NCBI GenBank assembly: GCA_945867815.1
Contig: CAMBIX010000001.1
Location: forward strand, 186,001 to 250,000
Direction: 5' to 3'
DNA: 64,000 bases
From: an uncultured Veillonellaceae bacterium
GTDB lineage: Bacteria > Bacillota > Negativicutes > Veillonellales > Veillonellaceae
Shown: positions 1 to 64,000 of the stretch, one piece after another
Layout: every line of letters starts with the position of its first letter
Position numbering within the stretch: position 1 is the first letter of the stretch
Program-made: the position numbers and the translations under genes
Notes under the pieces: generated by a model
What the model was told of the DNA's origin: nothing
The model's input: the letters and a program-made list of their open reading frames with translations, nothing else
Database searches by the model: none

Positions 1-1164
1 CAGGAAGTAAAGTTTGCTGATGATAAGCCTATTTATCGAGCTGTTTATCATGCAATTTTAGAAACTATACAGAATCCTTTGCGGGCTATGGAAACTGGTA
101 GTGGACTCGGGAATGGCGAGAATGCAGAATCATGGTCTATGTCCTTACCAGCAAATAAAGCGGATATGAGTCCAGTTATAGAATCAAATTCTATTAATCA
201 AGAGTCAAAATCTTTATCTGTGGCTGAGCAAATTGCAACAACTGTTAATGTCGATAAAATTTATGGACATCAGACAATTGGCTTATCTGACAAGGCTAAA
301 GAAGAGACGCAGGCCTTTGTAGAACGCCTAAAAAATGAGGGCTATGAACGTCCAGTCATAAATCAGATGGTGCAGGAATCCTTTGAAGGACAGAGTGGCT
401 TCATAGCTGCTAAACCATTGCCTAAAAGTTATACAGAGGAAGATAAGAAGCGCTTTTTTGCAGATGCCTATCATAAGACCATGAATAGACAAGAAGCACC
501 AACTGGCGGTCTTCCTATTAAAGATAAGCAGGTAGTTAATCACGAAGAAGATAAAAATCCTTTTATAGGAAAACAGGAAGAGGCCCATTTGAAAGGGTCT
601 GGTCTCTTGCCTATGGGGCAAGTGGCGTCTTGCTTCATCCTAGCTAAAAAGGGGGATGACTTATATATTATTGATCAGCATGCAGCGCATGAACGCGTTC
701 GCTATGATGCTTTGTGTAAATCAGCAGAAGCTATTCCTATGCAGAATTTATTGTTGCCCATTTACTTAGAAGCGGATGATCAAGAGATGGCTTTGGTAGA
801 AGATAATCAGGATTATTTTCAAGATATAGGCTTTGCTATTAGCTTAGGGGGACCAACACAAATTAAGATTGAAGGTATTCCTGTTGATATTGTCGAATCT
901 AAGGCAGAGGATATGGTACGTTATGTTTTGACCTATTTAGCTGATAATAAAGAACCGACAAAGGCTCAGCTGCGGCATAGTATGCTAGCTTATGCATCTT
1001 GCCGAGGGGCCATTAAGGCTGGGCATAATTTGAATATCTATCAAATGTCTGTGCTTATAGAAGATTTATTTCATACGGATAAACCTTATGTGTGTCCTCA
1101 TGGGCGTCCAACGATTATTAAATTTACACCCGATGAATTAGGCAAATTATTCTTAAGGAGTTAA
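1..1164 (+). CDS. mutL: DNA mismatch repair protein MutL, 3' part
   Basis: The reading frame is open from base 1, so the gene starts before the window. The first residues (EVKFADDKPIYRAVYHAI) match the end of the MutL transducer domain. An acidic, low-complexity linker follows, then the C-terminal dimerisation and endonuclease domain. Visible motifs are DQHAAHERVRYD at bases 673-708 (the nicking-site metal motif DQHA-X2-E-X4-E, here ending in D rather than E), ASCRGAIKAG, and the C-terminal CPHGRPT. MutL links MutS mismatch recognition to strand nicking and excision. The next gene starts 1 bp after the stop codon. Confidence 0.95.
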   Translation, partial: QEVKFADDKPIYRAVYHAILETIQNPLRAMETGSGLGNGENAESWSMSLPANKADMSPVIESNSINQESKSLSVAEQIATTVNVDKIYGHQTIGLSDKAKEETQAFVERLKNEGYERPVINQMVQESFEGQSGFIAAKPLPKSYTEEDKKRFFADAYHKTMNRQEAPTGGLPIKDKQVVNHEEDKNPFIGKQEEAHLKGSGLLPMGQVASCFILAKKGDDLYIIDQHAAHERVRYDALCKSAEAIPMQNLLLPIYLEADDQEMALVEDNQDYFQDIGFAISLGGPTQIKIEGIPVDIVESKAEDMVRYVLTYLADNKEPTKAQLRHSMLAYASCRGAIKAGHNLNIYQMSVLIEDLFHTDKPYVCPHGRPTIIKFTPDELGKLFLRS

Positions 1165-1165
1165 T

Positions 1166-1948
1166 GTGTTATATGTGACAACCTCGCAGAAGGGGGCAGC
1201 TGCCTTTGACCAGGAGGCATTACGAATCGGTCAATTATTGGAGTCACCAGTCATAGATAGAAATGGTGCTTCTTTGTTGGAAGTTTTTACTGAGACTCAG
1301 GCTGATAAGCTTTTAGTTGTTGGTAGTAAAGGTCCTGTTCTGTATACATCTCCTAAGGCTAAACACCAATTTCATATATCTATGGCGCAACTTCGTTTAC
1401 TGGCTTTAAAGCGGGGACAGAGAGATCATTTGTTAGAGGCGGTCGGTTCGATTAAACTTACGTCTTTTTTAGATTGTACAGCTGGCCTTTGCAGTGATAG
1501 TTTGGTTGTCTCCTATGCACATTCTACTTGTCAGCGCCTTTATGCAGTAGAAGGATTAGCTGCTTTGGCTTATATTTCTAATTGGGGCTGTCGACATTTT
1601 AGGCATGAGGATGAAAAGGTAACAGCTGCTTTGCGGCGGATTCAGGTAGTAGCGATGTATTATGAAGACTTACTTCCAAGGTTAAGGAATAATTCCTTTG
1701 ATGTTGTTTATCTGGATCCCATGTTTGAAGTGCCCGTTATGGCTAGTCCCCAGTTTTTATCCTTGCGTGGACAGTTAGTAGAAACAGTTATTAGCCGACC
1801 TATGATTGAGGAGGCTTTACGGGTAGCAAAGTATCGGGTTATTATAAAAGAGCGACCTCATTCCCATCTTTTTAAGACCTATAGGCCGACGCAGCTAGTT
1901 GGTGGTAAATATAGTCGAATTGCCTATGGCATTTATGAGAAAGGTTGA
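1166..1948 (+). CDS. RsmJ-like class I SAM-dependent methyltransferase
   Basis: The protein has 260 residues and starts at GTG, preceded by AAGGAG at 1154-1160. The SAM-binding motif I is LDCTAGLCSDS (residues 102-112) and the catalytic-type motif is YLDPMFE (182-188). Both resemble RsmJ (UPF0341), which in E. coli makes m2G1516 in 16S rRNA. The N-terminal 80 residues are family-specific. It lies between mutL and miaA and is translationally coupled to both: its stop codon overlaps a possible upstream TTG of miaA. The RNA target is inferred from the family and not proven for this gene. Confidence 0.75.
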   Translation: MLYVTTSQKGAAAFDQEALRIGQLLESPVIDRNGASLLEVFTETQADKLLVVGSKGPVLYTSPKAKHQFHISMAQLRLLALKRGQRDHLLEAVGSIKLTSFLDCTAGLCSDSLVVSYAHSTCQRLYAVEGLAALAYISNWGCRHFRHEDEKVTAALRRIQVVAMYYEDLLPRLRNNSFDVVYLDPMFEVPVMASPQFLSLRGQLVETVISRPMIEEALRVAKYRVIIKERPHSHLFKTYRPTQLVGGKYSRIAYGIYEKG

Positions 1949-1953
1949 TAGGT

Positions 1954-2892
1954 ATGGAGCATTTGCTTACTATTGTTGGGCCTACGGCAGTAGGTAAGAC
2001 GGCTTTAACAGTTCAATTGGCCACGTATTTACATACAGCTGTTATATCTGGTGATGCGTATCAAGTGTATCGAGGCTTGTCCATAGGGACAGCCAAACCA
2101 ACGGTAGAAGAGCGGGCTGGCATACCTCATTATTTAATCGACATATGTAATCCAGACGATTCGTATAATGTAGCTGATTTTCAAGAGGCAGCCTCTCATT
2201 ATATAAAAAAAATGAATGCAGATGGACATATACCTATTTTATCAGGTGGTACAGGGCTTTATGTACAAGCCTTATTAGAAGGGTATCAGTTCTCAGATAG
2301 GCCACCGAATCAGAAGTTGCGGCATTTTTTAGATGGACTGGTAGCGGAAAAGGGACAGACTGGTTTACAGGCTTATGCACAAGAATTAGCTGCTAAAAAA
2401 GGTATTAATTTACCGTTTACGGACAAGCATCGTCTTTATCGGACAATTGAATTAATAGACGCTGGTGATACAGCTTCTTTATTAGCTCCACGCAAGCAGG
2501 GACTTATTTATGATGGTCCTGTTATAGGGCTTAAGCGAGAGCGAAGCGCTTTATATGACCGCATCAACCGGCGTGTTGATAGTATGGTAGAGCAAGGTTT
2601 GTTTACGGAGGTAGCAGGGCTTCTTGAGGCTGGTTTATCACCAGATGCGCAATCTTTAACGGGTATTGGCTATAGGGAGATTGTAGCCTATTATAAGGGA
2701 CTCTTGTCTAAAGAAGAGGCTATCGAAGCGATAAAAAAACACACGCGTCATTTTGCCAAGCGACAGATTACTTGGTATAAGCGTATGCCTTATATTACAT
2801 GGTTGTCTATTGATGAAGATATGACAGATATAGATATTTTTGAACAAGCAAAGAAGCTAGTAAAAGGAAGATTTGATGATTTCATTAGATAA
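1954..2892 (+). CDS. miaA: tRNA dimethylallyltransferase MiaA
   Basis: The protein transfers dimethylallyl from DMAPP to N6 of A37 in tRNAs that read UNN codons. It has 312 residues. The P-loop is GPTAVGKT (9-16), followed by the YQVYRGLSIGTAKP substrate motif and the LTGIGYREI and RQITWYKR motifs near the C-terminus. ATG 1954 is chosen because AAAGG at 1940-1944 sits 9 nt upstream. A TTG at 1945 would leave no room for a ribosome binding site. It overlaps the next gene by 17 nt. Confidence 0.95.
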   Translation: MEHLLTIVGPTAVGKTALTVQLATYLHTAVISGDAYQVYRGLSIGTAKPTVEERAGIPHYLIDICNPDDSYNVADFQEAASHYIKKMNADGHIPILSGGTGLYVQALLEGYQFSDRPPNQKLRHFLDGLVAEKGQTGLQAYAQELAAKKGINLPFTDKHRLYRTIELIDAGDTASLLAPRKQGLIYDGPVIGLKRERSALYDRINRRVDSMVEQGLFTEVAGLLEAGLSPDAQSLTGIGYREIVAYYKGLLSKEEAIEAIKKHTRHFAKRQITWYKRMPYITWLSIDEDMTDIDIFEQAKKLVKGRFDDFIR

Positions 2893-4120
2893 ATTAAAGC
2901 AAGAGGCAATGCAGTTAGCCGCGCCTGCTTTTTCTAAATTTGAAGATACAGCTGTTTATAATACAGAAAAGGTATTAAGGGCTTTTAAAGATTGCCAAGT
3001 ATCAGCTTATCATTTTACGGGTACGACGGGCTATGGTTATGATGATATAGGTCGTGAAAAATTGGATGAAGTTTTTGCCCATGTTTTCCGTGGGGAAAAG
3101 GCTTTAGTAAGACCACAATTTGTATCAGGCACGCATGCTTTAGCGACGACGCTAAAGGCTTTATTAGGTAGTGGCAAGGAAGGACATACTTTTATTTATG
3201 CCGTAGGGCAGCCTTATGATACGATGCAGTCGGTTATTGGAGAGACACATCCAGTACGACATTCTTTAAAAGAGTATGGCTTTCATTATAAGGAAATTCC
3301 ATTAATTAATAACACCTACGATTTACCAGCTATTGTAGAAGCTGTTGATACAGATACGAGGGTTGTGGTTATCCAACGGTCTCGTGGTTATAGTACACGT
3401 AATCCCTTATCTATAGAGGATATTCGTAAGATTGTTAGTGCCGTTAAGGCTAAGAATCCTAAGACGATTTGTTTTGTCGATAATTGTTATGGGGAATTCA
3501 CAGAAAAAGAAGAGCCATTAGAAGTCGGTGCTGATATTATGGCGGGGTCCTTAATAAAAAATGCTGGCGCTGGTATGGCACCGACAGGCGCGTATGTAGT
3601 AGGCCGAGCTGATTTAGTAGATGACGTAGCTTATGAATTAACGGCGCCAGGCTTAGGTGATCATTTAGGTTCTTATACGCCGGGGTATCGTTTGTTTTTC
3701 CAGGGTCTTTTTATGGCGCCTCATGTAGTATTGCAGGCTTTAAAAGGGGCTGTGTATACGGCAGCTGTAGGCACTTTGTTAGGCTATGAGGTGTTTCCTC
3801 AGGTTGATGAAGATCGATATGATTTAATACAGGCTATTAATTTGCATTCTGGAGAGGAAATGCAATGGTTTTGCCAAGGAATGCAGGCCTATTCTCCTGT
3901 TGATGCACATGTCGTGCCAGTACCTGGTGATATGCCTGGTTATGAGGATCAGATTATTATGGCGGGAGGCACCTTTGTACAAGGTTCATCTATAGAGCTA
4001 AGTGCAGATGGACCGATTCGCCCGCCTTATACTATTTTTATGCAGGGAGGGCTTGTTTTTGAACACTCTTTGCTAGGTATTTTAGGAGCCGCTAAGGAAT
4101 TATTGGCTCATCGTAAGTAA
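2876..4120 (+). CDS. Methionine gamma-lyase family PLP protein (YnbB-like)
   Basis: This 414-residue fold-type I PLP enzyme belongs to the Met_gamma_lyase / aluminium-resistance family (B. subtilis YnbB). The PLP lysine is probably K228 in GSLIKNAGAGMAPTG, and D202 in VDNCYGEF would contact the pyridine nitrogen. SGTHAL (84-89) is the usual phosphate-side motif. ATG 2876 is preferred over TTG 2873 because the GGAAG box lies 5 nt upstream. It sits inside a mutL-miaA-mnmA block of genes. Cellular substrate is unknown; the family name rests on similarity to sulfur-amino-acid lyases. Confidence 0.85.
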   Translation: MISLDKLKQEAMQLAAPAFSKFEDTAVYNTEKVLRAFKDCQVSAYHFTGTTGYGYDDIGREKLDEVFAHVFRGEKALVRPQFVSGTHALATTLKALLGSGKEGHTFIYAVGQPYDTMQSVIGETHPVRHSLKEYGFHYKEIPLINNTYDLPAIVEAVDTDTRVVVIQRSRGYSTRNPLSIEDIRKIVSAVKAKNPKTICFVDNCYGEFTEKEEPLEVGADIMAGSLIKNAGAGMAPTGAYVVGRADLVDDVAYELTAPGLGDHLGSYTPGYRLFFQGLFMAPHVVLQALKGAVYTAAVGTLLGYEVFPQVDEDRYDLIQAINLHSGEEMQWFCQGMQAYSPVDAHVVPVPGDMPGYEDQIIMAGGTFVQGSSIELSADGPIRPPYTIFMQGGLVFEHSLLGILGAAKELLAHRK

Positions 4121-4170
4121 TATTATACATAGTCAGACTTTCACTCTGTCCCATGTATGAGGAGGAACAA

Positions 4171-5232
4171 ATGAATAAAGTAGTAGCTGTGGCTATGAGT
4201 GGTGGTGTTGATAGTTCATTAACAGCTAAGTTGTTAATGGAACAAGGATATGATGTATTTGGTATTACTATGCAGCTTTGGGTGAATGGGTTAGGTGATG
4301 ATAAGCCATCTCCAGCTGTCATAGATGCTAAGAAAATGTGTGATTATTTAGGCATTAAACATTATGTATTAAACGCACGTGAACAGTTTTATAATGATGT
4401 TGTACAATACTTTGTATCTGAATATGCTGGGGGACGTACACCGAATCCATGTGTCTTTTGCGATAAGCATATTAAGTTTGGTCTTTTATTGGATAAGGCA
4501 CTTTCTTTGGGTGCTACCCATATGGTAACGGGGCACTATGCTCAAGTAAGATATAATGAAGACACTAAGTTATATGAACTTCACAAGGGTATGGATTCAG
4601 CTAAAGATCAAAGTTATGTTTTATATACTTTGAATCAAAAAATTCTTAGTCATTTGATGTTTCCGTTAGGAGGACAGAAAAAGACGGTAACTAGACAGAT
4701 GGCAGCTGATAGGGGTCTGCCAGTGGCAACAAAACCAGATAGTGAAGATATTTGTTTCTTGCCAGATAATGACTATAAGACTTTTATGCAAAAGCAATTA
4801 GGCAAGAATATAAAACCTGGTAATATTGTTCATGAAAACGGACAGATATTAGGCTGGCATAACGGTTTGTTTAACTATACGATTGGCCAGCGTAAGGGTT
4901 TAGGCATTGCTTATCCTTATCCCTTATATGTTATTCGTTTAGATGGGCAAAAGAATGAAGTGATTGTAGGGCCTAATGATAGTTTGTTTACTAAAAAACT
5001 AATTTGTAAGTCCTATAACTTCTTGTCTGGACAGATACCTAAACGATTGGAAACGACAGGTAAAATTCGCTATGCGGCCCAGCCAGCAGATTGTCTAGCG
5101 ACTATATTAGATGATGGTACTATGGAAGTGGTTTTTAAGGAACCACAACGAGCCATTACGCAGGGACAATCAGTTGTCTTTTATGATGGCACACAGGTAC
5201 TGGGTGGCGGCGTTATTGATAGTGTTTGTTAG
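4171..5232 (+). CDS. mnmA: tRNA 2-thiouridylase MnmA
   Basis: MnmA adenylates and thiolates U34 of tRNA Lys, Glu and Gln to make s2U. The protein has 353 residues. It has the PP-loop SGGVDSS (10-16), the catalytic cysteine C97 in NPCVFCDKHIKF and the second cysteine C195 in PDSEDICF. The start is set by GGAGGA at 4161-4166, 4 nt before ATG 4171; the in-frame ATG at 4153 has no such box. A later gene in the window (mnmM) acts on the same wobble uridine. Confidence 0.95.
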   Translation: MNKVVAVAMSGGVDSSLTAKLLMEQGYDVFGITMQLWVNGLGDDKPSPAVIDAKKMCDYLGIKHYVLNAREQFYNDVVQYFVSEYAGGRTPNPCVFCDKHIKFGLLLDKALSLGATHMVTGHYAQVRYNEDTKLYELHKGMDSAKDQSYVLYTLNQKILSHLMFPLGGQKKTVTRQMAADRGLPVATKPDSEDICFLPDNDYKTFMQKQLGKNIKPGNIVHENGQILGWHNGLFNYTIGQRKGLGIAYPYPLYVIRLDGQKNEVIVGPNDSLFTKKLICKSYNFLSGQIPKRLETTGKIRYAAQPADCLATILDDGTMEVVFKEPQRAITQGQSVVFYDGTQVLGGGVIDSVC

Positions 5233-5243
5233 TGAGGTAAGAA

Positions 5244-7046
5244 ATGGCATCGACAGATCATATTCGTAATTTTTGTATTATTGCCCATATTGATCATGGT
5301 AAGTCTACTATTGCAGACCGATTAATTGAAAAAACAGGGGCTCTGACTAAGCGGGAAATGGAAGACCAAGTATTGGATTCTATGGACTTAGAACGCGAAC
5401 GAGGGATTACCATTAAGGCTCAAGCTGTCCGTTTAAATTATAAGGGGAAAGATGGCAAGGATTATCTATTAAACTTAATTGATACACCAGGCCATGTTGA
5501 CTTTAGTTATGAAGTGTCACGTTCCTTAGCTGCTTGTGAAGGGGCTTTGCTAGTTGTCGATGCGGCTCAAGGGGTGGAAGCGCAGACCCTGGCTAACGTA
5601 TATTTAGCTTTAGATCATGATTTAGAAATTATTCCTGTTATTAATAAGATTGATTTACCTAGTGCAGACCCTGACCGAGTTAAAAAAGAAATTGAAGATA
5701 TTATTGGCTTAGACGCATCAGATGCTATTTTAGCTAGTGCTAAGTCAGGCATTGGCATTGAAGAGATATTGGATGCTATTGTGGACCGTGTACCGGCACC
5801 GCCTGATAAGTCGGATCAACCGCTGCGAGCTCTTATCTTTGACTCTCGTTTCGACTCCTATAAGGGCGCTATTGCTTACGTACGGGTTAAAGAAGGGACT
5901 TTAAAAACAAAAGATATGATCCGTATGATGCATAACAATAGTGATTTTGAAGTGACTGAATTAGCCGTGCACACGCCTAATTTAGTAGCTGTTGATGAAC
6001 TACCTTGTGGTGCAGTAGGTTGCGTAGCCGCCAGTATTAAAAATGTAGCGGATTGTCATGTAGGGGATACCATTACGCATGCGGATAAACCAGCAGCCGA
6101 ACCTTTGCCTGGTTATCGTAAAGCTGTATCTATGGTATATTGTGGTCTCTATCCAACAGATAGTAAGGACTATGAGAATCTTCGTGATGCCTTAGAAAAA
6201 TTAAACTTAAATGATGCCGCCCTAGAGTACGAACCAGAAACGTCATTAGCCTTAGGCTTCGGCTTCCGTTGTGGCTTCTTAGGCCTCTTGCATATGGATG
6301 TTATTCAAGAACGCTTAGAACGTGAATATAATTTGTCTTTAATTACAACGGCACCAAGTGTTAACTATAAGGTATATAAGACTAATGGAGAACTTCTAGA
6401 AGTTGATAATCCGTCTAAATTACCGCCACCAACAGAGATTGATTATATTGAAGAGCCGTATGTAAAGGCTACAACAATTGTTCCTAAAGACTTTGTTGGT
6501 GCCATTATGGAACTATCACAAGACAAACGCGGTGAATACCAGAGTATGGAATATTTGGATGAAACGCGTGTTTCTATAGTGTATCATCTGCCTTTAAGTG
6601 AAATTATTTATGATTATTTTGATAAATTGAAGTCAGCGACTAAAGGTTATGCCTCATTAGATTATGAATTAATTGGTTATAAGACATCGCCTATGGTTAA
6701 GATGGATATTCTTCTTAATGGTGAGCCAGTAGATGCCTTAAGTATTATTGTACACAAGGATAGGGCGGCTATTCGTGGACGAGCTTTGGCAGAAAAGCTA
6801 AAAGAATTAATCCCACGGCAGATGTTTGAAATCCCTATTCAAGCAGCTATTGGTAACAAGATTGTAGCTCGTGAAACAGTAAAGGCTTGGCGTAAGGACG
6901 TATTAGCTAAGTGCTATGGCGGGGATATTTCTCGTAAGCGTAAATTGTTGGAAAAACAAAAACAAGGTAAAAAACGTATGAAGGCTGTCGGTAGTGTAGA
7001 AATACCGCAAGAAGCCTTTATGGCCATTTTAAAGGTTGATGATTGA
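5244..7046 (+). CDS. lepA: Elongation factor 4 (LepA)
   Basis: LepA is a ribosome-binding translational GTPase that back-translocates or assists ribosome assembly. It has 600 residues, the usual length. G1 is AHIDHGKST (14-22), followed by the switch region RERGIT, DTPGH and NKID. The C-terminal LepA-specific domain includes [21 protein letters not shown] and the lysine-rich [15 protein letters not shown]. It ends in TGATG, so hemW begins at the stop codon. The lepA-hemW pair is common in Firmicutes. Confidence 0.97.
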
Positions 7047-8338
7047 TGACAAAATTGAATCAAACAAAAAGGGATATGGGGATTTATCTTCATATCCCTT
7101 TTTGTAAAGAAAAATGTATATATTGTGATTTTCCTTCCTACCAAGGATTAGAAGCTTATTATGATAGCTATATAGAGGCTCTTGAAGGTGAAATCCGTCT
7201 TTTGCAAGTTGAAGAACCGTGGCTAAGAACGTTACCTATACAGACCTTTTATATAGGGGGCGGCACACCTAATGTTCTATCTCTTAAACAATGGAAAAAG
7301 TTGTTAGGTATTCTGGCTAAGTATTTTGTTTATACACCTTCTATGGAATGGACGGTGGAAATGAATCCTGGCTTAAGTGAAAAACAATTTGCTCTATTAC
7401 AGTTATGGAAAGAGGCCGGCATCAATCGGATTAGTTTAGGTATTCAAACCTTTAACAATAAGCAGCTCGCTTTCTTACATAGGGGACATACTAAGCAAGA
7501 TGTGTATCATACGGTAGAGACTTTGCTTAAGGTGGGCATTAAGAATATCAGTGGTGATTTAATATATGGCCTGCCTGGCCAATCGCTAGTCGATTGGCAG
7601 ACTCAATTAGGACAGATTGTAGAGCTACCTTTAACGCATGTCTCTGTTTATGGGTTACAGCTAGAAGAAGGAACACTTTTGGAGCGTATGGTTAAGAGTG
7701 GTTCTATTAAATTGGCCGATGAAGATACCCTTGATACTATGTATGATTTGATGTGTTCTTATTTGCCTAGTAAGGGATTTGAGCGGTATGAAATATCTAA
7801 TTTTGCAAGGCCAGGCTATGAGAGTCAGCATAATTCGCGGTATTGGCAGTATAAGGAATATATAGGCTTTGGCGCCGGTTCTCATGGCTTTTATAAGCCG
7901 TCTCTAAATAGTTCTTATATGACTAGTATGGAGAATTCGGGTGCGGAAGTTATGGATGAAAAAGACGATTCTATAAAAGAAAGAATGAGGAAGACGGTTA
8001 ACTTCGATAGCTCTTATATACGCTATGGCAATCACCCTTATGTAGTTCCGTATATAAATAAAGTAAGGCAGGGGATGCTGCCGCAAGTGGAAACGGTAGC
8101 TATTGATAGCAAACGATTCGAAGAAGATTTTTGCTTTTTAGCTTTGCGTATGCTTAGGGAAGGCTTACAGGAAGAGGCATTTTATTTAGCTACTGGTAAG
8201 GAACTATCTTCTGTCTTTGGGCAAACACTAGATGAATTGCTGACCAAGGGCCTATTATTTTACCAAGAGGGACGATATTGTTTGACGCCTTTGGGGGCTA
8301 AAGAAGGCAATTATGTATTTTCTCAATTTATTAGGTAA
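7046..8338 (+). CDS. hemW: Heme chaperone HemW (radical SAM)
   Basis: This 430-residue radical SAM protein has the CX3CX2C cluster motif at C20, C24 and C27 (HIPFCKEKCIYCDF) and the SAM-binding FYIGGGTPNVL. The family was once annotated as oxygen-independent coproporphyrinogen III oxidase; HemW proteins bind heme and deliver it. ATG 7046 overlaps the lepA stop by one base, with AAAGG at 7031-7035. A start at residue 11 (base 7076) is also possible, since GGGAT precedes it closely. Confidence 0.88.
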   Translation: MTKLNQTKRDMGIYLHIPFCKEKCIYCDFPSYQGLEAYYDSYIEALEGEIRLLQVEEPWLRTLPIQTFYIGGGTPNVLSLKQWKKLLGILAKYFVYTPSMEWTVEMNPGLSEKQFALLQLWKEAGINRISLGIQTFNNKQLAFLHRGHTKQDVYHTVETLLKVGIKNISGDLIYGLPGQSLVDWQTQLGQIVELPLTHVSVYGLQLEEGTLLERMVKSGSIKLADEDTLDTMYDLMCSYLPSKGFERYEISNFARPGYESQHNSRYWQYKEYIGFGAGSHGFYKPSLNSSYMTSMENSGAEVMDEKDDSIKERMRKTVNFDSSYIRYGNHPYVVPYINKVRQGMLPQVETVAIDSKRFEEDFCFLALRMLREGLQEEAFYLATGKELSSVFGQTLDELLTKGLLFYQEGRYCLTPLGAKEGNYVFSQFIR

Positions 8339-8420
8339 AAGATAAGAAAAGGAAGAGTTAGTCTAGATAGTTTTCAGTAAAGAAAAGTATATGTGGGTTA
8401 TAAAAATAGGACTATGAAGC

Positions 8421-8441
8421 GGTATGAAGATTATTCATACC
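8421..8441. other. Small perfect hairpin after hemW
   Basis: Perfect 8-bp arms (GGTATGAA and TTCATACC) flank a 5-nt loop. No T-run follows, so it is not a typical intrinsic terminator. It is the only structure I can see in the 190 bp between hemW and the small reductase gene; it could be a pause site or an operator. Confidence 0.35.
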
Positions 8442-8530
8442 TTTGCCGGTAGTTGCCTAAGTAACATATAGAAGATGAGAATGTTGATAATCTGTAAGAA
8501 TATGAGTGATAAGTGAGAAGGAGCTAATTT

Positions 8531-9127
8531 ATGAAGACAACGATTATTTTACATTCTTTGTTTAGTGAGTTTTCCAAAGAACAGTTGCATGGGATTATTG
8601 ATTTAGCTGATAAATACGGTGCTTCTTTTCGTGTCGTTGTTACAGGTATTCAATTATATAATGTGGAAGCAGAAGATAAACCTAAGATTTTATCCCAATT
8701 GCCTAAAGGAGTAAAACAGGTCATTCATGCTGGTGTTAATTCGATTACTTGTTGTCGAGGAACAGATGGTTGTTCTCATGCTTTTATGCAGACAATTCCT
8801 TTAGGAAAAGCTTTAGATACTAAACATTTTGGTCGGCCATTGCCTAATAAGCTACGTATTGGTATTAGTGGCTGTACTCGCTGTTGTGCAGAGCCGATGA
8901 TTAAAGATATTGGCTTGTATGGTTTGCCTGATGGTTTTGTTTTAACGGCAGGCGGCAAGAGCGGAGCTCATCCTAAGGGCGGCGAAATATTAGTTAAAGG
9001 TCTTAGCCCAGAAGAAGCACAAGAAAAAATTGAATACTTATTAGATTGGTATGAAAAAGAGGCTATGCCTAAAGAACGGTTTACTCATTTGTTAGAACGT
9101 TTGGGAAATCCTTTTACTGATAAATAG
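8531..9127 (+). CDS. Small single-domain siroheme / 4Fe-4S sulfite (nitrite) reductase
   Basis: This 198-residue protein has a nitrite/sulfite reductase ferredoxin-like half-domain (about residues 15-70) followed by the siroheme and 4Fe-4S domain. The cluster ligands form the full CX5C...CX3C pattern: C75 and C81 (CRGTDGC), then C115 and C119 (CTRCC). Ordinary sulfite reductase subunits have about 400-570 residues; this size fits the small assimilatory-type enzyme known from Desulfovibrio. GAAGGAG lies upstream of ATG 8531, and a terminator follows, so it is probably monocistronic. The natural substrate (sulfite, nitrite or other) cannot be told from sequence. Confidence 0.82.
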   Translation: MKTTIILHSLFSEFSKEQLHGIIDLADKYGASFRVVVTGIQLYNVEAEDKPKILSQLPKGVKQVIHAGVNSITCCRGTDGCSHAFMQTIPLGKALDTKHFGRPLPNKLRIGISGCTRCCAEPMIKDIGLYGLPDGFVLTAGGKSGAHPKGGEILVKGLSPEEAQEKIEYLLDWYEKEAMPKERFTHLLERLGNPFTDK

Positions 9128-9140
9128 CTACTAGCTTACA

Positions 9141-9188
9141 TCTCTTATATCCTGTATGATAATTGTACGTGGATGTAAGAGATTTTTT
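9141..9188 (+). terminator. Intrinsic terminator of the small reductase gene
   Basis: Arms TCTCTTATATCC (9141-9152) and GGATGTAAGAGA (9171-9182) pair with one wobble, followed directly by six T. It separates the reductase gene from azlCD. Confidence 0.8.
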
Positions 9189-9247
9189 ATTTCACTTAGT
9201 AGGCGTGATTAGCAAAGAATGAGAAAAGAGAGGCTAGGGCGATTGGT

Positions 9248-9988
9248 ATGGAGAACAAGAAAAGAATAGGACAGGCCTTTTGGGCGGCGCTGCCAGTGAC
9301 AACACCCATTTTTGCGGGGTTTATGTTTATTGGTGCTGCTTATGGATTATATGCATCAGCAGAAGGCTTTTCCTTTTGTTGGCCTGTGATTATGGCTATC
9401 GTAATTTTTGGTGGTTCTTTAGAATTTGTTACCGTATCTATGCTCTTGTCACCGTTTGCTCCCTTGCAGACGTTTATATTAGCTTTTGCTATACAAATGA
9501 GACATTTGTTTTATGGCTTATCCATGCTTGAACGCTATTGAGGACAAGGCTGGAAAAAGCCTTTTTTGCTATTCGGCTTGTGTGATGAAACCTTTGCTCT
9601 TAACTATACAACAAAGCCGCCTGAAGGTGTGGATAGAGGCTGGTATATGCTTTGGCTGACTTGGCTTAATCAATTTTATTGGGTACTGGGGGCTGCTATA
9701 GGTGCCTTGCTTGGACAATATATAACCTTCTTAGATACACATGGATTGGGGTTTGTTATGACGGCTATGTTTACTGTTATTTTTGTTGACCAATGGCTAA
9801 AGGAGAAAAGGCATGATGCATCTTTAATCGGATTGGTTGTTGCTAGTGTTTGTTTAATTGTTTTTGGTGGACAGTATTTTATTATTCCGTCCTTACTTTT
9901 GATGACTGGATTAGTTACGTTACGGCGCAAATCTATTGAAAAGGATGAGGGCGTGGATACCTATCAAAATAGTCAAAAGGGGGCTTAG
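9248..9988 (+). pseudogene. azlC: azlC, branched-chain amino-acid exporter subunit, interrupted by in-frame TGA
   Basis: Bases 9248-9538 encode the N-terminal 97 residues of AzlC, ending MRHLFYGLSMLERY. A TGA at 9539-9541 follows, and the same frame continues with GQGWKKPFLLFGLCDETFAL to 9988 with no other stop. Family members have a charged residue such as Lys or Arg at the interrupted position, so a CGA or AGA codon seems to have become TGA. The total length (about 246 codons) is normal for AzlC. The partner azlD, 2 bp downstream, is intact. Either the gene is a recent nonsense pseudogene, the stop is read through, or the base is a sequencing error. Confidence 0.85.
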
Positions 9989-9990
9989 GG

Positions 9991-10317
9991 ATGACTTTTA
10001 CAGAACAAGTAATAACGATTGCTATTTGTGTATTGGCTACGGTGTTGACGCGATTTTTACCTTTCCTTATTTTTAGTGATACTGCGAAAACACCATCGTA
10101 TATTACCTTTCTAGGCAAAGCATTGCCACCGGCTATCTTTGGCTTACTTTTTATTTATTGTTTGAAAGATGCTACTTTGCTTACGGGTAATCATATGGTG
10201 CCGGAATGTATAGGTATTGTAGCAGCTGTTCTTTTACATTGGTGGCGACGTAATATGCTCTTGTCTATTGCGGGAAGTACGGCTGTGTATTTATTGTATA
10301 CGCATTTTGTGGGGTAG
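9991..10317 (+). CDS. azlD: AzlD family branched-chain amino-acid exporter subunit
   Basis: This 108-residue membrane protein has about four hydrophobic segments and the conserved motif TRFLPFLIF near residues 21-29. AzlD works with AzlC to export branched-chain amino acids or analogues such as azaleucine. The start is 2 bp after the azlC stop, with AGGGGGCTTAGGG upstream. Its frame is intact even though azlC carries a stop codon, which argues that the azlC lesion is recent. Confidence 0.88.
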   Translation: MTFTEQVITIAICVLATVLTRFLPFLIFSDTAKTPSYITFLGKALPPAIFGLLFIYCLKDATLLTGNHMVPECIGIVAAVLLHWWRRNMLLSIAGSTAVYLLYTHFVG

Positions 10318-10457
10318 AAATATATATGTTGTAATCACATATAAAAATATAAAGTGCTCGTATTTGCTAAGATAAAAGAGCTGTATTCAAATTGCTGTCA
10401 CATATTTTTTACTTTTTGACTAAATAGATTTTTACTGGATTTATGGCGTGAAATCTG

Positions 10458-10485
10458 TTGACAAAAAGGAAGAATATGATATGAT
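10458..10485 (+). promoter_or_regulatory. Vegetative promoter of the hrcA-dnaK operon
   Basis: TTGACA at 10458-10463 and TATGAT at 10480-10485 are 16 bp apart. The CIRCE operator starts 12 bp after the -10 box, so it overlaps the transcription start region. Bases 10318-10457 upstream hold only AT-rich sequence. Confidence 0.8.
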
Positions 10486-10496
10486 AATACACGTAG

Positions 10497-10523
10497 TTAG
10501 CACTCAACACTAATGAGTGCTAA
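10497..10523. promoter_or_regulatory. CIRCE operator (HrcA binding site)
   Basis: Perfect inverted repeat TTAGCACTC (10497-10505), 9-bp spacer, GAGTGCTAA (10515-10523). This is the exact CIRCE consensus. HrcA binds it and represses the operon until heat shock titrates GroEL away; here it lies just upstream of hrcA itself, so the system is autoregulated. Confidence 0.98.
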
Positions 10524-10539
10524 TAAGAGAGGTGCTATC

Positions 10540-11562
10540 ATGGATGAAAGGAAGAAACGCATCTTGCGTGCTATCGTCCAGGATTATGTACAATCAGCAG
10601 AGCCGGTTGGCTCTAGAACATTAGCTAAAAAATATCAGTTAGGTATTAGTCCAGCAACGGTGCGCAACGAAATGTCTGACCTCGAGGAGGAAGGCTTTTT
10701 GGAACAGCCCCATACGTCAGCTGGGCGTATTCCTTCAGTTAAAGGCTATCGGTTCTATGTTGATTCCCTACAACCAGGCGTTTCTATTACAAAGCAGGAT
10801 GCACAAAGTATTGGTGACTTATGGACGCCAACAACAGATATGGGTGATTTCTTCTTAGAGGTCGCTAAGATGATTTCGCAGATTAGTCATAATGTGAGCT
10901 TGTTTTTAGCACCTGCACATGATACATCAGTCATACGGTTTATTCATGTATTACCGATTAGTGATTCACAAGCCGTTATGGTTGTTGTTACTGATGTAGG
11001 AGCGCTTGATAATGAGCCCATGCATTTTGAAGAGCCATCACGAGATGTGATTTTGGCTTGTGCGGCTCATTTTAGTCAGGCTTTGACAGATATATCTATT
11101 GGTGATATAACGATTGCTTTTTTGACGGAGCAAATACAGGCTTTGGAAGGTAATCCTCAAGTGTATGAAGTTTTGGCCTTAACCTTATATCGAGCCATTG
11201 CTAAGCGAAAGTTATTTTATTCGGTTGGTGCGACACAGTTATTGGAACAGCCAGAATTTCAGGATATAAAAAAAGTACAGCCGATTTTATCCATGCTTGA
11301 ACAGAGTGACCAGTTGAGTCAATTAATGCATCCGATTAAATCAGATGCAGGACAGATTCAGATATCTATCGGGGCTGAAAATGCCAATGAAGAACTTAAG
11401 GATTTGAGTCTTATTCAGGCAAGTTTTGGTAAGGATAAGCAGGCGGTAGGTACATTAGCTGTCTTAGGTCCTACACGTATGGAGTATGGTCGTATTATAG
11501 GCATACTTACGTATATACAACAATTTATTACGGGACTTAGTAAGCAGCAGACAAAGAGGTGA
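10540..11562 (+). CDS. hrcA: Heat-inducible transcription repressor HrcA
   Basis: HrcA binds CIRCE and represses class I heat-shock genes. It has 340 residues. The N-terminal winged helix (QDYVQSAEPVGSRTLAKKY, then SPATVRNEMSDLEEEG) is the classic HrcA DNA-binding region, followed by QPHTSAGRIPS. The C-terminus has the GAF-like domain with GPTRMEYGRIIGIL. ATG 10540 is chosen, with AGAGGTG upstream; the earlier in-frame ATG at 10513 lies inside the CIRCE element. Confidence 0.97.
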   Translation: MDERKKRILRAIVQDYVQSAEPVGSRTLAKKYQLGISPATVRNEMSDLEEEGFLEQPHTSAGRIPSVKGYRFYVDSLQPGVSITKQDAQSIGDLWTPTTDMGDFFLEVAKMISQISHNVSLFLAPAHDTSVIRFIHVLPISDSQAVMVVVTDVGALDNEPMHFEEPSRDVILACAAHFSQALTDISIGDITIAFLTEQIQALEGNPQVYEVLALTLYRAIAKRKLFYSVGATQLLEQPEFQDIKKVQPILSMLEQSDQLSQLMHPIKSDAGQIQISIGAENANEELKDLSLIQASFGKDKQAVGTLAVLGPTRMEYGRIIGILTYIQQFITGLSKQQTKR

Positions 11563-11567
11563 ATTGA

Positions 11568-12149
11568 TTGAAAGACAAGAAAGAAAAACACATGGATGAT
11601 GTGAATGAAAAAGAAAAAGTCGATCAAGCAGAGGAAGCAGTAGATACCGCTGAAGAAGAGGTAAAAGCTGAAGAAGAAGTAAAAGAAGCTGATCAAGCGG
11701 CAGAAGCTATGGCGTCAGCTGTAGCTTTAGCCGAACTTGATAATCGTTATAAGCGGTTACAGGCTGATTTTGATAACTATAAACGGCGGACAGGCCAAGA
11801 AAAAGAACAAATTTCTGGCTATGTTAAGAGTCGAGTTATTAAAGAGCTTTTACCTATTTTAGATAATTTTGAACGGGCCTTGGCGGTTCCTACTAATGAA
11901 GAGACAAAAGCTTTTTTAGATGGGTTTGCTATGATTCATCAAAACTTGATGAATACATTAGAAAAGCAAGGGTTAGCAGTTATTGAAGCTGTCGGTCAAG
12001 CGTTCGATCCTAATTATCATCAGGCTATCATGCGTGTGCCGTCAGATAAATATGATGATGACGTTGTGTGTGAAGTCTTGCAGACAGGTTATACTGTTGA
12101 TGGACAGACGATTCGACCAGCTATGGTCAAGGTCGTTCATAACGATTAG
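11568..12149 (+). CDS. grpE: Nucleotide exchange factor GrpE
   Basis: GrpE exchanges ADP for ATP on DnaK. The protein has 193 residues: a long acidic, coiled-coil N-terminus (about 1-60), then the core with RYKRLQADFDNYKRRT and the C-terminal QTGYTVDGQTIRPAMVKV motif. The TTG start at 11568 is favoured because AGAGGTGA lies 5 nt upstream. The first ATG (11592) has no ribosome binding site. It follows hrcA by 5 bp. Confidence 0.96.
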   Translation: MKDKKEKHMDDVNEKEKVDQAEEAVDTAEEEVKAEEEVKEADQAAEAMASAVALAELDNRYKRLQADFDNYKRRTGQEKEQISGYVKSRVIKELLPILDNFERALAVPTNEETKAFLDGFAMIHQNLMNTLEKQGLAVIEAVGQAFDPNYHQAIMRVPSDKYDDDVVCEVLQTGYTVDGQTIRPAMVKVVHND

Positions 12150-12230
12150 TACATTATAAGGTAATAAGAGAGTCCTACTCTTATATATATAGTAAATACA
12201 CGCTTTTACAGCGTTAGGAGGTTTTTTATT

Positions 12231-14087
12231 ATGGCAAATTCAAATAAAGTAATAGGTATTGACTTAGGTACGACAAACTCCGTTGTAGCTGTTATGGAAG
12301 GCGGCGAACCAACCGTAATTACTAATCAGGAAGGTTCTCGTTTAACACCATCTGTTGTTGGTTTTGCTAAAAATGGTGAACGCTTAGTTGGTCAATTAGC
12401 TAAACGGCAGGCTGTATCTAACCCAGAACGGACGATTTCTTCTATTAAACGTCATATGGGTGAAGACTATCATGTAACTATCGATGACAAGAGTTATACA
12501 CCACAAGAAATTTCGGCTATGATTCTTCAGAAATTAAAAGCTGATGCAGAAGCTTATCTAGGTGAAACAGTGTCAAAGGCTGTTATTACGGTGCCAGCTT
12601 ACTTTAATGATAGCCAACGTCAGGCTACAAAAGATGCGGGTGCTATTGCAGGCTTAGAAGTTATGCGTATTATTAATGAACCAACAGCAGCTGCTTTAGC
12701 TTATGGCGTTGATAAAGATGAAGACGGTAAGGTACTTGTGTTTGATTTAGGTGGCGGTACCTTTGATGTATCCATCCTTGAACTTGGCGATGGTGTATTC
12801 GAAGTAAAAGCGACAAATGGTGATACACATCTTGGTGGTGATGACTTCGATAAACGTATTATGGATTGGATGATTGCTGAATTTAAGAAAGAAACAGGCA
12901 TTGATTTATCCAATGATAAGATGGCTGATCAACGTTTAAAAGAAGCAGCTGAAAAGGCTAAGATTGAATTATCTGGTGTTATGAGTACACAGATTAATTT
13001 ACCATTTATTACAGCTGATGCAACAGGTCCAAAACATTTAGATTTAACTTTGTCTCGTGCTAAATTTGAAGAATTAACAGCTGATTTAGTAGAACGCACA
13101 ATTGAACCAACTCGTAAAGCCTTAGCTGATTCTGGTTTAACTGTTGACGAAATTGATAAGATTTTGTTAGTCGGTGGTTCTTCTCGTATTCCAGCTGTAC
13201 AAGCAGCTATTAAAAATGTATTAGGTAAAGAACCAACTAAGAACGTTAACCCAGATGAATGTGTTGCTGTAGGTGCATCCATTCAAGGTGGTGTATTAGT
13301 TGGTGAAGTTAAAGATGTATTACTTCTTGATGTAACACCATTGTCCTTAGGTATTGAAACTTTAGGCGGCGTATTTACTCGTTTGATTGATCGTAATACA
13401 ACAATTCCTACATCTAAGAGCCAGGTCTTCTCTACGGCAGCCGATAATCAGCCGTCTGTAGATATTCATGTATTACAAGGTGAACGCGACTTTGCTAAAG
13501 ATAATAAGACTTTAGGTCGTTTTGAGCTGACTGGTATTCCAGCAGCTCCTCGTGGAGTACCTAAGATTGAAGTTACTTTCAATATTGATGCCAACGGTAT
13601 TGTTAATGTAAAAGCTAAAGATTTAGGTACTGGTAAGGAACAGGCCATTACAATTACAGCTTCTAGTGGCTTAAAACAAGAAGAAATTGACCGTATGGTT
13701 AAAGAAGCAGAAGCTCATGCAGCTGAAGATAAGAAACAAAAAGAAGATATCGAAGTTAAAAATAATGCCGATTCCCTAGTATATCAGGCTGAAAAGGCTA
13801 TTAAAGACTTTGAAGGCAAGGCTGATGCTAATACCTTGGAAGAAGTTAAAAAGGCTAAAGATGTCTTAAAAGCTTCTATTGAAAAAGGCGATATTGAAGC
13901 AATTAAGAAAGATAGTGAAGCTTTGACAAAACCATTGTATGAAATGTCCTCTAAGATGTATGAACAAGCACAGGCTGCTGGTGCTGCACAGGGTCAAGCA
14001 GCTGGTGATGCTGGTCAGCAGAAAAAAGATGACGATAATGTAGTAGATGCTGAATATACAGAAGTTAAAGACGATAAAAAAGACTAA
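12231..14087 (+). CDS. dnaK: Chaperone DnaK (Hsp70)
   Basis: This 618-residue Hsp70 has the ATPase motifs [27 protein letters not shown] and [12 protein letters not shown], the linker [14 protein letters not shown], a substrate-binding domain, and a C-terminal lid ending in an acidic, Gln/Ala-rich tail ([12 protein letters not shown]). AGGAGG at 12216-12221 precedes the start. In the 81-bp gap after grpE, ATAAGAG (12164-12170) and CTCTTAT (12178-12184) can form a 7-bp hairpin, a possible mRNA processing or stability site between the low- and high-expressed genes of the operon. Confidence 0.98.
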
Positions 14088-14106
14088 TAAGAAGGGTTGG
14101 TAGTAT

Positions 14107-15294
14107 ATGGCAAAAGACTATTATGAAGTCTTAGGCGTCGATAAGAACGCGTCTCAGGATGAAATCAAAAAAGCATTCCGTAAAAAGGCGCGTCAATACC
14201 ACCCTGATTTAAACCGAGATAATCCAAAAGAAGCGGAAGCTAAGTTTAAAGAATGTAACGAAGCGTATGAAGTTTTGTCGGATGAACAGAAACGTGCCAC
14301 CTATGACCAGTATGGGCCAGATGCCTTTGCTAATGGTGGTGCTGGTGCCGGTGGCTTTGGCGGACAAGGCGGTTTTGGTGGATTCGGCGGCTTTGGCGGA
14401 CAAGGCGCTTTTGAAGGCTTTGGCGATATTTTTGATACCTTCTTTGGCGGCGGTGGTCGACGGCAGCAAGGACCACAAAAGGGGGCCGATCTTCGGCAAG
14501 ATTTGACGATTTCTTTTGAAGATGCTGCTTTTGGTAAGACGGTTAGCATTAATTTGACACGTCATGATACATGTGATCATTGCCAGGGAAGTGGGGCCGA
14601 ACCTGGCAGTAAGGTAGATACCTGTCCTAAATGTCATGGATCTGGACAAGAAGCAGTTGTACAAAACACACCATTTGGTCGAATGCAGACAGTGCGCACG
14701 TGTTCCACTTGTCATGGGACTGGTAAAAAGATTGAAAAGCCTTGCTCCAAGTGTCATGGCTCAGGGCAGACCATTGTGACGCGTAAAATTGAAGTTAAGG
14801 TACCAGCTGGTATTGACAGTGGTTCCCGTTTGCGTGTAGCTAATGAGGGTGAACCTGGTGAATTAGGTGGACCAAAAGGTGATTTGTATGTATATATTTA
14901 TGTACAGCCTCATAAAGAATTCCAGCGAGAAGGGAATGAAGTAATTAGTAGTGCTACTATTACTTTTGCTCAAGCGGCTTTAGGTGCGACTATACAGGTT
15001 AATACTTTGGATGGCAAGGTAGACTTAAAAGTACCAGAAGGCACGCAGAATGGCACTATCTTCCGTATTCGCAATAAAGGGATTCCTTATTTGCGGGATC
15101 CAAAGCGTCGTGGCGATCAGCATGTACAAATTACAGTAGCTACACCGCGTAAGCTGACAGATAAGCAGAAAGAAATTATGCTTGATTTTGCCCAGTCAAG
15201 AAAAGAAGATTTGACTTGTCTAGGTGTTAGTAAGAGTTTCTTAAAAGGTCTTGGCGATAAGTTTAAGGATCTTTTAGGGAAAATTGAAAAATAA
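14107..15294 (+). CDS. dnaJ: Co-chaperone DnaJ (Hsp40)
   Basis: DnaJ delivers substrates to DnaK and stimulates its ATPase. It has 395 residues, beginning [16 protein letters not shown]. The J domain holds the HPD motif (YHPDLN), followed by a Gly/Phe-rich region with GGFGG repeats. Four zinc-binding repeats follow ([32 protein letters not shown]), then the C-terminal substrate-binding domains. It lies 19 bp after dnaK. Confidence 0.98.
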
Positions 15295-15318
15295 ACAATA
15301 AGGTAACTTGAGGTATCT

Positions 15319-16182
15319 ATGCAGTGGATAGAATTGACAGTTACGGTAGAAAGAGTAGCTATGGAAGAAGTGGCTACTCTTTTTACTACCTTCTCTACCA
15401 ATGGTTATATTGAAGAGGATCTAGTAAATCAACCGGAACGAGTAAAATTAATTATATATGGAGATAATAAAAGGTCTTGTCAGGAGTGGATAGACTACAT
15501 AAGTCAATCTTTTGAGAAGGCAGGAATTAGACATTCACCTGTTCAGGGGCGTTTAGTATCGGATAAAGATTGGCAGGATCCATGGAAAGATTATATAGAT
15601 CCTGTTGAAATCATTCCTGGCTGTGTTATTAAACCTGCGTGGAAAGATTACAGTCTTAAAGGAAATGAAAGAGTATATGAAATTGATTCAGAACTTGCTT
15701 TTGGAACAGGGGCTCATGAGACAACTAGGGCTTGTAGTCAATTATTAGCTCAATATGCGGATAGAGGCAAGTCTTGTTTAGATGTTGGCACAGGCACAGG
15801 TATATTGTTACTAGTAGCTGATTATCTAGGACTTGCACCCTTAGTAGGCATTGATATTGATGAGGTTTCTGTAAAACAGGCTGAAGCTAATTGTCAGCAT
15901 AATCAGGTAGAGGCAAGGCTTATCCATGGTGATTTAGTAAAAGATTATGAGGGTCAGGCAGATGTTATTTTGGCTAATTTAACAGTGGATCCTTTAAAAA
16001 GTTTATTGCCTGTAGTACATAGAAAATTAGCAAGTCATGGTATACTAATCATCAGCGGTATTATTGATGACCGGCTAGGAGAGATTAAACCGTATATATA
16101 TGATAATTGGCAGGTAGAGCAAGAACTAGTAAAAGGAAAGTGGCATACGTTTGCTTTACGCTATAAGAATGAATCATTATAG
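15319..16182 (+). CDS. prmA: Ribosomal protein L11 methyltransferase PrmA
   Basis: PrmA trimethylates ribosomal protein L11. The protein has 287 residues. It has an N-terminal L11-recognition domain (about 1-90), the family motif ELAFGTGAHETTRAC, SAM motif I LDVGTGTGIL and the NPPY-like ANLTVDPL. Its place directly after dnaJ and before rsmE and mtaB is conserved in many Firmicutes. Confidence 0.95.
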   Translation: MQWIELTVTVERVAMEEVATLFTTFSTNGYIEEDLVNQPERVKLIIYGDNKRSCQEWIDYISQSFEKAGIRHSPVQGRLVSDKDWQDPWKDYIDPVEIIPGCVIKPAWKDYSLKGNERVYEIDSELAFGTGAHETTRACSQLLAQYADRGKSCLDVGTGTGILLLVADYLGLAPLVGIDIDEVSVKQAEANCQHNQVEARLIHGDLVKDYEGQADVILANLTVDPLKSLLPVVHRKLASHGILIISGIIDDRLGEIKPYIYDNWQVEQELVKGKWHTFALRYKNESL

Positions 16183-16202
16183 ATAGGACAGTATAGGCAG
16201 GT

Positions 16203-16946
16203 ATGAGAAAATTATTTTTACAAAAAGGACAATTAACAGACCGCTTTTTCTTATCTTCTGAGCAGACTCACCATTTAGTTACGGTGTATCGGCATAATTG
16301 GAAAGATCCTATTCAAATAACGGATAGCAAGGGTGCAAGTGGTTTCTATCTAATAAAAGGATTAATTGATGGACGAGCGCAAGTAGAATTACAAGTCTTA
16401 GAGCCTATAGATTCAACAGGTGGCCAGGAGCATAGGCTAGAATTAGTATTAGTTCAATCTTATTTAAAGGCTGATAAATTTGAATGGATTTTACAAAAAG
16501 CTTGCGAGTTAGATGTAGCGGCTATTTATGGCGTAGCTACTAAAAATTGTGTAGCTGTTTATAAGGATAAAAAATTAGCTGCTAAAGAGGCGCGGTGGCA
16601 ACGGATTTTGGTGGAGGCATCTCAACAATGTGGCCGAGAAAAGCTGCCTCATTTAGAGACCACTTTTTCTTTTACGGATGCCTTACAAGTAGAAAAAGAT
16701 AAGGGTGCTCTTCTTTTACTTGCTTATGAAAATGAAGACAAGCAGTCATTAAAGAAGGCTTTGCAGGCTTATAAGGGGCAGCGAATTGTCTTGTGTATTG
16801 GACCAGAAGGCGGGTATATAGAAGAGGAAGTGCAGCAGGTTCAATCTTTAGGCGGGCAGTCTATTTCTTTAGGAAGGACTATATTACGAGCTGAGACAGC
16901 GGCTATAGCTGGTCTCTCGATGATAAATTATGAAAAAAGGATGTAA
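16203..16946 (+). CDS. rsmE: 16S rRNA (uracil1498-N3)-methyltransferase RsmE
   Basis: RsmE makes m3U1498 in 16S rRNA. It has 247 residues: an N-terminal PUA-like domain and a SPOUT knot domain. The knot motifs are IGPEGGYIEEEV and SLGRTILRAETA, both diagnostic of RsmE. The gene ends 3 bp before mtaB. Confidence 0.94.
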   Translation: MRKLFLQKGQLTDRFFLSSEQTHHLVTVYRHNWKDPIQITDSKGASGFYLIKGLIDGRAQVELQVLEPIDSTGGQEHRLELVLVQSYLKADKFEWILQKACELDVAAIYGVATKNCVAVYKDKKLAAKEARWQRILVEASQQCGREKLPHLETTFSFTDALQVEKDKGALLLLAYENEDKQSLKKALQAYKGQRIVLCIGPEGGYIEEEVQQVQSLGGQSISLGRTILRAETAAIAGLSMINYEKRM

Positions 16947-16949
16947 ATT

Positions 16950-18269
16950 ATGAAGCGTGTTGCTTTTACGACCTTAGGTTGTCGTGTGAATCAATATGAT
17001 ACAGATGCTATGAAGGGCTTGTTTATTAAAAATGGGTATACAGTAACTGATTTTGACAAAGAAGCCGATATTTATGTTATTAATACGTGTTCTGTTACTC
17101 ATATGGGAGAAAAAAAGTCAAGACAACTTATTCGCCAGGCTAAGCGACATAACCCTCAGAGTCATATTGTTGTTACAGGCTGTTACGCACAGTTAGATCC
17201 GGATACGATAGCAGCTATTGATGGTGTTAGCCTAGTGGTGGGGATGAATGATAGGCATCGGGTGGTTGAACTGGTTGAGCAACTATCAAGTACGGAACGA
17301 CAAATACGCATGGTACGAGATATTATGAAAGAGCATCAGTTCGAAGAAATGCCTCTTATGGGGGATGAAAGTGGCAAAGCCCGCGCTTTTATGAAGATTC
17401 AAGAGGGATGTAATAATTATTGTGCCTTTTGTATTATTCCTTACACACGGGGTCAGTTAAAGTCTCGTCAGTTAAGGGATATTGTAAAGGAAGCAAAACG
17501 ATTGACTGACCATGGCTATCATGAGATTGTCTTGACAGGTATTCATTTAGGAAACTATGGGGTAGACTTGGCCGAGCCTTTGCAGCTTGCTGATGTAGCA
17601 CGAGCTTTATTAGACAATCCAGATATTTATCGCATTCGTTTTGGATCTATTGAATCAGTAGAAGTGTCTGATGAATTAATCGATTTGATTGCTAAGGAAC
17701 CACGTATGTGTAAGCATTTGCATTTGCCGATGCAGGCTGGATCTGATGCTGTATTGAAGGCTATGAATCGTCATTACGATTTAGCTACCTATAAGGCACT
17801 AATTAAGAATTTACGGGGTCGTATACCAGGTTTAACTATCACAACAGATATTATTGCTGGATTTCCTGGGGAGACAGATGCCAATTTTGATGAAACCGTA
17901 GCAACAGTTAAAGAGTTAGGTTTTGCCCATATTCATGCCTTTCCTTATTCTATTCGTAAGGGAACACCAGCAGCCGATATGGATAATCAAGTGCCAGAAG
18001 CCATAAAAAAGGCCCGCGTAGGCGTATTAAATCAGTTAGGCCGAGAAGGCTGGCAGAAAAAGGCCCAATCTATGTTGGGAACAAAAGTGACCATTTTAGT
18101 CGAACAAGATGTGGATGGGTGGTATCAAGGCTTTACGGATGATTATATTCACGGTAAAATAAAAGCAGATGGGGTACATACGTATCCTATAGGTAGTTTA
18201 GTAAAAGGTTATGTTAAATCAATTGATAGAGAAGACCTTGTTATATCGATTGATTCAGGCATTCAATAG
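16950..18269 (+). CDS. mtaB: tRNA t6A37 methylthiotransferase MtaB
   Basis: MtaB converts t6A37 to ms2t6A37 in ANN-decoding tRNAs. The protein has 439 residues. The N-terminal UPF0004 domain carries cluster cysteines C11, C47 and C78 (TLGCRVNQYDT is typical of MtaB rather than MiaB). The radical SAM cluster is C154, C158 and C161 (EGCNNYCAFC). A C-terminal TRAM domain binds RNA. It is co-transcribed with the heat-shock genes upstream. Confidence 0.93.
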   Translation: MKRVAFTTLGCRVNQYDTDAMKGLFIKNGYTVTDFDKEADIYVINTCSVTHMGEKKSRQLIRQAKRHNPQSHIVVTGCYAQLDPDTIAAIDGVSLVVGMNDRHRVVELVEQLSSTERQIRMVRDIMKEHQFEEMPLMGDESGKARAFMKIQEGCNNYCAFCIIPYTRGQLKSRQLRDIVKEAKRLTDHGYHEIVLTGIHLGNYGVDLAEPLQLADVARALLDNPDIYRIRFGSIESVEVSDELIDLIAKEPRMCKHLHLPMQAGSDAVLKAMNRHYDLATYKALIKNLRGRIPGLTITTDIIAGFPGETDANFDETVATVKELGFAHIHAFPYSIRKGTPAADMDNQVPEAIKKARVGVLNQLGREGWQKKAQSMLGTKVTILVEQDVDGWYQGFTDDYIHGKIKADGVHTYPIGSLVKGYVKSIDREDLVISIDSGIQ

Positions 18270-18293
18270 ATACGAAGGGAATGAGGGAGCTTT

Positions 18294-18635
18294 ATGAGCG
18301 ATTGTATATTTTGTAAGATTATAAATGGTGAGATTCCTTCTAAGAAAGTCATGGAAAATGATGATTTTTATGCCTTTTATGATATTAATCCAGTAGCTAA
18401 GGTTCATGTCTTAGTTGTGCCTAAAAAGCATGTGGCTAATATTTCAGCTATTACGGATGATAATCAAAAATATGTAGCTGGTATTTTGCCTTTTATTCGC
18501 GATGTTGTTGCTAAATTAGGCCTTGCTGATGATGGTTATCGCGTTATTTTCAATACAGGGGAAAAGGCAGGTCAAACTGTTTTTCATATGCATGCTCATA
18601 TTTTAGGTGGACAAGAATTAGATTGGCCTAACTAA
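18294..18635 (+). CDS. HIT family nucleotide-binding hydrolase (HinT-like)
   Basis: This 113-residue histidine-triad protein starts MSDCIFCKIINGEIP with a zinc-type CxxC. The catalytic triad is HMHAHILGG near the C-terminus. HinT-like enzymes hydrolyse adenosine phosphoramidates, but the in vivo substrate is unclear. GAGGGAG lies upstream of the start. It is the last gene before the rpsU promoter. Confidence 0.92.
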   Translation: MSDCIFCKIINGEIPSKKVMENDDFYAFYDINPVAKVHVLVVPKKHVANISAITDDNQKYVAGILPFIRDVVAKLGLADDGYRVIFNTGEKAGQTVFHMHAHILGGQELDWPN

Positions 18636-18674
18636 TATGGGCTTGAGGAAAGAGGACTGAAAGGCTGATATATA

Positions 18675-18703
18675 TTGACAAGATAGGCTCTTATCCTTAT
18701 AAT
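18675..18703 (+). promoter_or_regulatory. Consensus sigma-A promoter of rpsU
   Basis: TTGACA (18675-18680), a 17-bp spacer and TATAAT (18698-18703): an exact match to the housekeeping consensus, 61 bp upstream of rpsU. Confidence 0.93.
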
Positions 18704-18763
18704 GTATTTATGTGCGTAAGTTAACCTGCACTTCCATAGTCTTTTTTGGAGGGAGGGAAATAG

Positions 18764-18940
18764 ATGTCTGAAATTAAAGTCGGTAAAAATGAAACGCTTG
18801 AAAGCGCTCTTCGTCGTTTTAAACGCTCCTGCCAAAAAGCTGGTGTGTTGTCCGAAGTTCGTAAACGTGAACATTACGAAAAACCAAGCGTAAAAAGAAA
18901 GAAAAAGTCTGAAGCAGCTCGTAAACGTAAGTTCAGATAG
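18764..18940 (+). CDS. rpsU: Ribosomal protein bS21
   Basis: This 58-residue, very basic protein reads [19 protein letters not shown] and ends in RKRKFR; it is a typical bS21 of the small ribosomal subunit. GGAGGGAGG lies just upstream of ATG 18764. Strong consensus promoter and pairing with yqeY downstream are usual for this gene in Firmicutes. Confidence 0.97.
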
Positions 18941-18967
18941 TTTTTTTCTTACTGTGGAGGAATGGAT

Positions 18968-19423
18968 ATGTCCTTAAAAGAGCAATTAAAGGCAGATATG
19001 AAGGAAGCCATGAAAGCTCGCGAATCGGGTAAATTGGCTTTGTCCGTAATTCGTATGGTACATAATGCGATACGAAATACAGAAATCAATGAAAAACGCG
19101 ATTTAGACGATGCGGACGTTATCACTATCCTTGCTAAAGAAATGAAGACGAGACAGGATTCACTTGTAGAATTTGAAAAAGGTCATCGTCAAGATTTAGT
19201 TGACCAGACAAAAGCAGAAATGGACGTATTGAAGAAATACTTGCCAAAACCGATGTCTGAAGAAGAAATTCGTAAGACCGTAGTTGATGCTATAGCTACT
19301 TTACAAGCGCCTGTTAAAATGGGTGATGTTATGAAGTTAGTTGTGCCACAGACAAAGGGAAAAGCCGATGGAAAATTGGTTTCGTCTCTTGTACGTGAAG
19401 AATTAGCTAAGGTTAATGGATAA
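18968..19423 (+). CDS. yqeY: GatB/YqeY domain protein
   Basis: This 151-residue protein belongs to the YqeY family, related to the tail domain of GatB, which binds tRNA in the amidotransferase. It starts MSLKEQLKADMKEAMKAR and ends in the helical domain with MGDVMKLVVPQTKGKADGKLVS. ATG 18968 is preferred because GTGGAGG ends 7 nt upstream; ATG 18962 would be only 1 nt away. It follows rpsU by 27 bp. The exact function is unknown. Confidence 0.9.
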   Translation: MSLKEQLKADMKEAMKARESGKLALSVIRMVHNAIRNTEINEKRDLDDADVITILAKEMKTRQDSLVEFEKGHRQDLVDQTKAEMDVLKKYLPKPMSEEEIRKTVVDAIATLQAPVKMGDVMKLVVPQTKGKADGKLVSSLVREELAKVNG

Positions 19424-19426
19424 GTA

Positions 19427-19456
19427 TTGACAGAAGATTGACTTTTCTGTTATTAT
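19427..19456 (+). promoter_or_regulatory. Promoter of the glutamine synthetase gene
   Basis: TTGACA (19427-19432) and TATTAT (19451-19456), 18 bp apart, lie directly after the yqeY stop. The predicted transcript has a leader of about 95 nt before the glnA start. Confidence 0.75.
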
Positions 19457-19481
19457 ATGAACAAGATAATATTGGTCAATG

Positions 19482-19530
19482 GAGACCCTAACTAAGTAGT
19501 TTTGCTATACTATTGGTGGGGTCTCTTTTT
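19482..19530 (+). terminator. Terminator-like hairpin inside the glnA leader
   Basis: GAGACCC (19482-19488) pairs with GGGTCTC (19519-19525), followed by TTTTT (19526-19530). The 30-nt loop is AT-rich. It lies between the glnA promoter and the glnA start, so it could act as an attenuator. GGTC at 19474-19477 can compete for GACC at 19484-19487. Confidence 0.7.
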
Positions 19531-19557
19531 GTTTATAGGCATGAGAGGAGTTTTCTT

Positions 19558-21462
19558 ATGACGACAGTAGCTACTAATGATTTATTGTATTATATTCCTG
19601 CTGGTCACTATGGTAAGGAAGGTGTTTTAGCTTTATTAGAACAACATCCAGAAATCAAGTTTGTCTCTTTGGTTGGTGTGGATTTAGCTGGTAATGATAC
19701 AGATGAAAAAATTCCTATTTCTACCTTTTTTGATGATTATGATGCCTTCTTTGAAGGGCGAGCTGTACAGACAGATGGTTCCTCTGTTGTATTAACTAAT
19801 ATTGCGACTTTAAATAATGCGCGTGTTGATATGTGGGCGGATCCAAGTGTTAACTGGTTTGTTGATTATAATGATGAAAATATTGATCCAGAAACAGGCC
19901 GCCCAATAGGTACTTTGCGTATTCCTGCTTTTTTGATGCATAATGATACGTATGTTGATTCTCGCGCTATTTTGAAACGGTCTTGTGATTTTGTAAAACG
20001 TGAATTATTGCACTTATTACAGTCTCATACTGTGCCAGGCATGGAGTATGCCCAAGATATTGAAGATATTTTCTTTACGTCGGCTACAGAATTGGAATTT
20101 TGGGTTAAGTCACCAACAAAACAGGTAACAACTAAAGAGTTGTCTGTTTCTCAAAAATTACAAGAACAGTATTGGCAGCGTACACATGGCAGCGTACGGA
20201 CTGCTTTGGAACAAGCGGTTGACCGGTTAGACAAGTATGGCTTACAGGCAGAAATGGGTCATAAAGAAGTTGGCGGTGTTAAATCTAAACTTGATGATGA
20301 AGGGCATGTTGATTTTGTATTAGAACAGTTGGAAATTGACTGGAAATATACGGGTAATCCATTGCAGACAGCTGATAATGAATTACAGGCTCGTATTATT
20401 GTTCGTGAAGTTTTCCGTGAAAATGGCTTAGATGTAACTTTTAAGGCAAAACCGATTATTGGCGTAGCTGGTTCTGGTGAACATACACACTTTGGTGTTA
20501 TGGCTAAATTAAAAAATGGTAAATTAGTTAACTTGTTTTCTCCAGATGACATGCGAAAAGCCGCTTTAAGTCCACTTGGTATGGGGGCTATTATGGGTGT
20601 ACTTAAAAATTATGAAGCTATTAACCCATTTATTTCCTCTACCACAGATTCATTAAATCGTTTAAAACCGGGTTTTGAAGCGCCTGTATGTATCGTAACA
20701 TCGATTGGTACAGATCCATCAGTTCCAAGTCGTAACCGAACGATTCTGTGTGGCTTGATTCGTGATATTGATAATCCTATGGCGACTCGTTTTGAACTGC
20801 GGGCACCAAATCCATACACGAATACCTATACAGCCTTAGCCCTTATCTTTATGGCTGCTTATGATGGCATGAAGTATGTTATTGAATCAGGTAAAACATC
20901 AGATGCCATCTTAGCCGAATTGTCTAAAAAAGCGGGGGAAGACGCAGATTATTTAGAAAAAGATCGGGCTTATCGTTCTGAAAAAGATGTATTTGAAGAT
21001 TATACACAAGAAGAACGTGATCACATGTTTGGCATTCCACCAGCAACTGTATGGGAAAATATCTTAGGTTATAAACACAACGAAGATAAAGTAAAAGCCT
21101 TGTCTGTTGGTGATGGCTTTACTCGTGTTTTAATGGATTCCTTTATTGCTGGGGTTATGAACCGTTGGGTATTGGAATTAGCTAATCGTATTGTACCAGC
21201 TAATGCAAAAGTAGTTGTTGGTATGAAAGCTTTACATGATGATGATGCTGATTCGGCTGATTTAGCTCGTTGGGATAAGGTGAATGCTTTGCGGATTTAT
21301 GTGGCTAAAGATACGGTAGATAGTAAGAGCTTATTTACTCGTATTATTGAAGCTTTGCAGGCTAAGGACTATGATAAGGCGTCTAGCTTGCAGGTTGAAA
21401 TGTATGACAAAATGGAAGAGTTGAAAGCTGCTTATTTCGATTATGCTAAAAATATTCTTTAA
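19558..21462 (+). CDS. glnA: Glutamine synthetase, long form
   Basis: The protein makes glutamine from glutamate, ammonia and ATP. It has 634 residues, far longer than GSI (about 440-470) and shorter than GSIII (about 700). Catalytic-core motifs are visible: TELEFWVKSP, GHKEVGGVKSKL, ADNELQARIIVREVF, GVAGSGEHTHFGV and RFELRAPNPYTNTY. A C-terminal extension of roughly 180 residues follows. Start ATG 19558 is set by GAGAGGAG at 19543-19550. It has its own promoter, leader terminator and 3' terminator. Confidence 0.9.
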   Translation: MTTVATNDLLYYIPAGHYGKEGVLALLEQHPEIKFVSLVGVDLAGNDTDEKIPISTFFDDYDAFFEGRAVQTDGSSVVLTNIATLNNARVDMWADPSVNWFVDYNDENIDPETGRPIGTLRIPAFLMHNDTYVDSRAILKRSCDFVKRELLHLLQSHTVPGMEYAQDIEDIFFTSATELEFWVKSPTKQVTTKELSVSQKLQEQYWQRTHGSVRTALEQAVDRLDKYGLQAEMGHKEVGGVKSKLDDEGHVDFVLEQLEIDWKYTGNPLQTADNELQARIIVREVFRENGLDVTFKAKPIIGVAGSGEHTHFGVMAKLKNGKLVNLFSPDDMRKAALSPLGMGAIMGVLKNYEAINPFISSTTDSLNRLKPGFEAPVCIVTSIGTDPSVPSRNRTILCGLIRDIDNPMATRFELRAPNPYTNTYTALALIFMAAYDGMKYVIESGKTSDAILAELSKKAGEDADYLEKDRAYRSEKDVFEDYTQEERDHMFGIPPATVWENILGYKHNEDKVKALSVGDGFTRVLMDSFIAGVMNRWVLELANRIVPANAKVVVGMKALHDDDADSADLARWDKVNALRIYVAKDTVDSKSLFTRIIEALQAKDYDKASSLQVEMYDKMEELKAAYFDYAKNIL

Positions 21463-21486
21463 TGTATAATTAAAATTGGTAGCGGA

Positions 21487-21553
21487 GGAGTCTATACCCT
21501 CTCGGGTGCTGGTACTAGCGTAAGGCATCCTGCGAGGGCATAGACTCCTTTTT
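21487..21553 (+). terminator. Long structured terminator of glnA
   Basis: Fifteen-base arms (21487-21501 and 21534-21548, outer sequence GGAGTCTAT / ATAGACTCC) pair with one mismatch, followed by five T. The 32-nt loop itself folds: GGGTGC with GCATCC, and inside it TAC-TAGC-GTA. Confidence 0.85.
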
Positions 21554-21631
21554 GTATTTTAGGTTATTAAGGCGGAAAAGATTATTTTGCCTGATAAGAA
21601 ATAAGCGGCTTTGGTGTAAGAGGGAAAATGT

Positions 21632-21666
21632 AAAAAAAGAACAGCCAATAAGGCTGTTCTTTTTTA
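21632..21666 (-). terminator. Bidirectional terminator between glnA and tpx
   Basis: AGAACAGCC (21638-21646) and GGCTGTTCT (21652-21660) form a 9-bp stem with A-run and T-run on either side. It can end transcription of tpx on the - strand and any read-through from glnA. Confidence 0.9.
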
Positions 21667-21713
21667 TAATGGTTAGGTAGGTTAGGTTTCTGAGTGATTT
21701 TTTATGTGCTTAC

Positions 21714-22226
21714 TTATAGGACTTTTTTGATAGCATCTACAGCAGCATCAAAGTTTACTTTATTGGATACTTCTGGTACAACTTCTACGTAGGTTACTTT
21801 ATCATTTTTATCAACGACAACAATGGCGCGAGATAATAAGCGAAGTTCTTTTAAGAGTAAGCCATAGTTAGTACCGAAGCTAGCGTCACGATGGTCAGAT
21901 AAAGTGATTACGTTATTAACACCAGCTGCACCGCACCAACGTTTTTGAGCAAATGGTAAGTCCATAGAAACGGTTAGAATAACAACATCATCAGAGAGTT
22001 TAGTAGCTTCTTGGTTGAACCAACGGGTCTGAGCGTCGCATACGCCTGTATCTAGGGATGGTACAACAGAGAATACCTTAACTTTTCCTTCGTAATCAGC
22101 TAATGTTTTTTCGTTTAAATCGTTATCAAGCACTTTAAAATCAGGTGCTTTGTCACCCACTTTTACTTCTTTGCCTACAAGTGTTAATGGGGTACCTAAA
22201 AAGGTAACTGCTTTTGCGCGTTCCAT
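21714..22226 (-). CDS. tpx: Thiol peroxidase Tpx
   Basis: Tpx is an atypical 2-Cys peroxiredoxin that reduces peroxides with thioredoxin electrons. The protein has 170 residues. The peroxidatic cysteine is C63 in [13 protein letters not shown] and the resolving cysteine is C98 in KRWCGAAG, the usual Tpx spacing. GAGGAGGA lies upstream of the start on the - strand. It is a single-gene unit with its own promoter and terminator. Confidence 0.96.
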
Positions 22227-22280
22227 AATACATTCCTCCTCATACTATATTGTTTTATGTAATATCTACTTTCTGAGTAT

Positions 22281-22309
22281 AGTATAGCATAGGCCTAAAG
22301 GACTTACAA
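22281..22309 (-). promoter_or_regulatory. Promoter of tpx
   Basis: On the - strand, TTGTAA (22309-22304) and TATACT (22286-22281) are separated by 17 bp, 55 bp upstream of the tpx start. Confidence 0.75.
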
Positions 22310-22495
22310 GAGTTTTTATAAATTAGATTGTATAAAATATTTATAAAGAATAATTCTTTTTTATAATTTGGACGTAGACAGATAGCAGGGAGAAAGATAT
22401 AGTATAAAGAGTTATAAGGATGTATAGTTGCTGTAAGTAAACGTATTTTGAACCTATCAGCAGCGAATCGTATAGTATGGAGTTATATCTTTTAT

Positions 22496-24286
22496 ATGAG
22501 TAAGTTTTCAGTTTTTACCCAGTTCTTTAAGGGCTATGGATGGACCTATCTATTAGGGATGGTTCTATTATTTGCTATTGATGCCTTATTTTTATATGTA
22601 CCCTCTTTAACAGGGCAGGCCGTTAATACTTTATACAGTAATAAAGAGGGCCTTTCTTTATATATAGAAATCTTTTTAGCCTTAGCTATTGTTACCTTTG
22701 TTTTTAAATTCTTTTCTCGACGTTTATTGTTAGGATCTATTCGGCGTTTTGAGTATTTATTGCGTCGTACTCTTTTTCACCATGCATTAGCTATCCCAGC
22801 TACCTATTATGAACAGCATGGACCAGGTAAGGTTATGGCCTTAATGACCAATGATATTACATCGCTTCGGGTTTCCTTAGGTTTAGGGTTAATGATTCTT
22901 GTTGATGCCATTTTCTTTGGTGTTTGTGCTTTTATTATTTTAGTAGAACATTTATCTTTAGATGTAGCTATTATTATGTTACTACCGGTTGTGCTTATTG
23001 TAGCCGCTATGTTATGCGTGACTAAGAATATGCGCCATCGTCAAAGAGAAGCACAAAATGTTTATAGTGATATGACAGAATTTGCGCAAGAACTATTTAA
23101 GGGTATGTCTTTACTACGCATGTATAATAAGGAATTATTAAGCCGTAAGCGCTTTCAAGTGGAAAATAAGCGTAATTATACTTGTAATATGAAGGTGGCT
23201 TTACTGGATTCTTTGTTGGCACCACTCACCTATATAGCTCCTTTTTCCTGCTTGGCTATTACTATGTATGTTTGTGGATCTCGCATTATAGCAGGAACGA
23301 TGAATGTAGGAGACTTTATCTCCATTACTGGCTATGTCATGCTTATTATAGGGCCTTTAATGAGTATTGGATCCTTAGCGTCTGTTCTGCAAAAGGGCTT
23401 AGCCTCCTTAGATCGAGTTCATGCTTTTTTGCAAATTCCAGAAGAAGAAGCAGGTACTAGTTATGATAAAGAAATAGTAAAGACAGGTAACGTCACTAAT
23501 TTTACTAACGAGGCCATTGATAGATTGCCATTAGCAGACATAAGGATTCAGCACTTAACTTATACTTATCCTAAGGCTCAGCAGCCATCTTTGATGGATG
23601 TAACGTATACGATCTCTAAGGGGGCTTTTATTGGCCTTGTAGGAGCCCCAGGTAGTGGTAAAACGACTTTATTTAAATTATTATTACAATTACGTAAGCC
23701 ACCAGCCAATTCTATTTTTATAGGTGACACGGATATCACTAAGATTTCCTTAGCTGTTTTGCGTCATAGTATGGCCTATATTTCATCAGATGCGCTGGTT
23801 ATGAGTACCACTATGGAAGAAAATATTACCATGGAAGAGAAAACGCGGAATCCTTTACGTTTAGATGAATCAGTAAAGCGGAGTGCTATTACAGAAGATT
23901 TGCAATATCGCTTTACCAATAAAAAGAAGAAGTCCATTCAAGAAGGGGGACAAAATTTATCTGGTGGGCAACGGCAGCGCGTTCACATTGCTAGAGGTTT
24001 TTATAAAGAAGCTCCATATTTACTTTTAGATGATAGTATATCGGCCTTAGATGTAGGGACGGCGAGTCAGGTAGTGGATTCCTTGCGTGAGGGCAGGCAG
24101 CAAACTATTCTCTTTATTTCCCAACGCTTAGAAGCTCTTCGGAAAGCTGATTGTATTTTGGTTTTTAAAGAAGGCCGTTTAGTTGAGTTTGGTAAAGAAG
24201 CCGAATTAGTAAAAGCTAATGGCGAATATGCCCGCATTTATGCGAAACAGGCAAAAGAAGGACGAGGAGGTGTGACAATTGGTTAA
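22496..24286 (+). CDS. ABC exporter half-transporter with degenerate ATPase site
   Basis: The protein has six transmembrane helices and a nucleotide-binding domain (596 residues). Walker A is GAPGSGKTT and the signature is LSGGQRQR. Walker B ends LLLDDSISALD, with D in place of the catalytic E, and the H-loop position is Q (FISQRLEAL). This marks the degenerate half of a heterodimeric exporter such as LmrCD or BmrCD. Start ATG 22496 is a guess; GGAG at 22480-22483 lies 12 nt upstream. A TTG at 22448 would add 16 residues. It overlaps the next gene by 8 bp. Confidence 0.9.
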   Translation: MSKFSVFTQFFKGYGWTYLLGMVLLFAIDALFLYVPSLTGQAVNTLYSNKEGLSLYIEIFLALAIVTFVFKFFSRRLLLGSIRRFEYLLRRTLFHHALAIPATYYEQHGPGKVMALMTNDITSLRVSLGLGLMILVDAIFFGVCAFIILVEHLSLDVAIIMLLPVVLIVAAMLCVTKNMRHRQREAQNVYSDMTEFAQELFKGMSLLRMYNKELLSRKRFQVENKRNYTCNMKVALLDSLLAPLTYIAPFSCLAITMYVCGSRIIAGTMNVGDFISITGYVMLIIGPLMSIGSLASVLQKGLASLDRVHAFLQIPEEEAGTSYDKEIVKTGNVTNFTNEAIDRLPLADIRIQHLTYTYPKAQQPSLMDVTYTISKGAFIGLVGAPGSGKTTLFKLLLQLRKPPANSIFIGDTDITKISLAVLRHSMAYISSDALVMSTTMEENITMEEKTRNPLRLDESVKRSAITEDLQYRFTNKKKKSIQEGGQNLSGGQRQRVHIARGFYKEAPYLLLDDSISALDVGTASQVVDSLREGRQQTILFISQRLEALRKADCILVFKEGRLVEFGKEAELVKANGEYARIYAKQAKEGRGGVTIG

Positions 24287-26069
24287 GCATACATCTTCAA
24301 GTTTTACAGATACAGGTGTTGTTTTGGATAAGCAAGGAGATTGGGCACTTATTCGTAGGCTATCTGTTTACATTCGTCCTTTTCAGACTTTACTTATGGG
24401 GGCTGCTTTTTTCTTGGGGGTGTCCTTATTTTTAGATTTAATTCGCCCTTTGCTTTTAAAACAGACTATCGATAGGGTTATTCCTTCTCATGATATAGGT
24501 GTACTTGTACAATTAAGTAGTTTTTATTTGGCCACCATTTTAGTAGGGTGTGTCACTTTGTTCATACAGAATTATTTATTGGCTCTTTTTGGACAGAAGG
24601 TTATTTATGATATACGTAATACGGTGTTTACTAAAATTATTAGTCGTACCTTACAGGTCTTTACTAAGATACCGATAGGTAATTTAGTAACATCCGTTAC
24701 GAATGATATCGAATCCCTTCGGACGTTATATACAGACGTTCTTTTAAAATTGATTAGTAGCTCCTTATTAATTTTAGGTATGCTAGTATCTATGTATTTT
24801 TTGAATGTAACTTTAGCTTTAGTGGTAACGGCTTTACTTCCTCTTATGGGGGGGACTATTTTGGTTTACCAAAAGTATGCCAGACGGGCTTTTCGTGGCG
24901 TTCGAACTAAGCTGGCTGCGTCTAATACATCGGTTCAAGAAATGCTTAATTTAATTTTGCTTATTAAATCCTATTTAGCAGAGAGATTAATTGAGCGCAA
25001 GTATGAAAAAATTAGCCAGGAGTTTTTGGATGCTGGTTTATTTGAGGTGAAAACCTTTGCTATTTTTCGACCGATTGTTGATAGTTTATTTTTCGTAGCA
25101 ACGATAGCCATTCTATGGAGTACAAATATTTTTTCATCAGTAACGGATGCAGGTACTGTGTTTGCCTTTTTACAGTATATGAATAAGTTGTTTCAGCCTT
25201 TAAAAGATATTGCAGAGAAGTATAATTCCTTACAAAGTTCCTTGGCTGGAGCGGAACGTTTACTGCCTATTATTAATGAACCAACGATAGAAAAGATAGA
25301 AGCAGACACTATTCCTCAGGCATGGCTGCCTTTAAGAGAGATTCGTTTTGATCATGTCTGGTTTTCTTATGATAATAGTGAAACCTATGCTTTAAAGGAT
25401 ATTTCTTTTACTTTGAAGGCAGGTACTTATACAGGTATTGTAGGGCCTTCAGGAAGTGGAAAATCTACCCTCTTAGGTCTACTTATGGGCACGTATCGGC
25501 CCAATAAGGGACATATTTATATTAATGATTGTGATTTAGCCAATTATCCAGCAACAGTCATTCGAAATGTAATGAGTTATGTATTTCAAGATTCCTATTT
25601 ATTTAAGGGAACGATTCTGGATAATATTACCTTATATGATACAGCTATCTCACTAGATCAAGTAGTAGCAGCGGCTAAACAGGCACATTTACACGAATTG
25701 ATTGAAAAGTTACCTAAGGGCTATCAGACAGAAGTTGGCTATTTAGGCTCCTTACTATCTGGCGGCCAACGACAGTTATTATCCATGGCGCGTATGTTTT
25801 TACGTAAACGTCCTGTCTTATTGTTTGACGAAGCAACAGCAAGTATAGACAGTCATACAGAGAGTTTAATTCAAGAGTCCCTTCGTGATTTGCGACAATC
25901 AGCGACAATTATTAGTATCGCCCATCGCTTATCAACAGTTCGTGATGCTAACTTATTATTAATGATATATAAAGGTCAATTGTGTGAAGCAGGGACTTAT
26001 GATGAATTATGGGCGCATAAGGGTCTCTTTAGAAATTTTGTAGAGGGAAAATTAAATGAAGAAGGATAA
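24279..26069 (+). CDS. ABC exporter half-transporter with canonical ATPase site
   Basis: This 596-residue half-transporter has six transmembrane helices and a standard nucleotide-binding domain: Walker A GPSGSGKST, signature LSGGQRQLL, Walker B LLFDEATASID with catalytic E, and H-loop IAHRLSTV. It starts at TTG with GAGGAGG at 24264-24270. Together with the preceding gene it forms an asymmetric heterodimer; such pumps export drugs, peptides or lipids. Substrate is unknown. Confidence 0.9.
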   Translation: MVKHTSSSFTDTGVVLDKQGDWALIRRLSVYIRPFQTLLMGAAFFLGVSLFLDLIRPLLLKQTIDRVIPSHDIGVLVQLSSFYLATILVGCVTLFIQNYLLALFGQKVIYDIRNTVFTKIISRTLQVFTKIPIGNLVTSVTNDIESLRTLYTDVLLKLISSSLLILGMLVSMYFLNVTLALVVTALLPLMGGTILVYQKYARRAFRGVRTKLAASNTSVQEMLNLILLIKSYLAERLIERKYEKISQEFLDAGLFEVKTFAIFRPIVDSLFFVATIAILWSTNIFSSVTDAGTVFAFLQYMNKLFQPLKDIAEKYNSLQSSLAGAERLLPIINEPTIEKIEADTIPQAWLPLREIRFDHVWFSYDNSETYALKDISFTLKAGTYTGIVGPSGSGKSTLLGLLMGTYRPNKGHIYINDCDLANYPATVIRNVMSYVFQDSYLFKGTILDNITLYDTAISLDQVVAAAKQAHLHELIEKLPKGYQTEVGYLGSLLSGGQRQLLSMARMFLRKRPVLLFDEATASIDSHTESLIQESLRDLRQSATIISIAHRLSTVRDANLLLMIYKGQLCEAGTYDELWAHKGLFRNFVEGKLNEEG

Positions 26070-26880
26070 GCTAATTACATCCATAGATAACCCTTTAATA
26101 AAACAAATAAAACGATTAAAGCAAAAAAAATATCGTTATAAAGAAGGGTATTTTTTAGCTGAAGGCGAACGCTTAGTTAGTGATTTATTACCGACAGGTT
26201 TAATTAAGACTGTTTTAATAGCTGCTTCTAAAAAACTGCCAGAGGATTGTTTTTTATCTTCACAAGAGCAAAGAGAAGAGACGGCTTTTCAGATGGTAAA
26301 AGTGGATGATAGGGTCTTTAAAGAAGTAACCGATACTGTGCATAATCAAGGTATCTTAGCTCTTATTGCCATGCCTTCTTATAGATTGGATGAATTAGGG
26401 CAAGAAGATGGCTTATACTTAGTTCTTGATAGGGTACAAGATCCAGGTAACTTAGGAACTATTATTCGGACAGCTGTAGCCGCTGATGTTAAAGCCGTTT
26501 TATTAGTAAAGGGAACCGTTGATTTATATAATGAGAAAACCATTCGCAGCACTATGAGTGGCATTGGTAAGCTTCCCGTTATTACGGATCTTACAGAAGA
26601 GAATTTAATTAAGTGGAAAGAGGAAAAAGGATTAAAAGCTTATGCAACGAGTTTAAGTCAAGCCTTACCCTATAAAGAGGTTACCTATGCTAATAAGAGC
26701 CTTTTAATTATGGGCAATGAAGGACAAGGGGTGTCAAGAAAACTATTAGCTATAGCTGATCAAAAGATACAAATCCCTATGTATGGTCCTATAGAATCTT
26801 TAAATGTGTCGGTAGCATCAGCACTTTGTATGTTTGCCATACAAGAAAGGTGGCATGAGTATGAACAAAGAAATAGATGA
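26056..26880 (+). CDS. TrmH-family (SpoU) RNA 2'-O-methyltransferase
   Basis: This 274-residue SPOUT methyltransferase has an N-terminal RNA-binding substrate domain (NPLIKQIKRLKQKKYRYKEG, then FLAEGERLV) and the C-terminal knot motifs LDRVQDPGNLGTIIRTA, MGNEGQGVS and LNVSVASAL. It resembles B. subtilis YsgA; the target is probably 23S rRNA, though a tRNA target is possible. It overlaps the upstream ABC gene by 14 bp and the downstream larB start by 20 bp. Confidence 0.9.
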   Translation: MKKDKLITSIDNPLIKQIKRLKQKKYRYKEGYFLAEGERLVSDLLPTGLIKTVLIAASKKLPEDCFLSSQEQREETAFQMVKVDDRVFKEVTDTVHNQGILALIAMPSYRLDELGQEDGLYLVLDRVQDPGNLGTIIRTAVAADVKAVLLVKGTVDLYNEKTIRSTMSGIGKLPVITDLTEENLIKWKEEKGLKAYATSLSQALPYKEVTYANKSLLIMGNEGQGVSRKLLAIADQKIQIPMYGPIESLNVSVASALCMFAIQERWHEYEQRNR

Positions 26881-27523
26881 TTTAACTATTGATTGGGAAC
26901 GGTCAAAACGACAGACTTTCCCTGAAGTTGTTTATTGCCAAGGAAAAACAGATCAGCAGTGCATTGAAGCCTTTAAGGCTCTATATAAGGCATATCCTAC
27001 TTTTATGGGTACTAGAGGGCGGTCCTCTATTTATGAAGCCCTTAAAAAAGATATGCCAGAACTTGTTTATGATGAAACAAGCCATATTTTATATGTACAA
27101 AAAGAAAAAAAAATAGTTAATGGAGACCGGTTGATTACGGTGATTACAGCGGGAACCAGTGATGTGCCCGTAGCTGAAGAAGCAGCGATTACAGCTGAAC
27201 TTATGGGTAATCAAGTGGATCGCATTTATGATGTGGGGGTTGCAGGTATTCATCGCTTATTAGATAAATTAAACCGTATACGTAAGGCCAATGTCATTAT
27301 TGTATTAGCCGGTATGGAGGGGGCTTTAGCTAGTGTCGTTGGCGGACTAGTTAATGTGCCGGTTATCGCTGTGCCGACTAGTGTTGGTTATGGCGCCTCT
27401 TTTCACGGCTTAGCCGCCTTATTAGGGATGTTAAACTCCTGCTCTGCTGGGGTCTCTGTTATGAATATTGATAATGGATTTGGTGCTGGCCGCTTAGCTC
27501 ATACCATTAATAGTCGGAGGTAG
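26861..27523 (+). CDS. larB: Nickel-pincer cofactor carboxylase LarB
   Basis: LarB carboxylates and hydrolyses nicotinic acid adenine dinucleotide in the first step of the nickel-pincer nucleotide of lactate racemase. The protein has about 220 residues. The C-terminal half is the AIR-carboxylase-like domain (VITAGTSDVPVAEEA, VGVAGIHRL, PTSVGYGASFHGLAALL). Start ATG 26861 is preferred as AAAGGTGG ends 7 nt upstream; ATG 26855 is too close. larC lies 4 bp downstream. A Lar pathway would suit a lactate fermenter that meets both lactate isomers. Confidence 0.92.
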   Translation: MNKEIDDLTIDWERSKRQTFPEVVYCQGKTDQQCIEAFKALYKAYPTFMGTRGRSSIYEALKKDMPELVYDETSHILYVQKEKKIVNGDRLITVITAGTSDVPVAEEAAITAELMGNQVDRIYDVGVAGIHRLLDKLNRIRKANVIIVLAGMEGALASVVGGLVNVPVIAVPTSVGYGASFHGLAALLGMLNSCSAGVSVMNIDNGFGAGRLAHTINSRR

Positions 27524-27527
27524 GCCT

Positions 27528-27956
27528 ATGTTGATTACCTTAGAAACTAATATAGATAATATGAATCCTGAACTTTATGGTGATTTATTGACTCTTTTAT
27601 TAGATGCCGGTGCTAAAGATGCGTGGTTAATTCCCATTATTATGAAAAAAGGGCGACCAGCAGTAACTTTAAAGGTTTTGCTTGATAAAGATTTGCTTTC
27701 GTTAGTAAGTAAACTTATTTTTACCCATACTACAGCTATTGGTTTACGTTATAGCCCTGTGGGACGTGTAACTTGTCAGCGTCAGATAGTAGCTTATAAC
27801 ATAGATGGACAGGTTATTCATGTAAAAGAAGCTTCTTATGAAGGACAAGTCGTTAATAAAAGCCTAGAATATGAAGACTTAAAACGAGCAGCTAAGGCTT
27901 GGAATCTTTCTGTAAAACTAGCTGAATATAAGGTTCGTAAATATATTTCTTGGTAA
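27528..27956 (+). CDS. larC: LarC C-terminal domain (LarC2) only
   Basis: This 142-residue protein matches the C-terminal half of LarC, the CTP-dependent nickel-insertion enzyme: ETNIDNMNPELYG, then AWLIPIIMKKGRPAVTLKVL and TAIGLRYSPVGR. Full-length LarC has about 400-420 residues. The N-terminal LarC1 half is not upstream, where larB ends 4 bp earlier, nor elsewhere in the window. A good GGAGG at 27516-27520 shows that it is translated independently. It may work with a separately encoded LarC1 or be a remnant. Confidence 0.82.
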   Translation: MLITLETNIDNMNPELYGDLLTLLLDAGAKDAWLIPIIMKKGRPAVTLKVLLDKDLLSLVSKLIFTHTTAIGLRYSPVGRVTCQRQIVAYNIDGQVIHVKEASYEGQVVNKSLEYEDLKRAAKAWNLSVKLAEYKVRKYISW

Positions 27957-28138
27957 TGATGTTTACTACAAAAAGAAAAATAAGTAAAAATGTATTTTCC
28001 TATAGGATTTTTAAAACTTTTTTTGTATAATGTAAACGTACATTTATCTATTGATTATTTGTAATATATTTGTTAGAATGCACATATATCCTTTTGAGAA
28101 ATACAAAAAAGATATATGCTCTTGAGAGGAAGTTGGGT

Positions 28139-28993
28139 ATGATACAACTTATTATCAATGCAGATGACTTTGGCTTACATCCTTTAGTCAATCAGGGGAT
28201 TATAAAAGGCTTTACTGAAGGATGCTTAACATCAACATCGTTACTGCCTAGTGGTGAGGCTTTTGATGAGGCCGTGGCATTAGCTAAAGAAAATGCTCAG
28301 TTAGGTATCGGTATTCATACGGCTATTGTAGGAGGTCTTAAGCCGGTAAGTAATCCTAAGGATGTATCGAGTTTACTTGTAGATGGACATTTTCCTGAAA
28401 CGTATGGTGAAGTGGTTAAGCGTATTGTTAGTGGTCAAATTGATTTTAATGAATTGTATACAGAATTAGATAATCAATTTCGAAAGATTATAGATACTGG
28501 TCTTCCGATTACGCATGTGGATGGGCATCAACATTTGCATGTATTACCAGAACTTTTACCTATGGTTATCTCCTTATGTAAAAAGTATAAGGTGCATGCC
28601 ATCCGCTTACCTGGTGAATTTTATCCCTTCTTAAATGGGGTTCATTCGCTTAAGCGTTTGATTGGCAAGATTGGCTTATCTAATTGTGCAGAACGATCAC
28701 GGCAATTAACGACATCGGCTGGTTTATGGAGTACAACCTTCTTTTGGGGCATGATGGCTGGCGGTCAAATGGACCAAGTACATATGAATCAAATTCTTAA
28801 TGAGGTAGGTAAATCGACTGGGAGTCATGAGATTATGATGCATCCTGGCTTAGATACAACCGAGTTAAGCAACCACTTTACTTGGGGCTATCATTGGCAG
28901 GATGAATTAGCAACTCTATGTTCTTGGGAGACGAAACAGCAAATCTTAGCCAAAGGTATTAAGCTAATCAATTACGGTAATTTATATGAGTAA
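28139..28993 (+). CDS. ChbG/HpnK-family (YdjC) carbohydrate deacetylase
   Basis: The protein has 284 residues and metal-binding motifs of the YdjC deacetylase family: INADDFGLH near the N-terminus, THVDGHQHLHVLP in the middle and MMHPG near the C-terminus. Members remove N-acetyl groups from sugars such as chitobiose or from glycolipids. ATG 28139 is chosen because GAGAGGA lies 8 nt upstream; an earlier ATG-less extension has no ribosome binding site. It overlaps the next membrane-protein gene by 8 bp. This suggests a shared role on a lipid-linked sugar. Confidence 0.87.
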   Translation: MIQLIINADDFGLHPLVNQGIIKGFTEGCLTSTSLLPSGEAFDEAVALAKENAQLGIGIHTAIVGGLKPVSNPKDVSSLLVDGHFPETYGEVVKRIVSGQIDFNELYTELDNQFRKIIDTGLPITHVDGHQHLHVLPELLPMVISLCKKYKVHAIRLPGEFYPFLNGVHSLKRLIGKIGLSNCAERSRQLTTSAGLWSTTFFWGMMAGGQMDQVHMNQILNEVGKSTGSHEIMMHPGLDTTELSNHFTWGYHWQDELATLCSWETKQQILAKGIKLINYGNLYE

Positions 28994-29981
28994 AATGGTG
29001 AAGCGTGGGCTGCTCATGGGCCTTTTACTTTTTTGCGTATCAGCCATTACGATTTATTTTACTGTTGATCGACAAGCTATCGCTTCTTTGCATGAATTTA
29101 ATGCGGAATCTCTACTCTTTGCAGGTATTGCCTTGGCGGCAGGTATGTATTTTGATGGGCTTCGATTAAAGCGTTTAGTTAGCATGGCTGGCTATCAATT
29201 ATCCTTGCGGGCTGTTTTACGGGTTATTTTTGGTAACTATTTTATGGCTATGCTGACGCCAGGTGCTAGTGGGGGCGCTGTGGCACAAGTTTTAATTTTG
29301 AAGAGTTATGGACTTCCTATTTTACAGGGGGCACCGATTGTATTGATACGTACGGTGTTTTCTATTCTTTTCTTAATTGTTATGCTGCCTCTTATTTTCT
29401 TATTTGATAGTATTACTATACCTTTTATTTCTAGAGAACATTTACTTTTGTCTTCGTTAGGCTTGGTGCTTGTCGTTATCTGTATGTTATATGCTATACA
29501 GACACGGTGGATGCGGCGCTTGCTTTTTTATGTATCTAAAAAGACTGGTAAAAGCACACCCCATGCTTGCTTATCCAAATTAAAGGAATTAAATGAAGGA
29601 TTAGGCCTTATCTATAAACGGCCCTTACAGTCTCTTCTTGTGTTTATTGAATCCGGTTTGAGTCTTATTTGTTTATATAGTATTGCACCGGCTTTGATGT
29701 GGGCTTTTACGACACATATTCCTATTGTTGAGATTTTGAATCGCATGATTCTCCTAAATTTGATTCTTTATTTTGCGCCAACACCAGGTGGAACCGGTGT
29801 GGCTGAAGGTTTGTTTGTTTATTTATTTGATCCTTTTTTGCCGTCAGGTACGGTAGGGATTATTGCTGTTGCTTGGCGGGCGGTAGCTGAATATGTACCT
29901 TTCTTTATCGGCATGTATGCTGTATTGACCTTATACGGCCAGCAGTTTGTAGCTATGTCGTCTAAGGCAGAAAAAGAATAA
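28986..29981 (+). CDS. Flippase-like / lysylphosphatidylglycerol synthase-type membrane protein (UPF0104)
   Basis: This 331-residue protein has 7-8 predicted transmembrane helices. The family motifs are MLTPGASGGAVAQ near residues 92-104 and APTPGGTGVAEG near 263-274. Members include YbhN and AglD-like proteins, some acting in membrane glycolipid handling. There is no soluble MprF synthase domain, so it is not itself an aminoacyl-PG synthase. Its start overlaps the deacetylase gene, so the two are probably made together. Confidence 0.82.
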   Translation: MSKMVKRGLLMGLLLFCVSAITIYFTVDRQAIASLHEFNAESLLFAGIALAAGMYFDGLRLKRLVSMAGYQLSLRAVLRVIFGNYFMAMLTPGASGGAVAQVLILKSYGLPILQGAPIVLIRTVFSILFLIVMLPLIFLFDSITIPFISREHLLLSSLGLVLVVICMLYAIQTRWMRRLLFYVSKKTGKSTPHACLSKLKELNEGLGLIYKRPLQSLLVFIESGLSLICLYSIAPALMWAFTTHIPIVEILNRMILLNLILYFAPTPGGTGVAEGLFVYLFDPFLPSGTVGIIAVAWRAVAEYVPFFIGMYAVLTLYGQQFVAMSSKAEKE

Positions 29982-30013
29982 GATACGTTCAATTTGTATG
30001 GAGGAGTTTATTT

Positions 30014-30466
30014 ATGGCTGACTTAAATAAAGATCGCTATTACTTAGTACAGGAAGATATTTTACCAGAAGCGATTAAGAAGACGATCCGAGTAAAAGAA
30101 ATATTAAAGTTAGGACAGGCTAAAACAATTAATGAAGCTGTCGATATGATGGATTTAAGTCGGTCGGCTTATTATAAATACAAAGATTTTGTTTTTCCTT
30201 TCTATGAAATTGCGCAAGGTAAAATCGTTTTGATTAGTATTGCTATTTCTAATGAATCGGGTATGTTATCTAGTATTTTAAAGGCTATTGCGGAGGCTAA
30301 AGGTAGTATTTTAACTATTAATCAAGATATTCCTATGCAGGGTATTGCCAATGTAAGTATATCCTTTGAAACGAAAGATATGACGACTAATCTAGAAGAT
30401 TTATTGCGATATATTCGTACTTTACGTGGTGTTATAAAGGTCGATATTGTAGGACAGGGTCAGTAG
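30014..30466 (+). CDS. ACT domain protein, PheB-like (UPF0735)
   Basis: The protein has 150 residues: an N-terminal helix-turn-helix-like region (KTINEAVDMMDLSRSAYYKYKD without the first residues, about 40-58) and a C-terminal ACT domain (LISIAISNESGMLSSILKAIAEAKGSIL at its core, about 75-145). In Firmicutes it commonly precedes hom, so it may sense an amino acid and regulate the threonine branch. GGAGG lies at 30000-30004, 9 nt upstream of the start. Confidence 0.88.
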   Translation: MADLNKDRYYLVQEDILPEAIKKTIRVKEILKLGQAKTINEAVDMMDLSRSAYYKYKDFVFPFYEIAQGKIVLISIAISNESGMLSSILKAIAEAKGSILTINQDIPMQGIANVSISFETKDMTTNLEDLLRYIRTLRGVIKVDIVGQGQ

Positions 30467-30502
30467 GGGGACTGGCTATTAAATAGAAAGGGATAGAGAC
30501 GT

Positions 30503-31789
30503 ATGAAGACAGTAAATGTGGCACTATTAGGTTTTGGTACAGTTGGTCAAGGAACCTTTAATTTATTACAGATGAATCAAGATTTAATTGATCATCGGTT
30601 GGGATTCCGGTTGCGGGTAATTAAAATTTATGTACGTACGCCAGAAAAATATAAGGTGACTTTACCTAAAGGTGTGTCCTTTGTAACCGATATGGATTCG
30701 ATTTTAAATGATGATTCTATATCGATTGTCGTTGAAGTTATGGGCGGAGTTACCTTTGCGAGGGAATGTGTCGAAGCGGCCTTGCAGGCAAAAAAGAATG
30801 TGGTTACAGCGAACAAGGACTTATTAGCTAAGGAGGGTCCTTATCTGCAAGATTTAGCCACTGAACGAGGGGTAGACTTGCGTTTTGAAGCCAGTGTATT
30901 AGGTGGTATTCCTATTATTCGTACCCTTTATGATTCTTTGTATGGTAACCGCATTACGGAATTAATAGGTATTATGAACGGGACGACAAATTTTATTTTG
31001 ACAAAAATGTCGGAAGAAGGCTTGTCTTATTCTGAAAGCTTAAAACAGGCACAAGAGTTAGGTTATGCAGAAGCTGATCCTACAGCCGATGTAGAGGGGC
31101 TGGATGCAGCACGTAAATTAGCTATATTAGCATCTATTAGTTTTAATCGACGTATATTCTTTGATGATGTGTACGTAGAAGGGATTACAACTATCGACCA
31201 AACGGATATTCGCTATGGACAAGAATTTGGTTATACCATTAAATTATTAGGTATTGCTAAAGAAACAAAGAAAGGTTTATCTTTAAATGTGTTGCCAGCT
31301 TTTATCTCTACAAAGCATCCATTAGCTTCCGTCCGTGGGGCTTATAATGCGCTTTATGTCAAGGGCAATGGCATTGATGATGCTATGTTCTATGGGCAAG
31401 GGGCAGGCAGTTTGCCTACGGGGAGTTCCGTTGTTAGTGATATTATGGAAATCGCCCGCAATGTAGCTCATGAAAGTACAGGTATGTTTAAGCCTTTCTT
31501 CTATTCAGAAAAGAATTTATACGCACCAGGAAAAATTGAATCCTCTTATTATATGCGACTTATTGTTGAGAATAGTACAGGCGTTTTAGCTAAAGTGGCG
31601 TCTAAGCTAGCGGAACAACGTATTTCCGTGCAATCTGTATTACAGCGTAATGAAGATGAAAATACAGCGACTCTAGCTATTGTTACAGCACCGTGTCCAC
31701 GCTCGTATATATTAAATGTTATTGATTCTTTCAATCATTTACGCAGTGTGCGCGCTGTAGGCAGTGTCATCCGGATTATGCCGGAATAG
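30503..31789 (+). CDS. hom: Homoserine dehydrogenase
   Basis: The protein reduces aspartate semialdehyde to homoserine with NAD(P)H at the branch to threonine and methionine. It has 428 residues. The Rossmann motif is GFGTVGQGTF (10-19). The catalytic region includes NKDLLA and GIMNGTTNFILTKM, and a C-terminal ACT domain (about 350-428) allows feedback control. thrB begins 8 bp downstream. The aspartate semialdehyde supplier asd lies 24 kb away in the dap operon. Confidence 0.96.
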   Translation: MKTVNVALLGFGTVGQGTFNLLQMNQDLIDHRLGFRLRVIKIYVRTPEKYKVTLPKGVSFVTDMDSILNDDSISIVVEVMGGVTFARECVEAALQAKKNVVTANKDLLAKEGPYLQDLATERGVDLRFEASVLGGIPIIRTLYDSLYGNRITELIGIMNGTTNFILTKMSEEGLSYSESLKQAQELGYAEADPTADVEGLDAARKLAILASISFNRRIFFDDVYVEGITTIDQTDIRYGQEFGYTIKLLGIAKETKKGLSLNVLPAFISTKHPLASVRGAYNALYVKGNGIDDAMFYGQGAGSLPTGSSVVSDIMEIARNVAHESTGMFKPFFYSEKNLYAPGKIESSYYMRLIVENSTGVLAKVASKLAEQRISVQSVLQRNEDENTATLAIVTAPCPRSYILNVIDSFNHLRSVRAVGSVIRIMPE

Positions 31790-31797
31790 GAGGAATT

Positions 31798-32712
31798 ATG
31801 GAAACAATTCGTGTGCAGGTGCCAGCCACAAGCGCCAATTGTGGACCTGGCTTTGATTGTCTAGGACTGGCCTTATCTTTATATAATGTGTTTTCATTTT
31901 CTCCTAATAAAGACGCACTAAATTATACGTATACCTTTAAAGGATTAGGCGCTGATTTGTTAGTTAAGGAATCACCAGCCAATAATTTGATAGGACAGGC
32001 CATATTGACCTTATTTACTAAGGCTCAACAGGCACCTGTGTATGGGCATATTCTTGTTGATACACATATTCCACCAGCTAGAGGCCTAGGCAGCAGTTCA
32101 ACGGCCATTGTAGCTGGTTTATTATTAGCCAATGCCTTGCTGGTAAAGCCCTTTTCTATGGATGTGTTATTAGAAGTGGCGACAGAAATAGAAGGGCATC
32201 CAGATAATGTAGCACCTGCTCTATTAGGTGATTTAGTTTGTGCTTTAGTTGACAAAGGACGCTTGCTCCATACATCGATAGCTGTGCCTAAAGATTTATA
32301 TTTTGCTCTTGTTGTGCCCGATGTGTTAGTGTCTACTGAGTATGCAAGAAGTGTATTACCTTCTATGATTAAACGGACAGAGGCGGTGGCTAATGTAAGC
32401 CGAACGGCCTTATTTGTTACGGCTATGATGCAGAATAAGACAGATTATTTACAAACGGCTATGCAAGATTATTTGCATGTTCCTTATCGTAAGACTTTAA
32501 TTCCCCATTGTGAGGCTGCTTTTACAGCGGCTTTACAAGAAGGATCCTATGGTGTTACAATTAGCGGCTCTGGTTCAACCTTGATTGCTTACACTAATAA
32601 GGAGAAGGCAGAGACAGTGGCAGAAGCTATGAAGGCTATTTTCCTATCTCATGACATAAAGGCAGAAACCCTTGTTTTGCAAGCAGCACATGGAGGGGCT
32701 TCCTATTTATAA
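31798..32712 (+). CDS. thrB: Homoserine kinase ThrB
   Basis: ThrB phosphorylates homoserine, the step before threonine synthase. It has 304 residues and is a GHMP kinase: VPATSANCGPGFDCLGLAL at the N-terminus, PARGLGSSSTAIVAG as the ATP-binding loop, and the C-terminal motif VTISGSGSTLIAY. GGAGGA precedes the start. thrC is not in the window. Confidence 0.95.
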   Translation: METIRVQVPATSANCGPGFDCLGLALSLYNVFSFSPNKDALNYTYTFKGLGADLLVKESPANNLIGQAILTLFTKAQQAPVYGHILVDTHIPPARGLGSSSTAIVAGLLLANALLVKPFSMDVLLEVATEIEGHPDNVAPALLGDLVCALVDKGRLLHTSIAVPKDLYFALVVPDVLVSTEYARSVLPSMIKRTEAVANVSRTALFVTAMMQNKTDYLQTAMQDYLHVPYRKTLIPHCEAAFTAALQEGSYGVTISGSGSTLIAYTNKEKAETVAEAMKAIFLSHDIKAETLVLQAAHGGASYL

Positions 32713-32855
32713 GTGTTTTTATAAACAGATGGGGCTGGCTAAGCAGATACTATACTTGTATGGTGCTATTAATGAAAAGGTATGATATAATATATTTATA
32801 ATACCTATAATGTAAATAGGTACATTCGATTAAGAAAGGAAAGAGAATTTACAAT

Positions 32856-33722
32856 ATGAATACAGTAAAGACAGCCGTTTATTTGGCATTATTAACCGCA
32901 ATTTTGATGGTTATTGGTCAATTGGTTGCCGGTGAAACAGGATTGCTTGTTATGTTTATTATTTCTATGGCTATGAACTTATTTGGCTATTGGAATAGTG
33001 ATAAAGTTGTTCTGAGTATGTATGATGCCAAACAGATTTCAGAATCGGATAATCCGAATTTGTACCATATGGTAGAACGTTTAACAGCTAGGGCTCATAT
33101 GCCTATGCCTAAGGTGTATATTATTAATTCTAATGTGCCTAATGCGTTTGCTACTGGCCGTAATCCAAACCATGCAGCTGTGGCTGTTACAACAGGGATT
33201 ATGGATTTGTTGACGGATGATGAAATCGAAGGGGTACTTGGTCATGAATTAACTCATGTGCGTCATCGAGATACTTTAATTAGTACTATAGCTGCTAGTG
33301 TAGCAGGCGTTATTAGTATGGTAGCTAATATCTTACAATTTGCGACTATTTTTGGTGGTCGTGATGATAGAGATAATGCGAACCCCATTGTATTGATTGG
33401 TACTATTATTTTAGCACCATTAGCAGCCGCTCTAATTCAGATGGCTATTTCTCGTTCACGAGAATATCTAGCTGATGAAGGGGGCGCTGAAATGTGTGGT
33501 AACCCATTAGCTTTGGCATCAGCTTTAGCTAAAATCGATTATTATTCTAAATATGGTGCATTGCCAAATGTGTCTGAAAAGCAGGCAGAAGCGACAGCTC
33601 ATATGTTTATTATTAATCCCATTGGTAATTTAAAATCTTTAGGTGCTAATTTGTTTAGCACCCATCCATCAACAGAAAAACGAATTGCAAAGCTAAAAGA
33701 AATGGCAGCACAGAGACGCTAA
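32856..33722 (+). CDS. htpX: Membrane-bound zinc metalloprotease HtpX
   Basis: HtpX degrades damaged membrane proteins. It has 288 residues, with two N-terminal transmembrane helices (about 5-24 and 28-47) and two more in the middle (about 143-162 and 176-197). The active site is HELTH (130-134) with the third ligand in SREYLADEGGAEM. AAGGAAAG lies upstream. The 143-bp gap after thrB is AT-rich, with a possible -10 box TATAAT at 32786-32791 but no good -35 box. Confidence 0.95.
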   Translation: MNTVKTAVYLALLTAILMVIGQLVAGETGLLVMFIISMAMNLFGYWNSDKVVLSMYDAKQISESDNPNLYHMVERLTARAHMPMPKVYIINSNVPNAFATGRNPNHAAVAVTTGIMDLLTDDEIEGVLGHELTHVRHRDTLISTIAASVAGVISMVANILQFATIFGGRDDRDNANPIVLIGTIILAPLAAALIQMAISRSREYLADEGGAEMCGNPLALASALAKIDYYSKYGALPNVSEKQAEATAHMFIINPIGNLKSLGANLFSTHPSTEKRIAKLKEMAAQRR

Positions 33723-33747
33723 TTTCTTTTGCTGTTGCAGTACAACG

Positions 33748-33822
33748 GAAGTGTATACATCTTCCTTAGGGCTCAAGCCTGCGTCAGGTCGCCTACAGGA
33801 AGATGTATACGCTTCTTTATTT
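33748..33822 (+). terminator. Long structured terminator of htpX
   Basis: Eighteen-base arms (33748-33765 and 33798-33815), starting GAAGTGTATACATC, pair with a single wobble; TTTATTT follows. The 32-nt loop folds again through TAGG/CCTA and CCTG/CAGG. The remainder up to the pduO start (33823-33938) shows nothing else I can name. Confidence 0.85.
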
Positions 33823-33938
33823 AGTGCCATAGATTAGATTTGAAAGAAATTAGGGTCTATTTATGATAGAAAATAGGAGTTAGGTCTTTAGGTAGCGAAT
33901 ATGTAAAGAGTGTTTAATCGTAGTAGGAGGTAATTGAT

Positions 33939-34442
33939 ATGGCTAAGATTTATACAAAAACAGGTGATAAAGGCTCGACTGGTTTATATACAGGTGAACG
34001 GGTTCGTAAGAGTTCACTTCGTGTAGAGGCTTACGGTAATATTGATGAATTGCAGGCTTTTTTAGGGCTTGCTAGGGCAGCAGCTAAGCAGGCTAAGGTT
34101 AAAGATGTTCTATTAAAAGTAGAGAAAGAGTTATGGATGCTTATGGCAGATGTAGCGAGCATAGGAAAAGAAGCAACAATTACGGAAGAAATGATTACTT
34201 GGCAAGAGGATACGATTGATGCGTTTCAAGGTCAATTACCAGAATTAAATCATTTTATTATTCCCGGTGATCATCAAACCGCTGCTTATCTACATGTAGC
34301 TCGTACTATTACACGACGGGCTGAACGGGCTTTATGGCGCGTATATGATGCCAAAGAAAGTGTACATGATATCGATATTAAATATTTGAACCGACTATCT
34401 GATTTATGCTTTATATTAGCTCGAGCTGAGGAAGAGTTATAA
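33939..34442 (+). CDS. pduO: PduO-type ATP:cob(I)alamin adenosyltransferase
   Basis: This enzyme adds the adenosyl ligand to cob(I)alamin or cobinamide. It has 167 residues. The N-terminal ATP loop is TKTGDKGSTGLYTGERV (5-21), and the central helix carries RRAERALW. AGGAGG lies at 33927-33932. It precedes the cobamide operon by about 700 bp and is probably part of the same pathway. Its stop codon overlaps the 3' end of the convergent hypothetical gene by 6 bp. Confidence 0.94.
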   Translation: MAKIYTKTGDKGSTGLYTGERVRKSSLRVEAYGNIDELQAFLGLARAAAKQAKVKDVLLKVEKELWMLMADVASIGKEATITEEMITWQEDTIDAFQGQLPELNHFIIPGDHQTAAYLHVARTITRRAERALWRVYDAKESVHDIDIKYLNRLSDLCFILARAEEEL

Positions 34443-34790
34443 AGAGTTTTTAATTTCGTCTTGTTCTTCTGTCGAGAGGGTAGAAATTGGGCTTGGATAG
34501 TAGAAGTAGACATTAATAATTTCATAGTTAAATTGAGCTCGTAATTTAGCAGCAGCTATGGTTTCAAAGCTAATAATTTGATTAGGGTCAATAAGGGAGT
34601 CTTCAATAAGAACGGTCATTTCAGCTTCTACATGGGGCGCATCATCGGGCATTAATTCTGGTGGTAATGGTACATTAATAATAACGCGGGCTGCAGCTGT
34701 ATAGTCACCATCTTGATTGGTGAGGATAGCCCGATAGGTATTTTCCCATAAGGTAGCCATCATTTTTACAGATAGATTTATAATTTCCAT
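34437..34790 (-). CDS. Hypothetical protein, unknown function
   Basis: I do not recognise this 117-residue protein. It starts MEIINLSVKMMATLWENTYR, is acidic, has a hydrophilic middle rich in Pro and Glu (PLPPELMPDDAPHVEAE), and ends in a charged tail. No signal peptide or membrane segment is seen. A clear AAGGAG lies 8 nt before the ATG on the - strand, which supports a real gene. It converges on pduO with a 6-bp overlap. Confidence 0.72.
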   Translation of the reverse strand: MEIINLSVKMMATLWENTYRAILTNQDGDYTAAARVIINVPLPPELMPDDAPHVEAEMTVLIEDSLIDPNQIISFETIAAAKLRAQFNYEIINVYFYYPSPISTLSTEEQDEIKNSL

Positions 34791-35092
34791 AGTTAGTCTC
34801 CTTAAAATGTAATATAGGTTAGGTAGTTTCTTTAGCTTGCTTTTGTGTGACTAGGCAAGATAGTTAAGTAGTTATTATAAAATGTTAAAAGGCGTAGTCC
34901 TGATTGTTAGTTATGCTTTTTAATAAGTAGAAAAATTCTTTTGTTAACTTGTTCACTATAAGACACTTGCTGTAAGGCGTCAATACTTTTAGTCGGAATT
35001 CATAAAATAAAAACTTCTGTTGTGAGATACTAGTTGTTTTGATGATGATTATTTGATGAAAATGTAGTACTATAAGAGAGGTATTGTTAAGG

Positions 35093-35118
35093 ATTAATTA
35101 GATGTATATCTAATTAAT
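35093..35118. promoter_or_regulatory. AT-rich perfect palindrome upstream of the cobamide operon
   Basis: Eleven-base arms ATTAATTAGAT and ATCTAATTAAT flank a 4-bp centre, ending 40 bp before cobU. A possible promoter (TTGTTA 35084-35089, 17 bp, TATCTA 35107-35112) overlaps it, so it may be an operator. The whole 368-bp gap (34791-35158) holds no gene; I looked for a cobalamin riboswitch there and saw none. Confidence 0.5.
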
Positions 35119-35158
35119 TTATAAGTATATTGATAGGTAGATAGGATGAATCCTTACG

Positions 35159-35725
35159 ATGGGTCAGGTAATTCTTTGTACGGGTGGTGCAAGAAGCGGT
35201 AAAAGTGAGTTTGCTGAACGATTAGCGTTGAGTCAGACAGGAACGCATGCGTATGTAGCCACGGGTCAGGTTTTTGATGAAGAAATGCAAGATAGGGTAG
35301 ATAAGCACAAGAAGCGGCGTGGAAAGGCATGGACCACTTATGAAATTCCTTATAACTTGTTGGCACATTGGAATGGTCCCTTAGAAAGAGACAATCTTGT
35401 GTTAGTTGACTGTTTAACCATGTATGTGATGAATGCTTTTTTAGATAAAGAGCTTTCACAAGAGAGTGCCAATCAAATAGAAGAGAGCTTATTAAAAGAA
35501 TACACTAAATTATTGAAGAAAATAAAAGAATCGAACCAGACTGTTATTTTTGTAACGAATGAATTGGGGATGGGTATTGTACCATCTGAGCCTTTATCTC
35601 GTTTTTTTCGCGATGTAGCTGGCAAGCTAAATCAGTTGGTAGCTCAGGAGGCATCGCAAGTTTATATGACGATTAGTGGCGTTACTATAGAGTTAAAAAG
35701 CCAGGAGGTTGTATTGCATGGCTAA
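35159..35725 (+). CDS. cobU: Adenosylcobinamide kinase / guanylyltransferase CobU
   Basis: CobU phosphorylates adenosylcobinamide and then transfers GMP to it. The protein has 188 residues. The P-loop is TGGARSGKSEFAE at the N-terminus, followed by YVATGQ, the LVDCLTMYV motif and FVTNELGMGIVP. The ribosome binding site is weak (AGGAT inside a small AGGAT/ATCCT inverted repeat at 35143-35154). It is the first gene of the cobamide operon and overlaps cobQ by 8 bp. Confidence 0.95.
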   Translation: MGQVILCTGGARSGKSEFAERLALSQTGTHAYVATGQVFDEEMQDRVDKHKKRRGKAWTTYEIPYNLLAHWNGPLERDNLVLVDCLTMYVMNAFLDKELSQESANQIEESLLKEYTKLLKKIKESNQTVIFVTNELGMGIVPSEPLSRFFRDVAGKLNQLVAQEASQVYMTISGVTIELKSQEVVLHG

Positions 35726-37244
35726 GACAATCATGTTTCAAGGAACAAGTTCTAATGTAGGTAAGAGTATTCTTGCTACAGCGATGTGCCGGATTTTTGC
35801 ACGGCAAGGCTATCGAACGGCTCCTTTTAAGGCACAGAATATGGCTCTTAACTCCTATGTAACCAAGGCGGGTGATGAGATTGGCCGCGCCCAAGTAGCT
35901 CAAGCAGAAGCGGCTAAAGAAGAGCCTATTGTGCAAATGAATCCTGTTTTGCTCAAGCCAACAGGTAATCAGTCATCTCAAGTTGTTCTTATGGGGAAAC
36001 CGGTTGGCACCTTAAGTGCCAAAGAATATCATACACAGTATTCTTTATCTGCTTTAGACAAGGTTAAAGATAGCCTTTCTTACTTAAATAGGCATTTTGA
36101 TCGTATCGTTATTGAAGGCGCTGGTAGTCCTGCGGAAGTTAATCTAAAGGCTAACGATATCGTAAATATGCGTGTAGCTAAATTGTTACAGGCTCCTGTT
36201 ATGTTAGTCGCTGATATCGATCGAGGGGGTGCCATTGCTTCTGTGGTGGGTACCTTAGAATTATTAGACCCTGAGGAACGAGATCTTGTCAAAGGCATTA
36301 TTATTAATAAATTCCGTGGTGATCGAACACTACTACAACCGGCTGTTGATTTTATTGAAGAAAAAACAGGTAAAAAGGTGGTTGGTGTAATTCCAGCCAT
36401 TGAAAATTTAGATATTGATGAAGAAGATTCTGTAGCTTTAGAGGCTAAGCGTGGTATTTCTCGTAAAGAATTAACCATTGCTGTTATTCAGACACCTAAA
36501 ATTTCTAATTTTACTGATTTCGATGCCTTGGCTTATGAGCCGGATGTCTTTGTTCGTTATATTCAAGAAGGAGATAGCTTAGGTCACCCTGATTTGATTG
36601 TGTTACCTGGCTCTAAGAATACCTTGGCCGATTTACAATATTTAAAAGACACAGGTCTATTTGATGATATCTTAGCTCTTCATAAAGAAGGCGTACCAGT
36701 ATTAGGTATTTGCGGCGGTTATCAGATGTTAGGATCTCATTTATACGATCCGCATCACACGGAAAGTGACTTAAGTGAGGTGGATGGTTTTGGTCTTTTA
36801 CCTACAGATACGACTATGTTAGATAAAAAACAAACCCATCAAGTAACATTCTCTGTTGATAAGCTAGCTTTTTTAAATATGGATTATAGCGGAAATCATT
36901 TAGATGGCTATGAAATTCATATGGGGGATACGGAGTCTTTTGCAAAAGCTGATTCATGTTTTACTATTTTATCTCGTAGTTCTCAGACCATGCATTTATC
37001 TGATGGTTTTGTTTCACCAGATAAAACCGTGATGGGAACTTATATTCATGGTTTTTTAGATAATGATGGTATTCGTCGGTCCCTATTAAATCAATTACGC
37101 ATACGTAAAGGATTGGAACCTTTAGAAGAAGTTTTTCATTACGCAGCGCATAAAGAAGAAGCTTATAATCGGTTAGCTGATGTAGTAGAACACGAGTTGG
37201 ATATGAAGTATATTGAAAGTGTACTTACTGAGGCGAATATATGA
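35718..37244 (+). CDS. cobQ: Cobyric acid synthase CobQ
   Basis: CobQ amidates four side chains of adenosylcobyrinic acid a,c-diamide using glutamine and ATP. It has 508 residues. The N-terminal dethiobiotin-synthetase-like ATPase starts FQGTSSNVGKSI, with GAGSPAEVNL after it. The C-terminal glutamine amidotransferase has the nucleophile in LGICGGYQMLG and the histidine in MGTYIHGFLDN. ATG 35718 is chosen, with AGGAGGT 9 nt upstream. Confidence 0.96.
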   Translation: MAKTIMFQGTSSNVGKSILATAMCRIFARQGYRTAPFKAQNMALNSYVTKAGDEIGRAQVAQAEAAKEEPIVQMNPVLLKPTGNQSSQVVLMGKPVGTLSAKEYHTQYSLSALDKVKDSLSYLNRHFDRIVIEGAGSPAEVNLKANDIVNMRVAKLLQAPVMLVADIDRGGAIASVVGTLELLDPEERDLVKGIIINKFRGDRTLLQPAVDFIEEKTGKKVVGVIPAIENLDIDEEDSVALEAKRGISRKELTIAVIQTPKISNFTDFDALAYEPDVFVRYIQEGDSLGHPDLIVLPGSKNTLADLQYLKDTGLFDDILALHKEGVPVLGICGGYQMLGSHLYDPHHTESDLSEVDGFGLLPTDTTMLDKKQTHQVTFSVDKLAFLNMDYSGNHLDGYEIHMGDTESFAKADSCFTILSRSSQTMHLSDGFVSPDKTVMGTYIHGFLDNDGIRRSLLNQLRIRKGLEPLEEVFHYAAHKEEAYNRLADVVEHELDMKYIESVLTEANI

Positions 37245-38221
37245 TAGAGTGGATTAGTATACATAATCAGTTGTTTGTTCCTGTTTTGGCCTTAATTTTA
37301 GATACACTTATTGGTGATCCTCAGACTAAATGGCATCCTGTTGCTTTGATTGGGCGATTAATTGCTTGGTATGAAAGCCTCTTTTATCATGTGGATGATA
37401 AACGGTGTCAGCATTATTTTTATGGCACCATGACAGTCTTAGCCACTTTAGGGACAGTTTGCCTTATTAGTGTTTTTATCTTAGGTCTTAGTGGCTTTAT
37501 TAACGACTGGCTGTACTATGTCATTGAAATTATTTTCGTTTATGTAACAATTAGCCCTAGAGCCTTAACCAAGGCGGGTCTGGGGATTTATAAACTTCTT
37601 AAGCGCAAGCAAATTAATAGGGCTCGACAGGCTGTAAGCATGATTGTTGGTCGTAATACAAAGGAGCTAGATGAAGGTGAAATAACGAGAGCAACCATTG
37701 AAACCATTGCTGAAAATACGATTGATGGTATTGTTTCTCCTTTGTTATTTTTTGCCGTTCTGGGTCCTTTAGGTGCTATTTTATACCGGACGGCTAATAC
37801 TTTGGATTCTATGATAGCCTATCGTAATGAACGTTATATGTACTTTGGTTGGTTTGCAGCTCGATTAGATGATGTGTTGAATTTTATTCCTGCACGGATA
37901 GCGGGCATTCTATTTGTTATAGCGGCTTATCTGTTACCACTTGATGGCAAACAGGCTTGGCGAATATTACGCCGCGATGCGTCTAAACATCCTAGTCCTA
38001 ATGGAGGGTATGCAGAAGCACCTACCGCAGGTGCCTTACATATTCGGTTGGGTGGCCATAATAAGTATGGTGAGACTATGACCTTTCGGGCCTATATGGG
38101 GGATGCGCAGCAGCCTTTACGGGGTATTCATATATTGCGTACCAGTATACTTATGTATACCGTTACTATTGAAGCACTCATTATAACAATACTTATTAAA
38201 GAAATCGCGGTGATTTTATGA
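37241..38221 (+). CDS. cbiB: Adenosylcobinamide-phosphate synthase CbiB
   Basis: CbiB joins (R)-1-aminopropan-2-ol phosphate to cobyric acid. This 326-residue membrane protein has about five hydrophobic helices. Motifs are DTLIGDPQTKWHPVALIGR near the N-terminus, ARQAVSMIVGRNT and TIAENTIDGIVSPL in the middle, and PSPNGGYAEAPTAGAL near the C-terminus. It overlaps cobQ and cobS by 4 bp each (ATGA). Some databases call this family CobD. Confidence 0.95.
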   Translation: MIEWISIHNQLFVPVLALILDTLIGDPQTKWHPVALIGRLIAWYESLFYHVDDKRCQHYFYGTMTVLATLGTVCLISVFILGLSGFINDWLYYVIEIIFVYVTISPRALTKAGLGIYKLLKRKQINRARQAVSMIVGRNTKELDEGEITRATIETIAENTIDGIVSPLLFFAVLGPLGAILYRTANTLDSMIAYRNERYMYFGWFAARLDDVLNFIPARIAGILFVIAAYLLPLDGKQAWRILRRDASKHPSPNGGYAEAPTAGALHIRLGGHNKYGETMTFRAYMGDAQQPLRGIHILRTSILMYTVTIEALIITILIKEIAVIL

Positions 38222-38964
38222 GAGCCTTTTTTGTGGCTTTACAGTTTTTAACACGTATAAAACTTGTTAATCAAACGGCATGGACAGAAGAAGATTTTGG
38301 GAAAAGCGTCCTTTATTTTCCTTTTATTGGTTTTATTATAGGAGCTATATTATCTTTTGTTTATTGGATTTGTTCATGGATTTTTCCTTATACGGTAACG
38401 ACATTAATTTTAGTTGTATCTGAATTTATTCTTACCGGTGGTATTCATGCCGATGGATTTATGGATACTTGTGATGGCCTTTTTTCTGGACGAGAACGAG
38501 AACGCAAGTTAGAAATTATGAAGGATAGCCGAGTTGGTTCCTTTGGGGTTGTGGGCTTTGTTTTTCTAACCTTATTGAAATGGCAGTTGCTAACTGTGGT
38601 ACCACCTTTCTTTATGATACCTTTGCTTTTGTGTATGCCTTTATTGAGCCGTTTTTCTATGATTTTAAGTATTCGTTTATTTCACTATGCACGGCCACAG
38701 GGGATGGGAAAGGCCTTTGCTGACTTATCCCCATCGTATACAATTTGGGTAGGTCTTATTTGGGCTTTATTGCCTATTATTTGGTTTGGACATATTTATT
38801 TTATATTTTTAGTAGCCACAGTTTTGATTAATTATCTTGTTAATACCTATATTAGTCATCAATTGGGCGGATTAACAGGCGATACTTATGGGTTTGTTAC
38901 TGAATTTACGGAATTGTTGTTAGTCGCTATGTATGCAGGTATCTTATTTACTTGGCTGGATTAG
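38218..38964 (+). CDS. cobS: Adenosylcobinamide-GDP ribazoletransferase CobS
   Basis: CobS joins adenosylcobinamide-GDP to the activated lower-ligand riboside to complete the cobamide. This 248-residue membrane protein has about six helices. Its signature is GGIHADGFMDTCDGLFSGRERERKLEIMKDSR (shown here only as the core GGIHADGFMDTCDG). The C-terminus has the second motif GGLTGDTYG. It overlaps cbiB by 4 bp. Confidence 0.94.
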   Translation: MRAFFVALQFLTRIKLVNQTAWTEEDFGKSVLYFPFIGFIIGAILSFVYWICSWIFPYTVTTLILVVSEFILTGGIHADGFMDTCDGLFSGRERERKLEIMKDSRVGSFGVVGFVFLTLLKWQLLTVVPPFFMIPLLLCMPLLSRFSMILSIRLFHYARPQGMGKAFADLSPSYTIWVGLIWALLPIIWFGHIYFIFLVATVLINYLVNTYISHQLGGLTGDTYGFVTEFTELLLVAMYAGILFTWLD

Positions 38965-38995
38965 GTATTGTTTGTAAAGGAAGGAGGGATTGTCC

Positions 38996-39940
38996 ATGTA
39001 TATTGTGCGTTCACCAGGTACATGCGGTGAATTCATACAAGGCTCTATCAATGGACAATCCTTCCTTGTCACCTGTCCTATTAATCGTTATTCTTATGCG
39101 ATTACGGATAACTCAGCTAGTAAGATAAGACTAACTTCTTATACAAGGCAGTTGCTAGCTAAATCGCAACAGGCCTATAAGAAAGCTTCTTCTTTATGTG
39201 CTAATCAGAGAGAAATATCGCCCATTTATTGGCGGTCAGATATTCCTCAAGGAAAGGGAATGGCTTCTAGTAGTGCTGATATTAGTGCGATAGCCATGGC
39301 TACTAGCTTAGCCTGTCATCATAGATTATCTAATAAAGAACTGGAAACGATTTGCCTATCTATTGAACCAAGTGATGCTGCTTTTTATCCAGGCATTATC
39401 CAGTTTGATTATATGCAGGGGCGAATGGCTCAACCTTTAGGAACATGTCCCCCTTTAAAGATTTTAATCTTTGATAGCGGTGGTATGATTGATACCATTG
39501 CTTTTAATCGACGAAAAGAATTACCCGCTCTTATTAAGGAAAAAGAGCCTTATATCAAAGAGGCTCTTACTTTATTTAAAAAGGGGCTCCAAACCCATGA
39601 TATAGGAAAAATTGGAGAAGCGGCTACGATTAGTGCCTTTGCTAATCAGCGTATTTTATATAAACCCTATTTATACCGCTTGCATGAGTTAGGGAAGACT
39701 TATGGCAGTCTAGGTACTATTATTGCTCATAGCGGTACTGTCTCGGGACTTATCTTTCCTGAATCGAATAAAGCAAATATTGCTGCTTGTAAAGAAGAGA
39801 TTCTTGCTGAGTTAGTAAGTCTTACCTATTTAGATTTAGTCGAAACAAGAATGGAAGGCCTAACTTATGCTAAGTTTAACGATGATGAAGAATTTGAGGC
39901 TAGTAAGTGGCAAAAAATTGAGCAGGAGGTGTGCCGATGA
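38996..39940 (+). CDS. pduX: L-threonine kinase PduX
   Basis: PduX phosphorylates L-threonine, the first step to the aminopropanol arm of cobamides. It has 314 residues and is a GHMP kinase: it begins VRSPGTCGEFIQG and has the ATP loop PQGKGMASSSADISA. A third GHMP motif, AHSGTVSGLIF, lies near the C-terminus. ATG 38996 is chosen, with GGAAGGAGGG 8 nt upstream. Its stop codon overlaps the cobD start by 4 bp. The next gene uses its product directly. Confidence 0.92.
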   Translation: MYIVRSPGTCGEFIQGSINGQSFLVTCPINRYSYAITDNSASKIRLTSYTRQLLAKSQQAYKKASSLCANQREISPIYWRSDIPQGKGMASSSADISAIAMATSLACHHRLSNKELETICLSIEPSDAAFYPGIIQFDYMQGRMAQPLGTCPPLKILIFDSGGMIDTIAFNRRKELPALIKEKEPYIKEALTLFKKGLQTHDIGKIGEAATISAFANQRILYKPYLYRLHELGKTYGSLGTIIAHSGTVSGLIFPESNKANIAACKEEILAELVSLTYLDLVETRMEGLTYAKFNDDEEFEASKWQKIEQEVCR

Positions 39941-41031
39941 AAGAGAGTACGCACGGTGGTAATGTATATGCCTTTCGTGAGCAAATGGCAGATAGGCAAA
40001 AAACTATTCTTGATTTTAGCGCCAACATTAATCCAATGGGGCCGGAACCACATGCTTACCAGGCAGCATTAGATGCATTTCCGTCGATAATTCATTATCC
40101 AGATCCACAGAACACAGACTTATATAAGGTCGTTACTCATAAATGGAAACTGCCTAGCGATATGATTTTATTTGGTAATGGAGCCGCTGAACTTCTTTAC
40201 GTTGCCATTCATGGCAGTCAATGTAAGCATATATTAGTGCCAGCACCGGGTTTTTCTGAATATGAGGAAGCGGGATTAGCTTATGGACTGCAGGCTCAAT
40301 ATTTCTCTATTGATGTAAAAAATACAAACGTATATCAACGAATTAACTATGAGGAACTTGATACCGTTTTATCTCGTATAGGAGAAGCAACTATTGTTTG
40401 TTTAGGAAATCCTAATAATCCAGATGGTAGTTTAGTTGATCCAGATAAGGTGGCTTTTTTGGCACGAAAGTATTCGGATTGTTTATTTTTGATTGACGAA
40501 TCTTTTATAGAATTTACTGACCAAAAAACATCCATGCGACCATATTGTAAAGATTTAGATAATCTATTTGTTTTGCATTCTTTTACCAAGTGTTATGCTG
40601 TACCAGGCCTCCGATTAGGCATGCTATTAGGGAAGGCATCTGTTCTTAATCAATGGGCTAAACAAGTTCCTTCTTGGACAGTTAATCGATTGGCTCAAGT
40701 GTATGGGGCGGCAGCTATTGGACAGGATGAATATATTCAAAAAAGCCGCCTTTATATTGATAAGGAACGGCAGTATTTATATGAATCCTTACAAGCAGAA
40801 TCAGTTATAAGTATGTGCCAAGGTAGCGTTAATTATTTATTAGGCCAATTACAAGGTGTTTGGCAAAATCAACTAGCAAGGCTACAAAGCGGTTTGGCTA
40901 AATCGGGTATTTTAATTCGTTCTTGCCAAGCGTATCGTGGTCTGGGACAAGGATGGTTCCGAGTGGCAGTCAAAAGACATGAAGACAATAAAATACTTGT
41001 TGCCTGTCTGCATGAGATACTAACGACATAA
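39937..41031 (+). CDS. cobD: Threonine-phosphate decarboxylase CobD
   Basis: CobD decarboxylates L-threonine O-3-phosphate to aminopropanol phosphate, which CbiB then uses. This PLP enzyme has 364 residues. It begins with THGGN and LDFSANINPMGP. The PLP lysine is in HSFTKCYAVPGLRLG, and GNPNNPDGS is the usual aminotransferase-fold motif. Start ATG 39937 is set by AGGAGGT ending 6 nt upstream; GTG 39931 would leave no space. Confidence 0.94.
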   Translation: MKESTHGGNVYAFREQMADRQKTILDFSANINPMGPEPHAYQAALDAFPSIIHYPDPQNTDLYKVVTHKWKLPSDMILFGNGAAELLYVAIHGSQCKHILVPAPGFSEYEEAGLAYGLQAQYFSIDVKNTNVYQRINYEELDTVLSRIGEATIVCLGNPNNPDGSLVDPDKVAFLARKYSDCLFLIDESFIEFTDQKTSMRPYCKDLDNLFVLHSFTKCYAVPGLRLGMLLGKASVLNQWAKQVPSWTVNRLAQVYGAAAIGQDEYIQKSRLYIDKERQYLYESLQAESVISMCQGSVNYLLGQLQGVWQNQLARLQSGLAKSGILIRSCQAYRGLGQGWFRVAVKRHEDNKILVACLHEILTT

Positions 41032-41099
41032 GTTTTATATAGAATAGTATGAGGTAAGGAAGAGCCGTGTAGGGTTATATATCTATAGGAGTTTTTAGA

Positions 41100-41726
41100 A
41101 TGAATACAATTTATTTGGTTCGTCATGGCGAAACCGATTGGAATATACAAGGAAAATACCAAGGTTTTACTGATGTGCCCCTTAATGCAAGGGGGCTAGC
41201 TCAGGCTAAGGCTTGTGCTGAAGCTATGAAAGAGTTTCAGATTGACCGTATCATAAGCAGTGATTTATCACGGGCACAGGTAACGGCAGAGTCCATTAAT
41301 GCCTATCATCATGCACCACTAAAGGTGGATTCACGTATACGAGAAGTAAATTTTGGCGATTGGGAAACGCTACATATTGATGAAATTGATGCGCGTTGGC
41401 CTGGCATGATTTGGAATATGTACCGCCACCCAGAAACGACAGCCTTGCCTAATGGAGAAACCTTTCAAGAAGTACAGGATAGGGCTTGGGAGGCTTTATC
41501 TGATGAAATAGCAGACGCAGAGAATGGACAATCCATCTTAGTCGTTTGTCACGGAGGCACTATTCGCACCCTTTTATGTAAGCTGATTCATTTGCCTTTA
41601 CACTATGCGTGGAATTTTAGTCAAGGTAATACCGCTATTAATTGTATTGCTTATTATGGCATGGGGGACAATGATCATAATACGATTTCTTTCTTAAATG
41701 ACACCAAGCATACTATAGGTTTATAG
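41100..41726 (+). CDS. cobC: Histidine phosphatase, probable alpha-ribazole phosphatase CobC
   Basis: This 208-residue phosphoglycerate-mutase-fold phosphatase begins YLVRHGETDWN with the catalytic histidine, then has REVNFGDWE and the second histidine in VCHGGTIRTLL. Its place at the end of the cobamide operon suggests that it removes the 5' phosphate from the completed cobamide or ribazole. The family is broad, so a general phosphatase role remains possible. TAGGAG lies upstream. Confidence 0.8.
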   Translation: MNTIYLVRHGETDWNIQGKYQGFTDVPLNARGLAQAKACAEAMKEFQIDRIISSDLSRAQVTAESINAYHHAPLKVDSRIREVNFGDWETLHIDEIDARWPGMIWNMYRHPETTALPNGETFQEVQDRAWEALSDEIADAENGQSILVVCHGGTIRTLLCKLIHLPLHYAWNFSQGNTAINCIAYYGMGDNDHNTISFLNDTKHTIGL

Positions 41727-41730
41727 AAAG

Positions 41731-42444
41731 ATGAGAATAGATAAGTTTCTTGCTAATAAGGCTATAGGCAGCCGTAAAGAGGTCCATCAATTAATAAAAC
41801 AGGGTCTTGTCAGTGTAAATGGTGTTATTTGTCAGCGAAAAGACATGTCGATTGACCTAGAAAAAGATAGGATTACTCTTGATGGGCAAGTAATAAATAA
41901 TCAGCAGACTTATTATATTAAGTTAAATAAGCCAGCTGGCTATGTGACAGCCTTAGAGGACTCTTTACATCCTACTGTTATGGACTTATTGCCACCAGCT
42001 TATAAGAAAATGGGCCTTAAGCCTGTAGGTCGTTTGGATAAGGATACAGAAGGGTTATTGCTCTTGACTACCGATGGGCAATGGGGGCATCGCGTTATTC
42101 ATGGGCGTAAGGACTGTCAGAAAAAATATTATTTCACTTATGAAGGTCAATTAGCTTCTGATGCAAAAGAACAGTTAGCTAAAGGATTAGTCTTACGGGA
42201 TGGAACGCAATGTAAACCAGCGAAGATAGAATGGATAGCACGGGCTAAGGCATTAGGTGGTAAGGGCTATATATGGATTGAAGAAGGGAAATATCACCAA
42301 GTAAAGCGAATGATTGCTGCTCTTGGTGGTCATGTAACTTACTTAAAACGAATATCTATAGATGAGATTGGTTTGAATGGTATTGAGGAATTAGGTCAGT
42401 ATAAAGAATTAACAGAAGACGAGTATAGACTCTTTTCCTTATAA
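41731..42444 (+). CDS. rsuA: RsuA-family 16S rRNA pseudouridine synthase
   Basis: The protein has 237 residues. It has an N-terminal S4 RNA-binding domain (MRIDKFLANKAIGSRKEVHQL at the very start, cited as its first 20 residues in part) and a pseudouridine synthase domain with the catalytic aspartate in GRLDKDTEGLLLLT. It resembles RsuA, which makes pseudouridine 516 in 16S rRNA. The start lies 4 bp after the phosphatase stop. Confidence 0.88.
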   Translation: MRIDKFLANKAIGSRKEVHQLIKQGLVSVNGVICQRKDMSIDLEKDRITLDGQVINNQQTYYIKLNKPAGYVTALEDSLHPTVMDLLPPAYKKMGLKPVGRLDKDTEGLLLLTTDGQWGHRVIHGRKDCQKKYYFTYEGQLASDAKEQLAKGLVLRDGTQCKPAKIEWIARAKALGGKGYIWIEEGKYHQVKRMIAALGGHVTYLKRISIDEIGLNGIEELGQYKELTEDEYRLFSL

Positions 42445-42512
42445 TCATACATTTTCAAAATAGAGAATCTGTGGTATCATTAAGTGAAATTTATGTAAAG
42501 GGAAGTGTTTCC

Positions 42513-43583
42513 ATGAATGGATTAAAACGATTACAAAATTATTTGTGTAGAGAATCCTATGATGGAGCTGTATTAATCAGTCCAACGAACTTGCATTATT
42601 TTACTGGCTTTACAGGGACGACAGGATATGCCTTGATTTTGCATCATCAGGCTTTCTTTATTACAGATGGTCGGTATACTGAACAAGCTAAGCAGGAATG
42701 TCAAGGATATACGGTTATTCAGTATGAAAAAAATCCTTGGCAGGCTATGAATAAGGCCTTGAAATCAGTCATGCCTAAAGGGCATGCTTGTTTGTTTGAA
42801 GGTAATTATGTGCCGGTTGATACGTATGAAGATTTTTGTAATGTCTTAACTTTTGATGGGTTTAAGTCTTATAACTTTTCTAATTTACGTGCCATAAAAA
42901 CAGAAGAGGAATTAGTCAAAATGCGTCAAGCTGCTAAGATTGCTGATGATTCTTTTGCTGCTTTGTTGCCACAATTACATCCAGGCATGACTGAGAATGA
43001 AGCGCGTATACTCTTGGAAAAAGAAATGCTTATGCGTGGTTCAGATGAACCGTCTTTTACCACGATTATAGCTTCTGGTGTACGTTCTTGCATGCCGCAT
43101 GGTGTCGCTTCTGACAAGGTCATTGAAGAAGGTGATTTTGTTACCTTTGATTTTGGCGCTGTTTATGAAGGCTATCATTCAGATATGACACGTACTATCG
43201 TTATGGGGACAGCTTCTGAGCTGCAACGTAAGTTATACGCTAGTGTATTAAAAGCACAAAAGAAGGGTGTCGCCGCTGTCCATGCTGGTATGACAGGCAA
43301 AGAATTGGATGCTGTCTGCCGAGATAGTTTAACAGCTGATGGCTATGGAGATAAGTATACGCATGGCACAGGTCATGGGGTAGGTCTTGAAATTCACGAA
43401 CTGCCAGTAGCTTCGCCAAGATCAACAGATACCTTAGAAGAAAATATGGTTGTTACTGTTGAACCAGGTATTTATTTCCCAGAAGAAATTGGTCTTCGTA
43501 TTGAAGATAGTGTTATTGTTACTCGCGAAGGGTGTGAAGTTCTCACACATACTTCGAAAGATTTAATAGAGTTAGATAAGTAA
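42513..43583 (+). CDS. pepP: M24 family Xaa-Pro aminopeptidase
   Basis: This 356-residue metallopeptidase has an N-terminal creatinase-like domain (about 1-125) and a C-terminal pita-bread domain. Metal ligands appear in [42 protein letters not shown] and GLRIEDSV. It removes N-terminal residues before proline. ATG 42513 is preferred, with AAAGGGAAG upstream; a TTG 42 bp earlier is unlikely. It is followed 14 bp later by efp, a pairing found in many Firmicutes. Confidence 0.92.
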
Positions 43584-43597
43584 ACGGAGGTATTCTC

Positions 43598-44155
43598 ATG
43601 ATTTCAAGTAATGATTTTAGACCTGGTGTAACCATTGAATTAGATGGTAATGTATGGCAGGTTGTTGAATTCCAGCATGTAAAACCAGGTAAAGGGGCTG
43701 CCTTTGTACGCTGCAAATTAAAAAATTTGCAGACTGGCTCTGTTGTTGAACGTACTTTTAATGCTGGTGAAAAAGTGCCAAAGGCTCATGTTGACCGTCG
43801 CCGTATGCAGTATTTATATGAAGCTGATGGTTCTTATACATTTATGGATACAGAAACATACGACCAGATTGAACTTAACGAAGAACAGTTAGGGGATGCT
43901 AAGAACTTCTTGTTAGAAAATATGGAAGTTATGATTATGTTCTTCCAAGGCATTGTTATTGGTATTGATTTACCAGTGGCTGTTGAACTTCGTGTTGTTG
44001 AAACAGACCCTGGTATTCGTGGCGATACAGCTACTGGCGGTAACAAACCAGCTAAATTGGAAACAGGTTATGTAGTAAAGGTACCTTTGTTCATCGAAGT
44101 TGATGATGTATTGCGTATTGATACTCGTACTGGCCAATACATTGAACGTGCTTAG
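43598..44155 (+). CDS. efp: Translation elongation factor P
   Basis: EF-P relieves ribosome stalling at polyproline. It has 185 residues and three OB-like domains. The tip lysine is K32 in [11 protein letters not shown]. Like B. subtilis EF-P it has the Lys in a GKG loop; no dedicated modification gene (epmA or earP) is seen nearby. ACGGAGG lies upstream. A terminator follows. Confidence 0.97.
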
Positions 44156-44210
44156 TTCACTTGATCTTTTTACAGCATTACTCTAAAGGGTATATATAGA
44201 AATGATAGTA

Positions 44211-44255
44211 AAAGCATTTGTCGGTTACATAGGTTATTGGCAAATGCTTTTATTT
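44211..44255 (+). terminator. Intrinsic terminator of efp
   Basis: AAAGCATTTG (44211-44220) and CAAATGCTTT (44241-44250) form a perfect 10-bp stem with a 20-nt loop; TATTT follows. Confidence 0.8.
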
Positions 44256-44268
44256 ATAAGGTGCTATT

Positions 44269-44706
44269 ATGGAACAAGTACAAGAAGAAAGACCACTAAA
44301 AAAAGAAGGCGAATTTTTTACAGGGCTCACTAAAATAAGCGATACCGTGTATAGAAAATTAGCCGGCTTATTGGCCATGGAAGTAAAAGGTGTAGCTGGC
44401 ATGAGCACCACCTTTTCTGAAGGTATTTCTGAGTGGGTCGGTATAAAAAATGAATACGAAGGTGTTCGTATCAAGTGGCGGCCAGATAAAACCTTAAGTG
44501 TGGAATTGTATGTCATTTTTGCTTATGGTTACCGTATCCCTGATGTAGCTTTACGTTTGCAGGAATATGTAAAATCTGGTATGGAAAAATATACCGGAGT
44601 TACTATGGGCGAAATTAATATTTTTGCACAAGGCGTTGATTTTAGCCCTAGGACACCTGTAGGCGGACCACGTAAGAAGGATGAGGAGATTAGTCATGGT
44701 GAATGA
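44269..44706 (+). CDS. Asp23/Gls24 family envelope stress protein
   Basis: The protein has 145 residues. The Asp23 fold is marked by ISDTVYRKLAGLLAMEVKGVAGM near residues 24-46 and IPDVALRLQEYVKSGMEKYTG toward the end, with a charged tail. Members bind the membrane or respond to envelope stress, and YqhY affects fatty-acid synthesis. It precedes a second Asp23 protein and nusB, as yqhY does in B. subtilis. It overlaps the next gene by 11 bp. Confidence 0.85.
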   Translation: MEQVQEERPLKKEGEFFTGLTKISDTVYRKLAGLLAMEVKGVAGMSTTFSEGISEWVGIKNEYEGVRIKWRPDKTLSVELYVIFAYGYRIPDVALRLQEYVKSGMEKYTGVTMGEINIFAQGVDFSPRTPVGGPRKKDEEISHGE

Positions 44707-45085
44707 GAAGGAGCTTGTATCAGCAACAGCTAAGGTCAGTGATGAAGCTTTATTAACGATAACCATGCATACGTTAGCTAATTTTCCTGCCATCCATTCT
44801 ATGAGTAGTCGTTTTTACGAGAGTGTTGTAGAAGGGCTGGTTCATCGCTTTGGTTCCAAACGCTATCCAGGATTAAATATAAAGCACAAAAAAGAGTGTA
44901 TAGAAATAAATATTTATATAAATATTTGGTATGGAAGTCAATTAGAATCCTTAACGGAATTAATTCGCAATCAAGTACGACAGGATATTCATAATCGCAC
45001 AGGCTTACGTAATATTCGCGTAGATATTCATTACGAAGATATTTTTGTTCATAAAGAGAAAGATAATGAAATTACAAAGAAATAG
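44696..45085 (+). CDS. Second Asp23/Gls24 family protein
   Basis: This 129-residue protein is a more divergent Asp23 relative (AKVSDEALLTITMHTLANF, INIYINIWYGSQLESLTELI, RNQVRQDIHNRTGL). ATG 44696 is chosen, with GATGAGGAG ending 7 nt upstream; ATG 44681 is part of that box. It overlaps the first Asp23 gene by 11 bp and nusB by 20 bp, so all three are probably co-translated. A complex between the two Asp23 proteins is possible but is an inference. Confidence 0.78.
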   Translation: MVNEKELVSATAKVSDEALLTITMHTLANFPAIHSMSSRFYESVVEGLVHRFGSKRYPGLNIKHKKECIEINIYINIWYGSQLESLTELIRNQVRQDIHNRTGLRNIRVDIHYEDIFVHKEKDNEITKK

Positions 45086-45491
45086 AAAAGCAGCGCGTGC
45101 ATACGCTTTACAATACTTATATGCACAAACCTTTACTGGTGCAGACGAAGCGGTTTCTGTACCTATGGATACTTACGATGCATCGTTAGATAAGAACTAT
45201 GCTCAGAGCCTTATTAATGGAGTAAAAAAAGAAAAAGAAAGCCTTGATGCCTTAATTAATCAATATTCACCTAAACGGCCAAGTAATCGTATGCCTCAAG
45301 TTGAGCTTACCATTTTGCGGATGGCCTTATGGGAAATGTTGATGATGATGGACAAGACACCGGCACCTATTGCCATTAATGAAGCGGTTCGTTTAAGTAA
45401 AGAATTTGGTAGCGATGGGTCTTATAAATTTGTGAATGCTATTTTAGATCATATTAGCAAAGATAAATTAGAAAAGTCGGCCAACCAGTGA
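45066..45491 (+). CDS. nusB: Transcription antitermination factor NusB
   Basis: NusB binds boxA RNA with NusE (S10) in rRNA antitermination. It has 141 residues: an Arg-rich start (MKLQRNRKAARAYALQYLYA), then ELTILRMALWEM and PAPIAINEAVRLSKEFG, which are typical motifs. ATG 45066 is used; it lies inside the preceding gene. The stop overlaps the next start codon (GTGA). Confidence 0.94.
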   Translation: MKLQRNRKAARAYALQYLYAQTFTGADEAVSVPMDTYDASLDKNYAQSLINGVKKEKESLDALINQYSPKRPSNRMPQVELTILRMALWEMLMMMDKTPAPIAINEAVRLSKEFGSDGSYKFVNAILDHISKDKLEKSANQ

Positions 45492-46438
45492 CATATTATT
45501 TAGGAATTGATACGAGTTGTTATACTACATCCTGTACACTTCTTGATGCCAGGGGGCAGATTGTAGGAGAACAAAAGAAATTACTTACTGTGCAAACTGG
45601 GAAACGTGGCCTGCGCCAATCAGAAATGGTTTTTCAGCATACACGAGCCTTACCTAATTTAATAGAATCTTTGGGTAAGATAGGTGATTTAGCGGCTATA
45701 GGGGTGAGTGCCTTTCCTCGTAGGGAGGATAATTCCTATATGCCTGCTTTTCTAGTGGGATTAGGGCAGGCTAGAAGTTTGGCTCATTGTTTACAGGTGC
45801 CCTTGTATCAATTTTCACATCAAGAAAATCATATATTATCCGCTCTTCAGGAGTGGGGGCGCATACCAGAAAATCCTTTTTGGGCATTGCATATATCTGG
45901 AGGTACAACGGAGCTTTTGTATTGCCATTGGCAGCCCGACATCCAATCTTTTTCTGTAAAAATTATAGGACAGGCTGATGATTTAAAGGCAGGGCAGTTT
46001 ATTGACCGTATTGGCGTTGCCTTGAATTTACCTTTTCCAGCAGGACCTCACTTAGAAAGGCTAGCAAAGACGGCGCAAGATTTACATGCTTTACCTGTAG
46101 CCGTTAAGAGGGGACATATAAGTTTTGGCGGCCCCTATTCTGAAGCTATCCGCCGCCTTAAAAGAGGAGAAGAACCAGCCATACTGGCTAAAGCTGTTAT
46201 GGAATGTATTAGTCAGTCAGTTATAAAATTATTAGCATTAATGCAGCCACAGTATCCAGATTGCAAGGAATTAATCGCTGTCGGTGGTGTACTGAGTAAT
46301 CAAGCCTTACGCCAGTGTCTTGGTCAATGGTGCCAAGATAATCAGATGGAACTTCATGTGGCTTCACCTTATCATAGTGCGGACAATGCCTTGGGGAATG
46401 CGTATGGTGCTTATTATTGTAATAGCCAATTGTTGTAA
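45488..46438 (+). CDS. TsaD/Kae1-like ASKHA paralogue
   Basis: This 316-residue protein resembles TsaD, the t6A37 synthesis enzyme, but is shorter and divergent. It begins YLGIDTSCYTTS, has the metal-type motif HQENH (H111 and H115) and ends with AVGGVLSNQALR and SPYHSADNALGNAYGA. TsaD proper has about 335-345 residues and an HLEGH motif, so this is probably the paralogue often sited between nusB and xseA in Clostridia and Negativicutes. It starts at GTG. Its function is not known to me. Confidence 0.8.
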   Translation: MTYYLGIDTSCYTTSCTLLDARGQIVGEQKKLLTVQTGKRGLRQSEMVFQHTRALPNLIESLGKIGDLAAIGVSAFPRREDNSYMPAFLVGLGQARSLAHCLQVPLYQFSHQENHILSALQEWGRIPENPFWALHISGGTTELLYCHWQPDIQSFSVKIIGQADDLKAGQFIDRIGVALNLPFPAGPHLERLAKTAQDLHALPVAVKRGHISFGGPYSEAIRRLKRGEEPAILAKAVMECISQSVIKLLALMQPQYPDCKELIAVGGVLSNQALRQCLGQWCQDNQMELHVASPYHSADNALGNAYGAYYCNSQLL

Positions 46439-46550
46439 ATACGATGAGAGTTACTTGTTTTGAAAATGAATTTCTATTTTTTTAATGATAATAAGCAACG
46501 AGGTTACTTACTGCGGATTAATTTTATTGATGATAAGGGGAGGTGACCAG

Positions 46551-47765
46551 ATGAGTAGTGAAAATGTGTATTCTGTTAGTCGTTTAGCTGCCTTAGTTAA
46601 ACGCACCTTAGAAAAAGACTATCTTTTAAAAAATATTTATGTAGCAGGTACGATTACTAATTTAAAACGTCATTCGGCTGGGCATTATTATTTTTCTTTA
46701 AAAGATGAGAATGCGTCTATTGATATTGCCTTATGGAAGAGTACGGCTATAAGGCGGGGCCTAGTAGGTAAATTAGAAAATGGTCTTTTTGTTATTATCC
46801 GTGCGGCTGTTAATTTTTATGAAAAATCAGGTCGCTTATCCTTTATTTGTAATGATATGGAGCTAGGGAACAAGAGTGACCAGCAAATCGCTTTTGAACT
46901 TTTAAAAAAGCAGTTAACAGAGCAAGGCTATTTTGACCAAGCGCATAAACAGGCTTTACCAATTATGCCTACTTGCATAGGTATTGTTACATCCTCTTCA
47001 GGAGCTGTTTTACATGATATTCTACATGTGGCTAAACAACGGAATCCCTTAGTTACTTTTAAATTGTTTGCTGTGCCTGTACAAGGGCAAGAGGCTAGCG
47101 GTTTAATTGCTAAGGGAATTGCCATGGCAGACGCTGATCCAGAGGTAGAACTCATAATTGTTGGCCGTGGTGGTGGATCCATGGATGACTTGTGGTGTTT
47201 TAATGATCAACGGGTTGTCAAGGCTCTTTATGGGGCTAAAACGCCGAGTATTTCTGCCGTTGGGCATGAAACGGATTATACCTTATGCGATTTTGCGGCC
47301 GATGTAAGAGGGGCTACTCCTAGTCACGCTGCTGAATTAGCTGTATATCCTTTATATCAATTAGAGCAGTCCCTACAGGATAAAAGTAAGTATTTAACGA
47401 ATTATATGCTAGATACCTTACGACTCAAACGACAAGAATTGGATGCTCTTTTTAATCGTCGCTTAGGACTTCCTGTCTTAACTTTTCTCCATCAAGAAAA
47501 GCAGGCTATACAAGCTAATAGGTATCGTCTTAGAGAAGGTACCATGAGGCAATTAGAAAATAAGAAAAAGCAGTTAGCCGTTTTATCTAGTCAACTAGAG
47601 GCTCTCAATCCTTTACGGATTATGATGAAAGGTTATGCTCGGCTTAGTAAGGATGAGATAGTTCTTACTTCAATTAAAGAGGTAAAAACGGGTGATTGTT
47701 TAAGAGTAGAATTACAGGATGGGCAAATAGAAACAGAGGTAAAGGAAGTGTTAGTTCGTGGCTAG
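46551..47765 (+). CDS. xseA: Exodeoxyribonuclease VII large subunit
   Basis: XseA with XseB degrades single-stranded DNA. It has 404 residues: an N-terminal OB domain (VAGTITNLKRHSAGHYYFSLKD is its core), the conserved GVVTSSSGAVLHDI-like stretch (IGIVTSSSGAVLHD), VGRGGGSMDDLWCFND and SAVGHETDYTL. A coiled-coil region follows. ATG 46551 is set by AGGGGAGGTGA upstream. It overlaps xseB by 8 bp. Confidence 0.95.
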   Translation: MSSENVYSVSRLAALVKRTLEKDYLLKNIYVAGTITNLKRHSAGHYYFSLKDENASIDIALWKSTAIRRGLVGKLENGLFVIIRAAVNFYEKSGRLSFICNDMELGNKSDQQIAFELLKKQLTEQGYFDQAHKQALPIMPTCIGIVTSSSGAVLHDILHVAKQRNPLVTFKLFAVPVQGQEASGLIAKGIAMADADPEVELIIVGRGGGSMDDLWCFNDQRVVKALYGAKTPSISAVGHETDYTLCDFAADVRGATPSHAAELAVYPLYQLEQSLQDKSKYLTNYMLDTLRLKRQELDALFNRRLGLPVLTFLHQEKQAIQANRYRLREGTMRQLENKKKQLAVLSSQLEALNPLRIMMKGYARLSKDEIVLTSIKEVKTGDCLRVELQDGQIETEVKEVLVRG

Positions 47766-47964
47766 TTCATTAAAGTCCTACGAAAAAAAATATAAGGAAT
47801 TAGAGACCATTGTTCAAAATCTTGACGCTGATCAAATGACAGTGAGTCAATTATTGACACAATATAAAAAAGGCTTAACATTAGTAAAAGATTGTTCGAC
47901 TATACTCACATCAGTAGAAGCCGAAGTAAAACAATTGATTGAGGAAGTACAAGTTACGGAATAA
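47758..47964 (+). CDS. xseB: Exodeoxyribonuclease VII small subunit
   Basis: This 68-residue helical protein (SYEKKYKELETIVQNLDADQ, then LLTQYKKGLTLVKDC) is a typical XseB partner that coats the XseA stalk. It starts at GTG inside the end of xseA and precedes ispA by 9 bp. Confidence 0.92.
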   Translation: MASSLKSYEKKYKELETIVQNLDADQMTVSQLLTQYKKGLTLVKDCSTILTSVEAEVKQLIEEVQVTE

Positions 47965-47973
47965 GAGGTTAGG

Positions 47974-48855
47974 ATGCTGACAGATACCTTACAAACCTAT
48001 AAAAAAGTAGTTGATGATCAATTAACTAAGCTTTTAAAGACACCTAATAAAGAGTATGCCTGTCTATATAAGGCTATGGAATATAGCCTTTTAGCAGGTG
48101 GTAAACGTATTCGGCCTATTTTAACTATGTTAACCTTGGATTCTTTGCATGTAGGCTGGCATCCCTATTTAGATCTTATTTGTAGTTTGGAAGTCATTCA
48201 TACCTATTCGTTAATTCATGATGATTTACCGGCCATGGATAATGATGATTATCGTCGGGGACGTTTGACTAATCATAAGGTCTATGGCGATGGCATGGCT
48301 ACGCTAGCTGGTGATGGTTTGTTGACCTATGCTTTTGAATGTATTACTGATAATAGGGCGGCTAAGAATGAGCAAAAACTATCCTGTATAGAGATCTTAG
48401 CTAAGGCAGCTGGCCCAGCTGGTATGGTTGGAGGACAGGCTTATGATTTGCATTCAGAAGGACAAACCTTATCGTTAAAAGAGTTACAAGTATTGCATGC
48501 AGGTAAAACGGGAGCCTTATTTTTAGCAGCTATACATATGGGGACTATATTAGGCAAGGCATCTAGCGAAATAAAAGATGCGTATATTTCCTATGCTAAG
48601 GCTTTGGGACTGCTCTTTCAGATTACAGATGATATGTTAGATGTAACGGGTACTATGGAAGAATTAGGTAAAATGCCAGGCTCTGATGAAAAGGAGCATA
48701 AGGCTACGTATACATCTATTTTTGGATTAGAGGGCGCTAAGGCCTATGCTTGTGAGACGGCAGAAAAGGCTAAACAAAGCCTTGATGGATTAGAAGCTGT
48801 AGATACGAGTCAATTAGTTGCTTTAATTGAGTATTTGTTACATAGAAGTGCTTAG
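47974..48855 (+). CDS. ispA: Polyprenyl synthetase, probable farnesyl diphosphate synthase
   Basis: The enzyme condenses isopentenyl diphosphate with allylic diphosphates, usually to C15. It has 293 residues. The first aspartate-rich motif is HDDLPAMDNDDYRRG and the second is FQITDDMLDVTG; GGKRIRP is also present. A two-residue insert in the first motif (DDLPAMD) is typical of bacterial FPP synthases. xseA-xseB-ispA is a conserved order. Confidence 0.93.
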   Translation: MLTDTLQTYKKVVDDQLTKLLKTPNKEYACLYKAMEYSLLAGGKRIRPILTMLTLDSLHVGWHPYLDLICSLEVIHTYSLIHDDLPAMDNDDYRRGRLTNHKVYGDGMATLAGDGLLTYAFECITDNRAAKNEQKLSCIEILAKAAGPAGMVGGQAYDLHSEGQTLSLKELQVLHAGKTGALFLAAIHMGTILGKASSEIKDAYISYAKALGLLFQITDDMLDVTGTMEELGKMPGSDEKEHKATYTSIFGLEGAKAYACETAEKAKQSLDGLEAVDTSQLVALIEYLLHRSA

Positions 48856-48893
48856 TCATGTTTTTAAAGATAGATTAATATAATCAAAGTGCG

Positions 48894-49192
48894 GAAGCAC
48901 CTAATGGTCTTTTAGGACTCCATACTTTGTAAGTCGCCTAAAAGAGACATTAGGTGCTTCGTGACATAGTGCTAAGAATTTAGATAAATATATTATGGGC
49001 TACGAAGTGTCTAATGGTCTTTTAGGACTCCATACTTCGTAAGTCGCCTAAAAGAGACATTAGTTGCTTCGTGACATAGTGCCAAGAATTTAGATAAATA
49101 TATTATAGGCTACGAAGTGTCTGATGGTCTTTAGGACTCTCCATACTTCGTAAGTCACCTAAAAGAGATATTAGTTGCTTCGTGACATAGTG
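48894..49192. repeat. Three tandem 110-bp repeat units, each a long hairpin
   Basis: Hairpins lie at 48894-48960, 49004-49070 and 49114-49181, exactly 110 bp apart. Each has an outer arm (GAAGCACCTAATG in unit 1), an inner arm CTTTTAGG / CCTAAAAG, and a conserved tip in which GACT pairs with AGTC and TAC with GTA. Between them is a shared linker (GTGACATAGTG...AATTTAGATAAATATATTAT). Unit 1 has near-perfect arms; units 2 and 3 carry drifted outer arms. No T-run follows. The whole 392-bp gap between ispA and tlyA is made of this array plus AT-rich flanks. Confidence 0.95.
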
Positions 49193-49247
49193 ACTAGATG
49201 ATAATTTTAGTAAGTATTATATTTTTATATGGAAATAGAGTAAAGGT

Positions 49248-50051
49248 ATGAGTAATAAAGAGCGCCTTGATGTATTATTAGTGAATCGAGGTTTATTTGA
49301 AAGCCGAGAAAAGGCAAAGGCTGCTATTATGGCTGGTCAGATATATAATGAGCATGCCTGCCTTGATAAGGCGGGCGTAAAGATTCCTGTGGATACGCAT
49401 TTAATTGTCAAGGGAAATACCTTGCCTTATGTTAGTCGTGGGGGCCTGAAATTAGAAAAGGCTATCGAGTTATATCCAATTGATTTACAAGGTGCCACGA
49501 TGATTGATATTGGTGCTTCAACAGGTGGATTTACAGATTGCGCATTGCAAAATGGGGCTGACCACGTGTATGCTATTGATGTAGGATATAATCAATTAGC
49601 ATGGAAGTTGCGACAAGATACGCGCGTTATTAATATGGAAAAACAAAATATTCGGGCAGTGACTCCGGAGCAGATTGGTGAGCTAGTTGATTTTATTTCT
49701 ATTGATGTGGCTTTTATATCTCTTGATAAGGTACTGCCAGTCGCGGTTACCTTATTAAAAGATAGGGGCCAACTAGTGGCTTTAATCAAGCCTCAGTTTG
49801 AGGCTGGCCGTGAAAAGGTAGGCAAGGGTGGCATTGTACGAGATAGACGAGTCCATGAAGAAGTTTTACATCGTATTTTACAGGTGGCTCTTGACTGTGG
49901 CCTATATGTACACGGACTTACTTATTCGCCCATAAAAGGAACGGAAGGAAATATTGAGTTTCTAGGTTATTTTACAAAACAGGAAGCTGGCAGCTTATCT
50001 GTTACTGATGAATTAATTACAAGTGTAGTCGATAAGGCTCATACACTATAA
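49248..50051 (+). CDS. tlyA: TlyA-family rRNA 2'-O-methyltransferase
   Basis: TlyA methylates ribose in 16S and/or 23S rRNA. The protein has 267 residues: an N-terminal S4 domain (ERLDVLLVNRGLFESREKAK at its start) and an FtsJ-like methyltransferase with IDIGASTGGFTDCALQNGA and the catalytic-type KPQFEAGREKVGKGG. The tlyA-nadK-argR-recN order is widespread in Firmicutes. Confidence 0.92.
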   Translation: MSNKERLDVLLVNRGLFESREKAKAAIMAGQIYNEHACLDKAGVKIPVDTHLIVKGNTLPYVSRGGLKLEKAIELYPIDLQGATMIDIGASTGGFTDCALQNGADHVYAIDVGYNQLAWKLRQDTRVINMEKQNIRAVTPEQIGELVDFISIDVAFISLDKVLPVAVTLLKDRGQLVALIKPQFEAGREKVGKGGIVRDRRVHEEVLHRILQVALDCGLYVHGLTYSPIKGTEGNIEFLGYFTKQEAGSLSVTDELITSVVDKAHTL

Positions 50052-50062
50052 TAGGTGGTATT

Positions 50063-50944
50063 ATGCGTGTTGGATTTTTTCCTAATTGGAGTAAGAAGAC
50101 AATTGTTCCTGTTATAAAGGAAATGATGGCAAGTTGTCGAAAACGAAATATAGAGGTATTGATTGCTGATTCTGAGGAGGCTCGTTTTTACAATGAAGAA
50201 TTGGGCCTGCCTCAAGATATGTTTATAAGTATTCCTCAAATATTTGCTGATATTGATATTGCCTTCAGCTTAGGTGGCGATGGCACTTTTATAGAACTTG
50301 CCCGTAAGATTGTTTCTTATAATATTCCTATTTGTGGTATTAATTTAGGGGAATTAGGATTTTTAAATCAAATTGAATTAGATGAAATTGATCAACGCTT
50401 AAAGATGATTATTAATGGGCAATGCCGAGTAGAAGAGCGTATTTATTTACAAGCTTTTATCCGCACGCCAAAGGGTAATCAGCCCTTAGTCCCTATTATT
50501 AATGAAGTTGTTATTACACGAGAAGAACCAGCTAAGATGGCCCGCATCAATTTAGCTATTAATGAAGGGCATACCCAAATGTACCCAGCGGATGGTTTAA
50601 TTATTTCAACATCAACTGGCTCAACTGGTTATAATTTATCAGCAGGTGGTCCTATTTTGGCACCAGATAATCGGTCTATTATTGTGACACCGATTGCACC
50701 ACATTTATTGCAAGGTGTATCACTCGTATTAAAAGAGAGTGCTCGTATTGATATTTCTATGCCTAAACGGCAAACACATTTACATATTTGTGTAGATGGT
50801 ACTTTTGATTATGATTTTACTAATGAAGATAGCTTGCATATTGAGGTTGGTTCCGCTCATTGTAAGCAGATTCGTTTTCCAGATAAAAAGTTTTTTGCCT
50901 CTTTATTTAAGAAATTAGGGGCTAGACGAGATGAAATATTATGA
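50063..50944 (+). CDS. nadK: NAD kinase
   Basis: NadK phosphorylates NAD to NADP. It has 293 residues, with SLGGDGTFIELAR (the GGDG motif), GINLGELGFL, DGLIISTSTGSTGYNLSAGGP and TPIAPHLL. It starts 11 bp after tlyA and overlaps the next gene by 4 bp. Confidence 0.95.
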   Translation: MRVGFFPNWSKKTIVPVIKEMMASCRKRNIEVLIADSEEARFYNEELGLPQDMFISIPQIFADIDIAFSLGGDGTFIELARKIVSYNIPICGINLGELGFLNQIELDEIDQRLKMIINGQCRVEERIYLQAFIRTPKGNQPLVPIINEVVITREEPAKMARINLAINEGHTQMYPADGLIISTSTGSTGYNLSAGGPILAPDNRSIIVTPIAPHLLQGVSLVLKESARIDISMPKRQTHLHICVDGTFDYDFTNEDSLHIEVGSAHCKQIRFPDKKFFASLFKKLGARRDEIL

Positions 50945-51498
50945 TTAATCTTAATCATGCAGTCGCCTTTCAACATGTGTTATGGGATCAGCAATTAAAA
51001 GAGGCACAGACGATTGTAGATATGACATGTGGCAAGGGGCTAGATTTAACTTATATAGCTCAAAAGGCACTTAAGAAAGCGTCTATCTTTGCTGTAGATA
51101 TACAGACAGAAGCTATTTCCTTAGCTAAAAAGCGGGTAAACGGTTTACATGATGTTCACTTTATTCAGGCCTCTCATAGTGAGGTTTTACCTAAATATAT
51201 TACAGCACCTATCGATTTAGCCATTTTTAATTTAGGTTATTTGCCGACAGGTAATCATGCCATTCATACGCAGGGGGCGACAACAATAGAGGCTGTTAAG
51301 GCTTTATTAAAACAATTAGCGCCTAAAGGATTGATTACCTTGGTCGCTTACCCTGGTACAGAAGCGGGGGCCCAAGAGGAAGTAGAACTAGCCTCTTTTT
51401 TAAGGACCCTTGATCAAAAACAATATGATGTGTCCTATTGGTCACCGATTAATCAAATACATAATCCACCCACCTTATATATTGTGAAAGGAAGGTAA
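50941..51498 (+). CDS. mnmM: tRNA methyltransferase MnmM (YtqB family)
   Basis: This 185-residue class I SAM methyltransferase belongs to the YtqB family, shown in Gram-positives to methylate nm5s2U34 to mnm5s2U34. Motif I is IVDMTCGKGLDLTYIA, and the family motif FNLGYLPTGNHAIHTQGATTIEA lies in the middle (cited in part: FNLGYLPTGNH). INQIHNPPTLYIVKG ends the protein. It acts on the same base that MnmA thiolates. It overlaps nadK by 4 bp. Confidence 0.85.
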   Translation: MINLNHAVAFQHVLWDQQLKEAQTIVDMTCGKGLDLTYIAQKALKKASIFAVDIQTEAISLAKKRVNGLHDVHFIQASHSEVLPKYITAPIDLAIFNLGYLPTGNHAIHTQGATTIEAVKALLKQLAPKGLITLVAYPGTEAGAQEEVELASFLRTLDQKQYDVSYWSPINQIHNPPTLYIVKGR

Positions 51499-51502
51499 AT
51501 CT

Positions 51503-51958
51503 ATGAAGCGTTACCGCTATAATAAAATAAAGGATATTGTACAAAGCCGCTCCATTGAGACCCAAGAAGAGTTAGCGGCTGCCTTACAAGAAGAAGGCAT
51601 TGATGTTACGCAAGCTACAGTATCTCGCGATATTAAGGAATTGATGCTTATTAAGATTCCTACTGGCGATGGGCACTACCGTTACGCCTTATCACCGAAT
51701 GAAAATGTTCTTTTGTCACAGGCACGGATTACACGCTTATTTCAGGATTCTATTATTAAGGTAGATTATGCGATGAATCAAATTGTACTACACACCTTGC
51801 CAGGATCTGCTCAATCCATTGCCTATGCTGTTGACCATGCCAATTGGAATGAAGTCATTGGCACTTTAGGTGGCGATGATACCATCTTAATTATTTGTCA
51901 TTCAGCGGAAAATGTACAATCTGTATTAAAACGCATTTCCGATATGATGAAAGGGTAA
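51503..51958 (+). CDS. argR: Arginine repressor ArgR/AhrC
   Basis: ArgR controls arginine synthesis and catabolism. It has 151 residues: an N-terminal winged helix (IDVTQATVSRDIKELMLIK) and a C-terminal arginine-binding domain (HTLPGSAQSIAYAVDH, GTLGGDDTILIICHS). No arginine genes lie nearby. It is followed 3 bp later by recN. Confidence 0.95.
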   Translation: MKRYRYNKIKDIVQSRSIETQEELAAALQEEGIDVTQATVSRDIKELMLIKIPTGDGHYRYALSPNENVLLSQARITRLFQDSIIKVDYAMNQIVLHTLPGSAQSIAYAVDHANWNEVIGTLGGDDTILIICHSAENVQSVLKRISDMMKG

Positions 51959-51961
51959 CTT

Positions 51962-53644
51962 ATGCTGACGCAATTAGGTATTCGTGATTTTGCCATTATT
52001 GATACGATGCAAATCTCTTTTGAAGAAGGAATTACTATTTTTACTGGTGAAACGGGGGCTGGTAAGTCTATTCTAATGGATGCCTTTAGTATCCTCCTAG
52101 GCGAACGGGCTAGTGTTGAATTTATCCGCACAGGAAAGGAACGCTTTATCGTAGAAGGTGTTTTTTCTATTGAAGATAATCAAGCCTTGCAAGAGCTATT
52201 AGAAAATAAAAATATTCCTGTAGAGGAAGGACAACTTATCTTATCTCGGTCTTTTAATCGGAAGGGTAAATCTAATATTTTAGCCAATGATCAAACAATT
52301 CCTTTGAAGGCCTTACGCCAGATTGGTTCCTATTTAGCGGATATTCATGGTCAGTACAATAATCAAGAATTATTAGATGTGGATAAACATCATTTATTTT
52401 TAGATACCTATCAGCCAGATATTAAAGAAGCCTATGAAGGTTATGTGGCCGCCTATAAAAAGTATAGGCAGGCTAAGCAACAAGTAGATCATTCTGTGGA
52501 AGAGGCGGCCCAAAGGGCTAGAGAACTAGATATGCTTCGCTTTCAAATTGATGAAATTGAAGAAGCCGGCTTAAGGCCTGGTGAAGATGAAACCTTAGCT
52601 CTTGAATTAAAGAAAATGGATAATTATGAACGGCTTTATTCTGTTTTGTCGCAATGTTATACTGCTTGCTATGAAGGACGATACCCTTTAATTGAATCCT
52701 TAAATGATGTAAAGGCAGAGCTTTTTGACTTAGTAGCCTTAGAACCAGGCTTGAAAGACCTATCTGATTTATTATCGTCAGCTTATTTTCAATTAGAAGA
52801 AGCCGCACAAGGTATTGATCGTTATCGTGATGGCTTATCCTATGACGAAGAACGTTATAATTATTGTAAGGAACGAGATTCTCTTTTATATGAATTAAAG
52901 AAAAAATATGGCGAAACGATTCCGGATATATTAGCGTATGAAGATAAGGCACAAGCGCGCTTAGATGTGCTAGAAAAAGAAGTAAATGAAGAAGGTCAAT
53001 TAGCTGACAATTTAGCTAAGGCTGAAAAAGAAGCCAAACAGGCCTTAGAAGAGTTAAGTCGTCTGCGTCAACTTTATAGCAAAATTATCGTAGAAGCTTT
53101 ACAAAAAGAATTGGCCTTACTCGGGATGACACAGGCTCGGATTTCTTTTTCTATCAGGCCTAGTGATACTTATACAGAATTAGGAGCTGAACATATAGAA
53201 ATCCTCTTTTCAGCGAATGCCGGTGAAGAACTTCATCCTTTACAAAAAGTGGCTTCTGGTGGTGAAATTTCACGAATGGCCTTGGCCTTTAAGTCTGTAT
53301 TTGCAGGACAAAGTCTTAAGACGCTTGTATTTGATGAAATTGATGTAGGTATTAGTGGGGATGTGGCTTTAAAAGTTGCTTCCCAAATATTGCGAATTAG
53401 TCGGCATAATCAAGTCTTCTGTATTACTCATTTGCCGCAAACGGCAAGTATTGCCGACCATCACTATCATTTAGAAAAGAAAACGTTAGATGGTCGAACG
53501 GTATCAAAGTTGAGAACTTTATCCCGTAAAGAACATACAGAACAAATTGCGCGTATGATGTCTGGTGCATCTTTTTCTGGTGCAGCCTTAAAGGCTGCTG
53601 AAGAAATGATTTGTCATTTTCAAGCGTATAAAGAGAAATTATAA
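51962..53644 (+). CDS. recN: DNA repair protein RecN
   Basis: RecN is an SMC-like ATPase for double-strand break repair. It has 560 residues. Walker A is FTGETGAGKSIL and Walker B LVFDEIDVGISG, with KVASGGEISRMALA as the signature and a long central coiled coil (about 160-370). The C-terminal ITHLPQTASIADHHY is conserved. No LexA box was seen upstream, as the gene is internal to an operon. Confidence 0.96.
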   Translation: MLTQLGIRDFAIIDTMQISFEEGITIFTGETGAGKSILMDAFSILLGERASVEFIRTGKERFIVEGVFSIEDNQALQELLENKNIPVEEGQLILSRSFNRKGKSNILANDQTIPLKALRQIGSYLADIHGQYNNQELLDVDKHHLFLDTYQPDIKEAYEGYVAAYKKYRQAKQQVDHSVEEAAQRARELDMLRFQIDEIEEAGLRPGEDETLALELKKMDNYERLYSVLSQCYTACYEGRYPLIESLNDVKAELFDLVALEPGLKDLSDLLSSAYFQLEEAAQGIDRYRDGLSYDEERYNYCKERDSLLYELKKKYGETIPDILAYEDKAQARLDVLEKEVNEEGQLADNLAKAEKEAKQALEELSRLRQLYSKIIVEALQKELALLGMTQARISFSIRPSDTYTELGAEHIEILFSANAGEELHPLQKVASGGEISRMALAFKSVFAGQSLKTLVFDEIDVGISGDVALKVASQILRISRHNQVFCITHLPQTASIADHHYHLEKKTLDGRTVSKLRTLSRKEHTEQIARMMSGASFSGAALKAAEEMICHFQAYKEKL

Positions 53645-53673
53645 TTGACGTTAGGTTCATAATTCGCTATACT
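53645..53673 (+). promoter_or_regulatory. Promoter of the dapB-asd-dapA operon
   Basis: TTGACG (53645-53650), a 17-bp spacer and TATACT (53668-53673) start right after the recN stop and about 17 bp before the riboswitch. Confidence 0.85.
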
Positions 53674-53689
53674 AATTGTGATAATACAT

Positions 53690-53854
53690 TGAGATAGAGG
53701 CGCGAAATTCATGAGTCATGTATCTAAGTGGGCACACGATGAGGATACATAAAAGGGTATTTCGCCGAAGGATGGGATAGGGCGGCTATACATCCTGGTT
53801 GCGTATTTAATAGGTACGTAACTGTCATCATAAGTATGATGGAGTGCTAACTCA
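53690..53854 (+). promoter_or_regulatory. Lysine riboswitch (L-box aptamer)
   Basis: The hallmark lysine-aptamer segments are in order: AGAGGCGCGA (53695-53704), TTTCGCCGAAGG, a GCGTATTTAATAGG stretch, ACTGTCATC and TGATGGAGTGCTA. P1 is TGAGATAG (53690-53697) with CTAACTCA (53847-53854). Bases 53847-53851 (CTAAC) can instead pair with GTTAG (53887-53891) in the downstream terminator, giving the switch. High lysine should therefore stop transcription of the dap genes. Confidence 0.95.
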
Positions 53855-53877
53855 TTGTTCTTTGTGCATCTACGCAA

Positions 53878-53912
53878 AGACCGGTGGTTAGATTAACCAC
53901 TGGTCTTTTTTT
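53878..53912 (+). terminator. Regulated terminator of the lysine riboswitch
   Basis: GACCGGTGGTTA (53879-53890) pairs with TAACCACTGGTC (53894-53905) with one wobble; seven T follow (53906-53912). It ends 16 bp before the dapB start codon. Confidence 0.93.
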
Positions 53913-53928
53913 ATAGGAGGGATATGTA

Positions 53929-54726
53929 GTGATTACAGTTATGGTGTCTGGTGCGTCTGGTAAAATGGGACGTGAATCAGTGAAGGCTATACACGCTGAT
54001 AAAGATTTAAGTATAATTGGTGGCATTGATCCTAAACAAGCAGGTAAGGATGTAGGTCTTGTTGCTGGTATTGAAGAATTACATAAATCTGTGTATGCAT
54101 CGATTGAAGAAGCCCTAGCTAAAGAAAAGCCTCAAGTTATTGTTGATTTTACTTCACCTGCTGTTATTTTTGAAAATGCGAAAAAAGTTTTATCGGCTGG
54201 TGTCCATATGGTTATTGGTACGACAGGATTAACAGCTGATCAACGGTCTGAATTAGATTGCATTGGTCGGGCAAATAAGGCTCATTGCTTAGTGGCTCCT
54301 AACTTTTCCTTAGGGGCTGTTATGATGATGAAGGTGGCCTCTTCCTTGGCACCGTATTTTCCAGATGTAGAAATTATTGAATTACATCATAACCACAAAT
54401 ATGACGCCCCCTCAGGTACTTCTGTATTAACGGCTAAGTTAATTAATGAAGCAAGAGAAGCGGCTGGCGTAAAACCATCAGAAGATTTAACCAAGGAAAG
54501 CTTGACTGGTGCTCGTGGTGCAAAGGTAGATGATATTACCATTCATAGTGTTCGCTTGCCTGGTTATGTAGCGCATCAGGAAGTTTTATTTGGTGGTCAT
54601 GATGAAACATTAACGATTCGTCATGATTCTTTAAGCCGCTTGTCTTTTATGCCAGGTGTTGTCTTAGCTTGTAAAAAGATTTCTTCTGTTGAAGGGTTAA
54701 CTTACGGCTTGGAACATTATTTATAA
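53929..54726 (+). CDS. dapB: 4-Hydroxy-tetrahydrodipicolinate reductase DapB
   Basis: DapB reduces HTPA to tetrahydrodipicolinate in lysine and diaminopimelate synthesis. It has 265 residues: the nucleotide motif VSGASGKMGRE (6-16), the catalytic ELHHNHKYDAPSGT and a C-terminal dimer region. It starts at GTG 53929, with TAGGAGGG 9 nt upstream, and directly follows the lysine riboswitch terminator. Confidence 0.96.
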   Translation: MITVMVSGASGKMGRESVKAIHADKDLSIIGGIDPKQAGKDVGLVAGIEELHKSVYASIEEALAKEKPQVIVDFTSPAVIFENAKKVLSAGVHMVIGTTGLTADQRSELDCIGRANKAHCLVAPNFSLGAVMMMKVASSLAPYFPDVEIIELHHNHKYDAPSGTSVLTAKLINEAREAAGVKPSEDLTKESLTGARGAKVDDITIHSVRLPGYVAHQEVLFGGHDETLTIRHDSLSRLSFMPGVVLACKKISSVEGLTYGLEHYL

Positions 54727-54775
54727 GAGAATAATTTATTAAGTCTATTTTATGAGAGAAAGAGAGAGTAGTATT

Positions 54776-55822
54776 ATGCAAAGAAAACCTAATCTAGCCA
54801 TTCTTGGAGCTACAGGAGCCGTAGGTGCCGAATTTATTAAATTATTAGAAGAACGTCAATTTCCTTTTGCAAATTTAAAATTATTGGCCTCAGCTCGGTC
54901 TGCCGGTAAAAAATTATCTGTATGTGGTAAAGAATATATTGTAGAAGAAGCTAAACCAGAATCTTTTGATGGTATTGATATTGCTTTGTTTGCTGGCGGA
55001 TCTATTTCTAAAGTGCTGGCTCCCGAAGCAGCTAAACGAGGTGCCATTGTTATTGATAATTCCAGTGCCTTTCGTATGGATCCAGAAGTCCCTTTAGTGG
55101 TACCAGAAGTTAATCCAGAAGACATTGAAAAACATAAGGGGATTATTGCCAATCCAAACTGCTCAACCATTATTATGGTTCTAGGTTTAAAACCCTTATA
55201 TGATTTATCACCTATTAAACGCATTGTAGTTAGTACTTACCAGGCTGTTTCAGGAGCTGGTAAAGAAGGAATTGAGGAATTAAGTAAAGAAGTAAAACAA
55301 TATATGAATGGAGAAGACATGGAGGCAGAAATTTTACCGACGACGTCTTGTCCTAAGCATTATCCGATTGCTTTTAACTTGATTCCACAAATTGATATTT
55401 TCTTGGATAATGATTATACAAAAGAAGAAATGAAGATGGTTAATGAAACCCATAAGATTCTTCATGATGACTCCATAGAAATTGTACCTACCACAGTTCG
55501 CGTGCCCGTATATCGGTCTCATGCGGAATCCGTACTAGTAGAAACAGAGGAAGCGGTTTCCGTTGTTGATTTTAAAAGGGCTTGTCAGGCTTTCCCAGGA
55601 TTAATTGTTAGAGACAATCCAAAGGAACAGGAATACCCTATGCCTTTATATACATCTAATCAAACGGATTGCGAAATTGGCCGTATCCGTAAGGATTTAT
55701 ATAATGATAAAAATATGAACTTCTGGATTGTTGGTGATCAGATTCGTAAGGGCGCTGCATTAAATGCCTTACAAATTGCAGAAGTACTCGTTGAAAAAGA
55801 TATGTTTTTAATTAGGAGATGA
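54776..55822 (+). CDS. asd: Aspartate-semialdehyde dehydrogenase
   Basis: Asd makes aspartate semialdehyde, shared by lysine, threonine and methionine pathways. It has 348 residues: LGATGAVGAEF at the N-terminus, the catalytic cysteine in ANPNCSTI, and the substrate arginine-histidine region VPTTVRVPVYRSHAESV. ATG 54776 is preferred (AGAGAGAG upstream); ATG 54752 would add eight charged residues. Being under lysine control it ties hom-thrB supply to lysine levels. Confidence 0.95.
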   Translation: MQRKPNLAILGATGAVGAEFIKLLEERQFPFANLKLLASARSAGKKLSVCGKEYIVEEAKPESFDGIDIALFAGGSISKVLAPEAAKRGAIVIDNSSAFRMDPEVPLVVPEVNPEDIEKHKGIIANPNCSTIIMVLGLKPLYDLSPIKRIVVSTYQAVSGAGKEGIEELSKEVKQYMNGEDMEAEILPTTSCPKHYPIAFNLIPQIDIFLDNDYTKEEMKMVNETHKILHDDSIEIVPTTVRVPVYRSHAESVLVETEEAVSVVDFKRACQAFPGLIVRDNPKEQEYPMPLYTSNQTDCEIGRIRKDLYNDKNMNFWIVGDQIRKGAALNALQIAEVLVEKDMFLIRR

Positions 55823-55829
55823 GGAGTTT

Positions 55830-56717
55830 ATGCAGAAAACGTTTGGCCGTGTATTAACAGCTATGATTACACCGTTTACGCCTGAAGGTGCGGTTGACTA
55901 TGAAGGTGCTGTTACCTTAGCTAACTACCTTTTTGATCATGGTTCAGACGGATTAGTAATCTGTGGTACAACAGGGGAGAGTCCAACAATTCCTGTAGAA
56001 GAAAAAATACAACTATTTAAGACGTTAGTTGCCCATTGTAAGGGAAAAGGCACCTTGATAGCTAATACAGGATCGAATGATACGGCTTCAACAATCGCTC
56101 TTAGTAAGGCTGCTGCTGAAACGGGCGTTGATGGTATCATGTTAGTTGTTCCTTATTACAATAAGCCAAATCAGAATGGATTATTGCTTCATTTTGGTTC
56201 AGTAGCTAAGGAAGTTTCTTTACCTATTATGGTCTATAATGTACCAGGTCGTACAGGTGGACGTATTTTACCAGCTACATTAGAACGGCTGCATAAAACT
56301 TTTTCTCATATTTGTGCTGTTAAAGATGCAGCAGGAGATTTATCTGTTACTATTGAAATTTTTAACCGTTTAGGTAATAAAGATTTTATGATTTATAGTG
56401 GCGATGATGGCTTAACCTTGCCTATTTTATCTGTTGGTGGTTGTGGTGTTATATCGGTGGCTTCTCATATTGATGGAGACAAGATTCAGGCTATGATTAA
56501 AGCATTTGTAGCAGGAGATAATGCTAAAGCAAGAAACTTGAATAAAGAGTTAACGCCATTATTCCAAAATATGTTTATTACAACCAATCCGATTCCTGTA
56601 AAATATGCTGTACGACAATTAGGTTTACCAGCGGGACCTTTCCATGCACCTATGTGTGAGCCAACAGAAGCCGAAGCAGCCCTTATTGATGCTATATTGA
56701 CTAAGTATAAAAAATAA
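55830..56717 (+). CDS. dapA: 4-Hydroxy-tetrahydrodipicolinate synthase DapA
   Basis: DapA condenses pyruvate and aspartate semialdehyde. It has 295 residues: GTTGESPTI near residue 45, the proton-relay tyrosine in VVPYYNKPNQNG and the Schiff-base lysine in CAVKDAAGD. GATGAGGAG lies upstream. It is the last gene of the dap operon and ends before a bidirectional terminator. Confidence 0.97.
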   Translation: MQKTFGRVLTAMITPFTPEGAVDYEGAVTLANYLFDHGSDGLVICGTTGESPTIPVEEKIQLFKTLVAHCKGKGTLIANTGSNDTASTIALSKAAAETGVDGIMLVVPYYNKPNQNGLLLHFGSVAKEVSLPIMVYNVPGRTGGRILPATLERLHKTFSHICAVKDAAGDLSVTIEIFNRLGNKDFMIYSGDDGLTLPILSVGGCGVISVASHIDGDKIQAMIKAFVAGDNAKARNLNKELTPLFQNMFITTNPIPVKYAVRQLGLPAGPFHAPMCEPTEAEAALIDAILTKYKK

Positions 56718-56763
56718 CTTTTATTCATTTAAAGATAGCTTCATTTGATTTTATATGACATAT

Positions 56764-56809
56764 AAAAAGAGACAGAACCAAGTAATGATAAATGGTTCTG
56801 TCTCTTTTT
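56764..56809. terminator. Bidirectional terminator between dapA and lexA
   Basis: Perfect 17-base arms (56764-56780 and 56793-56809, core GAGACAGAACC) with a 12-nt loop; A-run on the left and T-run on the right serve both the dap operon and the convergent lexA gene. Confidence 0.94.
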
Positions 56810-56825
56810 ATTATCTTATCTATTT

Positions 56826-57515
56826 TTATAAGCGGTCACGGATAAGACCAATGACTTTACCGGCAATGGTGCAAGTATCTACAATAATAGGATCAAAGTC
56901 AGGATTTTCTGGTTGTAAACGAATATGTCCATTTTCTTTATAGAAACGTTTTACTGTGGCATCAAAATCCGGTTCTGTTTGGGCAACGACGATATCTCCA
57001 TTATTAGCTGTTTGTTGGCTACGTACGATAATCATATCACCTTCATACATGCCAATATCGCGCATAGATTCACCATGAACACGCAATAAGAAACAGTCAG
57101 AGTTACCGGTTAGCTGGGAAGGCAGAGGGAGTACATCTTCTATATTTTGCTCTGCTGTAATGGGTATACCCGCGGCCACAGTACCAATTAAAGGCACATT
57201 CCGTAGTGTCAGATTATTCATTTCGAAGGCTGGCCCATAAGCTGTTTGTGACCCAATGGCTTCACCACTAGTAATTGGTGTTTTATCTGGATTTAATAAA
57301 ACAGTAATAGCACGATTCTTATTGGGATCGCGCTTAATGTAGCCAAAGCGTTCTAAGGCATTTAAATGATTTTGAATAGTAGAGGTGGAACTCAGGCCTG
57401 TTTGTTTGCAAATTTCTCGAACAGATGGACAGCGGAAATAATTACGTGTACTGTCAATAATAAATTGTAAGATTTCTTTTTGTCTTGTGTTAATATCCGT
57501 TGCTGGTCGTCTCAT
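56826..57515 (-). CDS. lexA: SOS repressor LexA
   Basis: LexA represses SOS genes and self-cleaves when RecA is active. It has 229 residues, about 25 longer than usual because of a linker insert (about 78-105). The winged-helix region spans residues 26-60. The cleavage site is A115-G116 (VAAGIP), and the catalytic pair is S150 (HGESM) and K189 (ATVKRFY). It is divergent from the YneA-like gene and its promoter lies in the shared 171-bp gap. Confidence 0.96.
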   Translation of the reverse strand: MRRPATDINTRQKEILQFIIDSTRNYFRCPSVREICKQTGLSSTSTIQNHLNALERFGYIKRDPNKNRAITVLLNPDKTPITSGEAIGSQTAYGPAFEMNNLTLRNVPLIGTVAAGIPITAEQNIEDVLPLPSQLTGNSDCFLLRVHGESMRDIGMYEGDMIIVRSQQTANNGDIVVAQTEPDFDATVKRFYKENGHIRLQPENPDFDPIIVDTCTIAGKVIGLIRDRL

Positions 57516-57548
57516 AATAAACTCCTTTATTTAGATTAACTTATCTAT

Positions 57549-57578
57549 ATTATAAAGAATAGACACGAACAATGTCAA
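57549..57578 (-). promoter_or_regulatory. Promoter of lexA with GTTCG half-sites
   Basis: On the - strand, TTGACA (57578-57573) and TATAAT (57554-57549) are 18 bp apart. CGAAC at 57566-57570 lies in the spacer, and GTTCG at 57586-57590 lies just upstream of the -35 box; together they form an inverted pair with a 15-bp gap. No perfect LexA box overlaps this promoter. Confidence 0.7.
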
Positions 57579-57601
57579 GGTATTTGTTCGAATAAAAGTG
57601 C

Positions 57602-57656
57602 TTGACAGAACACTCGTTCGTTTAGTAGAATAAGCACGTAAACAAACGAACGTTCA
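57602..57656 (+). promoter_or_regulatory. LexA-regulated promoter of the YneA-like gene
   Basis: TTGACA (57602-57607) and TAGAAT (57626-57631) are 18 bp apart. Within the spacer lies AGAAC-ACTC-GTTCG (57607-57620), one mismatch from the Firmicute LexA box CGAAC-N4-GTTCG. A second, weaker box, CAAAC-GAAC-GTTCA (57643-57656), lies downstream of the -10 box. Confidence 0.82.
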
Positions 57657-57686
57657 ATTAGTATGTTTGCTGTATAAAGGAGATAG

Positions 57687-57992
57687 ATGCGAATGGGTAT
57701 ACGACGTGTAGTTAGAATAGAAGTTTTATTAGCTATTGCTATGATGATAACCGCTTTTTTCTGTATTCAATTATCACCTAAACAAGGCGTTATTGCTTCG
57801 GTAATAAGGAGTGATCAAACAATACAAGTAGAGAAAGGGGATACCTTATGGACCATAGCATCTAAATATACGGATAATTCAAAAGATGTACGTGAGACTA
57901 TCTACCAACTAAAGCAAATTAATCATATTAGTGATTCTGGAGATTTACAGCCTGGTATGACCTTGCAGATTCCAGCGAATCTCAGCCGGTGA
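57687..57992 (+). CDS. LysM protein, YneA-like SOS cell-division suppressor
   Basis: This 101-residue protein has one N-terminal transmembrane segment (about 10-28) and a C-terminal LysM domain (IQVEKGDTLWTIASKY to GMTLQIP, about 46-95). This layout, the size and its place divergent to lexA match YneA of Bacillus, which halts division during SOS. AAAGGAG ends 4 nt before ATG 57687; ATG 57693 is an alternative. The LexA-type boxes in its promoter support SOS control. Function is inferred from architecture and context. Confidence 0.82.
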   Translation: MRMGIRRVVRIEVLLAIAMMITAFFCIQLSPKQGVIASVIRSDQTIQVEKGDTLWTIASKYTDNSKDVRETIYQLKQINHISDSGDLQPGMTLQIPANLSR

Positions 57993-58051
57993 TAAGCAAT
58001 AGATAGATTATTTTATCTTAGTCATAAGTAGTCATTTTCTTCTCTTATTAT

Positions 58052-58085
58052 AAAAAGGCCTATGGACGTATACATAGGCCTTTTT
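58052..58085. terminator. Bidirectional terminator between the YneA-like gene and the recombinase
   Basis: AAAAAGGCCTATG (58052-58064) and CATAGGCCTTTTT (58073-58085) form a perfect 13-bp stem with an 8-nt loop, with usable T-runs in both directions. Confidence 0.93.
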
Positions 58086-58147
58086 ATATGGAAGACTTAT
58101 TGACTTGTTTCATAGGTCTTAAAAGAAGTTTTATGAATAGATTTCTT

Positions 58148-59149
58148 TCACCTATGAATGCGTTGATTAAAGATGGATGTAATAGGATTATCCACAAATT
58201 TATTGGCTTCATTAATGTATCGGCGTACCATATTTACGCTATGGTGGCGAGTCTGCCGCATAATATTTCGTTCTTCGATGCCGTAAGCAGCCGCCGTTGT
58301 AGCAAAGCCATGACGCAAACTATGGGCGCCATACATGGAAGGATCTAGACCAATTAAAGCTATATATTTTTTTACAATATCCGCAATCGATTTATCACTA
58401 AGGGCTGTTTTACGTAATGACATAGATTTAGTAAAGCCACGAAACAGAGGACCACTAGTAATTTGTGATACTTGAAGCCATTTACGAACAGCTAATACCG
58501 CACATAGGCGTTCGTCATCAATATAAGGAATAGCGACAACAGCGCCTTGTCCTTCTTGGTCGGCTTTGGAATTGGCTATAAATATTTCCATTCCTTTAGG
58601 GCTAAAACTAATATTTTCAAGGCGTAAGGCACTAATTTCACTTCGCCTAAAAGCACCCATAAAACCAATTAGTAGAATAGCCTTATCCCGTATTTGTACG
58701 ATAGGCGGAATATCCCACTTAGGCATACCCTCTATAATATCAATTAAGTCTTCTAATAATACAGGTGTTTTCCCTTGCTGATAGGTGCCCTTTAAGCGAC
58801 GAATACCACGCAAGGCTTGTTTGACTAAGGGAGATGTACAAGGATTTTCTGCTAGGCCGGCTGCATTAAAATTTTCTGAAATGGCGCTAATGCGACGAGA
58901 AATGGTATTGGCTTTAGCATAATCTGCCAAATCGTTAATATAATTAGAAATGGTTTCAGGTGATGCTGGATAATAGGAAGCTTTTTTATAGGTACACCAA
59001 TCGACAAAGTCATTCCAATCAGATTCATAGGCATCAATGGTATGTGGCGCCTTAGCTAAAAGAATGCGCTCTTTAGCCTTATCTGATAATTGTGAATTAC
59101 CTAAGACTTTAGTATTATCTCGTAAGTAGAAGTGATTGTTAGTAGACAT
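58148..59149 (-). CDS. Tyrosine site-specific recombinase, Cre-sized
   Basis: The protein has 333 residues: an N-terminal core-binding SAM-like domain (about 30-115) and a catalytic domain with all expected residues: R168 (GAFRRSE), K195 (NSKAD), H276 and R279 (AHSLRHG), H303 (RHHS) and nucleophile Y311. Spacing between these parallels Cre (343 residues). It is not XerC or XerD, which are shorter and have other conserved flanks. AAGGA lies about 10 nt before the start. No phage or transposon genes adjoin it. A lox-like inverted repeat lies 123 bp upstream. Confidence 0.9.
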   Translation of the reverse strand: MSTNNHFYLRDNTKVLGNSQLSDKAKERILLAKAPHTIDAYESDWNDFVDWCTYKKASYYPASPETISNYINDLADYAKANTISRRISAISENFNAAGLAENPCTSPLVKQALRGIRRLKGTYQQGKTPVLLEDLIDIIEGMPKWDIPPIVQIRDKAILLIGFMGAFRRSEISALRLENISFSPKGMEIFIANSKADQEGQGAVVAIPYIDDERLCAVLAVRKWLQVSQITSGPLFRGFTKSMSLRKTALSDKSIADIVKKYIALIGLDPSMYGAHSLRHGFATTAAAYGIEERNIMRQTRHHSVNMVRRYINEANKFVDNPITSIFNQRIHR

Positions 59150-59271
59150 AGTGCTGTATCCTTAAAATAATAAATTTATAGGTTATATGATGAGAAACTA
59201 ATCGATGAAATAAATTTTGGCTTTAATCGTTTGACATAAAGACGGCTAAAGGTCAAGTCTAGTACTCATAG

Positions 59272-59308
59272 AATAACTTCCGATAATATATCGTTATCGG
59301 AAGTTATT
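59272..59308. other. lox-like inverted repeat, candidate recombination site
   Basis: Perfect 15-base arms, AATAACTTCCGATAA (59272-59286) and TTATCGGAAGTTATT (59294-59308), flank an asymmetric 7-bp core TATATCG. The outer octamers ATAACTTC and GAAGTTAT equal those of loxP. It lies upstream of the divergent recombinase gene. No second copy was found in the window. The rest of the 537-bp gap (59150-59686) is AT-rich and holds only the promoter and leader hairpin of the next gene. Confidence 0.7.
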
Positions 59309-59571
59309 TATTTTATTATAGCAAAAATCCATTTATTTGCCTATATATCCCTTGTTACATCAACTTCTTATGTTTATTTGCTTCTATAATAAGATGATCG
59401 CCTTAATTGACATAGTAAAGCTATATAATTTCAATATTTTACTTATTTATACTAGCAGGCACGTAGCCGACTTACAGTAAATTTATATTGAACATTTATT
59501 AAATCAAGTCGTCTACATTGGCCATCTTAATCATAAGTGATTACCTATGATAATCTTACGTTTATTCTTCT

Positions 59572-59600
59572 TTTACATATTAATTAGGCTTTGCTATACT
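59572..59600 (+). promoter_or_regulatory. Promoter of the first siroheme reductase gene
   Basis: TTTACA (59572-59577) and TATACT (59595-59600) are separated by 17 bp, 87 bp before the start codon. Confidence 0.75.
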
Positions 59601-59613
59601 AGAATCAATATAG

Positions 59614-59658
59614 ATGTAATAGGTTCGTATATAAGGGATAACATGGCGCCTATTACAT
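59614..59658 (+). promoter_or_regulatory. Leader inverted repeat of the first siroheme reductase gene
   Basis: Perfect 10-base arms ATGTAATAGG (59614-59623) and CCTATTACAT (59649-59658) with a 25-nt loop lie inside the 5' untranslated region, ending 14 bp before the AAGGAGG box. It could be an operator or an RNA element. Confidence 0.5.
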
Positions 59659-59686
59659 TCACAAGGTATTTTAAGGAGGAATGCGT

Positions 59687-61231
59687 ATGTTGACCAAGTG
59701 GACAACCCATTTTAAGCCAGACTTACATATCTTTGATGAAGCCACAAAGAAATTCTTTGCTAAAGAGCTAAGTCCATCTGAATATAAAGGTACATCTGGT
59801 GGTTTCGGTGCTTATGGTGAACGCGGTGCAAATACACTTATGTATCGTCTTCGCTTTTCTAGTGGTATTGTAACAGCTGATGATTTAAAGGCTTTACTTG
59901 AATTAATCCCTAAGTATAACGTGCCTATGGTTCACTTTACTACTTGTCAGTCTATTCAATTGCACCATATTACAGAAGAAAAAGCCTTACCTCTTATTCA
60001 CGACCTTTATGACCATGGGATTTTAACACGTGGTGGCGGCTCTGATTTTCCTCGTAATATAACGGGTCCGGCCTTAACTGGCGTTGATCCTAATGAATAT
60101 TTTGATGTTCGTCCCTATATGGAAGCAGCTGGTGAACAACTTCTTTCTTATATTGACCAGGTAACCTTACCACGTAAATTAAAGGTTTCCTTTTCTAATT
60201 CGCCAGATAATACACCGCATACATCAATCCGAGACTTAGGTTTTGTAGGCAATGCGAATGGAACCTTTGATGTTTATTCTATTGGCGGTTTGGGACCTAA
60301 TCCTAAATTAGGGGTTAAATGTTATGAACAAGTACCAGCTGACCAAATCTTATATTATATTGATGCCTTTATTGCTACTTGGACTATTCTAGGTGATTAC
60401 AAAAATAGGGCTAAGAATCGAACTCGTTATTTGCAAGTAACACCAGGTCTGATTGAATACCAAAAACTATTTGAAGAAAAATTGGCTCAAGCTAAGAAAA
60501 AAGACTTAACGATAAAAGATATTACAGTTCCACAAATCCATAAGACGGGTCAAGCCAAGGGCCTCACCCACCCTCGTATTCACAATCAAAAACAAGCTGG
60601 TCTCTATTATGTAGACTACCATCCTATTGGGGGGACACCAACTGTAGCTGAATTCCTAGATTTAGCTAAGGCTATTGTCGCCATTCCAGAGGCTGAATTA
60701 CGTTTAGCTGCTGATGAAACGGCTTATATTGTTAATTTAACAGCTGATCAAGCCTTACGAATTGCTAAGTTAACAGATACCGTTCATACTGCTAAAACAG
60801 CTTTTGAAGAATCTGTCTCCTGTGTAGGTGCCACGGTTTGTCAAATTGGTTTACAAGATTCACATGGTCTCTTAGAAGCTATATTAGCTGCCGCTAAGCC
60901 TTATCAATTTAAGGATGGTATATTACCACGTCTATACATTTCTGGCTGCCATAATTCTTGTGGCACTCATGAAGTTGGAACGATTGGTTTCCAAGGTGCT
61001 TTTAAGCCTGTCGATGGCAAACCGCAGCCAGCCTTTCAATTACACTACGGTGGTAGTGCCCATTTTGGTAAGGAAACCTTTGGACAACACTTAGGTACCT
61101 TACTAGCTACTGTTATTCCTCAGTTTATTGTCGCATTAGGTGAAAAAGTGCAAGCCTCTGGCCTAGATTTCTTATCTTGGGATAAAGCCCATCATGATGA
61201 CTTCTTAGCCTTAATTAAAGACTACGAATAA
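59687..61231 (+). CDS. Siroheme sulfite/nitrite reductase, paralogue 1
   Basis: This 514-residue protein has the two-fold repeat of the sulfite/nitrite reductase haemoprotein: ferredoxin-like half-domains (about 38-110 and 300-365) each followed by an alpha/beta siroheme domain. The cluster and siroheme ligands are C379 and C385 (CVGATVC), C421 and C425 (CHNSC), the full CX5C...CX3C pattern. It reduces sulfite to sulfide or nitrite to ammonia; which one cannot be told here. ATG 59687 is chosen, with AAGGAGG 7 nt upstream; ATG 59681 is too close. No flavin subunit is adjacent. Confidence 0.88.
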   Translation: MLTKWTTHFKPDLHIFDEATKKFFAKELSPSEYKGTSGGFGAYGERGANTLMYRLRFSSGIVTADDLKALLELIPKYNVPMVHFTTCQSIQLHHITEEKALPLIHDLYDHGILTRGGGSDFPRNITGPALTGVDPNEYFDVRPYMEAAGEQLLSYIDQVTLPRKLKVSFSNSPDNTPHTSIRDLGFVGNANGTFDVYSIGGLGPNPKLGVKCYEQVPADQILYYIDAFIATWTILGDYKNRAKNRTRYLQVTPGLIEYQKLFEEKLAQAKKKDLTIKDITVPQIHKTGQAKGLTHPRIHNQKQAGLYYVDYHPIGGTPTVAEFLDLAKAIVAIPEAELRLAADETAYIVNLTADQALRIAKLTDTVHTAKTAFEESVSCVGATVCQIGLQDSHGLLEAILAAAKPYQFKDGILPRLYISGCHNSCGTHEVGTIGFQGAFKPVDGKPQPAFQLHYGGSAHFGKETFGQHLGTLLATVIPQFIVALGEKVQASGLDFLSWDKAHHDDFLALIKDYE

Positions 61232-61249
61232 ATTTTAATACGATACGAT

Positions 61250-61297
61250 AAGGCAGTAAACATAGTCTATCCATATAGGTTATGTTTACTGCCTTTT
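61250..61297 (+). terminator. Terminator between the two siroheme reductases
   Basis: Perfect 15-base arms (61250-61264 and 61281-61295, AAGGCAGTAAACATA) with a 16-nt loop; only four T in the tract. The second paralogue therefore probably has its own promoter. Confidence 0.85.
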
Positions 61298-61412
61298 CCA
61301 TGCCCTATTTTACTTATTATGTCTACCTGTGCTTATTGTTATTTCTTTTTTTGTCCATTCATGATACACTACCTAAATATGTGCGTATGAATATATGCGT
61401 TTATCCTTATTG

Positions 61413-61427
61413 TATGTTGTCAACATA
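61413..61427. promoter_or_regulatory. Short perfect dyad before the second siroheme reductase
   Basis: TATGTTG and CAACATA are exact inverted repeats around a single T, 26 bp upstream of the start codon. The size and position suit a repressor operator. I could not identify a convincing promoter; TTGTCC at about 61351 followed 17 bp later by TAAATA is weak. Confidence 0.45.
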
Positions 61428-61453
61428 ACTAGTTGACCAAGGAGAAAAAAAGT

Positions 61454-63004
61454 ATGAATAAATGGGCAAATGTATTCAAAGATGATTTATGGCAATTCGA
61501 AGAAGCGACAAAGCAATTTTTTGCTAAAGAAATCAAGCCAAATGACTATAAAACAAAGGCCTTAGGCTTTGGCGCCGTTGGTGAGCGTGGTGCTAATAGT
61601 ATTATGATTCGTCTCCGTTTTACTGGCGGAACAATAACTAAAGAAGAACTAGAAGCGCTTGCTTCTATTGTGGAAGACTTTCAACTAAACACGCTACACT
61701 TTACAACTGGCCAGACTTTTCAATTCCATCACTTAGGCCCTGATAAGGCCATTCCTCTTATGCGGGCAATTTATGACCGTGGGCTAGTTAGTCGTGGTAG
61801 TGGCTCAGATTATCCAAATAACGTAACAGCCCCCTCCCTACGTGGACTTACTAAGGATGAATACTTTGATTTGGGAAACATACCGGATGTAGCTAATGAT
61901 TATCTATTAGGAAAAATTAATCACCTATCTTTACCTAGAAAGGTTAAAACGGCCTTTTCTAATGGGCCAAGTACGGATTCATTAGTCCGCTTTCGTGATA
62001 TGGGTTTTGTCGGTCGATTGGACGGTTTATTTGATTTCTTTACCTTAGGTGGTATTGGCCCTAATCCACAAATTGGTGTAAAAACAGCTGAAGCTATAGA
62101 GCCAGCTGATATCCTTTATTATATAGAAGCCTTTTTACAGACCTATGTCTCTTTGGCTGATTTTAAGGCTCGTAGCCGTAATCGTAGCCGCTACTTGCAA
62201 AAATCGCCTGGATTAGATACGTATTTAGAACGTTTTGGTCAGGAACTAGCTAAGGTTTATGAAAAAGATTTATCTTATACATTTGAACCAACTAAGATAC
62301 GAACAATTAGCCCTAATGATACAGAGGTTCTTGTCGATACGAAACAACAGCCACGCATTCATAGGCAAAAACAGGATGGCCTCTACTATGTTACCTATCA
62401 TCCCTTAGGTGGTATGATTAGTGGCCAAGAATTTCTTGCTTTTGCTAAGACTGTGCTTGCTATAGATGGTGCCCTTGTCCGCCTTGGTGGTGAAGAAACT
62501 TTATACATTGCTAATCTTACTACTGAGGAAGCTTTAGCCGTAAATAAAGTAACCGCTTCTTCCGGCACTACGGCTTTTGAACGGTCAGTAGCTTGTGTGG
62601 GTTCTAAGACTTGTCAAATAGGGGTTCGTGATTCACAAGATCTATTAGCTTCTATATTAGAGGCAGCTAGACCTTATCAATTTGCTGATGGTGTATTACC
62701 ACAGATTTATATTTCTGGTTGCAGTAATTCTTGTGGTACCCATGAAATTGGAGAACTTGGCTTTCATGGATTTGTAAAATTAGTAGATAAGAAACCACAA
62801 GCCGCCTTCTCCCTTCATTTCGGTGGTAGCGAACATTTAGGAACAGAGAAATTCGGTCAACAAATGGGCGTATTGTTAACTGAAGATATTCCTTCTTTTA
62901 TTATCGATTTAGGTAAAGCCGTTAGCCTATCGGGGCCGACTTTTACTGAATGGATAAAAAGACATACAAATGACTTTCAAGACTTATTAAAACCTTATCT
63001 CTAA
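61454..63004 (+). CDS. Siroheme sulfite/nitrite reductase, paralogue 2
   Basis: This 516-residue protein is a clear paralogue of the preceding gene; motif order is the same (GFGAVGERGANS, RFRDMGFVGRLDG, GGIGPNP). Ligands are C381 and C387 (CVGSKTC), C423 and C427 (CSNSC). ATG 61454 is preferred, with AAGGAG 9 nt upstream; a TTG 21 bp earlier overlaps that box. The two copies differ at many positions, which argues for an old duplication and possibly different substrates or conditions. Confidence 0.88.
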   Translation: MNKWANVFKDDLWQFEEATKQFFAKEIKPNDYKTKALGFGAVGERGANSIMIRLRFTGGTITKEELEALASIVEDFQLNTLHFTTGQTFQFHHLGPDKAIPLMRAIYDRGLVSRGSGSDYPNNVTAPSLRGLTKDEYFDLGNIPDVANDYLLGKINHLSLPRKVKTAFSNGPSTDSLVRFRDMGFVGRLDGLFDFFTLGGIGPNPQIGVKTAEAIEPADILYYIEAFLQTYVSLADFKARSRNRSRYLQKSPGLDTYLERFGQELAKVYEKDLSYTFEPTKIRTISPNDTEVLVDTKQQPRIHRQKQDGLYYVTYHPLGGMISGQEFLAFAKTVLAIDGALVRLGGEETLYIANLTTEEALAVNKVTASSGTTAFERSVACVGSKTCQIGVRDSQDLLASILEAARPYQFADGVLPQIYISGCSNSCGTHEIGELGFHGFVKLVDKKPQAAFSLHFGGSEHLGTEKFGQQMGVLLTEDIPSFIIDLGKAVSLSGPTFTEWIKRHTNDFQDLLKPYL

Positions 63005-63010
63005 ATGCCA

Positions 63011-63082
63011 AAAAAGCGACTTTCTATATAGACCTTATTGAACTAAGAGTAGTAATGAGGGTCTTTGTAGGGAGTCGCTTTT
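63011..63082 (+). terminator. Long structured terminator after the second siroheme reductase
   Basis: Outer arms AAAAGCGACT (63012-63021) and AGTCGCTTTT (63073-63082) enclose a second imperfect stem (CTATATAGACC with GGTCTTTGTAG) and an apical loop. The A-run and T-run could also serve the convergent peptidase gene. Confidence 0.8.
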
Positions 63083-63163
63083 ATACTTATGTCTATAGAA
63101 AGGGATTACCTTTTTTCTTTTTTTTATGCCTTACCTTCTATTTTCTATGCCTTTGTATATAAT

Positions 63164-64000
63164 TTAAACTTGAACATTAGCTAGAAACTCTTCATTACTA
63201 ACATGAGAGTGTTTAATAGCATCCATAATGGCAAAGCCCATAACTTCAGCAGCTAGTGTACCGACTACATTACAATCAGCTTCTATTAAGTTCCCACAAG
63301 AAGAAGCATAAATGGTATCTCCATCGGCCAAGGTAGACACAGGGTTGATACAGCGGGCATAGCCATTTTCTGCCTGTCTAGCTATACGACTTAGCTCCGC
63401 TTTATCAAAATCTCCATTCGTAAAGATACAGCCAATTGTCGTATTTGTTCGGTGCACTTTATTAGGAACAGTTATATCTTCTTTATTAGTTTTGTAAATA
63501 TCTCTACTGCTAATTGGGGATTTTTCTTCAACCGTATTATTTTGCTTATTATGAGTTGCTTTTTTATGATTAGCAAACAAATCGTGTGGCAATACTTTTT
63601 CATAGAAAGGATCCAGGCCATTGATAAAATTAGTTCGAGATACATCCATGGTACCAGCTATTTTTTCACCTGTTTTATAATTAAAAATATCTCCATAAGC
63701 ATTAAGGACAACAGCAGCCCCTACAATTAGCTTTCCTAATTGAATGGCATAATAGCCTATACCTGATTTACTAGCTCTAGCCATACCAGCTAATTTACCT
63801 ACACAAGCACCACGACCGCCACCGATAAGTCCACTTTGCGGATTAGATTTATTGTAGGCGGCTAGGCAGGCCTCATAGCCCATTTGGGCACTAGGTCTAT
63901 GTGAAGCCTTGCCATAAGCCAAATCATAAATACAGCTTTGGACGACTAAAGGTACTTTAGCATAGCCTGTATCAAAACCGATTCCCTCTTCTTCTAAGAA
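63164..64000 (-). CDS. P1 family (S58, DmpA/NylC-like) peptidase, 5' end beyond window
   Basis: The frame is open to base 64000, so the first part of the gene lies outside. Visible motifs are GFDTGYAKVPLVVQSCIYDL, RPSAQMGYEA, GGGRGACVGKL and a candidate autocleavage site with Thr nucleophile in RTNTTIGCIFTNGDF. P1 peptidases are self-processed N-terminal nucleophile aminopeptidases or amidohydrolases. A Lys/Asn/Ser-rich insert of about 45 residues lies just before the cleavage site. At least 278 residues are encoded here. Substrate is unknown. Confidence 0.87.
   Translation of the reverse strand, partial: FLEEEGIGFDTGYAKVPLVVQSCIYDLAYGKASHRPSAQMGYEACLAAYNKSNPQSGLIGGGRGACVGKLAGMARASKSGIGYYAIQLGKLIVGAAVVLNAYGDIFNYKTGEKIAGTMDVSRTNFINGLDPFYEKVLPHDLFANHKKATHNKQNNTVEEKSPISSRDIYKTNKEDITVPNKVHRTNTTIGCIFTNGDFDKAELSRIARQAENGYARCINPVSTLADGDTIYASSCGNLIEADCNVVGTLAAEVMGFAIMDAIKHSHVSNEEFLANVQV

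Follow-up and report, generated by a model that had tools for sequence, protein, structure and literature searches.

Resolution of chromosome dimers through XerCD is regarded as nearly universal, and to our knowledge few single-enzyme replacements have been described (XerS, XerH, XerA and XerL). The XerS/difSL system of streptococci and lactococci and the XerH/difH system of epsilonproteobacteria each pair one recombinase with a terminus site to which it is often linked, as at the locus described here; difSL is an imperfect repeat with an 11-bp centre (PMC5357621). The arms of the XerL/difLp site are reported to be long uninterrupted inverted repeats of 10 and 12 bp (PMC9765430). In the 64-kb stretch of Veillonellaceae DNA that we analysed (the window), the gene for a Cre-like tyrosine recombinase lies beside an intergenic dif-like site (Table 1). 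We propose, with a probability of roughly nine in ten and from sequence comparison, that the two form the chromosome dimer-resolution (Xer/dif) system of the Veillonellales and many other Negativicutes, in which one Cre-like enzyme would act on one near-palindromic, dif-type terminus site. The recombinase seems to replace the usual XerC/XerD pair.

Table 1. Features of the recombinase locus, in window coordinates
Feature	Position	Strand	Basis
Dif-like predicted recombination site, 15-7-15	59272..59308		Inverted repeat; conserved; GC-skew switch
Left arm AATAACTTCCGATAA, conserved over its inner 11 bp ACTTCCGATAA	59272..59286	+	Alignment of relatives
Asymmetric 7-bp core TATATCG (other strand CGATATA), predicted strand-exchange region	59287..59293		Sequence; 7 bp class-wide
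Right arm TTATCGGAAGTTATT	59294..59308	-	Alignment of relatives
Tyrosine recombinase, Cre-like, 333 aa	58148..59149	-	ORF and Pfam; catalytic R168, K195, H276, R279, H302, Y311
Conserved neighbour: small LysM-domain protein with N-terminal hydrophobic stretch	57687..57992	+	Pfam LysM; synteny across Veillonellales
Conserved neighbour: lexA	56826..57515	-	Pfam LexA_DNA_bind and Peptidase_S24; synteny

The sequence-only reading of this DNA had described a complete tyrosine recombinase of 333 residues, which the open reading frame and a match to the Phage_integrase family (Pfam, E 3e-14) bear out; a SAM-like domain at the N terminus is followed by the catalytic domain. R168, K195, H276, R279 and Y311 of the catalytic set then proposed are invariant in 42 orthologues. 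The last catalytic histidine had been given as H303; it is H302, nine residues ahead of Y311 and likewise invariant in the 42 orthologues. An AlphaFold model of the protein (pLDDT 82) found its best solved-fold match in Cre (Foldseek, E 1.7e-13) and weaker ones in XerA (E 7e-8) and XerH (E 2e-7), the large overall rmsd from Cre arising because the domains are placed differently. The recombinase joins a predicted Cre fold to the catalytic set R, K, H, R, H, Y. Its scores against NCBIfam profiles stayed far below the cut-offs, for the equivalogs XerC (49.5 bits, cut-off 335) and XerD (50.3 bits, cut-off 330) as well as for XerS (39.5 bits, cut-off 267) and archaeal XerA (60.2 bits, cut-off 220).

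The full site, AATAACTTCCGATAA-TATATCG-TTATCGGAAGTTATT, is the perfect 15-bp inverted repeat around an asymmetric 7-bp core that had been reported upstream of the recombinase, 122 bp from its start codon. In forty simulated windows of the same dinucleotide make-up, perfect repeats of this type (arms of 13 bp or longer, loop of 5–9 bp) were absent; the window itself has two further such repeats, one at 21633 and one at 58049-58088 that resembles a normal terminator. Both arms do equal loxP over their outer 8 bp, and 11 of 13 arm positions agree with loxP, the exact match being partly local because most relatives have ATTACTTC. Cre/lox sites consist of 13-bp arms and an 8-bp spacer, whereas the arrangement here is 15-7-15, or 13-9-13 with trimmed arms. 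The label 'Cre-type' holds for the fold and fails for membership, the protein being 25% identical to P1 Cre and the centre of its site being 7 or 9 bp long, not 8. The perfect symmetry of the arms is unusual for dif and counts against our reading.

Among 23 Veillonellaceae the 29 central site positions average 98.8% conservation, against 50–53% in the flanks, which vary like neutral DNA. The site is under strong selection and, as expected of dif, is non-coding and conserved far above its flanks; neither loss of the repeat beside orthologous recombinases nor neutral variation of it was seen. The earlier observation that the window lacks a second site extends to the whole 1.97-Mb assembly, which has one copy. 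Of 61 genomes of the order, 37 contain the inner motif ACTTCCGATAA-N7-TTATCGGAAGT exactly once each, and its reversed control had no matches in the set. The site thereby shows, in these 37 genomes and its own, the one copy per chromosome that characterizes dif. Throughout the class the core is 7 bp long and asymmetric, with a lineage-specific sequence (CGATATA in Veillonella, CGTTAAA in Megasphaera, GTATAAA in Selenomonadaceae and CTATAAA in several other families). Some Selenomonadaceae genomes (G200, G230, G128 and G204) have three to six copies of the motif with differing cores, perhaps sitting on plasmids or integrated elements.

By protein search, 57 of 60 relatives each have exactly one orthologue of the recombinase. 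Identity is 72–76% inside the family and 54–60% across the order, and a GTDB genome scan placed orthologues in Veillonella, Megasphaera, Dialister, Selenomonas, Anaerovibrio, Sporomusa and others. These form one clade that tracks taxonomy, in a tree computed without canonical XerC/XerD rows. In nearly every sufficiently long Veillonellales locus lexA and the LysM gene are kept beside the recombinase; the LysM protein resembles the SOS division inhibitor YneA. The recombinase is unlike a mobile integrase because each genome has one orthologue, the clade follows taxonomy and these neighbours are conserved, and by such comparisons we regard the gene as core, not mobile; no mobile genes adjoin it at the locus, as had been stated. 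Positions 56826-57992 together with the recombinase gene make up what looks like an SOS, division and dimer-resolution neighbourhood across the Veillonellales. Elsewhere, the window carries two tandem paralogous nitrite/sulfite-reductase-like genes (59681-63004).

To locate the site relative to the replication terminus, we computed GC skew from sampled stretches. In Veillonella parvula SKV38 the sampled skew stays positive over 0–1.114 Mb and is negative beyond, and the cumulative maximum within the 100 kb around the site falls 127 bp from it. The site lies 131 bp (G076), 883 bp (G039) and 2.4 kb (G134) from the local cumulative maximum on three other chromosomes; the terminus distances thus rest on four complete chromosomes, on all of which the site occupies the skew-switch position typical of dif. 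The recombinase gene is about 102 kb from the site in G039, assuming that the contig closes on itself, and 167 kb from it in G134; the terminus is therefore marked by the site and not by the gene. On the contig under study the sign of the skew flips at the site (best changepoint about 9 kb away), and the skew peak of this draft genome is 7.8 kb from the site, which counts against the assignment. Since the gene is core and its site is single-copy at the replication terminus, the statement in the sequence-only reading that the purpose of the pair is open was too cautious. Strand-biased octamers pointing towards the site were considered as KOPS and rejected, coding-strand bias being uncontrolled, and core orientation relative to the ori–ter axis was dropped since reversal of the whole chromosome flips the core. 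On contig G000:C1 the GC skew falls from about 0.2 to near 0.05 between 50001 and 130000, with an integrase gene (C1:124045) near one edge; this segment is probably a large recent insertion.

None of the 60 relatives in the order reached the XerD cut-off, and canonical XerC and XerD are missing throughout the order; FtsK-gamma is present in the genome under study. The 250 genomes surveyed across the class divide into 88 with the orthologue but no canonical XerD, 94 with XerD but no orthologue, 25 with both and 43 with neither. The orthologue tends to be absent where XerD is present (Fisher p 1.5e-13), and the site tends to occur where the orthologue does (p 2.4e-31), both p-values overstating independence because the tests ignore shared ancestry. 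A single XerC/D-like gene was found in 15 of the 25 XerD genomes with the orthologue versus 8 of the 94 without it (p 2e-7, ancestry again ignored), which suggests stepwise loss after the new system arrived; in the 25 genomes with both, the role of the orthologue could be shared or different. The 43 genomes with neither system (e.g. G104, G188, G190, G246 of family f14, G013) also lack the site with few exceptions. Some relatives thus manage otherwise, and these 43 may use a third dimer-resolution system. A recombinase search of 30 genomes seemingly without the orthologue, run with no positive control, found nothing.

In the proposed mechanism, homologous recombination between sister chromosomes would leave a circular dimer, whose two site copies would meet at the division septum. 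Four recombinase subunits would bind the four arms of the two sites and exchange strands twice in succession over the 7-bp core, splitting the dimer into monomers, a reaction we infer because the protein belongs to the tyrosine recombinase family. If the system works like other Xer systems, FtsK would juxtapose the sites and switch the reaction on. Site binding, recombination and FtsK dependence are accordingly predicted properties of the recombinase.

The idea of a self-contained recombinase/site pair is supported by conservation of the pair across much of the class and by the matching sites of several of its nearest plasmid relatives. It had been offered as part of a resident element, a dimer-resolution system or an inversion system; we keep dimer resolution, that of the chromosome, and set aside the other two in view of the core gene and the single-copy terminus site. 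Tyrosine recombinases are often integrases, and the nearest relatives outside the class do sit on plasmids, while a Veillonella prophage abuts the dif-like site. It is nevertheless extremely unlikely that a resident mobile element (prophage, ICE or integrated plasmid) uses the pair as its integrase and attachment site: the prophage beside the site encodes an integrase other than this recombinase, mobile genes are absent next to the recombinase, and within the order the recombinase is a core gene in single copy, with a vertical phylogeny and conserved lexA and LysM neighbours. A DNA inversion switch, which would likewise employ a tyrosine recombinase and inverted repeats, would need two sites to work on; the genome under study and nearly all relatives have only one, leaving this explanation a negligible probability.

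The palindrome might alternatively be a regulatory element of the recombinase gene (promoter, operator or terminator), given that it lies 90–130 bp upstream of that gene in many genomes. In the V. parvula clade, however, about 2.4 kb and two other genes separate them, and in Selenomonadaceae and Megasphaera the site, though unlinked to the gene, is intact and keeps its terminus position. Neither a promoter nor an operator role explains a site that stays at the terminus without the gene and that has two genes interposed in V. parvula; as a sole function, regulation is refuted and about as improbable as a resident element, although secondary autoregulation is possible. Position at the skew switch does not by itself name a protein, and the site could serve as a terminus landmark for another one (a fork trap or macrodomain marker) while the recombinase acts elsewhere. 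This we consider very unlikely, since site and recombinase co-occur across the 250 genomes and plasmid recombinases of the same family adjoin sites with the same inner arm.

For the dimer-resolution system that we favour, the relatives outside the class point to an origin. The nearest are plasmid recombinases (38–45% identity), the best matches being those of Alicyclobacillus and Paenibacillus (41–45%), whereas phage relatives are mostly near 26%. An A. dauci plasmid has ACTTCTGATAA-CGTTAAA-TTATCGGAAGT 21 bp upstream of its homologue, an A. acidocaldarius plasmid has TGATGTCCGATAA-GTGATTG-TTATCGGACATCA close to the homologue, and a Protochlamydia plasmid has TTCTAACGTTCGATAA-TGTGTTC-TTATCGAACGTTAGAA within about 80 bp of the homologue start. 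A related site is nearby on several plasmids with homologues, yet not on every plasmid examined, and the homologues often neighbour toxin–antitoxin and ParA genes. Because the nearest relatives are plasmid-borne and several lie beside matching sites, the recombinase was probably acquired from a plasmid and probably displaced XerCD afterwards, with XerC and XerD lost stepwise. It is likely that much of the class swapped its ancestral two-enzyme XerCD/dif for a plasmid-derived Cre-like recombinase and lox-like site, and that intermediates survive as genomes with the orthologue and a lone XerC/D-like gene. If true, this would be a documented case of a mobile-element resolution system turned into the chromosome's dimer-resolution machinery.

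Several viral sequences also carry the site or its motif. In the Veillonella prophage L152 (IMG/VR 2843551353_000003, positions 1-1076), host flank matches V. tobetsuensis up to the outer site edge and the phage's own integrase gene follows directly; the phage is apparently integrated at the dif-like site. Its other end has no half-site and no host sequence, so the record is probably incomplete. The contig of L145 (1-11013) and L147 has gyrA, a recombinase of 33% identity, a site whose inner arms are identical (core CCATCAA) and zot-like, filamentous-phage-like genes, possibly a parallel system exploited by an inovirus. The motif just upstream of a small-terminase-like gene in the tailed phage of L148 (6133-6161) and L149 is possibly a dif mimic, and the viral contigs L144, L146 and L151 have the motif with other cores and no close recombinase.

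Our results add a proposed single-enzyme system that spans much of the Negativicutes, among them oral and gut Veillonella, Megasphaera, Dialister and Selenomonas, and suggest a way for a plasmid enzyme to assume a core task of the chromosome. The predicted dif site is a precise terminus marker for these genomes and may explain the integration spots of some Negativicutes phages. Naturally diverse Cre-like enzymes with predicted sites are also of use for genome engineering. In the full-text literature searched no paper ties Veillonella or Negativicutes to a dif site; most subscription papers lie outside this coverage, so novelty is unproven. Veillonella is unmentioned in the main text of a 2011 survey of dif sites and in a 2017 review of single-recombinase systems.

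The Veillonella system shares with XerC/XerD-dif its proposed job at the terminus and the presence of FtsK-gamma, but has one recombinase where that system has two, with about 50 bits against cut-offs of 330–335; the arms of Escherichia coli dif are unrelated to those of the Veillonella site. Phage P1 Cre/loxP offers the best solved-fold match and 11 of 13 shared arm bases. SloxP, whose sequence is present in a Shewanella plasmid, has the same inner TCCGATAA...TTATCGGA as the site. No recombinase lies within 2.5 kb of that plasmid site; one about 4.2 kb away is likely SCre and is 25% identical to the Veillonella enzyme. Cre and this presumed SCre fall outside the clade of orthologues, and in contrast to Cre/loxP and SCre/SloxP the Veillonella system is chromosomal and core, not of a phage or plasmid, and has a 7-bp centre. 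The plasmid 'site-specific integrases' of Alicyclobacillus, Paenibacillus, Protochlamydia and others are alike in sequence (36–45% identity) and, in several, in having CGATAA-N7-TTATCG near the gene; they differ in being plasmid-borne, many beside toxin–antitoxin or ParA genes, and presumably serve plasmid multimer resolution. XerS/difSL differs in its imperfect repeat and 11-bp centre, the Veillonella recombinase reaching 39.5 bits against the XerS cut-off of 267, and XerH matches the predicted fold less well than Cre does. XerL/difLp is alike in its single recombinase, a dif near the cumulative GC-skew maximum, long uninterrupted arms, a gene–site separation that can be large and a mobile element that integrates at dif (PMC9765430). 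It belongs to another phylum and has been shown experimentally, whereas the Veillonella system is predicted from sequence, the two being compared by description only. The Veillonella system is like XerS, XerH and XerL in kind and appears to form a new lineage, and its closest precedent is XerL/dif of the Legionellales.
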